From Bacteroidales bacterium (GTDB lineage: Bacteria > Bacteroidota > Bacteroidia > Bacteroidales > UBA1556), in NCBI GenBank assembly GCA_027064095.1, contig JAMOQI010000065.1, positions 1-35,921 of the forward strand: 35,921 nt of DNA, written 5' to 3'. The position numbers and the translations under genes are program-made. Positions 1 through 35,921 of the stretch are shown here, in pieces (within the stretch, counting starts at the first letter, position 1; each line of letters opens with the position of its first letter). The notes under the pieces were generated by a model, which was not told where the DNA came from, did not search any database, and worked only from the letters and a program-made list of their open reading frames with translations.

Positions 1-449
1 AGTTGTTTGTTTACTTTTGATTGTTTAATATCCCAATGAAATGTAGATTTAAACTCTAAGGCAGAACTTTCTCCATGAGAAATAAGGGTTCCAATATCTT
101 TTGTTAATTCTCCACTTAACTGTTCAATATACCGGAGGTTGCTGTTTAATGATACATGAATCTTTGCGGTTAATAAACCAAGCATAGCACCTACTGTGGA
201 ATAAAATATAAGTTTACCTGAACTTTCACCGGAAAATAGCATATTAAACTGGCTTTGGACAAATTGAATAACGGTTGGGCCATTAAGTTCATTTTGTACA
301 TATTCATAAAATAGAATGCCCTGATTTAATGGGAAAATAATAAGCAGACCAACTATTGCTCCAATAAGCGTGGTGATAAAATAAACCTTAATTTTCCAGT
401 CTATCTTTAGTTGGATTACCGGTAATAAAAACTTTTTAAATATTTTCAT
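1..449 (-). CDS. Membrane protein with AlbA_2-type (Schlafen-like) domain, 3' part missing
   Basis: The frame opens at the ATG whose complement lies at 447-449 and stays open to base 1, so only the first 149 residues are visible. Two hydrophobic segments occur (about residues 22-42 and 82-97) with a ~40-residue loop between them. After a linker comes GESSALEFKSTFHWDI, followed by KVNK. This resembles the start of the AlbA_2 putative DNA-binding domain, in which an E-x-LEFK-S motif is typical. The layout suggests a membrane-anchored protein with a cytoplasmic AlbA_2 domain. Family knowledge: AlbA_2 is found in putative transcriptional regulators and ATP-binding proteins, and its substrate here is unknown. 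The rest of the protein lies outside the window, so further domains cannot be excluded. The AlbA_2 call rests on a short motif. Confidence 0.7.
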   Translation of the reverse strand, partial: MKIFKKFLLPVIQLKIDWKIKVYFITTLIGAIVGLLIIFPLNQGILFYEYVQNELNGPTVIQFVQSQFNMLFSGESSGKLIFYSTVGAMLGLLTAKIHVSLNSNLRYIEQLSGELTKDIGTLISHGESSALEFKSTFHWDIKQSKVNKQ

Positions 450-497
450 TTTTTTTGGGGAATAATATTTTGACCTTCAAAAAAAACAGACAGTCTT

Positions 498-521
498 AAA
501 AAAAATTTCTGTTTTTCAGAA
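498..521 (-). terminator. Weak hairpin plus T-run, possible terminator of the PAP2 unit
   Basis: On the minus strand TTCTG and CAGAA pair around a five-base AAAAA loop, followed by a run of eight T (the A-run at 498-505). It lies about 140 bases beyond the PAP2 stop and before the AlbA_2 gene. The stem is only five pairs and AT-rich, so this is tentative. Confidence 0.3.
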
Positions 522-659
522 TTGAATTGAGTTAATCTTCGTTTATAATCCATGATGCTTTTTGTAAAATATCCGATATCTAATTGCGTATTTTCCTATC
601 TTTTTTTAGATAATTTGCACATCCGTATTCATTTTATTTTTTTTATAATTCAAAAAAAA

Positions 660-1121
660 CTAAGAAACAAGGTGAAATTTAAATATAAAGGCGACGATAA
701 TGCCTACAATTGTACCTACTAATACTTCCACAGGAGTGTGTCCTAACAACTCTTTTAATCGTTCTTCGTTAAAGCGTTCATCTACGAGTTTACTCAAAGA
801 AGCCCCCAGACGATTTAATACACTCGCCTGTTTTCCGGCAGCTCTTCTTATTCCTGCTGCGTCATGCAATACAATAATAGCAAATACAATACTAACTGCA
901 AAAAGTGGTGTTGCCGTTCCATAGACAATTCCAACCGAGGTGACTAAAGCACTTACTGTTGATGAATGGGAACTTGGCATACCTCCTGTTTCCCAGAAGC
1001 GTTTTATACTTAATTTTTTATCACTTATAATACTAACAATGACTTTATAAAATTGAGCGATAAACCAAGCTATAAAAACTACGTCTAAAATACTGTTTCC
1101 AAAAATAATTCCACTTTCCAT
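660..1121 (-). CDS. Divergent PAP2 family membrane protein (DUF212, YuiD-like)
   Basis: This 153-residue integral membrane protein has the family's hallmark GGMPSSHSS at about residues 46-54, next to a hydrophobic segment, and an LLGHTPVEVL motif near the C-terminus (about 125-134). These correspond to the phosphatase-signature remnants of the divergent PAP2/vanadium-haloperoxidase-related family, whose members are usually about 150 residues. Known relatives of PAP2 dephosphorylate lipid phosphates, but the activity of this subfamily is not established. The start is the ATG at 1121. The gene follows the SDR gene by 39 bases with no promoter seen between them, so it is probably the last gene of the acyltransferase-SDR-PAP2 unit. 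A small lipid-phosphate role is an inference from context. Confidence 0.9.
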   Translation of the reverse strand: MESGIIFGNSILDVVFIAWFIAQFYKVIVSIISDKKLSIKRFWETGGMPSSHSSTVSALVTSVGIVYGTATPLFAVSIVFAIIVLHDAAGIRRAAGKQASVLNRLGASLSKLVDERFNEERLKELLGHTPVEVLVGTIVGIIVAFIFKFHLVS

Positions 1122-1160
1122 GATTTCATTGATTTATATTTTACAATATGAATATGATTT

Positions 1161-1979
1161 TTAATTATTATAAAAAAAATCTTTTCTGTTTAATTCCTGT
1201 AACTTTTTAACTACTTGTGTTGTGGTTTTTCTGGGAATAAACTTTGTTGCATTCACTAATGAAGTATTTACAAAACCGGGTATTGCCACTCTTTTTCCTT
1301 TGTGTAAAGCTTTATACCCATATTTGGCAACATCTTCAGAAGAAGAAAGTAAATTTAGTTTTGTCAATTTGGAATTTTCACTTCCAACTTCATTTTGAAA
1401 CCCCGATTTTGTAGGACCTGGGCATAAAGTTGTTACAGTAACTCCTGTTCCTATTAATTCGCTTGTTATTGCTTCGGAAAAAGACTGAACATAAGCTTTA
1501 CTTGCATAATAAACGGCCATATATGGTCCCGGTTGAAAAGCTGCCATTGATGATACATTCAATATTTTACCTTCTTTTCTTAATACCATTCCTTTTAAAT
1601 ATAATTTAGTTAGTTCGGTAAGTGAAATAATATTGATTTGTAAAATTTGTGATATTTTTAATAAATTTTCATTATTAAATTTTTCAAAATCGCCTATTCC
1701 TGCATTGTTTACTAGTACATCAATAATAATTTGTTTTTCTTCTGTTTTGTGAAATATTTCGTGTGCGACATTTGGTATTGATAGATCTTTAGCAATTATT
1801 GTAACATTTATGTTATACTTATTACTAAGGTTTTCTTGTAGTTCTTTTAGTTTGTATTTATTTCTCGCTACCAAAACCAAATCATAAGAATCTTTTGCAA
1901 ATAATTTTGCCATTTCATATCCAATCCCTTTTGTAGCACCTGTAATCAATGCTGTTTTTCTAGTTTGATAATTATTCAT
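1161..1979 (-). CDS. Short-chain dehydrogenase/reductase (DltE/YqjQ-like SDR)
   Basis: This 272-residue classical SDR has the cofactor motif TGATKGIG at about residues 14-21, NNAG at about 91-94, a catalytic Ser in NVSSMAA and the YYASK catalytic Tyr/Lys motif at about 158-162. CPGPTKSGF follows, as in the NADP-dependent DltE-like group. An Arg after the second beta strand (VARNK) fits NADP preference. The length is normal. The substrate cannot be read from sequence; relatives act on lipids, sugars or steroids. Its start lies 21 bases after the end of the frameshifted acyltransferase and it precedes the PAP2 gene, so the three probably share the promoter at 2593-2643. If so, this gene is still expressed although the first gene of the unit is broken. 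Confidence 0.92.
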   Translation of the reverse strand: MNNYQTRKTALITGATKGIGYEMAKLFAKDSYDLVLVARNKYKLKELQENLSNKYNINVTIIAKDLSIPNVAHEIFHKTEEKQIIIDVLVNNAGIGDFEKFNNENLLKISQILQINIISLTELTKLYLKGMVLRKEGKILNVSSMAAFQPGPYMAVYYASKAYVQSFSEAITSELIGTGVTVTTLCPGPTKSGFQNEVGSENSKLTKLNLLSSSEDVAKYGYKALHKGKRVAIPGFVNTSLVNATKFIPRKTTTQVVKKLQELNRKDFFYNN

Positions 1980-2000
1980 TGTTCATAAGTTTAAAATCAA

Positions 2001-2556
2001 TTATTTGATAAAAAAATAGCTGTATCGTTTGTCTAAAATTAAATCTTTAGGATATTTTGCAATTACATTTTTATACATTTGAGATATTTCCGTTATAGTT
2101 CTTTTCATATCGCTTGTGTTCTGTATTACGCTTTTAAATTTCATTTGTTTCTTTTTATAATAATCAATGTAACCAACAACAATTGGAACATTTGCCTTAT
2201 ATACCATATAATAGAACCTTTTTTTCAACGATTAGTTTTTGCAAGTTGTTCTTCTGGAGGAAGGAAGATGTGTAAGTTCCGGTTTTTATTAAATAGCGAA
2301 ACAACCTCATCAATATATTCCTTGTTTTGGGAAAAGGGAATTGAGCTATAATATATTTCAACGGAAAATAAAAGAACTCTTTTTTAGATAGAAATTTATA
2401 GTTAATATCATATTGTATAAGCAATAATTTACAGTAAAACCCATCCCAAAAGTTTGTGTGTGGGGAAAATACGAAAACAGATTTGCTGAGGTTTGGTAAA
2501 TCATCTGTTATTTTCCAGCCTAGTGTTTTTAATGTTTTATTTGATATTGATTTCAT
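2001..2556 (-). pseudogene. PlsC-like acyltransferase with two frameshifts
   Basis: Pieces of one acyltransferase are spread over three frames. The first frame (from the ATG at 2556) carries PHTNFWD, the H-x4-D catalytic motif, and LSKKEFFYFPL. Near 2335-2345 the homologous reading moves to a second frame (PFSQNKEYIDEVVSLFNK, then IFLPPEEQLAKTNR), which hits TGA at 2227-2225 where the family has a conserved Trp. The third frame continues KKRFYYMVYKANVPIVVGY to the stop at 2001. Adding a single G after the TG at 2227-2226 restores RWKK and joins frames two and three. The first lesion is also a -1 type shift and may include a small deletion of the usual GGIP segment. The full product would be about 185 residues, resembling small lysophospholipid acyltransferases. 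Two shifts within 120 bases argue for real decay, although base-calling error at the A7 run is possible for one. Confidence 0.85.
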
Positions 2557-2592
2557 ACGACTATTAATTTTTTGCTACTGATTAATTAAATT

Positions 2593-2643
2593 ATAAAATA
2601 AAGTGAGTTAGTATTATCAACTGTAATTTAAGTTGCACAACAA
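2593..2643 (-). promoter_or_regulatory. Promoter with shared upstream element, copy A
   Basis: On the minus strand a 32-base element (2643-2612) contains GTTGTGCAACTTAA and ends in GTTGATAATA. Its TTG serves as a -33-like box, followed 17 bases later by TATTTTAT (2600-2593), a near match to the -7 element TAnnTTTG. The element matches copy B (3518-3487) at about 27 of 32 positions with the same 17-base spacing. It should drive the acyltransferase pseudogene, SDR and PAP2 genes. Confidence 0.6.
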
Positions 2644-2657
2644 AAATAATTTAGTTC

Positions 2658-3449
2658 TTATAATTTATTATATGATTGTTTAATAAATTCTGCATCATAT
2701 TTTCTTTCCAGTTTTCTTATTATAAAATGTCCTTTTGCTACATCTTGAAAATGGTCGATAAACATTGTATTAATTAAAGCTCCGCCAACAGCTCCAATTA
2801 TTGGCATTGCTTGTGCGGCGGCTTTTTCTCCTATTTGAACTCCAAATCTTTGAGCGATGTTTGCTATAAATCTTAATAAAACAGGTGAACCTTCTTTAGT
2901 TATTCCTTTCGTTGCAATAAATTCATTGGTCTCTGCTATTGACCTTGCTAATGCAGAACGAACAAAGAAATACCCGGTATCTACATCATCATCAGATTTA
3001 GACTTGCCTCCAAAAGCAAAAACTTCTAAACAGGCTAATTTTGATTCTGTAGTATTAATTTTCTCTCCTTGAGACCTTGCTATATCAGTAATTGAGCGTA
3101 ACATAATTGACGTTGATATTGGTAATTCAATTGCTAAAGCTGAAATTCCGAAAAATCCGCCAACGCCACCCGATGCTGCTACACCTAATTTGTGCCAACC
3201 ATTAGAAGTATTTTCTTTTGGAATATCTTTCATTGTTAATAATGTGCCTTCGGCAATTTTAAGCATTGTTTTGGTTGTAATATTTCCTAATCTGTTACGC
3301 CAATCAAAAGGTAACACATCAAATCCTTTCTCAATAGGTTTTCCAATAAAATTAGTAATTTTAGCTGTAATTCCGGGATTTTCTAATAAAGCTTTTGCCG
3401 TTTCCAGTTCTTCTTTATCTGCTTTCGTTAATTTATTGCTTCTAATCAT
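2658..3449 (-). CDS. EcsC family protein
   Basis: This 263-residue protein fits the EcsC family in length and in its alternating amphipathic and small-residue-rich stretches: the Gly/Ala-rich AASGGVGGFFG region at about 91-101, ELPIST at about 107-112, and the C-terminal AMPIIGAVGGALIN segment at about 218-231 followed by an HFQDVAKGHF motif. EcsC is named from the Bacillus ecs operon and its molecular role is still unknown; a membrane-associated function is usual. The gene has its own promoter with the shared 32-base element (3468-3518). It sits between a lipid-enzyme unit and a Crp/Fnr regulator. The start is the ATG at 3449, 19 bases from the -7 element, leaving a very short leader. No catalytic residues can be assigned. 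Confidence 0.88.
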   Translation of the reverse strand: MIRSNKLTKADKEELETAKALLENPGITAKITNFIGKPIEKGFDVLPFDWRNRLGNITTKTMLKIAEGTLLTMKDIPKENTSNGWHKLGVAASGGVGGFFGISALAIELPISTSIMLRSITDIARSQGEKINTTESKLACLEVFAFGGKSKSDDDVDTGYFFVRSALARSIAETNEFIATKGITKEGSPVLLRFIANIAQRFGVQIGEKAAAQAMPIIGAVGGALINTMFIDHFQDVAKGHFIIRKLERKYDAEFIKQSYNKL

Positions 3450-3467
3450 ATCTAATTTATTTTACTA

Positions 3468-3518
3468 CAAAAATATAGTAATTTGATATTATCAACTACC
3501 ACTTAAGTTGCATAACAA
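3468..3518 (-). promoter_or_regulatory. Promoter with shared upstream element, copy B
   Basis: On the minus strand the 32-base element (3518-3487) reads GTTATGCAACTTAAG and then GTTGATAATA. Seventeen bases after its TTG comes TATTTTTG (3475-3468), a perfect TAnnTTTG. The TTG also starts a perfect 13-base palindrome, TTGATAATATCAA, which resembles an FNR-type site. It directs the EcsC gene. Copy A has the same element at the same spacing. Confidence 0.7.
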
Positions 3519-3604
3519 TAATTTTTTAATAAATGCAATATTGTTGCAGAAAATGAGAAAAGCGGAAGAGTGAAAATTATATCTTAGTTTCGAATAAATT
3601 GCAT

Positions 3605-4321
3605 TTATATAAGAAAAGGATTTCGTCTTTTAAATTCTTCTATCAATTTATGAATATTATTTATTTCAAGGCTTTTTCTTTGTACGGATAACAGTTGACT
3701 GTTTTTTAAATCTTGAATATGGCGGTTGACAACATTTCGTGCGCTGCCAATCATTTTAGCAATTTGTTCATGTGAAAGATTGTTGATTAGTGATAACTTT
3801 CCTGTATCATTGTCTGTATTTCTTAAAATAAGTTTAACTAATCTTGTCCATGTGTCATATAGTACAAGGTCAGTTGCTGATTCTTCAAAATGTCTTAGTT
3901 GTTTCCCCAGATAAGGCAACAGTGCTTTATTAAAATCAGGATGTATATATAACCATTCCCTTGCCACTTCAATGGGAGCTGCTAATAACTCCATGTCGTC
4001 CAATGCAGTGGCAATGATATTATGTTCTTTTTTATCAAGTAAACATATTACATCATAAATATCTCCCGGCCCAAGTATATCAATTATATATTCTCTGTCT
4101 GTGTCAAAATTCATTACTGATATTTCTACTCTTCCGGAAATTATCACATAAATATTATACATGGTTGACTCAGATGTAAACGGATAATTATCTTTAAGAT
4201 ATTTTTTGCTATGAAACATTCTTAAGATTTTATGTAAAACATCATCCTCAATTTTAGAGAAGATTGGAGATTGCTTGAGAGTATTAAAGTAATAGGAATA
4301 ATTTGCGGTTTCTTTTTCCAT
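3605..4321 (-). CDS. Crp/Fnr family transcriptional regulator
   Basis: This 238-residue protein has an N-terminal cyclic-nucleotide-binding-type beta roll (about 20-135; IYVIISGRVEISV and ILGPGDIYDVICLLD) and a C-terminal winged helix (about 160-225; LSHEQIAKMIGSARNVVNRHI, with the recognition helix around SARNVVNRHIQDL). There is no N-terminal cysteine cluster, so it is not an FNR-type iron-sulfur sensor, and the usual cAMP-contacting Arg-Ser pair is not evident, so the ligand is unknown. The start lies one base after the stop of the exported patatin gene, which indicates translational coupling and one operon with the two phospholipases. Its most obvious candidate targets are the two neighbouring promoters that share a 32-base element; this is inference. 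Confidence 0.93.
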   Translation of the reverse strand: MEKETANYSYYFNTLKQSPIFSKIEDDVLHKILRMFHSKKYLKDNYPFTSESTMYNIYVIISGRVEISVMNFDTDREYIIDILGPGDIYDVICLLDKKEHNIIATALDDMELLAAPIEVAREWLYIHPDFNKALLPYLGKQLRHFEESATDLVLYDTWTRLVKLILRNTDNDTGKLSLINNLSHEQIAKMIGSARNVVNRHIQDLKNSQLLSVQRKSLEINNIHKLIEEFKRRNPFLI

Positions 4322-4322
4322 T

Positions 4323-5411
4323 CTAATCTAGTTTATTGTTATACTCTTTTAGGCTGTTAATAGCTGCATGTCGACCAATTTCAACTAATTCTTCTGCTTT
4401 ATAGAAATCAAAAATATCACACGATTCTCTGGATACGTTTATTAAAATGTCTGGTGGATATTTTTCTATCGTCATTTTTGATATTTGATAGGTGAGTAAA
4501 CCTATTGTATTATTAATAAGTTTAAAATATCCTAATTTCTCTTTTTTCGTTTTAGAATTAAATTCATTTTGAAACGTATCAATATTTTTTTGATATTTTA
4601 ATTGTCTTTTCTTTCTTTCTTCTGATGATATAGGTGGTGTATATACAGGAACATTAGCATTTACATGAACAACAATTAATATATCATCTTTGGTTCTTTT
4701 TACATGATTAATAGGAACAGGATTCATAACGCCTCCATCAACAAGCAGAGAATCTCCCACTTTTACGGGTGTAAATATTGTAGGTATAGCAATTGAGGCC
4801 CGTACTGCCTTATAAACACTTCCTTTTGTAAAAACTACTTCTTTCTTATTTGTAATATCTGTAGCTGTGGCTGAATAATTAATTTTTAAGTCTTCAATAT
4901 TTCTATCAGGAATAAATTCTTTCATCTTTTTTAAGACTTTATTCCCTTTTACTAATCCTTGTGAACTGAATGAAAAGTCAATATATTTGTAAGTGTCTAA
5001 TTTATCCATAGTGTATATCCAGTTTTTAAACTCTTCCATTTTCCCAAGAGCATAAACAGCACCTACAAGAGATCCCATAGAAGTCCCTGATATTGAAACA
5101 ATTTCGTAGCCTTGTTTTTCTAGTTCTTCAATTACTCCTATGTGTGCAATTCCTCTTGCCCCTCCACCTGATAATACTAATGCTACTTTTTTCTTTGTAT
5201 TATTCGTTTTTGTGTTTTCGTTACTTGAATTAAGTAGCAAGGAAGTGTCTTTAGAGCTTGAGTTTGGATAAATATAATAATTAGGGTTTGTGTTCTCTGC
5301 AATTTCGATAGTGTTAATTTTTTCTTGATATTGCTGTACCTCTTGCGCCTGTAATACTTTCATTCCTAATAGGAGAAGCAATGTGCTTATTAGTAATATG
5401 TTATACTTCAT
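4323..5411 (-). CDS. Exported patatin-like phospholipase
   Basis: This 362-residue protein has a Sec signal peptide (about residues 1-22, ending LQAQ), a ~50-residue Asn/Ser/Thr-rich linker, and a patatin domain starting near residue 75. The oxyanion loop GGGARG is at 82-87, the nucleophile elbow GTSMG places Ser111 as catalytic, and DGG gives Asp225 as its partner. Patatin-like proteins hydrolyse acyl esters of phospholipids or other lipids with a Ser/Asp dyad. With no lipobox Cys or beta-barrel it is probably periplasmic or secreted. It is the second gene of an apparent operon: the cytosolic paralogue ends 47 bases upstream and the Crp/Fnr gene begins one base downstream. The catalytic domain is clearly a close paralogue of its upstream neighbour; the added export leader is the main difference. 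Confidence 0.93.
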   Translation of the reverse strand: MKYNILLISTLLLLLGMKVLQAQEVQQYQEKINTIEIAENTNPNYYIYPNSSSKDTSLLLNSSNENTKTNNTKKKVALVLSGGGARGIAHIGVIEELEKQGYEIVSISGTSMGSLVGAVYALGKMEEFKNWIYTMDKLDTYKYIDFSFSSQGLVKGNKVLKKMKEFIPDRNIEDLKINYSATATDITNKKEVVFTKGSVYKAVRASIAIPTIFTPVKVGDSLLVDGGVMNPVPINHVKRTKDDILIVVHVNANVPVYTPPISSEERKKRQLKYQKNIDTFQNEFNSKTKKEKLGYFKLINNTIGLLTYQISKMTIEKYPPDILINVSRESCDIFDFYKAEELVEIGRHAAINSLKEYNNKLD

Positions 5412-5458
5412 ACGTCTAGTTATTAATGTTAATTTTTAATTTTGAGAATTACAGTTCT

Positions 5459-6343
5459 TTATACTAATTTTTTATTATACTCTTTAAGGCTTTTAATGGC
5501 GGCATATCGTCCTATCTCTACCATTTCTTCGGCTTTGTAAAAATCCATAGTACCACAAGAATTATGAGATACTTCAATCATTATATCTGGTGGTTGTTGT
5601 TTAAATGATAAATAGGCATTATGATAAATCATTAGGTTAATGGTTTTATTAATTAGGTCGAAATAACCAATTTTTTTATTATTATTTAAGGGGTTGATTT
5701 TTTGCAAGTGGGTTTTAAATTCACTTACTTTCTTTTGGTATATTGACTCCTTTCTGGCGCGTTCTTTTTCTGATATTATAGGTTTATAAACAGGAATATG
5801 TGCGTTAACATTTACAACAACTAAAATATCATCAGGGGTTCTTTTTACGCGGTTAACGGGGATATTGTTTACAACTCCACCATCTACCAATAATCCTTCA
5901 TCTGTTTTAACAGGAGTAAATACCGTAGGAATTGCAACGGATGCTCGAATGGCATTATAAACACTTCCCTCTGTAAAAACTACTTCTTTGTTATTAATAA
6001 TATCAGCGGCTACGGCAGCATAAGGTATTTCTAAGTCTTCAATATTTTTATCAGGAATAAATTCTTTCATTTTATTAAATACTTTATCTCCTTTAATAAG
6101 TCCTTGAATTCCAACATTAAAATCAATAAGATTAAAGACTTCTAACTTGTTTAATTTGTACATCCAGTTTTTATACTCTTGCATCTTCCCTGTAGCGTAT
6201 ATACCGCCAACCAAGGCTCCCATAGAAGTGCCAGAAATAGATTTGATGTTAAATCCTTGTTTCTCTAATTCTTCAATTACACCAATGTGAGCAATTCCTC
6301 TTGCTCCTCCACCGGATAATACTAATGCTATATTTTTCTTCAT
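5459..6343 (-). CDS. Cytosolic patatin-like phospholipase
   Basis: This 294-residue protein begins directly with the patatin domain: GGGARG at 11-16, GTSMG with Ser40, and DGG with Asp154. No signal peptide or membrane segment is present, so it should be cytoplasmic. It aligns along its whole length with residues 75-362 of the next gene, including the C-terminal DFYKAEE motif followed by EIGR and SLKEYN, so the pair arose by tandem duplication. Ser/Asp dyad lipid hydrolysis is the family function; the substrate is unknown. It appears to be the first gene of the patatin-patatin-Crp/Fnr operon. A 13-base palindrome lies 14 bases before its start. No canonical -7 element was found upstream. Confidence 0.93.
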   Translation of the reverse strand: MKKNIALVLSGGGARGIAHIGVIEELEKQGFNIKSISGTSMGALVGGIYATGKMQEYKNWMYKLNKLEVFNLIDFNVGIQGLIKGDKVFNKMKEFIPDKNIEDLEIPYAAVAADIINNKEVVFTEGSVYNAIRASVAIPTVFTPVKTDEGLLVDGGVVNNIPVNRVKRTPDDILVVVNVNAHIPVYKPIISEKERARKESIYQKKVSEFKTHLQKINPLNNNKKIGYFDLINKTINLMIYHNAYLSFKQQPPDIMIEVSHNSCGTMDFYKAEEMVEIGRYAAIKSLKEYNKKLV

Positions 6344-6802
6344 AATACTAAATTTTGAGTTTGAAACTCTCGTTGCAATATTTCATTACTCTATCATTTT
6401 TATACACTATTTACTTCTTTTTATTTTTAGTAGACTTTTTTGGATGTGTCATTATGTTGGGTGACGACTGATGTAATAGTAGTAGCACTTTTCAAAGTGA
6501 TGTTGTTTAATTTTACCAAATAGCTAAATTTTTTCTGATAAATCAGTAAAATTAAAGATTTGGCGAGGTTGGGATATGAGAAATAACGTTGCAATTTTCT
6601 ACCATAAAGCTATTACTTTTACATTTGTGTGCCTCCAGCATAAGCTAAACCACACTCAATTCAGAGTTTTGAATAAATTCCAAAAATACAAATTTAATTT
6701 AGTAATAAAAGAATAATATTGGGAAAAGGTCAAAATAAGATTTAGCCTGCCTTTGAAAGAGGGAAGGAATCTGAAATATTACAAAAATATAAATGCTATT
6801 TT
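6344..6802. other. 459-base divergent intergenic region with palindrome and repeated GTTGCA sites
   Basis: This spacer separates the leftward patatin operon from the rightward TamB-like gene. At 6357-6369 there is a perfect palindrome, GAGTTTGAAACTC, close to the patatin start, suggesting an operator or leader hairpin. CGTTGCAAT occurs twice (6371-6379 and 6587-6595), each followed by a similar T-rich stretch; GTTGCA is also the core of the shared element at 2.6 and 3.5 kb. No convincing gene was seen here, and no RNA gene. Confidence 0.4.
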
Positions 6803-6805
6803 TTG

Positions 6806-6813
6806 TATCTTTG
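6806..6813 (+). promoter_or_regulatory. -7 element of the TamB-like gene
   Basis: TATCTTTG is a perfect match to the Bacteroidota TAnnTTTG element. No clear -33 TTG was seen at the expected distance. If it is used, transcription starts near 6818-6820, downstream of the first possible start codons at 6803 and 6815. Confidence 0.5.
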
Positions 6814-6814
6814 T

Positions 6815-9800
6815 ATGTTTATACAAATTGTTTTTTTCTTGAAAAATAAAGCATTAAAATATTCACTTAAGACTTTAAAATGGCTTACCTATTCGGTAGT
6901 TATTTTGATAATTTTGTTGTACTTTTTATTGCGAGTGTCATTAGTGCAATCTTATTTGGCTAAGAAAGTTGCTAATGCCATGAGCAAAAAAGCAGGTGTG
7001 GAAATACAGATTGGTGCTGTGGATATTTCTGATTTGCTGAGGATTGAGCTTCGAGACTTAAAAGTTAAAGATAAGCACGATAGTCTTTTTATTAATACTG
7101 ATAGAATTGCCATTAATATAATCCCCTCATATCTTTTTGATAATACCTTGTATATTAAAGATGTAGAGGTAGATACAGCTTTATTTTCCTTAATAGAATA
7201 CAAAGGCGATTCTGTTTTAAATTTAATGCAGATTGTTAATGCTTTTCTTGATGAATCTTCTGATGATTCCTCTACTATTGATATGAGTTTTGAAGTTAAA
7301 AATTTTAAAATCAGAAATTCTGTTTTCGTTTTGGATATGCAAAATATGGAGCATTTTGAGGGTATGGACTATGCACATCTTTATACTGATAGCATTAATG
7401 TTGATATTCATGATTTCTCCATACAAGGTGATAGTTTTTTGTGTAATATTATAAATTTAAGTGCACGTGAAAAATGTGGCTTTAGATTAGATTCTTTAGC
7501 TGGTAAGGCATTGCTGAGCCCTCGTGAAATCAGTATTCCGGATTTACTTATTAAAGCAAATAATACCAAAGCTTATGCTAATTTTAAACTTGAATATACA
7601 CAATGGACAGATTGGCTTGATTTTATTAATAAAGTTAGGTTTAATTCTCAAATCTACTCCTCTGTTATAAATCTTGATGATATTAAATATTTTACTTCTT
7701 CCATGAAAGGTATGGAAAATATTCTATCAGTCTCAGGAAGGATAAGAGGAAGTATTGAAAGCTTGAAAGTTTCCAAAGCAGAAGTTCATTATGGCAAAGA
7801 ATCCTATTTTATTGGTGATATAGGTCTAAATGGTTTGCCTGATTTTGAACAAACTTTTCTGCGCTTTCGAGTTAAAGATGCTCTTTTTACTAATGCAGAT
7901 ATTTCTAAATTCTATTTGCCAAATAGGAAAAAGCTGCCAACAAGTGATATTTTATCTGATCTTGGAAAGATTAAATTTAAAGGAAGGTTTACAGGTTTTT
8001 ACTACGATTTTGTTGGTGAGGCTAGTTTTAAAACTAATCTTGGACGATTTTCTACCGATATTTCTCTACAACCTGATAAAAATAGTAATCTGATTGCATA
8101 TTCCGGTAAGCTTAATGCAAACGGCTTTGATTTGGGTAGATTACTTAAAACTGACTATATTGGTAAACTTGATATGCAAGGTGTTATTAAAGGAGTTGGA
8201 CTTTCTGACAAAGCTAATGCAAAATATAATATAGATTTCAAGAGTATAGAACTTGCTAAGTTCAATTACCAAAAAATTTCTGTCGAAGGTGATATTGTAA
8301 ACCAGAGGATTACTTCTAAAATTCATATTTCTAATGATGAGGAACAACTTTCTGCGGAAGGTTTTTATGATTATCGTGATTCTTTAAGTCATTTATTCTT
8401 AATAGCTGATATTAAAAATGCTGAAGTAAATAGATTTTTCCTTATCCCTGAAGATACTCTTGGCCGTTTAACAACGGGTATAAATATTGATATTAAAGGG
8501 AATAACCTTAATAACTTGCGAGGTTCAGTTATTGCTGATAGTTTTTCGTATGTCTACAATGCATATAGTTGGATAGCAGACTCTTTGTATGCAACTATGA
8601 ATATTGATTCAGTTAATAATATTCATAGAGTAAGTTTTAGCAGTCCATTTTTTATTGGTTCTATTGAAGGCTTTAAAGATTATTCAGAAATCCAAATGGA
8701 TTATAAAAATATCTTAAGTGATATAATGTTAAAAGCTCAAGGTAAAACATATAAAAGTGGTACAATAGCCTCTGTTGCGGATAATAATTTGGATTCAGCT
8801 AATTCAGTTCGTTTTGATTTTAATATTATAGATATTGATGATGTTAATAAGGCATTTTTCCCTTCTTTTGCCATTGGCAAAAATAGTGTTATCAAAGGAG
8901 GATATAACTTTAATAACGATTCCTTAAAGGTTTATGTAAATACTTCAAAATTGCAATATGATGGTTGGTCAGCAAGTAACTTAGAAATTGCTTTGAATAA
9001 AGAGAACTCTCGTTTAGGTTATAAAATGACATCTTCTAATGTGTATAGTCCTACCGAAATAAGTTTCGATTCTCTTAAAGTCGAAGGAGAAGTGGTTAAT
9101 GATAGTCTTACATTTGATATTTTATGGGGAGGTGCTATGAATAAGATGAATAGTGGAAGTATTAATGCAAATATGGTATGGAATGATACTAATGATTTTA
9201 ATATTAAAATAAATTCTTCACATCTGTATATTAATGATACTTTGTGGACTTTAAAGCCAAATGCAAAGATTGATTATAGATATCATTATTTAAGTGTATC
9301 TGATTTTAATTTATTATCCGGCGAAAATAGTTTGTTAATTAATGGTATTATATCCGATAACTTACAAGATGCTTTAATTTTCAAATTTAACGAGTTTGAT
9401 GTTTCTATTATTGATTTTTATACTAAAAGATGGGATACAGATATTGATGGAATTATTAATGGTAAAATGGAGCTTTCTACAATTTGGACTCAGCCGGGTT
9501 TTGAAAGTGAATTTGATATTGATAAATTTGTATTCAATGGAGCCTTATTTAATATGTTGCATGTGAAAGCTTTATATTCAAAGTACAGAAAAGCAATGGT
9601 GTTAGATATTAGTTCTGAATCTGATGATAAACTTATTAAGAATATTGATTTGGGTGGTTTTTATTACACCAGTAGGAGAGATAATCAACTCGACCTTGAA
9701 GTTAGACTCAATAAATTTCCTCTAAAATCTATTCAGAATTATTTAACTTCGTTTTCAAGTAGTGTTAATGGTGTAGCCACAGGTATTCTTAAGTTAAAAG

Positions 9801-11359
9801 GTTCTGTTGATAAGCCTGTTATACTTGGATCGTTAAAAACTAATATCGATGATATTTTAATAGACTATACTAAAGTGCATTACAAAATTAATGATAATTT
9901 TATTTTTACTCCGAATTATTTTGGTTTTGTTAATGCACAAGTGGAAGATAAGTCAGGAAATAATATGACTCTTACTGCTAAGATCTCTCATAATTATTTT
10001 GATGACTTGAATTTTTATATCGATGTTAAACCTCATGAAGCTAAATTATTGAATACCACAAGCGTTGATAATGACCTTTTTTATGGAAGTGTCTTTGGTA
10101 CTGGAGATTTTAAGCTTTATGGCGATATGAATAAGTTGAATATTAAAATGGATGTTACATCTGCAAAAGAATCTTCTATTAGTATTCCTATTTCAAGTCA
10201 ATATGATGCAGAGCAAAGTGATTTTGTTAGTTTCGTTATTGCTGATAGTACTTCTATTTTGGAGAAAGAAAATAACAAAGTTGACGATGGCCTTGATTTG
10301 GGACTGGATATGAATGTAAATGTAACTCCTAAAACCGAGCTGAGACTTGTTATGAATGCCACTGCAGGAGATGTAATTACAGCATATGGCAAAGGAAAAA
10401 TGCATATGATTTATAATACTAATGGATATAAAATTTACGGAAAGTATATTATAAATGATGGGAATTACCTTTTTACTTTGCAAAATATTATCAACAAGCG
10501 ATTTATTATTGAACCTGGAAGCGAGATAAATTGGGATGGGGAACTAGAATCAGCTACTATTAATATGAAAGCTGTCTATCATGTTGACGCTAAGTTATGG
10601 GATTTATTACAGCAACTCGACTCTAATGAAGCTGCTGCTTATAAACGCCCTTCTAAAGTGAACTGTATAATAAATATTTCGGGTAAATTATTAGACCCGG
10701 AGATAAGTTTTGATATCAAGCTTCCTGATGAAACTGTTGCTACCAGAGAATTAGTTAAACAAGTTATTTCTCCCGAAGCTACAGGTAATAATGAAGAACT
10801 TAATAAGAATTTTGTAAGTTTACTGGTATTAGGTCGTTTTCAACCTCCTAGTGGCTATGATGCAGGTAGTAACCCAAATGCCTTGAGCCATAATACTTAT
10901 GAAATGTTAGCCGAACAAGTTGGTAATCTACTTAATAATATGGTGGATAAAGTTGAAATTGGTGTTGACTGGAACCCGGGAGATGAAGTTACAACTCAAG
11001 AAGTGGCGGTTGCTCTTACATATAAGATGCTTAATGATAGGCTTATTATAGATGGTAAATTTGGAACTGGTGGTGGATCTCGAGAGGCTAATGCTGATAC
11101 TCGTATTGTTGGTGATGTTAATATAGAATATAAACTTACCGAAGATGGTAGAATTAGAGCAAAAGTGTTTAATAGAACAAATTATTATGACCCTTTGACT
11201 CGTAAGGCGCCATATACTCAAGGAGTTGGTATTACTTTTAGAAAAGAATTTGATAGTTTTAAAGATATGTTTGCATCTAAAAAGAAAATAGATAAAAAAC
11301 AAAAAAATGTGACTCCAAATGAAAATAAAGATGTTAAACAAAATAGCATTGTTGAATAA
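6815..11359 (+). CDS. tamB: TamB-like translocation and assembly module protein (DUF490)
   Basis: This protein of about 1,514 residues has one N-terminal membrane anchor (about 20-42 of the frame) followed by a long repetitive beta-rich region, as in TamB and other AsmA-like bridging proteins. The N-terminal part resembles AsmA (KKVANAMSKKAGVEIQIG, then RIELRDLKVKD). The last ~400 residues carry the conserved TamB C-terminus: ATAGDVITAYGKGKM, YKIYGKYIINDGNYLF and ELVKQVISPEA. Family role: an inner-membrane-anchored protein spanning the periplasm that supports outer-membrane protein assembly or phospholipid transport. No Omp85 partner is adjacent. Start choice is uncertain: TTG at 6803, ATG at 6815 or TTG at 6839. 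The -7 element at 6806-6813 overlaps the first and almost touches the second, so TTG 6839 is possible. Lys-rich, unstructured final ~30 residues. Confidence 0.93.
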   Translation: MFIQIVFFLKNKALKYSLKTLKWLTYSVVILIILLYFLLRVSLVQSYLAKKVANAMSKKAGVEIQIGAVDISDLLRIELRDLKVKDKHDSLFINTDRIAINIIPSYLFDNTLYIKDVEVDTALFSLIEYKGDSVLNLMQIVNAFLDESSDDSSTIDMSFEVKNFKIRNSVFVLDMQNMEHFEGMDYAHLYTDSINVDIHDFSIQGDSFLCNIINLSAREKCGFRLDSLAGKALLSPREISIPDLLIKANNTKAYANFKLEYTQWTDWLDFINKVRFNSQIYSSVINLDDIKYFTSSMKGMENILSVSGRIRGSIESLKVSKAEVHYGKESYFIGDIGLNGLPDFEQTFLRFRVKDALFTNADISKFYLPNRKKLPTSDILSDLGKIKFKGRFTGFYYDFVGEASFKTNLGRFSTDISLQPDKNSNLIAYSGKLNANGFDLGRLLKTDYIGKLDMQGVIKGVGLSDKANAKYNIDFKSIELAKFNYQKISVEGDIVNQRITSKIHISNDEEQLSAEGFYDYRDSLSHLFLIADIKNAEVNRFFLIPEDTLGRLTTGINIDIKGNNLNNLRGSVIADSFSYVYNAYSWIADSLYATMNIDSVNNIHRVSFSSPFFIGSIEGFKDYSEIQMDYKNILSDIMLKAQGKTYKSGTIASVADNNLDSANSVRFDFNIIDIDDVNKAFFPSFAIGKNSVIKGGYNFNNDSLKVYVNTSKLQYDGWSASNLEIALNKENSRLGYKMTSSNVYSPTEISFDSLKVEGEVVNDSLTFDILWGGAMNKMNSGSINANMVWNDTNDFNIKINSSHLYINDTLWTLKPNAKIDYRYHYLSVSDFNLLSGENSLLINGIISDNLQDALIFKFNEFDVSIIDFYTKRWDTDIDGIINGKMELSTIWTQPGFESEFDIDKFVFNGALFNMLHVKALYSKYRKAMVLDISSESDDKLIKNIDLGGFYYTSRRDNQLDLEVRLNKFPLKSIQNYLTSFSSSVNGVATGILKLKGSVDKPVILGSLKTNIDDILIDYTKVHYKINDNFIFTPNYFGFVNAQVEDKSGNNMTLTAKISHNYFDDLNFYIDVKPHEAKLLNTTSVDNDLFYGSVFGTGDFKLYGDMNKLNIKMDVTSAKESSISIPISSQYDAEQSDFVSFVIADSTSILEKENNKVDDGLDLGLDMNVNVTPKTELRLVMNATAGDVITAYGKGKMHMIYNTNGYKIYGKYIINDGNYLFTLQNIINKRFIIEPGSEINWDGELESATINMKAVYHVDAKLWDLLQQLDSNEAAAYKRPSKVNCIINISGKLLDPEISFDIKLPDETVATRELVKQVISPEATGNNEELNKNFVSLLVLGRFQPPSGYDAGSNPNALSHNTYEMLAEQVGNLLNNMVDKVEIGVDWNPGDEVTTQEVAVALTYKMLNDRLIIDGKFGTGGGSREANADTRIVGDVNIEYKLTEDGRIRAKVFNRTNYYDPLTRKAPYTQGVGITFRKEFDSFKDMFASKKKIDKKQKNVTPNENKDVKQNSIVE

Positions 11360-11453
11360 ATTACTTAACCGTCAGTGTTATTTGCGATTATTATTGCTGT
11401 TTTAGAAACGTCCAACTGGAAGTTGACAAAAGAAGAAAAGGACTAAATTTGAA

Positions 11454-11489
11454 AGAATTATTAATAATTGATAATAAATTAATAATTCT
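11454..11489. terminator. 12-bp AT-rich hairpin after the TamB-like gene
   Basis: AGAATTATTAAT (11454-11465) and ATTAATAATTCT (11478-11489) are perfectly complementary around a 12-base loop. It lies about 95 bases beyond the stop. No T-run follows, so it may be an mRNA 3' stem rather than a classical terminator. Confidence 0.35.
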
Positions 11490-11518
11490 GAAGTTTGCTG
11501 TATGCTAGGCTGTAATAG

Positions 11519-11590
11519 AAAATTGTATTTAGTAAATAGCATATTTTGTGCTTGGTCGATGTAGAAATTTCTATGCCGGCCTAATATGAA
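11519..11590. repeat. Interspersed intergenic repeat, copy 1
   Basis: About 61 bases from AAAATTGTATTTAG to TTTCTATGCCGG match 33624-33683 in the same orientation with four substitutions and one single-base gap; similarity then fades over about ten bases. A 7-base inverted pair, TATGCTA (11501-11507) and TAGCATA (11537-11543), overlaps its left side in this copy only. The repeat is non-coding and lies between the TamB-like gene and a barrel gene. Confidence 0.85.
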
Positions 11591-11623
11591 ATAAATAATA
11601 AAACCAATTAAATGTCTGATAAC

Positions 11624-12217
11624 ATGAAAAAGAAAATTTTTTTACTTTCAATTGCAATTTTGGCATTAACAACTCTAAAAAGTCAGGATAAAATACAGTT
11701 TGGAATAAAAGGAGGTGCTAATTTTACTAATATGACCTCTGATATGACCTCTGAAGTTTTAATAGAAAAAGAATATAAAATAGGGTTTCATACAGGTGTC
11801 TTAGTTGAAATTCCTTTTGGAGATAAATTCTCTTTACAACCTGAAATTTTATACTCTACATTTGGTTCTAAAGGAAAAGAAATATTGTGTGGAGGCCCTA
11901 ATATAACAACAGAATATAAACTTGATTATATTCAGGTTCCGATACTAGCAAAAATCTATTTGTATAAAGGACTTTCTTTAGAAATAGGCCCATCGTTTAA
12001 TTTGCTAGTCAATGACAAGAAAATTCGTGAATCAAATACTATATCAGATATTGGAAAAAAATTCGAATTTAGTGGGATATTGGGTGTCTCTTATAAATTA
12101 AGTAGTGGACTTATTGGAAGTTTTAGGTATACAAATAGTTTTACAAATGCTTTAAATAAAGACTATTTTGAAATAAATAATTATGGATTTTTAGTAGGAA
12201 TTGGATATCTGTTTTAA
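11624..12217 (+). CDS. Outer-membrane beta-barrel protein (PorT/OmpW-size family)
   Basis: A protein of about 197 residues with a Sec signal peptide (MKKKIFLLSIAILALTT, cut near LKSQ), then GIKGGANFTNM, a typical first strand of small Bacteroidota outer-membrane beta-barrel proteins. Alternating polar and hydrophobic strands follow (LQPEILYST, QVPILAKIYL, EIGPSFNLLV, GSFRYTNSF), ending in YGFLVGIGYLF with the C-terminal Phe expected for barrel insertion. Its position is the outer membrane; the specific role is unknown. The ATG at 11624 is preferred because it starts the signal peptide directly; an ATG four codons earlier (11612) would add MSDN. A leader of about 250 bases holds copy 1 of the intergenic repeat. 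Confidence 0.88.
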   Translation: MKKKIFLLSIAILALTTLKSQDKIQFGIKGGANFTNMTSDMTSEVLIEKEYKIGFHTGVLVEIPFGDKFSLQPEILYSTFGSKGKEILCGGPNITTEYKLDYIQVPILAKIYLYKGLSLEIGPSFNLLVNDKKIRESNTISDIGKKFEFSGILGVSYKLSSGLIGSFRYTNSFTNALNKDYFEINNYGFLVGIGYLF

Positions 12218-12486
12218 GAATTAATCTTTGTGTTATCATAGCAGGAGTGTTGGTTTTGTTGACTCAATCATAATATTAGGATTTAATCATTGGGACTATC
12301 GGCTTTCTGTGAGTGAAATCTTATGTCGAACTGAGGTTGTTAGTTTTACTTAATGGTCAGGATTAAGGCAAAAAATATTTATCTAATTTTTATAAGGAGA
12401 TTAAAATTTAATAAGAAGTAAGGTACTGTAATAAAAAAACTCTGATTTACAAGTCATATATATATCACTAAATTAAAAAAATTATT

Positions 12487-13269
12487 TTACAAAAATGACT
12501 TTACCAAATGTATAAAATCTTTTGGTTTATCTGCATGAAGCCAATGACCTGCTCCATCTATGGTTTCCAATATTGTTAATGGAAAATGCTCATTTATCTT
12601 ATCAATATCTTCATCCAAAATATAATCTGATTTGCCACCGCGGATAAATAATGCTGGTCCATCATATACCTCATTTTTTACTAAAGGACTAATCTCTTTT
12701 TCAAAGGAATTTATTAGTGTTTTAAAATTTAACTTCCATGAGTAAACTCCATTTGTTTTACTGATATTCTTTAAAATGAATAATACAAGTCGCTGACTTG
12801 TAATGTGTTTTCTTAAAAAACTCTCAATCTCTTTATAACTTTTCATTTTTTCAATGGGAGCATCTTTCATTGTCTGAAATATCAACCAATGCTCTGCTCT
12901 AAGTTTGGGAGGGCGCATGCTCATATCGGCAACTATAATCTTTTTAACTCTATTTTGATGTAATAATGCTAAACGCATACCAACTCTTCCTCCCATAGAA
13001 TGTCCTAATATTATAGCTTTAGGGGAATTTAAGTGGTCCATTAATTCAATAATATCTTCAACCATAATGTCAACGGAGAATTCTTCACTATGTGGACTTC
13101 TTCCATGATTGCGCAAATCAGGAATTATTACTCGCCTTTCTTCAGATAGTTGTTTTCCAATACTTATCCAATTATCTGACATCCCAAAAAGCCCATGGAT
13201 AATAATTAAATCAGTTTTTACATCTGCTTGTTCACATTGAGCTTCAATTATTTTTTTGTACAGCTTCAT
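12487..13269 (-). CDS. Alpha/beta hydrolase (YbfF-like esterase)
   Basis: This 260-residue alpha/beta hydrolase has HGLFG at 25-29 (oxyanion region), DLRNHGRS at 51-58, the nucleophile elbow GHSMGG with Ser91, an acidic residue at Asp215 (GKSDYI) and the catalytic His242 in GAGHWLH. This pattern and length match the YbfF/ABHD11-like esterase group, which cleaves small acyl esters, possibly acyl-CoA or lipids. It is cytoplasmic, as there is no signal peptide. The start overlaps the end of the membrane glycosyltransferase gene by 26 bases, so it is probably translated from the same mRNA as the last gene of an rlmB-glycosyltransferase-hydrolase operon. The natural substrate is unknown. Confidence 0.9.
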   Translation of the reverse strand: MKLYKKIIEAQCEQADVKTDLIIIHGLFGMSDNWISIGKQLSEERRVIIPDLRNHGRSPHSEEFSVDIMVEDIIELMDHLNSPKAIILGHSMGGRVGMRLALLHQNRVKKIIVADMSMRPPKLRAEHWLIFQTMKDAPIEKMKSYKEIESFLRKHITSQRLVLFILKNISKTNGVYSWKLNFKTLINSFEKEISPLVKNEVYDGPALFIRGGKSDYILDEDIDKINEHFPLTILETIDGAGHWLHADKPKDFIHLVKSFL

Positions 13270-15106
13270 CTTTTTGTTTTAATCCTATTTGATAATCTTT
13301 TATTATAATTCTTTCCTTTTCTTGATTCCAAATATATACTTTTAATATTTCTTCCTTTTGAACTTTTATTGGTAGATCAAAATCTACTACCGACCAATCT
13401 TTAGCCCAATGATGAAAGTACTTTAAAGGTATTGCAAACCAGTCAGTTGTAGTGTTTTTTCTAGTTTTTGTTATTATAATATTTACATTCTTAAAAACGA
13501 TATCACTTTTAAATAATAGATTTAAAGATAAAATGTAATCTTCATTTTTAAATATACTAAAACTTTTTGAAAATGAGTATTGATTTTTGGAGATATCTTG
13601 TTTATTTCGCTCTTCAAAAAAATATTTTTTCTCGAAACTATGCTTATCAAGATAAGTCATATTATCTTCTTTCTTAAATAAAAAATATCCATTATTCCAT
13701 TTATAAAACTTCGACTTAACTTTATCACGATATTTTGACTCCATCATCATTAAAGCTATCCTATTTTGTGGTTTTAAAACCACATATTCAAGATATTTTG
13801 CATTAGTAGTATCTAAAATATGTTGCAGTTCAAGTAATTTTTTAGAATTACTAATTTCATCCAAAGCAAAATTTGTATTTATATTTTTGAGGTAAAATTG
13901 TAAATATTTTGGTGAATTTACTTGTGCTAAACTCAAAATATCTTCTTCGGGTATTTCAGAATGTGTTTTATGGTACATCTCTGCAATTCCTTTAAAATCA
14001 ATAAAATGTTGTTTTTTGTAAAATGATTTTATAAATACTGTATGAGTCAAAAATATTATAAATGCCAGCCAAATAGAACTAAATTGCCAACTTTTTGTTG
14101 ATCGTGGCATAAATGAAAAAATAAATATTAGGAGAAATGGCATACTGAAAATCAGTACTCTATTTTGCAAAACAGGATTTCTATACACTGAGTAGAAATA
14201 TCCAATTAACATTGGCAGTAAAAACCATAGCAATAAAACTATTCTATCTTTATATAAATCTTTATTCCATTTTTCTGAAGTAATATGAAAAACAAATACA
14301 AAAGCTATCGTACCAATAAAAAGGAATAATGAATCATTGAAAATATGAATAATATGTTCATAGAAGAAATTCCACTTTGGAGCACTAAGCCATTCTCCCA
14401 CACCGCCATAGCTAAGTTGTTGTAGGCTTATACTTAGGTGAGGTAAAAACATTATTATTGAGAATATACCAATAATAGAGTAGGAGATAAGCTTCTTTTT
14501 TGAAATATAGGCATAGCCACTTATATATACTATTGCCGCGAATAATAAGCTGAAATAATGATTATAAGCATTTAATGTAAGTGCTAAGCTCAGTATTATA
14601 TTGTAAAAAATAATGTAATTCCTTTTGTAATTGTTAGGATTTACAACCTTATCCCAGGCCCATACCAGAAAAGTAGAGAGAAACAAACCACTGGCATATG
14701 GTCTGGCAATTTGTCCATACATTAAAGGAAATTCTAAGACTGTTAGCGTGGAAGCTATCATTATTGCAGTGGAAATACCAAAGCGTTTTCGTGCAAATAA
14801 ATAAGCAAAAACTACTGCTAATGAACTCATTATTACAAAAGGAAATCTTATTGCAAATTCTGAATTACCAAAAAGTTTTATCCAAAAAAAAAGGAAGATT
14901 TCCACACCTGCAGGATGACCATCAACCTTGACTCCTTTATCTAATAAGTCATCAAAATTATTTTGTTGAGCTCTTAGTATTGCCGAAAGTTCATCATTAG
15001 AAAAAGAGAAATCTAATTTATAAAGTCTAAGTAATATTGCTACTATAAAGAAAAATACTGGAATTATCCATCGATTTTTATTAGAAAAATAAATAGATGT
15101 GTCCAT
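13244..15106 (-). CDS. GT39-like integral membrane glycosyltransferase
   Basis: This 620-residue protein has about ten to eleven hydrophobic helices in its first ~360 residues and a soluble C-terminal part. The first periplasmic loop has SNDELSAILRAQ at about 36-47, with the acidic pair expected of GT-C enzymes (PMT/ArnT-like), and GHPAGVEIFLFFW at about 63-75, matching the H-P-P-L-like region of the family. Such enzymes transfer a sugar from a polyprenyl-phosphate donor on the outer face of the inner membrane. Donor and acceptor here are unknown. It begins 15 bases after rlmB and overlaps the hydrolase gene, so it sits in the middle of one operon. The C-terminal ~150 residues look beta-rich and may be a periplasmic domain. 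Confidence 0.85.
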   Translation of the reverse strand: MDTSIYFSNKNRWIIPVFFFIVAILLRLYKLDFSFSNDELSAILRAQQNNFDDLLDKGVKVDGHPAGVEIFLFFWIKLFGNSEFAIRFPFVIMSSLAVVFAYLFARKRFGISTAIMIASTLTVLEFPLMYGQIARPYASGLFLSTFLVWAWDKVVNPNNYKRNYIIFYNIILSLALTLNAYNHYFSLLFAAIVYISGYAYISKKKLISYSIIGIFSIIMFLPHLSISLQQLSYGGVGEWLSAPKWNFFYEHIIHIFNDSLFLFIGTIAFVFVFHITSEKWNKDLYKDRIVLLLWFLLPMLIGYFYSVYRNPVLQNRVLIFSMPFLLIFIFSFMPRSTKSWQFSSIWLAFIIFLTHTVFIKSFYKKQHFIDFKGIAEMYHKTHSEIPEEDILSLAQVNSPKYLQFYLKNINTNFALDEISNSKKLLELQHILDTTNAKYLEYVVLKPQNRIALMMMESKYRDKVKSKFYKWNNGYFLFKKEDNMTYLDKHSFEKKYFFEERNKQDISKNQYSFSKSFSIFKNEDYILSLNLLFKSDIVFKNVNIIITKTRKNTTTDWFAIPLKYFHHWAKDWSVVDFDLPIKVQKEEILKVYIWNQEKERIIIKDYQIGLKQKDEAVQKNN

Positions 15107-15121
15107 AGTATTTGGAATTTG

Positions 15122-15862
15122 TTATGCGTTTAGTTTTTGATTTAGAGCTTCATATAAAACTACGGCAGCAGCGGCAGAAACATTTAGAGATGCTATATTT
15201 CCAACCATGGGAATTTTAGCATATGAGTTGCAAAGTTTTAAATATTCTTCTGAAACTCCATCTTCTTCAGAGCCCATTATTAATGCTGTTGGTAGTTTGT
15301 AATCATTGGTAGTATAGTTAGTGTTAGTCTTTTCACTAACCCCAATAATTTGCAAGCCTGATTCTTTTAATAATACCAAGTCATTTTTAAGATTATAACT
15401 TCTGGCAATTGGAATACGAAGGATAGCTCCAGCAGAAGATTTTACTGCCTCGGCATTTATTTTTGCAGAATTTTGTGCCGGAACTAATATTGCATGTACC
15501 CCTGTGCATTCAGCTGTCCTGGCTATTGCTCCAATATTTCTTATATCTGTAATTCTATCCAAAACTAAGATAAAAGGTGTTTCTCCCTTTTCATATATTA
15601 ATGGTAATAGGTTTTCTATCTTTTGATATTCCACAAGAGACATCATCGCAATTATTCCCTGATGATTTTTGCGTGTTTGACGATTTAGTTTTTCAATTGG
15701 GACATATTGAATATAGATGTCTAATTTCTTTGCTAATCGGATTATATTGTGTAGATGGTCGTTGCGTAAACCACTTTGGATAAGTATTTTATCAATCTCT
15801 TCACCCTTTTGCAGTGCCTCTAAAATAGGGTGGACTCCAAATATAAATGAGTCTTTTATCAT
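15122..15862 (-). CDS. rlmB: 23S rRNA (guanosine-2'-O-)-methyltransferase RlmB
   Basis: This 246-residue SpoU/TrmH-class (SPOUT) methyltransferase has an N-terminal substrate-binding domain (FIFGVHPILEALQ at about 6-18; RKNHQGIIAMM at about 64-74) and a knotted catalytic domain with the three SpoU motifs: DRITDIRNIGAIARTAE (about 102-118), LIMGSEEDGVS (about 194-204) and IPMVGNIASLNVSAAAAV (about 217-234). RlmB methylates G2251 of 23S rRNA (E. coli numbering) using S-adenosylmethionine. The N-terminal FGxxPVxEAL-type motif favours RlmB over TrmH. The start is the ATG at 15862. A promoter lies upstream at 15902-15933, and the gene leads an apparent operon with the GT39-like gene 15 bases downstream. 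Confidence 0.92.
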   Translation of the reverse strand: MIKDSFIFGVHPILEALQKGEEIDKILIQSGLRNDHLHNIIRLAKKLDIYIQYVPIEKLNRQTRKNHQGIIAMMSLVEYQKIENLLPLIYEKGETPFILVLDRITDIRNIGAIARTAECTGVHAILVPAQNSAKINAEAVKSSAGAILRIPIARSYNLKNDLVLLKESGLQIIGVSEKTNTNYTTNDYKLPTALIMGSEEDGVSEEYLKLCNSYAKIPMVGNIASLNVSAAAAVVLYEALNQKLNA

Positions 15863-15901
15863 ATTATGTGTTTATATTTCAGTTATTAATGACTGTAATT
15901 G

Positions 15902-15933
15902 CAAAAATAAGAAAATTACATTCTCTTTCACAA
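15902..15933 (-). promoter_or_regulatory. Promoter of rlmB operon
   Basis: On the minus strand TATTTTTG (15909-15902) is a perfect TAnnTTTG, with a TTG 21 bases upstream (15933-15931). It lies 40 bases before the rlmB start. Confidence 0.55.
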
Positions 15934-16006
15934 TGCTTCAATTAATTATTAATTGCTAATGTTTTATGAATAGATTTGCTTAAATGGTTGAGTTCCCTTA
16001 AACAAA

Positions 16007-16035
16007 AAAAGCTGTTCATTATTTGAACAGCTTTT
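16007..16035 (-). terminator. Rho-independent terminator of rpsP
   Basis: AAAAGCTGTTCA (16007-16018) pairs perfectly with TGAACAGCTTTT (16024-16035) around a 5-base loop. On the minus strand it is followed by a T-run. It begins 22 bases after the rpsP stop. Confidence 0.9.
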
Positions 16036-16057
16036 AAAATATATTTTTAATAATGTA

Positions 16058-16600
16058 TTACTCAGCAGCAGGAGCCTCTTCAGCAGCAGGTGCATTTTCT
16101 TCAGTTTCAGCTTGAGCAGCTTTAACTTCTGCTTCAACAGCTTCAGCTTTACGTTTTGCTATTTCAGCAGCACGAGCTTCATTAATTTTAGCTTCAGCCT
16201 CGAGAGCATCGGCTTTTTCTTTTGCCAACTTATCTTGATGTGCTTTTGCTGTATTATTAATTTTAGCTTCTTTTTCAGCTAACCAGGCATCAAATCTTTT
16301 TTCTGCCTCTTCAGCAGTAAAAGCACCTTTTTTAACACCACCCAATAGGTGTTTCTTATACATAACTCCTTTGTAAGAAAGTATTGCTCTTACAGTGTCG
16401 CTTGGTTGAGCTCCGTTTTGTAACCATTTTACAGCTCCGTCAATGTCGATATTGATAGTAGCTGGTTTTGTCATTGGATTATACGTGCCTATTTTCTCAA
16501 TATATTTTCCATCTCGAGGTGCACGACCATCCGCAATTACTATATGATAAAAAGGTTGTCCTTTTTTACCATGACGTTGTAATCTTATTCTTGCAGGCAT
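16058..16600 (-). CDS. rpsP: 30S ribosomal protein S16 with Ala/Glu-rich tail
   Basis: Residues 1-80 are S16: [20 protein letters not shown] at the start, then [20 protein letters not shown] and a [17 protein letters not shown] segment. S16 is an assembly protein of the small ribosomal subunit. The total of 180 residues is roughly twice the E. coli protein; the extra ~95 residues are dominated by Ala, Glu and Lys, would form a charged helix or coiled coil, and end AAEEAPAAE. Tails of this sort are common in Bacteroidota S16. The gene stands alone here, with its own promoter (16652-16682), a leader hairpin and a strong terminator. The usual S16 partners rimM, trmD and rplS are not adjacent. 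Confidence 0.97.
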
Positions 16601-16634
16601 ATTAAACTAATTAAATTGTAAATAAATAAAAATT

Positions 16635-16647
16635 CCGTTTCTAACGG
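16635..16647 (-). promoter_or_regulatory. Short GC hairpin in the rpsP leader
   Basis: CCGTT and AACGG pair around a 3-base loop, in an otherwise AT-rich leader; on the minus strand A-A-TTTTT follows. It lies close to the predicted transcription start and 34 bases before the start codon. It could be a 5' stabilising stem or a ribosomal-protein control site. Confidence 0.35.
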
Positions 16648-16651
16648 GCGG

Positions 16652-16682
16652 CAAATATCCGACTATTTTTGCAAATAGCAAA
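16652..16682 (-). promoter_or_regulatory. Promoter of rpsP
   Basis: On the minus strand TTTG (16682-16679) is followed after 19 bases by GATATTTG (16659-16652), a 7-of-8 match to TAnnTTTG. The spacing equals that of the rpmE2 promoter. The remaining stretch 16683-17019 shows no gene; its short open frames have no family resemblance. Confidence 0.6.
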
Positions 16683-17019
16683 ATAATTATTGTTTTTTTT
16701 TATTTGATTATAGTCTTTGTATATGGCAGTAAATCAGTGTTGTATATCGTAAATGTAAACAGTTATTGGAATTTGTTATACCGGAAGTCCTTTGTTTTAT
16801 ATGATATTTCTTCTTATTTCGTGTTTTAGCATTGTAAATATTAATGATCTGAAACCGTGAGCAAAGCTTATGATATGCACATGATAGCAAAATCTTAAAA
16901 TGTTAGAAAGATATGTAGTACTTACCAGGTAGGACTGATAAATTATCATTTTTGAAACTTTATATTATATCATTTCCCTTTTTTATCTGTACTTTAGCAC
17001 TTTTAAAATTATTAATATT

Positions 17020-18189
17020 ATGGCGAAGATTTTAATCATTGATGATGAGGCTCCTATCAGAAGAACTCTGAAGGAAATACTTGGTTATGAGAAATATAAA
17101 GTTGATGAGGCTGCCAATGGAGCTATTGGAATAGAGAAACTTAAGAATGATGATTTTGATTTAGTTTTATGCGATATAAAAATGCCTGAAAAGGATGGTC
17201 TGGAAGTACTTCAAGAAGCAATGGAGTTTACTGATACTCCTTTTGTGATGATTTCTGGGCATGGAACTATTGAAACTGCTGTCGATGCTATTAAAATGGG
17301 AGCTTATGATTATATTTCCAAACCTCCGGATCTAAATCGACTTTTAGTAACTATTCGTAATGCGATGGATAAGTCTAAGTTGGTTAAAGAAACTAAAGTT
17401 CTCAAAAAGAAGGTTAGTAAAAAATACGAAATGGTTGGAGAGAGTAAGGCTATTACTGAAATAAAAAATATGATAGAGAAGGTAGCTCAATCTACTGCCA
17501 GGGTGTTGATTCTGGGAGAAAATGGTACCGGTAAGGAATTGGTTGCTCATTGGATTCATGAAAAAAGTAAGCGTTCTTTTGCTCCTTTTATAGAAGTTAA
17601 TTGTGCTGCTATTCCTTCTGAATTGATTGAAAGTGAACTCTTTGGCCATGAAAAAGGCTCTTTTACTTCTGCTCATAAGCAACGTAAAGGTGATTTTGAA
17701 TTGGCTAATGGTGGTACTCTTTTTCTCGATGAAATTGGGGATATGAGTTTGTCAGCTCAGGCTAAAGTTTTAAGAGCTCTGCAAGAGAATAAAATTACTC
17801 GTGTGGGTGGTGAAAAGGAAATAAAAGTTGATGTTAGAATTATTGCCGCCACCAATAAAGACCTTGCCAAAGAGATACAAGAAGGTAGATTTAGAGAAGA
17901 TTTGTATCATCGTCTTAGTGTTATACCTATTAAAGTGCCTCCATTGAGAGAACGTAAAGATGATATACCAATACTTTCAGAGTATTTTATGAAAGATATT
18001 GCTGCAGCTAATGGTCGTGCTCCAATTAAATTAGAGAAAAAAGTTTTAGAAATGTTGTCAGAATTCCCTTGGACAGGAAATATCCGTGAACTAAGGAATG
18101 TTATTGAAAGATTGGTGATTTTATGCGATAACACTGTCACACCTAGTGATATCGAGAATTATGTAAAACCTTTGGTGAGAAGTAATTAG
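17020..18189 (+). CDS. NtrC-like sigma-54 activator response regulator lacking DNA-binding domain
   Basis: This 389-residue protein has a receiver domain (about 3-118; acidic pocket D8/D9, phospho-acceptor Asp52, Lys101) and an AAA+ sigma-54 interaction domain (about 139-360; Walker A G166-K172, Walker B LFLDE at 234-238, sensor-type RIIAATNKDL). It stops at IENYVKPLVRSN with no Fis-type helix-turn-helix, so it is about 60 residues shorter than NtrC. The sigma-54 contact loop, normally GAFTGA, reads GSFTSA (213-218). Similar HTH-less proteins are widespread in Bacteroidota as I recall them, so this is probably a family trait and not a truncation. It may act in solution on sigma-54 or have another role. 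The stop is seven bases before nifS-selD, which suggests co-transcription. No sensor kinase is nearby. Confidence 0.93.
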   Translation: MAKILIIDDEAPIRRTLKEILGYEKYKVDEAANGAIGIEKLKNDDFDLVLCDIKMPEKDGLEVLQEAMEFTDTPFVMISGHGTIETAVDAIKMGAYDYISKPPDLNRLLVTIRNAMDKSKLVKETKVLKKKVSKKYEMVGESKAITEIKNMIEKVAQSTARVLILGENGTGKELVAHWIHEKSKRSFAPFIEVNCAAIPSELIESELFGHEKGSFTSAHKQRKGDFELANGGTLFLDEIGDMSLSAQAKVLRALQENKITRVGGEKEIKVDVRIIAATNKDLAKEIQEGRFREDLYHRLSVIPIKVPPLRERKDDIPILSEYFMKDIAAANGRAPIKLEKKVLEMLSEFPWTGNIRELRNVIERLVILCDNTVTPSDIENYVKPLVRSN

Positions 18190-18196
18190 AATTTAT

Positions 18197-20395
18197 ATGG
18201 AAAAATTAATATACCTTGATTATAATGCTACAACTCCTATTATTGAGGAAGTAGCAGATGTAATGAAACCTTTTTTAGATACCTATTTTGGAAATCCTTC
18301 CAGCAGTCATAGCTATGGTGTGAAAACCAAGATGTTTGTTGAAAATGCCAGAAAGCAAGTAGCTGCCTTAATGAACTGCCAAGCTGAAGAAATTGTTTTT
18401 ACAAGTGGTGGGAGTGAATCTAATAATTATGCTATTAAAGGCTACGCTCTGGCAAATAAATATAGAGGTAATCATATTATTACATCCAGTGTTGAGCATC
18501 CTGCTGTAATTGAAGTTTGTAAGTATTTGGAAACTAAAGGTTTTGAAATTACTTATCTTCCTGTTGATGAGCAGGGTAGAGTGGAAGTCGAGTCTCTTAG
18601 AAAATCCATTAAACCAACAACTATTTTGGTTAGTATTATGCATGCTAATAATGAAGTAGGAGTGATCCAACCTATAAAAGAATTGGCGGAAATAGCACAT
18701 GAACATGGGGCTGTTTTTCACTGTGATGGAGCTCAGTCTGTTGGTAAAATATTAACAAAAGTCGATGAGTTAGGAGTTGATTTAATGAGTATTGCGGCTC
18801 ATAAATTTTATGGTCCAAAGGGTATAGGAGCATTATTTATTCGTAAAGGGATTAAATTAGAGAAACTTATTCATGGTGCTGATCATGAACGAAATCTTAG
18901 AGCCGGTACTGAGAATATTTTGGAAATAGCGGGTATTGGTAAAGCTGCTGAGGTTGCCTTAAGAGACTTGGAAAAGAATGCTGTGCATTATTCAAAAATG
19001 CGTAATAGACTCGAAGAAAAATTAAAAAGTGAATTACCATATATTGTTATTCATGGTGCAAAAGCTGAGAGACTTCCTAATACTTCATCTGTAGGTATTC
19101 CAAAGGTTGAGGCTAATACTCTTTTAGATGAATTAGAGGGCGTTGCTGCTTCTGCCGGTGCAGCTTGTCATACCGATTCAATTGATGTTTCTGCTGTTTT
19201 GGAAGCTATGCTTGTACCTTTAGATTTTGCTATGGGAACAATTCGTTTTTCTGTCGGTAAATATACTACTGAGGAAGAAATAGATAAAGCCGTGCAGTTA
19301 TTTGCTGATAAAGTTAGACAAATTAAAGGGGAGGATAGTAATGAACTCGTGCAAATTGCTAGTAATGATATTAAACTAACCCATTTTACCCATGGCCTTG
19401 GTTGTGCTTGTAAATTAAGACCACAAGATTTGGAGTTAGTATTACAGAAGTTGCCTATCCCTAAAGATGCCAATGTGCTTTTGGGTGCTGATACATCCGA
19501 TGATGCTTGTGTGTACTCATTGAGAGAAGATTTAGCACTAGTACAAACTCTTGATTTCTTTACACCCATTGTAGACGATCCTTTCCAATTTGGTGCTATT
19601 GCTGCGGCTAATGCATTAAGTGATGTATATGCCATGGGTGCTAAGCCTATTTTCGCTCTTAATATTGTTGGTTTTCCGGATAAAAGACTACCTTTAAGTG
19701 TACTTGAGGATATACTTAAAGGTGCACAATCCAAAGCTACTGAAGCTGGAATTAGCATTCTTGGTGGGCATACAGTAGAAGATAGTGAACCAAAATATGG
19801 TATGGTGGTTAGCGGTATTATTCATCCTGATAAGATTTTAAAAAATATAGGTGCTGAAAATGGTGATAAACTTATACTTACTAAGCCTATTGGTACGGGC
19901 ATAATTTCTACAGCTGTAAAAAGAGGTGTTGTTGAGAAAACTTTAATAGATTATGTTTCAAATCTTATGGCTACTCTTAATAAAGATGCAGCTGAGACTA
20001 TGCTGCAATATGATGTTCATGCTTGTACTGACGTTACTGGTTTCGGACTATTAGGTCATTTACGAGAAATGATACTTAATACTGATGTTGGTGCTGTGCT
20101 AAATTTTGATATGATTCCTTTCATTCCTGAGGCGCGTGATTTTGCTGTTGCCGGAATTATTCCTGGTGGTACAAAAAATAATTTAGACTGGGTGTCAGAG
20201 GATGTTATTTGGAATAATGATAGATCTGAAATTGATAAGATATTAGCTTGTGATGCTCAAACGTCTGGAGGATTGCTTATTGCTGTAAGTGCTGCTGATG
20301 TTGATAAACTATTAGCTGACTTACGTCAAAAATCCATAGATGCTCATATTATTGGTGAATTTACTAACGATTTGCCGGCAAAAATAAAGATATAG
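18197..20395 (+). CDS. selD: Fused cysteine desulfurase (NifS-like) and selenophosphate synthetase (SelD)
   Basis: One continuous frame of 732 residues joins two enzymes. Residues 1-378 are a class V aminotransferase-fold cysteine desulfurase: LDYNATTP near the N-terminus, PLP-binding Lys203 in AAHKFYGPKG, and catalytic Cys324 in SAGAACHTD. Residues ~392-732 are SelD: LTHFTHGLGCACK with Cys403 (E. coli Cys17 position) and Lys406 (Lys20 position), LGADTSDDACVY, GGHTVEDSEPKYG, and DVTGFGLLGHL. SelD makes selenophosphate from selenide and ATP, and NifS-like proteins release sulfur or selenium from (seleno)cysteine, so the fusion could pass selenium directly from one site to the other. NifS-SelD fusions are reported from a few bacteria. 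The active-site residue is Cys (TGT), not selenocysteine. No selA, selB, selC or selU is visible in the window. Confidence 0.95.
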   Translation: MEKLIYLDYNATTPIIEEVADVMKPFLDTYFGNPSSSHSYGVKTKMFVENARKQVAALMNCQAEEIVFTSGGSESNNYAIKGYALANKYRGNHIITSSVEHPAVIEVCKYLETKGFEITYLPVDEQGRVEVESLRKSIKPTTILVSIMHANNEVGVIQPIKELAEIAHEHGAVFHCDGAQSVGKILTKVDELGVDLMSIAAHKFYGPKGIGALFIRKGIKLEKLIHGADHERNLRAGTENILEIAGIGKAAEVALRDLEKNAVHYSKMRNRLEEKLKSELPYIVIHGAKAERLPNTSSVGIPKVEANTLLDELEGVAASAGAACHTDSIDVSAVLEAMLVPLDFAMGTIRFSVGKYTTEEEIDKAVQLFADKVRQIKGEDSNELVQIASNDIKLTHFTHGLGCACKLRPQDLELVLQKLPIPKDANVLLGADTSDDACVYSLREDLALVQTLDFFTPIVDDPFQFGAIAAANALSDVYAMGAKPIFALNIVGFPDKRLPLSVLEDILKGAQSKATEAGISILGGHTVEDSEPKYGMVVSGIIHPDKILKNIGAENGDKLILTKPIGTGIISTAVKRGVVEKTLIDYVSNLMATLNKDAAETMLQYDVHACTDVTGFGLLGHLREMILNTDVGAVLNFDMIPFIPEARDFAVAGIIPGGTKNNLDWVSEDVIWNNDRSEIDKILACDAQTSGGLLIAVSAADVDKLLADLRQKSIDAHIIGEFTNDLPAKIKI

Positions 20396-20577
20396 TTATT
20401 AAATAATAAATATTATCACGAATTATTCTTTGTGTAGATGTGTAGGGTGTCAAAACCTACCGATATGTCCTAATATTTCAAAGATTTTGCAAGGTAGTAG
20501 ATGCATAGAGCTCCTTAAATTTACAAAAAAAAAGAAATATTAAGTAAATTAATTTATTATTGAAAGAATAAATTTTC

Positions 20578-20585
20578 TAATTTTG
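20578..20585 (+). promoter_or_regulatory. -7 element before the TPP riboswitch
   Basis: TAATTTTG is a perfect TAnnTTTG, with a TTG at 20560-20562. Transcription would start near 20590, right where the aptamer begins. Between the selD stop and this site there is only a small GTAGG/CCTAC inverted pair (20442-20460) with no T-run, too weak to call a terminator. Confidence 0.6.
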
Positions 20586-20593
20586 TCGCGATT

Positions 20594-20675
20594 TCAACAA
20601 GGGGTGCCCCAATATTTCGGGCTGAGATCATACCCATATTACCTGAACCAGATAGTGCTGGCGTAGGGATTTGGA
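20594..20675 (+). promoter_or_regulatory. TPP (thiamin pyrophosphate) riboswitch
   Basis: The conserved THI-box blocks occur in order: GGGGTGCC (20601-20608), GGGCTGAGATCATACCC (about 20619-20635), ACCTGAACCAGATAGTGCTGG (split over 20641-20661) and GCGTAGGGATTTG (20661-20673). The outer P1 stem can form between the CAA before GGGG and the TTG after GGGAT. TPP binding normally represses downstream expression. The aptamer precedes the TonB-dependent receptor by about 100 bases and points to thiamin or a thiamin precursor as its cargo. Confidence 0.95.
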
Positions 20676-20698
20676 TGAAGATTTTACTTCATTCTTTT
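20673..20698 (+). terminator. Riboswitch expression-platform hairpin
   Basis: GGATGAAG (20673-20680) pairs with CTTCATTC (20687-20694), one wobble pair, around a 6-base loop, followed by TTTT. It directly abuts the aptamer's 3' strand and shares TGAAG with a possible extension of P1, so transcription termination in response to TPP is plausible. The exact switching logic is inferred. Confidence 0.6.
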
Positions 20699-20775
20699 AG
20701 GGCAAAATTTTAATTAAGAATAATATGGATACCTCTCTGTTTTATTCAAAAGTTTTATCTTAATTTTTTAATTTC

Positions 20776-23148
20776 ATGTTTAACAAATTTATTTTAGTGT
20801 TATTTTTATTACTGGCAGTTCCATTTGTAATGATAGCACAGTACACTATTAGCGGACAAATTATTGATGCAGAAAATAATCAAACTTTACCGGCTGCGCA
20901 TATTACATTAGACGGTAATTTTAAGACTTCTGTTAGCGATTTACATGGTAAGTTCTTTATGAAAAATATCAAGAGAGGAACTTACACTATAAAAGTTACT
21001 TATTTAGGTTATGAGGCTTTTAAAGAAAATGTTAAGCTTACTGAAAATATTAATCTTAAAATTGCTTTAAAACAAAAAGCTATTATGGAAGATGAAGTTG
21101 TAATTACTGCAACAAGGGCTAATAATAGAATGGGAACAGCTTTTACTGATGTTTCAAAAAAAGAACTAAAAAAGGCGGATTTAGGTCGTGATTTACCTTA
21201 TATCTTAGATCTTACACCTTCAGTTGTTTCTTCGTCTGATGCAGGAGCAGGTGTTGGTTATACTTCTATCAGAGTTCGTGGTACTGATATCTCTCGAATA
21301 AATGTCACTATTAATGGAATTCCTGTTAATGACCCTGAGAGTCAGGGGGTTTGGTGGGTGAATATGCCTGATTTGACAGCTTCTCTTAATAGTGTTCAAG
21401 TGCAAAGAGGGGTGGGTACTTCTAGTAATGGTGCTGCTGCTTTTGGTGCTTCTATTAATATGTTTACTGCAGCTTCTGAACAAAAAGCATTTGCTGAAGT
21501 TAACACGTCATATGGTTCTTTTAATACTCAAAGATACCGATTTGCTGCTTCTACTGGTTTGATTGATGGAAAATGGTCTTTCGATACCAGACTTTCTAAA
21601 GTTTATTCTGATGGTTATGTTGACAGAGCTTTCTCCGATTTAAAATCATTTTATGTTTCTGGTGCTCATTATGGTAAAAATTCAATTCTTAGGTTTAATG
21701 TGTTCTCTGGTAAAGAAAAAACATACCAATCTTGGAATGGAGTACCAAAAGATAGCATTAAAACAAATCCTACCTATAATGTCTATACTTATGATAATCA
21801 AACTGATAACTATCAGCAGGATCATTATCAAATGATTTATTCTAAACGCATAAATGCATTCTGGAATTTTAATGGAGCACTTCATTATACTAAGGGTAGA
21901 GGTTATTATGAAAGTTGGAAAGATGATAGAAAGCTTTCAAAATATGGAATTGAAGATTTTATTATCGGAAATGATACTATTACTAGAACAGATCTTGTGC
22001 AACAAAAATGGCTTGATAATGATTTCTATGGATTAACATTCTCTTTCGATTATAATAATAAAAACAATCTAAGATTGAATATTGGAGGTGCAGCAAATAA
22101 TTATGATGGTGACCACTTTGGTAAAATTATTTGGGCAAAATATTCTTTAATGGGTAAGGATTTTGAATGGTATAGAAATAATGGACTGAAAAAAACTTAT
22201 AATATATTCGCTAAAGCAAGTTACCAAGCTTCTGATAATCTAAGTGTTTTTGGTGATATTCAATATAGAAAAGTTGATTATTGGATGGCGGGTTTGCATG
22301 ATGACTTTAAAAACCTTGATGGTGATTATCATTATAATTTTATTAATCCAAAGGCTGGTTTAAATTATGATATTAACGATATTCATAAATTTAGTTTCTC
22401 TGCAGCTTTAGCTCAGAAAGAACCTAGTAGAAGTGATTTTAGAGATGCTGATAATGGTAAAATTCCAAAGCCAGAGATGCTTTATGATTACGAGTTAGGT
22501 TATTCATTGAATATGCAGTATTTTATTTTTAGAGCTAATGCTTATTATATGGATTACAAAGATCAGTTAGTACTTACAGGTAAAGTTAATAATGTTGGAG
22601 CACCTATAATGACAAATGTAGATATGTCTTATCGTACCGGAATAGAATTTGTCGGAGGGGTTAAGATAAATAAATATATTTCTTGGAACGCCAATATTAG
22701 CTTTAGCCGGAATAAGATAAAGGATTTTACTGAATATGTTGATAATTGGGATACTTGGTCACAGGATTCTACCAATTTAGGAACAACAGATATCGCTTTC
22801 TCTCCTAATGTGGTGGCCGCTAGCCAGTTTCAGATTGCACCATTTAAAAAATTGGATGTGCTCGTTAATACTAAATATGTAGGTAAACAATATATTGATA
22901 ATACTTCCAACGATTACAATAGCTTGGACCCTTATTCTACTACTGATTTAGTTTTTAATTATCATTTCCAAACTAAATGGATAGAAAAGGTTGGTATTAA
23001 CCTAAGTATAAATAATATATTTAATGTACGCTATGCCTCCAATGCATGGGTTTATAGTTATAATTATGGAGGAGAACGTTCTGTTATAGATGGTTATTTC
23101 CCTCAAGCTGGTATTAATTTTATGCTTGGTTTAGATTTAAGATTCTAG
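20776..23148 (+). CDS. TonB-dependent outer-membrane receptor, predicted thiamin transporter
   Basis: This 790-residue protein has a signal peptide (about 1-21, ending IAQ), a CarboxypepD_reg-like domain (about 22-105; ISGQIIDAENNQTLPAAHI, then GTYTIKVTYLGYE), a plug domain (about 108-230; VVITATRANNRMGTAF and SIRVRGTDISRINVTINGIPV), then a 22-strand type barrel ending GLDLRF. It takes up a substrate across the outer membrane using TonB energy. The TPP riboswitch immediately upstream is the main evidence for thiamin, its phosphates or a precursor as ligand; riboswitch-controlled thiamin receptors are known in Bacteroides. No inner-membrane PnuT-like permease or thiamin kinase follows, so any partner lies elsewhere. 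It appears monocistronic, with a long hairpin after the stop. Confidence 0.93.
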   Translation: MFNKFILVLFLLLAVPFVMIAQYTISGQIIDAENNQTLPAAHITLDGNFKTSVSDLHGKFFMKNIKRGTYTIKVTYLGYEAFKENVKLTENINLKIALKQKAIMEDEVVITATRANNRMGTAFTDVSKKELKKADLGRDLPYILDLTPSVVSSSDAGAGVGYTSIRVRGTDISRINVTINGIPVNDPESQGVWWVNMPDLTASLNSVQVQRGVGTSSNGAAAFGASINMFTAASEQKAFAEVNTSYGSFNTQRYRFAASTGLIDGKWSFDTRLSKVYSDGYVDRAFSDLKSFYVSGAHYGKNSILRFNVFSGKEKTYQSWNGVPKDSIKTNPTYNVYTYDNQTDNYQQDHYQMIYSKRINAFWNFNGALHYTKGRGYYESWKDDRKLSKYGIEDFIIGNDTITRTDLVQQKWLDNDFYGLTFSFDYNNKNNLRLNIGGAANNYDGDHFGKIIWAKYSLMGKDFEWYRNNGLKKTYNIFAKASYQASDNLSVFGDIQYRKVDYWMAGLHDDFKNLDGDYHYNFINPKAGLNYDINDIHKFSFSAALAQKEPSRSDFRDADNGKIPKPEMLYDYELGYSLNMQYFIFRANAYYMDYKDQLVLTGKVNNVGAPIMTNVDMSYRTGIEFVGGVKINKYISWNANISFSRNKIKDFTEYVDNWDTWSQDSTNLGTTDIAFSPNVVAASQFQIAPFKKLDVLVNTKYVGKQYIDNTSNDYNSLDPYSTTDLVFNYHFQTKWIEKVGINLSINNIFNVRYASNAWVYSYNYGGERSVIDGYFPQAGINFMLGLDLRF

Positions 23149-23164
23149 ATGTTATATAACTTTA

Positions 23165-23211
23165 TAGAATAAATGTACAAAATATCAAAGATGATTTGTG
23201 CATTTATTCTA
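23165..23211 (+). terminator. 17-bp hairpin after the receptor gene
   Basis: TAGAATAAATGTACAAA (23165-23181) pairs with TTTGTGCATTTATTCTA (23195-23211) with one G-T wobble and a 13-base loop, 16 bases beyond the stop. No strong T-run follows, so it may stabilise the 3' end or terminate weakly. It is too long to be chance. Confidence 0.6.
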
Positions 23212-23310
23212 ACCTATATTATTTATAGACGAGCGAAACAAATTAATTGAATTAGAGTTGATTATATCGTTGTTATGTAAAAACTAAGATTCAGAAAAAT
23301 CATTTTTTGT

Positions 23311-23372
23311 ATTTGAAAAATATTCAAATTTTCTGGTTTTACTTAATCTTTAGGATTATTTGTTAATAATCC
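23311..23372. promoter_or_regulatory. Two palindromes upstream of the ketoacyl synthase-reductase pair
   Basis: ATTTGAA-N5-TTCAAAT (23311-23329) and GGATTATT-TGTT-AATAATCC (23353-23372) are both perfect inverted repeats. They lie about 40-100 bases before the -7 element at 23410. They resemble dimeric regulator sites; no regulator is identified. Confidence 0.4.
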
Positions 23373-23409
23373 GGATAATTACAATTTATTATTATGCTGA
23401 TAATATGTT

Positions 23410-23417
23410 TACTTTTG
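23410..23417 (+). promoter_or_regulatory. -7 element of the synthase-reductase operon
   Basis: TACTTTTG is a perfect TAnnTTTG, 36 bases before the chosen start and 18 before an alternative ATG. No clear -33 box was assigned. Confidence 0.5.
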
Positions 23418-23453
23418 CCAATTATTTACTTATAAATGCTTAAAATAGCTAAG

Positions 23454-24524
23454 ATGATAAACACAATTATTACAGGTACTGGAAAATTTGTTCCTGAGAA
23501 TATTATTAAAAATTCTCATTTTCTAAATCATAAATTCTATGATGAAAATGGAGATAGATTACCAAAGACAAACAAAGAGATTATTGATAAGTTTGAAGAA
23601 ATCACTACAATTGCAGAACGAAGATATTCTGATAGTGATATGGTATCGTCAGATATGGGATATTTAGCCTCTTTAAAGGCAATAGAAGATGCAGGAATAG
23701 ATAAGGAAGAATTAGATTATATTCTTGTTGCTCATAATTTTGGTGATGTTAGAGAAGGTAATATAGAAGTTGATATTGTTCCTACAATTGCATCACGTAT
23801 TAAGCATAAATTAGGAATAGAAAATCCATATTGTGTTGCTTATGATGTACCTTTTGGATGTCCGGGTTGGTTGCAAGCTTTTATACAAGCAGACTATTAT
23901 ATAAAATCAGGAGATGCAAAAAAGATTTTAATTATTGGAGCAGAGACATTGTCGCGTGTTATAGATCCACATGATATTGATGGAATGCTTTATGCTGATG
24001 GTGCAGGTGCTACCATTATTGAAGCACGTGATAGTGATGCAATAAAAGGAGTACTTGCTCATCTTACTAGATCTGATACTAAAGATCATATGTCTCTTTT
24101 GACAATGGGGCGTTCCAATAATTTAGAATTAAGGAAAAAGGATAAGATTTATATAAAAATGCAGGGACGTAAGGTGTATATATATGCTATTTCTGAAGTG
24201 CCGAATGCCATTAAGAAAACTCTTGAAAAAGCAAATAGAGATCTTAGCGAAGTCAAAAGAATATTTATTCATCAAGCCAATGGGAAAATGGATGATGCTA
24301 TGGTCGATAGACTTTATAAAATGTATAAGTTACCTAAACCAGAATTTATTATGCCTATGACAGTACAGGAGTATGGTAATTCTTCTGTTGCTACACTTCC
24401 TACTTTATTAGATATTGTAAAGCATGACGAAAAGGAGAATTATGATATCCAAGAAGGTGATTTGGTCGTGTTTGCTTCTGTTGGAGCAGGAATGAATATA
24501 AATGCAATGGCTTATCAATTTTAG
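23454..24524 (+). CDS. 3-oxoacyl-ACP synthase III family protein (FabH-like)
   Basis: A thiolase-fold enzyme of 356 residues (362 from the ATG at 23436). The catalytic triad of ketoacyl synthase III is intact: Cys136 in PFGCPGW, His273 in FIHQAN and Asn309 in EYGNSS (numbering from 23454). The chosen start gives MINTIITGTGKFVPE, the normal first strand of the family. FabH condenses acyl-CoA with malonyl-ACP; paralogues start special fatty acids or polyketides, or condense two acyl chains (OleA). Large residues after the Cys and the reductase partner suggest a dedicated role instead of housekeeping initiation, but this is inference. The stop is seven bases before the LuxC-type reductase gene, so the two are probably translated together. 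Confidence 0.9.
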   Translation: MINTIITGTGKFVPENIIKNSHFLNHKFYDENGDRLPKTNKEIIDKFEEITTIAERRYSDSDMVSSDMGYLASLKAIEDAGIDKEELDYILVAHNFGDVREGNIEVDIVPTIASRIKHKLGIENPYCVAYDVPFGCPGWLQAFIQADYYIKSGDAKKILIIGAETLSRVIDPHDIDGMLYADGAGATIIEARDSDAIKGVLAHLTRSDTKDHMSLLTMGRSNNLELRKKDKIYIKMQGRKVYIYAISEVPNAIKKTLEKANRDLSEVKRIFIHQANGKMDDAMVDRLYKMYKLPKPEFIMPMTVQEYGNSSVATLPTLLDIVKHDEKENYDIQEGDLVVFASVGAGMNINAMAYQF

Positions 24525-24531
24525 CTTTAAT

Positions 24532-25587
24532 ATGATAAAACTAAAAGATAGGATATCAGTAGCTTCGAGTCTAGGTGAACAATTACGTATTTGGCTTAAT
24601 GAAATAGGTAAATATGATGAGCCTACCGATTTTGAGAACTTATTGTTGAAAGCAGAACAATATAATCCTTGGTTTACTCAAGAATATCTTAAGTTCTCTT
24701 TTGAGAATGTAATTACTATGCTTAATGAAGAAGCCCTAACGGAATGGGTGGCAAATTATCCTGAATTATATTTTGCTGATTCTGATTTTAGAGTCGGTGT
24801 TATTATGGCAGGAAATATTCCATTGGTAGGTTTTCATGATTTTTTAAGTGTTTTTATTACTGGGAATGTTTTTATTGGAAAATTATCTTCTCAGGATAAG
24901 TTTCTTTTACCTTTTTTAGCTGATTATATCATTAAAGAAGATAATAGATTTGCCTCAAAAATAATCTTTACAGAAAATTTTCTTAAGAATTTTGATGCTG
25001 TAATTGCAACTGGTAGTAATAATACATCTCGATATTTCGATTATTATTTTGGAAAATATCCAAATATTATCAGAAAAAATAGAAATTCTGTAGCTTTTCT
25101 TACAGGAGATGAAAGCAAAGAGGATATTGAAAACCTTGGTAAAGATATATTTTATTATTTTGGATTGGGATGTCGTAATGTGTCTAAACTGTTGTTGCCA
25201 GAAGATTATTCTATACCAAAATTGCTGGATAATTGGCAAAGTTTTGATTTTGTAACTCAACATACTAAGTACTTTAATAATTATGAATATAATAGGTCGT
25301 TATTACTGATTAATAAAGAACCTCACTTTGATAATGGCTTTTTAATTTTAAGAGAAGATGATTCATTAGTTAGTCCTGTTTCGGTTCTTAATTATGAATT
25401 TTATAGTGATAAAGATGCCAGGATTAGACGATTAAATATATATAATGACCAGATACAATGTATTGTAAGTAATGAAAATGTTATTAAAAACGCTGTTGCT
25501 TTTGGAAAATCACAAAGCCCTACATTGATGCAATATGCTGATAATGTGGATGTAATAAATTTTTTGGGAGAGCAAAAGAATAATTAA
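24532..25587 (+). CDS. Acyl-CoA reductase (LuxC-like)
   Basis: This 351-residue protein matches the Bacteroidota acyl-CoA reductase group of the LuxC family. FRVGVIMAGNIPLVGFHDF (about 86-104) is the characteristic nucleotide-binding-domain block, AVIATGSNNTSRYFDYYFG (about 156-174) follows, and the nucleophile Cys214 lies in YFGLGCRNVSKL. LuxC reduces an activated fatty acid to an aldehyde with NADPH through an acyl-enzyme. The ATG at 24532, just after the synthase stop, is preferred; an in-frame ATG at 24502 would overlap the previous gene by 23 bases. With the ketoacyl synthase upstream, the pair could make and reduce a specific acyl chain. No LuxD, LuxE, luciferase or alcohol dehydrogenase gene is nearby. 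Confidence 0.9.
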   Translation: MIKLKDRISVASSLGEQLRIWLNEIGKYDEPTDFENLLLKAEQYNPWFTQEYLKFSFENVITMLNEEALTEWVANYPELYFADSDFRVGVIMAGNIPLVGFHDFLSVFITGNVFIGKLSSQDKFLLPFLADYIIKEDNRFASKIIFTENFLKNFDAVIATGSNNTSRYFDYYFGKYPNIIRKNRNSVAFLTGDESKEDIENLGKDIFYYFGLGCRNVSKLLLPEDYSIPKLLDNWQSFDFVTQHTKYFNNYEYNRSLLLINKEPHFDNGFLILREDDSLVSPVSVLNYEFYSDKDARIRRLNIYNDQIQCIVSNENVIKNAVAFGKSQSPTLMQYADNVDVINFLGEQKNN

Positions 25588-25617
25588 CAAAATTATGTCG
25601 AAAAAAATGATATAAAG

Positions 25618-25649
25618 TTTTGCTATTAGGCTAAATAGATATACTTTTG
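25618..25649 (+). promoter_or_regulatory. Promoter of rpmE2
   Basis: TTTTG (25618-25622), 19 bases, then TACTTTTG (25642-25649): a textbook Bacteroidota promoter with both elements matched. It predicts a leader of about 75 bases before the L31 start. Confidence 0.75.
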
Positions 25650-25728
25650 CAGTCCTTAAAATTTAAAAAGTTTTATAGAGTAGTTAATAGTTTTATTTTG
25701 AGTTTAAGAATTTAAATAATATATAGAT

Positions 25729-25989
25729 ATGAAAGCAGATATTCATCCAAAGGATTACAGATTGGTAGTATTTCAAGATATGTCAAATGGTTATTCTTTT
25801 ATAACTAAATCAACTGTAAAGACAAAAGAAGTAATTACAATGGAAGATGGTGTTGAGTACCCATTGATGAAATTAGAGATTTCACATACTTCACATCCAT
25901 TTTATACTGGTAAAATGAAACTTGTTGATAGCGCCGGACGTGTTGACAAATTTAATAGTAGATATAAAAGCCGTGCTAAGAAAAGCTAA
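25729..25989 (+). CDS. rpmE2: 50S ribosomal protein L31 type B
   Basis: This 86-residue protein starts [19 protein letters not shown] and has [13 protein letters not shown], the conserved L31 block, and a Lys-rich end (RYKSRAKKS). The N-terminal Cys residues of the zinc-binding type A form are missing, and the ~30-residue middle insertion marks type B. L31 lies at the subunit interface of the ribosome; zinc-independent type B forms can replace type A under zinc shortage. It is a single-gene unit, with a strong promoter upstream and a terminator 22 bases after the stop. Confidence 0.97.
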
Positions 25990-26011
25990 TTACACTATTT
26001 ACAAAAATATT

Positions 26012-26039
26012 AAGCTCTCATTTTGAGAGCTTTTTTTTT
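26012..26039 (+). terminator. Rho-independent terminator of rpmE2
   Basis: AAGCTCTCA (26012-26020) pairs with TGAGAGCTT (26024-26032) around a TTT loop, followed by a continuous T-run to 26039. Confidence 0.93.
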
Positions 26040-26059
26040 GACTAAAAAATCATCTCCGA

Positions 26060-26361
26060 TTATTCACAAATAATACTGGCAATAAATAAAATTTGAGTTT
26101 TTTTTAATCAAGCTTTATCGAACTTGTTTTAGGAGAGATTTCCCGTATTGCACTCCGCTATTTATTGCTCATTCATACAATTTGATTTGCTTTTGTATGA
26201 ATAATGCTGGCTAAAATGGAATTATCGAGGTTTTGTATATAAGAAACGGAGTAATATATAAGTGAACAGATAAAAGCTTATAGCAAAAACTAAGCATAAC
26301 CGATAAGTAATAAAAATGGCTTAATATATAATTTTCAATAGTCAATATTATTTGTGAATAA
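26060..26361. repeat. 302-base element bounded by 16-bp perfect inverted repeats
   Basis: TTATTCACAAATAATA (26060-26075) is the exact reverse complement of 26346-26361. Inside are further inverted pairs: GCAATAAATA (26079-26088) with TATTTATTGC (26159-26168), and ATTCATACAA (26171-26180) with TTGTATGAAT (26193-26202). There is also a near-direct repeat, AATAATACTGGC and AATAATGCTGGC. No coding potential was seen and no target-site duplication is obvious. It fits a decayed miniature transposable element, but could be chance in AT-rich DNA. Confidence 0.4.
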
Positions 26362-26465
26362 ATATGTTTAATAATAATTTTATTTTTATTTGAAATATAT
26401 ATCATAAGCATAGCTTATTAGAATTAAAATGAAATAATTGTCTAATATTGTTGACATATTTTTAT

Positions 26466-26473
26466 TATCTTTG
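26466..26473 (+). promoter_or_regulatory. -7 element of the GlmU-like gene
   Basis: TATCTTTG is a perfect TAnnTTTG, with TTG boxes 12 and 15 bases upstream. It lies 22 bases before the start codon. Confidence 0.55.
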
Positions 26474-26495
26474 AAAAGTAAATTAAAAACATATT

Positions 26496-27662
26496 ATGAA
26501 CTATATATTATTTGACGATCAGAAAGTTAGAAATGGTTTGCTTCCATTAACCTTTACTCGACCTGTTGCTGATATTCGTTTCGGAATTAGTACAATGCGT
26601 GAAAAATGGGAGAGGATTCTTGGAGCAGAAACTTCTACATTAACAGAATCATATCTGAGAAAAAAGTTCCCGGTTGTTAAAGGTGATACTAATATTCTTA
26701 TTAATAGTAGTGTTTGTCCCAGTGAAAATTTATTGGCTCAAATACAAGCTTTAGGTACAAATCAAGCTTTGGTTGGTGATGTTAAAGTTATTGCTATGAA
26801 TCTTAGTGGTGACAATTTAGATGCTATGGATACCTCAGAAACTACTGAAGTAAAATTGGATGCTGAAACTATTTGTATTAATCATGTATGGGATTTGTTT
26901 GCCAAACTTGATATTACAATAGATAGTGATTTTAAGTGTATTACTAAAGGTAGGAAGTCTCAGCCGGTAAGCGAAACAAATAAAATTATTGGTGACAATC
27001 CTATTTTTATCGAAGAAGGTGCAGTTGTGGAATATGCATTTTTAAATGCAACAAATGGACCTATTTATATAGGCAAAGATGCTGAAGTAATGGAAAGTTC
27101 AGTTATTCGTGGACCATTTGCATTAGGTGAGCATTCTGTTGTTAGAGCGGGAACAAAAATTTATGGTCCCACTTCAATTGGACCTCACTCAAAAGTTGGT
27201 GGTGAAATAAGCAATAGCCTTATTATTGGTTATTCTAATAAAGCTCATGATGGATTTATTGGTAACTCAGTGTTAGGAGAATGGTGTAACTTAGGAGCTG
27301 GAACAAATGTCTCGAATCTTAAGAATACATACGATACTGTGCGTATCTGGAGTCATCATCAAGAAACTTTTGTTAATACAGGATTGCAGTTCTGTGGGCT
27401 TATTATGGGTGATCATTCAAAAACAAGTATCAATACTATGCTTAATACGGGTACTGTAGTGGGTGTTAGTGCAAATTTATTTGGCTCTGGTTTCCCTCGA
27501 CAATTTGTTAGTTCTTTTAGCTGGGGAGGTTTTAGTGGTCTTAAAAAGTATAATCTTAATAAAGCCTTGCAGGTAGCAGAGATTGTTTATGCACGAAGAG
27601 ATAAAGTATTTGATAATATAGAGAAAGATATTCTTAGGAATGTTTATAATCTGACCTTGTAA
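26496..27662 (+). CDS. Bacteroidota-type GlmU-like sugar nucleotidyltransferase/acetyltransferase
   Basis: This 388-residue protein starts MNYILFDDQKVRNGLLPLTF, then TRPVADIRFG, the N-terminal signature of the alternative GlmU family of Bacteroidota. In place of the LAAGxGTRM motif of classical GlmU it has this divergent nucleotidyltransferase-like domain (about 1-180). The C-terminal part (about 185-350) is a left-handed parallel beta helix with hexapeptide repeats (GPIYIGKDAEV, ESSVIRGPFALG, TKIYGPTSIGPHSKVGGEI). The proposed function is UDP-N-acetylglucosamine formation from glucosamine-1-phosphate, feeding peptidoglycan and LPS synthesis. As I recall, the family often lies near the type B L31 gene, as here. 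Database entries often misname it glucose-1-phosphate thymidylyltransferase. It is monocistronic, with its own promoter and terminator. Confidence 0.9.
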   Translation: MNYILFDDQKVRNGLLPLTFTRPVADIRFGISTMREKWERILGAETSTLTESYLRKKFPVVKGDTNILINSSVCPSENLLAQIQALGTNQALVGDVKVIAMNLSGDNLDAMDTSETTEVKLDAETICINHVWDLFAKLDITIDSDFKCITKGRKSQPVSETNKIIGDNPIFIEEGAVVEYAFLNATNGPIYIGKDAEVMESSVIRGPFALGEHSVVRAGTKIYGPTSIGPHSKVGGEISNSLIIGYSNKAHDGFIGNSVLGEWCNLGAGTNVSNLKNTYDTVRIWSHHQETFVNTGLQFCGLIMGDHSKTSINTMLNTGTVVGVSANLFGSGFPRQFVSSFSWGGFSGLKKYNLNKALQVAEIVYARRDKVFDNIEKDILRNVYNLTL

Positions 27663-27725
27663 TTTTTCTATGTTAGTGTTTGCAAGAAAATACGTTGTTT
27701 TCTAGCAAAGACTATTTATAACTAT

Positions 27726-27762
27726 TAACCGCAAGGCTTATTGTTTTGCGGTTATTTTTTTT
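27726..27762 (+). terminator. Rho-independent terminator of the GlmU-like gene
   Basis: TAACCGCAA (27726-27734) pairs with TTGCGGTTA (27746-27754) around an 11-base loop and is followed by eight T. Confidence 0.9.
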
Positions 27763-27964
27763 AGACATTATTGCAGTTAATTTTTTCGGGAATTGCTTTG
27801 GCATACTCATTGAATGTCCATAGATGTAATTTTATAAATATATTTATTATTGTATTGATAGATAGATATATAGATTTCAGTTTTAATATGTTTAGATACA
27901 AAATTAGTAAAAGGTTTATTTTTAGACCTTTTGGTATAAGTTTTTTATGACAAAATGACAAAAT
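27763..27964. other. AT-rich spacer before lon
   Basis: This 202-base stretch holds a short GATA run (27857-27868) and no gene that I can support. No heat-shock-type (CIRCE or HAIR-like) repeat and no clear -7 element was found in front of lon. Confidence 0.5.
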
Positions 27965-30412
27965 ATGAACTTTGATGATAATATAAGAATTCAATTGGCG
28001 AATAGCTCAGACGAGGATGGTGAATTTATTCCATTAATCCCACATCAAGAGGATTTTATGATGAAAAATGAAGATGTTCCTGAAGATTTGCCAATTCTTC
28101 CACTACGTAATACAGTGCTATTTCCTGGTGTTATGATACCAATAACAGTTGGTAGGGAGAAATCTACCAAGCTAATTGAAGATGCCAAAAAAGGTAGTAA
28201 ATTAATTGGTGTTGTTGCTCAGAAGGATGGTAGTATAGAAGAGCCTGTTTTTGATGATCTTTTCAGAACAGGAGTGATGGCTCATATTGTTAAGGTGTTG
28301 CAAATGCCTGATGATTCTACCACTGTAATTTTACAAGGTAGAAATAGAATTTATCTTGAAGAAGAAATTCAAAGTGAGCCATATTTTAAAGCTAAGATTA
28401 CAGCCTTAAGCACCGACTCAGTAGTAGAAACTACAGATGATTTTGCCGCTTTAATGGGCTCGATTAAGGATATGTCGCTGAGTGCTATTAAACTTAATCC
28501 TAATATCCCGGGAGATTCCGGCTTTGCTATTAAGAATATTGATAGTCCTTCTTTTTTGGTAAATTTTATTTCCAGTAATTTAAATGCGAGTCTAGAAGAA
28601 AAGCAAGATTTATTAGAGCTTGAAACTATTAAAGAAAGGGCAAATAAGCTTTTAGGTTTACTTAGTAAAGAGCTTAAAATGCTTGAGCTTAAGAATAAAA
28701 TTCAATCTAAAGTAAAGACAGATTTAGATAAGCAGCAAAGAGAATATTTCTTAAATCAGCAGCTTAAAACTATTCAAGATGAGTTGGGGGGAAGTCCTCA
28801 CGAGCAAGATATTAAGGAGCTAAAGGAAAAAGCTAAAAAGAAAAAATGGCCTGATAATGTAAAAGAACTTTTTGAAAAAGAATTGGATAAGTTAAGCCGT
28901 ATGAATCCTTCTGCGACAGAGTATTCTATTCAACATAATTATCTTGAAACACTGGCCGAATTACCTTGGAATGAGTTCTCAAATGATAATTTTGACCTTA
29001 AAAGAGCTCGTAATATCCTTGATGAAGATCACTATGGATTAGATAAAATAAAAGAGAGAATTTTAGAATATCTTGCTGTTATTAAGCTAAAGGGTGATAT
29101 GAAATCACCAATTTTATGTCTTGTAGGTCCTCCGGGTGTTGGTAAAACATCTTTGGGGAAATCTATTGCACGTTCGCTTAATAGAGAATATATACGTATG
29201 GCGCTTGGTGGTTTAAGAGATGAAGCAGAAATTAGAGGGCATCGTAAAACATATATTGGTGCTATGCCCGGTCGTATTATTCAAAGTTTGCGTAAAGCCA
29301 AGAAGTCAAATCCGGTTTTTGTACTCGATGAAATAGATAAGGTCACAGGAAGTCAGTTTAATGGTGATCCTGCATCTGCATTGTTAGAAGTCCTTGATCC
29401 AGAGCAAAATAGTTCGTTCTATGATAATTATTTGGAAGTTGAATACGATCTTTCTAAGATTATGTTTGTTGCTACAGCTAACTCTTTAGCTAGCATTCAT
29501 CCGGCATTAAGAGATAGAATGGAGATTATTAATCTCAGCGGTTATCTAATGGAAGAGAAAATACAAATCGCTAAGCGACACCTTTTGCCAAAGCAGTTTG
29601 AAGAGCATGGTATTGATAAATCAAATATTATTTTTAATAAAAGCATACTAGAAGAACTTATTGATAAGTACACTTCAGAATCCGGTGTGAGGACACTCGA
29701 TAAGGTAATTGCTAAGATTATTAGAAGTAGAGCCAAGTTAATAGTTATGGAGGAGGATTTCAAAAAAGAATTAGATATTCCTACTATCCATAAAATAATG
29801 GGACCCCCACGTTTTCAGAAAGATAAAGCTATAGATAATTCTCAAGCTGGAGTTGTAACAGGGCTGGCATGGACTAGTGTAGGGGGGGTGATACTGTTTA
29901 TTGAGGTGAGTTTGAGTAAGGGGAAAGGAGAATTTTCAATGACAGGAAGCCTTGGTGATGTTATGAAAGAATCTGCTACTGTTGCTTATAAATACTTAAA
30001 GGCTAATGCTGATAAATTGAGTATTCCTCAAAAAGCTTTTGAGAAGTGGGATGTACATATTCATATCCCTGAGGGAGCGACACCTAAAGATGGTCCTTCT
30101 GCCGGTATTACTTTCTTTACCGCTCTTGCTTCAGCATTTACTCAACGTAAGGTTAAGAGTAGAATTGCTATGACAGGTGAATTGACTTTAAGGTCTAAAG
30201 TATTGCCTGTTGGGGGGATAAAAGAGAAGATATTGGCGGCAAAAAGAGCTAATATTAAGGATTTGGTGCTTTCTAAAGAGAATGAAAAAGATGTTCTTGA
30301 AATTAATGAAAAGTATCTTAAAGGTCTTAATTTTCATTATGTTGATAATGTAATGGAAGTGGTAGAGATAGCTTTACTTAAACAAAAAGTACAGCATCCA
30401 ATAAGGTTCTAA
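27965..30412 (+). CDS. lon: ATP-dependent protease Lon
   Basis: This 815-residue LonA has an N-terminal substrate-binding domain (about 40-240; LPILPLRNTVLFPGVMIPITV), a coiled-coil stretch (about 230-320), an AAA+ module with Walker A GPPGVGKT at 388-395 and FVLDEIDKV as Walker B, and a C-terminal protease domain with the Ser712/Lys755 dyad (DGPSAG and GGIKEK). It degrades misfolded and regulatory proteins in the cytoplasm as a hexamer. The ~30-residue acidic N-terminal extension before the LON domain is common in Bacteroidota. All catalytic residues are present. It stands alone between two terminators, so it is regulated separately. Confidence 0.98.
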   Translation: MNFDDNIRIQLANSSDEDGEFIPLIPHQEDFMMKNEDVPEDLPILPLRNTVLFPGVMIPITVGREKSTKLIEDAKKGSKLIGVVAQKDGSIEEPVFDDLFRTGVMAHIVKVLQMPDDSTTVILQGRNRIYLEEEIQSEPYFKAKITALSTDSVVETTDDFAALMGSIKDMSLSAIKLNPNIPGDSGFAIKNIDSPSFLVNFISSNLNASLEEKQDLLELETIKERANKLLGLLSKELKMLELKNKIQSKVKTDLDKQQREYFLNQQLKTIQDELGGSPHEQDIKELKEKAKKKKWPDNVKELFEKELDKLSRMNPSATEYSIQHNYLETLAELPWNEFSNDNFDLKRARNILDEDHYGLDKIKERILEYLAVIKLKGDMKSPILCLVGPPGVGKTSLGKSIARSLNREYIRMALGGLRDEAEIRGHRKTYIGAMPGRIIQSLRKAKKSNPVFVLDEIDKVTGSQFNGDPASALLEVLDPEQNSSFYDNYLEVEYDLSKIMFVATANSLASIHPALRDRMEIINLSGYLMEEKIQIAKRHLLPKQFEEHGIDKSNIIFNKSILEELIDKYTSESGVRTLDKVIAKIIRSRAKLIVMEEDFKKELDIPTIHKIMGPPRFQKDKAIDNSQAGVVTGLAWTSVGGVILFIEVSLSKGKGEFSMTGSLGDVMKESATVAYKYLKANADKLSIPQKAFEKWDVHIHIPEGATPKDGPSAGITFFTALASAFTQRKVKSRIAMTGELTLRSKVLPVGGIKEKILAAKRANIKDLVLSKENEKDVLEINEKYLKGLNFHYVDNVMEVVEIALLKQKVQHPIRF

Positions 30413-30417
30413 TAAAT

Positions 30418-30455
30418 ACAAGAAAGCTCCCTGATAAGGCAGCTTTCTTGTTTTA
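30418..30455 (+). terminator. Rho-independent terminator of lon
   Basis: ACAAGAAAGCT (30418-30428) pairs with AGCTTTCTTGT (30441-30451) around a 12-base loop, with TTT following, six bases after the stop. Confidence 0.88.
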
Positions 30456-30462
30456 TAAATTC

Positions 30463-30492
30463 TTTGTTTATTCTATTCTTTTTTTAAATTTG
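30463..30492 (+). promoter_or_regulatory. Promoter of the FadL-like gene
   Basis: TTTG (30463-30466), 18 bases, TAAATTTG (30485-30492): both elements match the Bacteroidota consensus. The -7 ends 19 bases before the start codon. Confidence 0.7.
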
Positions 30493-30511
30493 CATAGTAA
30501 TCAATCTACTA

Positions 30512-31945
30512 ATGACTAAAGCATTACTTCCATTTTTATTTTTATTCTTTTCAGCTGTAGTGTATGCACAACCTGATAATTACTGGACTTTAGGTTCAAA
30601 TACAGAGTCCTCTATAATGGCTGGTGCAGTAGTAGGTGGAGGTTCCGGTATTACATCAATTTTTTATAATCCTGCGGGTATTTCTGAAATTAAATCTAAT
30701 AAGATTTCTATGGATGCCTCTTTATTCCAGTTTGATAATTACAATTATGAGAATACATTTTCTAAAGATGATATTAATAGTTACCTTGACTGGCAAGTTA
30801 AGCCTAGATTTTTTTCATTTGTGTACCAGCCGAAAAATGATAAATTAAAATTTCAAGTTGCCGTTTTTAGTCGCTCTCATTCTTTTGTTAAACTTAAATA
30901 TTTTGATAATCAAGATGTCGTGGAACCTGTTACAAATATTAATAAAGCCTATTCGGTACAAAGTGAGTACGAGAAGCGATATTCTGATTACTGGTTTGGT
31001 TTAGGAAGCTCATATGAGTTAACAGATAAATTAGTAATTGGTGTAAGTTTATTGGGTAGTGGAAAAGGTTTTGTTTATAAAGAGAATTATAATATTGATT
31101 TAGTAGATTTTAATGATACTCTCAATAGTAGTAACTCAATTTGGTCTTATTCTGATCGTCAAGATTTATATGTTGTTAGTATAATTTCTAAAATAGGATT
31201 ACATTATACATTTTCTTCGTGGACGTTTGGAGCTACCTTTACAGCTCCTTCCATTCGTTTATACGGTGATGGGTACCATAGTCGGCATGTGAGAATGACT
31301 AATATCTTCAATAATGGAATACTAATGCCTGATATTATTATTTCAGAACAGAATAATCATATAGTAACTAATTTTAAGGAACCTTTGTCTGTAGCTGTAG
31401 GCTTTACCCACTATAATATATCAAACAAAACAAGGTTTTTATTCTCTGCTGAGTATTTTGCTCCAATTGCTAAATATAAATCCATAGATAATTCCAGAGT
31501 GGCAAGTATTTATACTGATGAATATTCCCCTGGAAGTGATTTTCTTACATATTATTATGAATCAAAATCAGTTTTTAATATTGGTTTTGGATTTAAACAT
31601 GCATTAAAAGAAAATCTTTTTATCCTTACTGGATTTAAAACTGATTTTTCTTCAAATGATTTGGAGTTTTTTAGTAATAAAAACAAAAATTTATATAAAA
31701 TATCAACGGCTAACTTATATCACTTTAGTTTAGGTGTTCAGTTTAAGTATAAAAGTTCAACTGCATTATTAGGAACTGAATATACTACTGGAAGTGTTAA
31801 AGATATCTACCAGTTTTCAAATTATTCCTATCCAGGAGTTTATTCGGCAGAAAACTATATAGCTTTACAAGAATATCCACAACCTAAAATGAATTTATAT
31901 ATTAATAAGGTAGGCCTTTATATTGGGTTGTCACTAAATTTCTAA
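30512..31945 (+). CDS. Outer-membrane protein, FadL/OmpP1-like barrel
   Basis: This 477-residue protein has a signal peptide (about 1-19, cut after VYAQ). Its mature N-terminus, [26 protein letters not shown], shown here in two pieces ([20 protein letters not shown]), resembles the N-terminal hatch of FadL-type channels with the NPAG/NPAA motif. Many amphipathic strands follow and the protein ends LYIGLSLNF with a terminal Phe. FadL proteins pass long-chain fatty acids or other hydrophobic molecules through the outer membrane. The substrate here is unknown and the match beyond the N-terminus is weak. The stop overlaps the convergent prfC stop by four bases, so the two genes share their ends without a terminator. 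Confidence 0.75.
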
Positions 31946-33519
31946 AACTCAGAAGTGAAATAAAATTCTATCTCAGGAAATTTTTCTTGTGCTATTTGTA
32001 AAGAATATGGTGAGTCTGCTAAAAATACATCTCTACCTTCTTTGTCAAAAGCCATTTGTTGATATTTTCTATCAATAAATTCCTTTAGCTTTTCCTTATT
32101 TTCACTTTTAATCCAAACAGTTTTATAGAGTTTTATTCCTTCGTATCTGCAGCTTGCTCCATACTCATGCAAAAGCCTATATTGAATTACTTCAAACTGT
32201 AATGCTCCAACAGTACCAATAATTTTTCTAGAGCTTGCTCTTCCTGTAAATAGCTGTGCTACACCCTCATCCATTAGCTGCTCAATTCCTTTGGCCAATT
32301 GTTTTGATTTCATGGGATTGGCATTCTCAATATATTTAAATAGCTCTGGTGAAAAACTGGGCAATCCTTTAAAATGGAGTTTTTCTCCTTCAGTAAGCGA
32401 GTCGCCAATTTTAAAATTACCTGTATCATGAAGCCCTACAATATCACCGGGGTAAGCCTCATCAATTATGGATTTTTTTGAAGCCATAAAAGCAGTAGGG
32501 CTTGAAAATTTCATCATTTTACCATGACGAACATGCAAATAATTAGTATTCCTTTTAAATTTACCAGAACATACTTTTACAAAAGCAATCCTATCGCGGT
32601 GATTGGGATCCATATTAGCGTGAATCTTAAAAACAAAACCAGAAAAATTATCTTCTTCAGCTTCTACTATTCTTTCTTCAGTTTCTATTGGAAGTGGAGA
32701 TGGAGCTATATCTACAAAGCAATCTAATAATTCTTTTACTCCAAAATTGTTTAGTGCACTACCAAAAAATACAGGTGCTACGGATGCTGCTCTGTATGTT
32801 TCTATTTCAAATTTAGGATAAACACCTTCTATTAATTCTAAATCCTCCCTAAGTTGTTCAGCATCTTCACCAATATATTTTTCTAGTTCGCTATCAGTTA
32901 TATCAGTGAATTCTATAGAATTATTATCTCGTATGTTTTCATTAGCATTGAAAAGTATTAAGTTCTCGTTATATATATTATAAACTCCTTTAAAATCAGG
33001 ACCGTTATTTATTGGCCAGCTAAGAGGCTTAACTCCAATCTCTAATTGGTCTTCAATCTCGTCAAGAAGATCAAAAGTATCTTTGGATGGTCTATCCATT
33101 TTATTTACGAAAACAATAACGGGTGTTTTGCGCATTCTACAGACTTGCATTAGTTTTTTTGTCTGTGGCTCAACACCTTTGGCGGCATCAATAACTATAA
33201 TAACAGAATCAACAGCTGTTAACGTACGGAAAGTATCTTCGGCAAAATCCTGGTGGCCAGGTGTGTCTAGAATATTTATTTTATGATTGTTGTATTCAAA
33301 AGCCATTACAGAAGTAGCAACAGAAATTCCTCTTTGTCTTTCGATATCCATCCAGTCAGAAGTAGCAGACTTTTTAATCTTATTACTTTTTACTGCACCG
33401 GCTTCTTGTATTGCACCTCCAAAGAGTAATAATTTCTCTGTTAGCGTAGTTTTTCCTGCATCAGGATGTGATACAATACCAAAGGTTCTTCTTCTATTTA
33501 TCTCTTTTGTATTTGCCAT
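31942..33519 (-). CDS. prfC: Peptide chain release factor 3
   Basis: This 525-residue translational GTPase has P-loop SHPDAGKTT (17-25), ATSVMAF switch region, DTPGHQDF (G3), NKMDR (G4), and an RF3-specific C-terminal half ([27 protein letters not shown]). RF3 uses GTP to recycle RF1/RF2 from ribosomes after termination. The N-terminal sequence through [12 protein letters not shown] and the [12 protein letters not shown] motif separate it from EF-G. The length equals the family norm. The start is the ATG at 33519, with a -7 element at 33547-33540. The gene converges on the FadL-like gene with a four-base overlap. Confidence 0.97.
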
Positions 33520-33539
33520 TTTATAAAAAAATTAGTTGG

Positions 33540-33547
33540 CAAAAGTA
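33540..33547 (-). promoter_or_regulatory. -7 element of prfC
   Basis: On the minus strand TACTTTTG (33547-33540) is a perfect TAnnTTTG, with a TTG 15 bases upstream. It lies 20 bases before the start codon. Confidence 0.55.
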
Positions 33548-33623
33548 CTGTTTTTTATGTTTCAATAATTGGGAACTATTATAGAATAATATCTGGATTT
33601 TTATCCTATTATTTATTTTCTAT

Positions 33624-33694
33624 AAAATTGTATTTAGTAAATAGCATCTTTTGCGCTTTGTCGATGCAGAATTTCTATGCCGGTTTAGTATAAA
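33624..33694. repeat. Interspersed intergenic repeat, copy 2
   Basis: Bases 33624-33683 match copy 1 (11519-11579) in the same orientation, with four substitutions and one single-base gap; the match decays by about 33694. It lies between the prfC promoter and the terminator of the TAXI gene. No open frame is shared by the copies, so it is non-coding. Confidence 0.85.
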
Positions 33695-33718
33695 TGTATA
33701 GCTATACTTTTCTGCAAA

Positions 33719-33746
33719 AAAAAGCGAGCTAATTAGCTCGCTTTTT
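33719..33746 (-). terminator. Strong symmetric terminator of the TAXI gene
   Basis: AAAAAGCGAGCTAA (33719-33732) and TTAGCTCGCTTTTT (33733-33746) form a perfect palindrome flanked by A and T runs, so it can work on either strand. On the minus strand it follows the TAXI stop by about 20 bases. Confidence 0.9.
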
Positions 33747-33765
33747 AAATTATTTCTAGTTAATA

Positions 33766-34839
33766 TTAATATAACTTTAAAGCTGCTGGATAATAATCCC
33801 AATCTATTTTATCGTCTTTAGCAAAATTAATTTTTTTCCAGTTTGGGTGATTGCCTGCATCATTTTTATGAGCTTTTACAGCTTCAAGCATTTTATAAAT
33901 AGCTTCTTCTTTTTCAGGAGTTTGGCCAAGTATAGATGTAACTAATACAGATTTTACTGCATAAGTTTCAACAGGTTTATCAAGCCATTTATAATCTTCT
34001 GGAGTAATTTGCACTTTCTCATATGCTTTGTCTAGTTTTTCGTTAGCAGGAATAGAAACTAAAGCAATTTTGTCTCTCATTGAAACAGAAAGCTCAGCTA
34101 AGTCTTTAACTGGTTTAGCACCTACATAAAAGAAAGCGTCGATAGCACCACTGAACAAAGCTTTGAAAGATTTGTCGAAAGGGATTTCAACATTTTGCCA
34201 TTTCATACCTGTAACTTCTTTGATGTATTTAGCAGTGATGTTTGTTCCCATTAATGAAGAACCAATTCCTACTTTCTTCTTTTTTAAATCAGCAAATGAC
34301 TTAACACCTTTTTTTCCCTCAGGTTTAAGAGTAATAATGTGTATTTGTTCTGTACCCATTGGTAATAATACCTTAATGTTGTCAGCTTTTTTATAAGTGC
34401 GTGTTAAATCTTTCATTGACTCATAAAGGAGTACATCATACTGGATAAAAGCTATGTCTGCTCCAGATTTGTTAACTTTTAAGAAATTGTAGTAACTACC
34501 TTCAGAATCCATTACTTTTACAAAGTCAATAGTGTCTCCAGTAGCAACTTTTTTAGTTATATCTTCAGTAAGTGTATCGCCAAATTCATCTAATTTAGGA
34601 TTTCCGTTTTCATCCAAAACAGTTTTTATTTCTGTTTTTTCCTCATATTTAGGTGTTCCTAAAGTTTTACGAGTCATTTTTTGAATATCCATTGCCATTT
34701 GATAATTAGATCCTCCGGTAAAACCAGATACAATAACTAAAGGCTTTTGTGTACTTTCATTATCTTGAGCCATTAGGCCAGTTACTCCCATCATTAGTAT
34801 GATGACTAATGTAGTGATAATAGTAAATTTACTTTTCAT
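33766..34839 (-). CDS. TAXI-family TRAP-type solute-binding protein, orphan
   Basis: This 357-residue protein has a Sec signal peptide (about 1-24, ending GLMAQ) and a TAXI-type periplasmic binding fold: VSGFTGGSNYQMAMDIQK at about 38-55, SGADIAFIQYDVLLYE, ADLKKKKVGIGSSLMGTN and FFYVGAKPVKDLAEL. TAXI proteins bind small acids such as glutamate or 2-oxoglutarate for TRAP transporters. A charged insertion at about 60-105 (DENGNPKLDEFGDT region) separates the first and second motifs and is not usual. No lipobox Cys is present. No DctM-type or fused TRAP membrane gene is adjacent, so it may serve a distant transporter or act as a sensor-binding protein. It has its own -7 element and terminator. 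Confidence 0.9.
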   Translation of the reverse strand: MKSKFTIITTLVIILMMGVTGLMAQDNESTQKPLVIVSGFTGGSNYQMAMDIQKMTRKTLGTPKYEEKTEIKTVLDENGNPKLDEFGDTLTEDITKKVATGDTIDFVKVMDSEGSYYNFLKVNKSGADIAFIQYDVLLYESMKDLTRTYKKADNIKVLLPMGTEQIHIITLKPEGKKGVKSFADLKKKKVGIGSSLMGTNITAKYIKEVTGMKWQNVEIPFDKSFKALFSGAIDAFFYVGAKPVKDLAELSVSMRDKIALVSIPANEKLDKAYEKVQITPEDYKWLDKPVETYAVKSVLVTSILGQTPEKEEAIYKMLEAVKAHKNDAGNHPNWKKINFAKDDKIDWDYYPAALKLY

Positions 34840-34896
34840 AGTTTGCTATTTATAATTATTAATTACGCTGCTATATTGATGTATTTATATTTAATA

Positions 34897-34904
34897 CAAA
34901 TGTA
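34897..34904 (-). promoter_or_regulatory. -7 element of the TAXI gene
   Basis: On the minus strand TACATTTG (34904-34897) is a perfect TAnnTTTG, 57 bases before the start codon and just after the stop of the K+ channel gene. Confidence 0.55.
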
Positions 34905-34919
34905 GAATAAAATTTGCAA

Positions 34920-35921
34920 TTATGCACAACAAATTTTTCCTTCATGAATTCCAAATAGTTTTTCAACTCTTTTTTTAACTCTTCCGCCTACCATTATTAT
35001 CAAATAATCCCCAAGTTCGATAATAGTATCTGATCTTGCATTAACAATCAACTGTTGCTTTCCGTCTATATTTTTAGTTATTCCAAGAAGTACGATATTG
35101 TATTTTAGTTTTAGTGCTACGAAAGCATCATCGTAGTTCTTGTTTAGATATGGGTTTTTCTCAGTTACTAGATATTGTTGATTGTCAAAGTCTTCGTCAT
35201 TAGCCGCTGAACTAAGTAAGTCAATATTCAAATCGGCTACATCTGGCTCAAAAACGTAACTAGCAACAAGCTTTGAGGCTATTTCATTTCTTGCAACAAC
35301 ATATTTTACTCCTGCAGTATGGAAAGTGTCTTTAAGATTGTGATTCTGAATCGCTACAACCAAATTAGGAGTAGGGTAATGTTTTAAGAACTCTATTATA
35401 TAAATAAGAGAAGCTGTATCGTCGTCAAAACTAAAGAATACTTCTGAAGCTAAATTAGGGTTTGTCTTAATAAGTGATTCAAAATTATGATAATCAGCAA
35501 AAAGTACAAAAATATGTTCATTGCCATATTGTGAATATATTAAATCTACATCATCTTTTTTGTCGGTGACTATAGCGACTTTACGTTTTGCTTCCAGAAC
35601 TTCATCAACAACCATTCTGCTGAATTCATTCCAACCTACACATACTATATGATTTTCAAAAGTAGTGCCTTTGTATCCTAATTTATTTTCTTGTATCATA
35701 CCAAATATTGTTGTTGACATACTACTAATTAAAACTCCTAATAAGATTAAACTTGAAAGAATAAAGAAATAACCAATTGCTTTACCGAAGAATGTTGTAG
35801 GAACCATATCACCATAACCAACAGATGTTAATGTTACTACCATATACCACACGGCATCTCTAAAGGTGTGTATGCTAGTGTCGGGATTAGTTTTTTCTGC
35901 TAAAACCAAAATGATATCCCT
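34920..35921 (-). CDS. Potassium channel with TrkA-type regulatory domains, 5' end missing
   Basis: The frame is open to the window edge; 333 codons are visible. It has a pore helix and selectivity filter TLTSVGYGD (about 25-35 of the visible part), a following transmembrane helix (about 44-69), then a TrkA-N (RCK) domain from HIVCVGWNEFSR and a TrkA-C domain (about 250-320) ending KICCA. The first transmembrane helix lies beyond the edge, since translation continues upstream of the TTG at 35909 without a stop. The protein is a two-TM RCK-type K+ channel at the inner membrane, gated by a ligand bound by the RCK domain. The VCVGWNE loop lacks the full GxGxxG dinucleotide-binding motif, so NAD binding is doubtful. 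Confidence 0.92.
   Translation of the reverse strand, partial: RDIILVLAEKTNPDTSIHTFRDAVWYMVVTLTSVGYGDMVPTTFFGKAIGYFFILSSLILLGVLISSMSTTIFGMIQENKLGYKGTTFENHIVCVGWNEFSRMVVDEVLEAKRKVAIVTDKKDDVDLIYSQYGNEHIFVLFADYHNFESLIKTNPNLASEVFFSFDDDTASLIYIIEFLKHYPTPNLVVAIQNHNLKDTFHTAGVKYVVARNEIASKLVASYVFEPDVADLNIDLLSSAANDEDFDNQQYLVTEKNPYLNKNYDDAFVALKLKYNIVLLGITKNIDGKQQLIVNARSDTIIELGDYLIIMVGGRVKKRVEKLFGIHEGKICCA

Follow-up and report, generated by a model that had tools for sequence, protein, structure and literature searches.

The 35,921-nucleotide stretch of Bacteroidales DNA analyzed here (the window) carries two copies of a promoter element that has spread among distant lineages of Bacteroidales along with a single Crp/Fnr-type regulator and envelope/lipid genes. 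It is near certain that the element is a real promoter element, and sequence comparisons make it very probably the operator of the adjacent regulator, with which it forms a candidate regulator-operator pair. The features of the window that bear on this pair are as follows.

660 to 1121, minus strand: divergent PAP2 family protein (DUF212)
1161 to 1979, minus strand: short-chain dehydrogenase (SDR), downstream of the acyltransferase remnant
2018 to 2556, minus strand: acyltransferase pseudogene (PF01553 in its intact relative), frame broken relative to locus L027
2593 to 2600, minus strand: TATTTTAT, a decayed −7 box; in the relative L027, this place reads TATTTTTG, with 6 additional nt
2612 to 2641, minus strand: second element copy, GTTGTGCAACTTAAATTACAGTTGATAATA, upstream of the acyltransferase remnant
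2658 to 3449, minus strand: intact EcsC-family protein (PF12787), behind the element at 3487 to 3516
3468 to 3475, minus strand: TATTTTTG, serving as −7 box of the EcsC promoter and lying 17 nt past the TTG of the element
3487 to 3516, minus strand: operator-like element of the EcsC promoter, GTTATGCAACTTAAGTGGTAGTTGATAATA, found in the same place in the orthologous loci L026 and L027
3493 to 3510, minus strand: inverted repeat CAACT-N8-AGTTG within the element, candidate regulator dyad, centered at about −38.5
3605 to 4321, minus strand: Crp/Fnr-type regulator with HTH_Crp_2 and cNMP_binding domains, recognition helix S-A/V-R-N-V-V-N-R; proposed binder of the element
4323 to 5411, minus strand: patatin-like phospholipase, directly upstream of the regulator gene
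5459 to 6343, minus strand: second patatin-like phospholipase

The element was first noticed by eye. As placed in that initial annotation, the two minus-strand 32-bp blocks do agree at 27 of 32 positions, and in both of them 17 nt separate the TTG of AGTTG from TATTTT, as had been claimed; the surroundings are also as dissimilar as was stated, since the 42 nt preceding the blocks agree at 19 of 42 positions, near the AT-rich background. Within the window, the pattern TGCAACTTAANTNNNAGTTGATAATA matches at two places only (2612 to 2637 and 3487 to 3512, both on the minus strand and with 0 mismatches), and it matches nowhere in 100 dinucleotide-preserving shuffles of the window, even with up to 3 mismatches allowed. 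When the host assembly (2.13 Mb, 86% complete) was scanned with a 22-nt core, the two window copies were the only matches at 0 mismatches; the six remaining matches all had 3 mismatches, and a reversed control pattern also gave six. The two window blocks are the only near matches to the element in the host genome. The idea that GTTGCA at 6372 and 6588, upstream of the patatin operon, marks autoregulatory sites did not hold up: with 19 instances of GTTGCA/TGCAAC in 36 kb, these two are unremarkable, and we rejected them as sites, the sequence around them not being kept in relatives.

Using the regulator as the query across 85,000 species genomes, we found orthologues at four Bacteroidales loci (L026 to L029, at 96, 95, 89, and 77% identity), and the element adjoins the regulator gene at all four. 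It precedes the EcsC gene in L026 and L027, the intact acyltransferase gene in L027, a radical-SAM gene in L026, and a gene for a 232-amino-acid amphipathic-helix protein in L026, L028, and L029. In total there are 13 copies in six genomes, including G350, in front of at least four kinds of genes (EcsC, acyltransferase, radical-SAM, and amphipathic-helix genes). The absence of further copies upstream of orthologues in related genomes had been named in advance as grounds for giving up the idea; such copies exist, upstream of orthologues as well as of other genes of the related clusters, as expected of the small local envelope/lipid regulon that had been proposed. A sequence-only profile (R1) built from eight sites and run on the whole genomes carrying L026 to L029 returned one to four strong copies per carrier (E, 1e-19 to 8e-11) and no further match below an E of 0.06 in these genomes; G398, the genome of L026, appears identical to G291 and was counted once. 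Five of the 13 copies played no part in building the search model, and the G350 copy was found though that genome had contributed nothing to it.

The commonest target of the element is the amphipathic-helix gene, which the initial annotation missed and which is missing from the window; a homology search found no such gene anywhere in the window's genome. Homology revealed six full-length amphipathic-helix genes in five carriers, as well as one that a contig end cuts short; every one of them has the element. Two copies lie on contigs separate from that of the regulator, each preceding a second amphipathic-helix gene. No element was found upstream of the EcsC genes of the more distant relatives L024 and L025, as is expected where the regulator is lacking, and for two of the carriers the rest of the family was likewise without it.

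The alignment of all 13 copies is free of gaps up to the start of the −7 box and reads TTGTTGTGCAACTTARGTGGYAGTTGATNATATNAA, followed by TATYTTTG from element position 42. Between promoters of different genes, identity is 0.83 to 0.94 in the element and 0.88 to 1.0 in the −7 box, and it drops to 0.47 to 0.68 in the spacer that joins them; upstream of −8 and beyond about +13, it is close to shuffled values. Two conserved blocks at a fixed distance with a free spacer between them are what results when selection acts on both a regulator site and a promoter, and the initial claim that element and spacing are both selected is thereby upheld. The similarity of different-gene promoters nevertheless runs past the −7 box to about +13, and this excess suggests that the promoters were multiplied by the copying of a cassette of about 75 bp, so that the copies may not be fully independent. 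One might go further and regard the copies as remnants of a recently duplicated promoter segment, alike by descent and with no specific operator function. We consider this very improbable, given that the spacer has diverged while both ends stay at 0.83 to 1.0 and that copies in six genomes have kept the register.

The sequence TANNTTTG is the −7 consensus (PMC6847099) of promoters read by sigma-ABfr, defined in B. fragilis, B. thetaiotaomicron, and F. johnsoniae (PMC7366714, PMC6847099), and the promoters carrying the element share it: ten of the 13 −7 boxes fit it exactly, the others being those of G350 (TATCTTTA), one G400 copy (TATTATTG), and the decayed acyltransferase copy of the window. 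In the numbering of the F. johnsoniae −7 box, which runs from T−12 to G−5 (PMC6847099), the element spans about −53 to −25, and the dyad CAACT-N8-AGTTG is centered at about −38.5, a class II-like position. As in class II sites, the element overlaps the −33/−35 region at a fixed distance from the −7/−10 box, with 13 of 13 copies in register. Where ordinary sigma-ABfr promoters have TTTG at −33, these promoters have the element's conserved downstream arm, AGTTGAT, again at a fixed distance. The dyad itself is only moderately significant, as arms of this length also turn up when the consensus is shuffled, in about 3.5% of cases. The alignment of the 13 copies gives CAACT-N8-AGTTG rather than a CRP/FNR-type palindrome, and both the arm orientation and the 18-bp span differ from those of textbook CRP or FNR sites, which counts against the reading that we favor.

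The regulator is a bona fide Crp/Fnr protein of no named subfamily. It scores 33.9 bits against PF00027 (cutoff, 27.5) and 43.1 bits against PF13545 (cutoff, 27), and it falls short of the cutoffs for NtcA (46.8 versus 245 bits), CRP (46.2 versus 266 bits), and Fnr (17.3 versus 228 bits). It resembles the class II activators of the superfamily (CRP, FNR, NtcA, and CooA) in having HTH_Crp_2 and cNMP_binding domains and in the placement of its proposed site near −40, adjoining a housekeeping −7/−10 box, and among solved chains, those nearest to it are Crp/Fnr regulators, NtcA, and CooA. It differs from them in its recognition helix, R-N-V-V-N-R, which is without the usual Glu. Among 61 aligned sequences, Asn at position 196 of this helix occurs only in the group to which the regulator belongs; in the other 44 sequences, this position holds Glu in 32 and Asn in none. 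Known Crp/Fnr regulators have operators such as TGTGA-N6-TCACA, TTGAT-N4-ATCAA, and GTA-N8-TAC. The proposed operator, GTTGTGCAACTTARGTNNYAGTTGAT, is unlike all three, and the Asn peculiar to the group fits an operator unlike CRP or FNR sites. The system is most likely a Crp/Fnr local regulon with an unusual operator and reading helix.

Occurrence ties the two partners together, in keeping with the earlier proposal that the element is linked to the neighboring Crp/Fnr gene. Among the 393 genomes of the order, three have the regulator (E ≤ 1e-20), and these three are also the ones with the element (E ≤ 1e-4); within the clusters, regulator and element adjoin each other. Linkage partly forces this co-occurrence, as the mobile cluster that holds the regulator also holds most of the copies, and sites for the search model came from two of the three genomes. 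A search within the genus gave only paralogues at 17 to 26% identity, with no orthologue in the ten other genomes covered, and a search of viral contigs gave no relative. The closest relatives in Bacteroidia (G531 and G634) were considered and set aside, their neighborhoods being different and without the element. Two Bacteroidia genomes hold tandem pairs of Crp/Fnr genes (L098, 4680 to 7192; L099, 4937 to 7699) that are distant relatives of the regulator, each gene being followed by one for a secreted protein of about 178 amino acids, with no element nearby.

Taking these observations jointly, we consider it likely that the 30-bp element is the operator of the neighboring regulator, held in a promoter cassette of about 75 bp that was copied upstream of several genes belonging to a single, horizontally moving envelope/lipid cluster, and that it works by class II-like activation. 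The regulator would bind the CAACT-N8-AGTTG dyad centered near −38.5, the downstream arm of which would take the place of the −33 box, and once bound it would aid RNA polymerase with the housekeeping sigma factor of Bacteroidota in using the TATYTTTG −7 box 17 bp farther on. Whereas the element, its copies and spacing, its linkage, and the transfer and decay described below are read directly from the DNA, we infer the binding of the regulator, the activation, the dyad that is read, and the sensing of a signal. The same regulator and site could instead serve repression, with binding over −53 to −25 blocking polymerase until a signal releases it. Coverage of the −33 region by the element would suit this, as would the FNR-like TTGAT-N3-ATCAA that the EcsC copies show across the −26 region, but most of the 13 copies lack the TCAA arm of that dyad, and a center near −38.5 combined with a poor −33 box (AGTTG instead of TTTG) is typical of activator-dependent promoters. 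On balance, we favor activation over repression, which we regard as unlikely.

Less likely still, the element could be an extended promoter of an alternative (ECF-type) sigma factor or be read by another regulator borne by the cluster or the host. Near invariance over 29 bp at a fixed spacing is what a sigma-factor promoter would show, and the weakness of the dyad points the same way; however, the downstream box is the ordinary housekeeping TANNTTTG, the Pfam-scanned cluster proteins include no sigma factor and, as their sole regulator, the Crp/Fnr protein, and the Crp/Fnr gene is common to all genomes with the element.

The second promoter of the window fared differently from what was initially supposed. 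Compared with L027, the acyltransferase gene has a 10-nt gap and a 1-nt gap by which the reading frame is lost, and its PEG motif reads PEE. Its promoter also lacks 6 nt (TATTTTTGTATTATAA in L027, TATTTTATAA in the window), a loss that alters two of the six nearly invariant −7 positions (PMC6847099). Hence, where two working promoters had been claimed, the acyltransferase copy is a decayed promoter in front of a frameshifted pseudogene, and of the two proposed −7 boxes, the EcsC box is intact and TATTTTAT represents decay, because the 6-bp loss damaged it. Unless the metagenome assembly is at fault, the acyltransferase unit thus appears to be decaying in the window's genome.

The whole patatin/regulator/EcsC/SDR/PAP2 cluster (660 to 6343) has been acquired horizontally, and recently between lineages, a transfer absent from the initial account. 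The comparison that indicates this is between Lon, at 59 to 65% identity between the window's genome and the carriers, and cluster proteins such as the regulator (95 to 96%) and EcsC (93 to 94%) relative to L026 and L027, along with the lack of an orthologue in other members of the genus; in L027, SDR and PAP2 are 90% and 95% identical to those of the window. The base composition of the cluster is unremarkable (30.1% versus 31.3% GC), and its right-hand junction is not fixed by comparison within the genus, because members differ in the gene that lies upstream of the TamB-like one. Further cluster proteins include a glycosyltransferase, an LPG-synthase-type membrane protein, MMPL, LolA-like, and radical SAM proteins, and a UbiB-type kinase, and this content, with the patatins, EcsC, acyltransferase, SDR, and PAP2, points to a probable role in membrane-lipid or envelope remodeling. 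In L028 (3319 to 4872), a DDE transposase gene is inserted between the patatin genes of the cluster.

Possible relatives occur on plasmids of other phyla. In the plasmid collection, the closest regulator is on pSULKU01 of Sulfuricurvum kujiense (37% identity over 96%; E, 7e-38), with the related helix GSARKVVN. There, in a Crp/Fnr-DUF6781-BON-UbiB neighborhood (L110, 10032 to 12720), it adjoins genes for a helix-rich DUF6781 protein, a helical exported protein, and a UbiB/AarF kinase, the last being the best plasmid match of the cluster's UbiB, and the order resembles that in L029 (regulator, amphipathic-helix protein, helical protein, UbiB). It differs in that no element is recognizable by eye upstream of the DUF6781 gene and no patatin or EcsC is present in the stretch shown. 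On plasmid 2 of Polaromonas sp. JS666 (L111, 8273 to 19716), genes for DUF6781, UbiB, a glycosyltransferase, patatin, a polyprenyl synthetase, and RND efflux follow one another, accompanied by a TetR-type regulator gene; this row is likely a relative of the same mobile module. Because homology between the helical proteins of pSULKU01 and of the cluster is not detectable by BLASTP, the two plasmid rows are a lead toward a wider module, not proof of one. It is a tentative idea, and rather doubtful, that a Crp/Fnr subfamily with an altered code (Asn for Glu) reads a previously undescribed, asymmetric operator of about 30 bp in promoter cassettes of a moving membrane-lipid cluster, and that with its versions on plasmids of Campylobacterota and Betaproteobacteria it might form a mobile envelope-stress module that crosses phyla.

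We found no paper joining Crp/Fnr, patatin, and EcsC in this sense and, among the literature matches listed, no bacterial regulatory use of TTGTGCAAC. What began as a motif seen by eye has become a testable regulator-operator pair in a phylum with few known operators, with 13 natural variants of the element and one natural loss at hand. It also presents an accessory cluster of envelope/lipid genes that brings its own regulation along when it moves, and the altered recognition helix offers a direct test of how Crp/Fnr proteins shift specificity. Elsewhere in the window, a 732-amino-acid frame (18197 to 20395, plus strand) encodes what, judged by eye, looks like a cysteine desulfurase fused to a selenophosphate synthetase.
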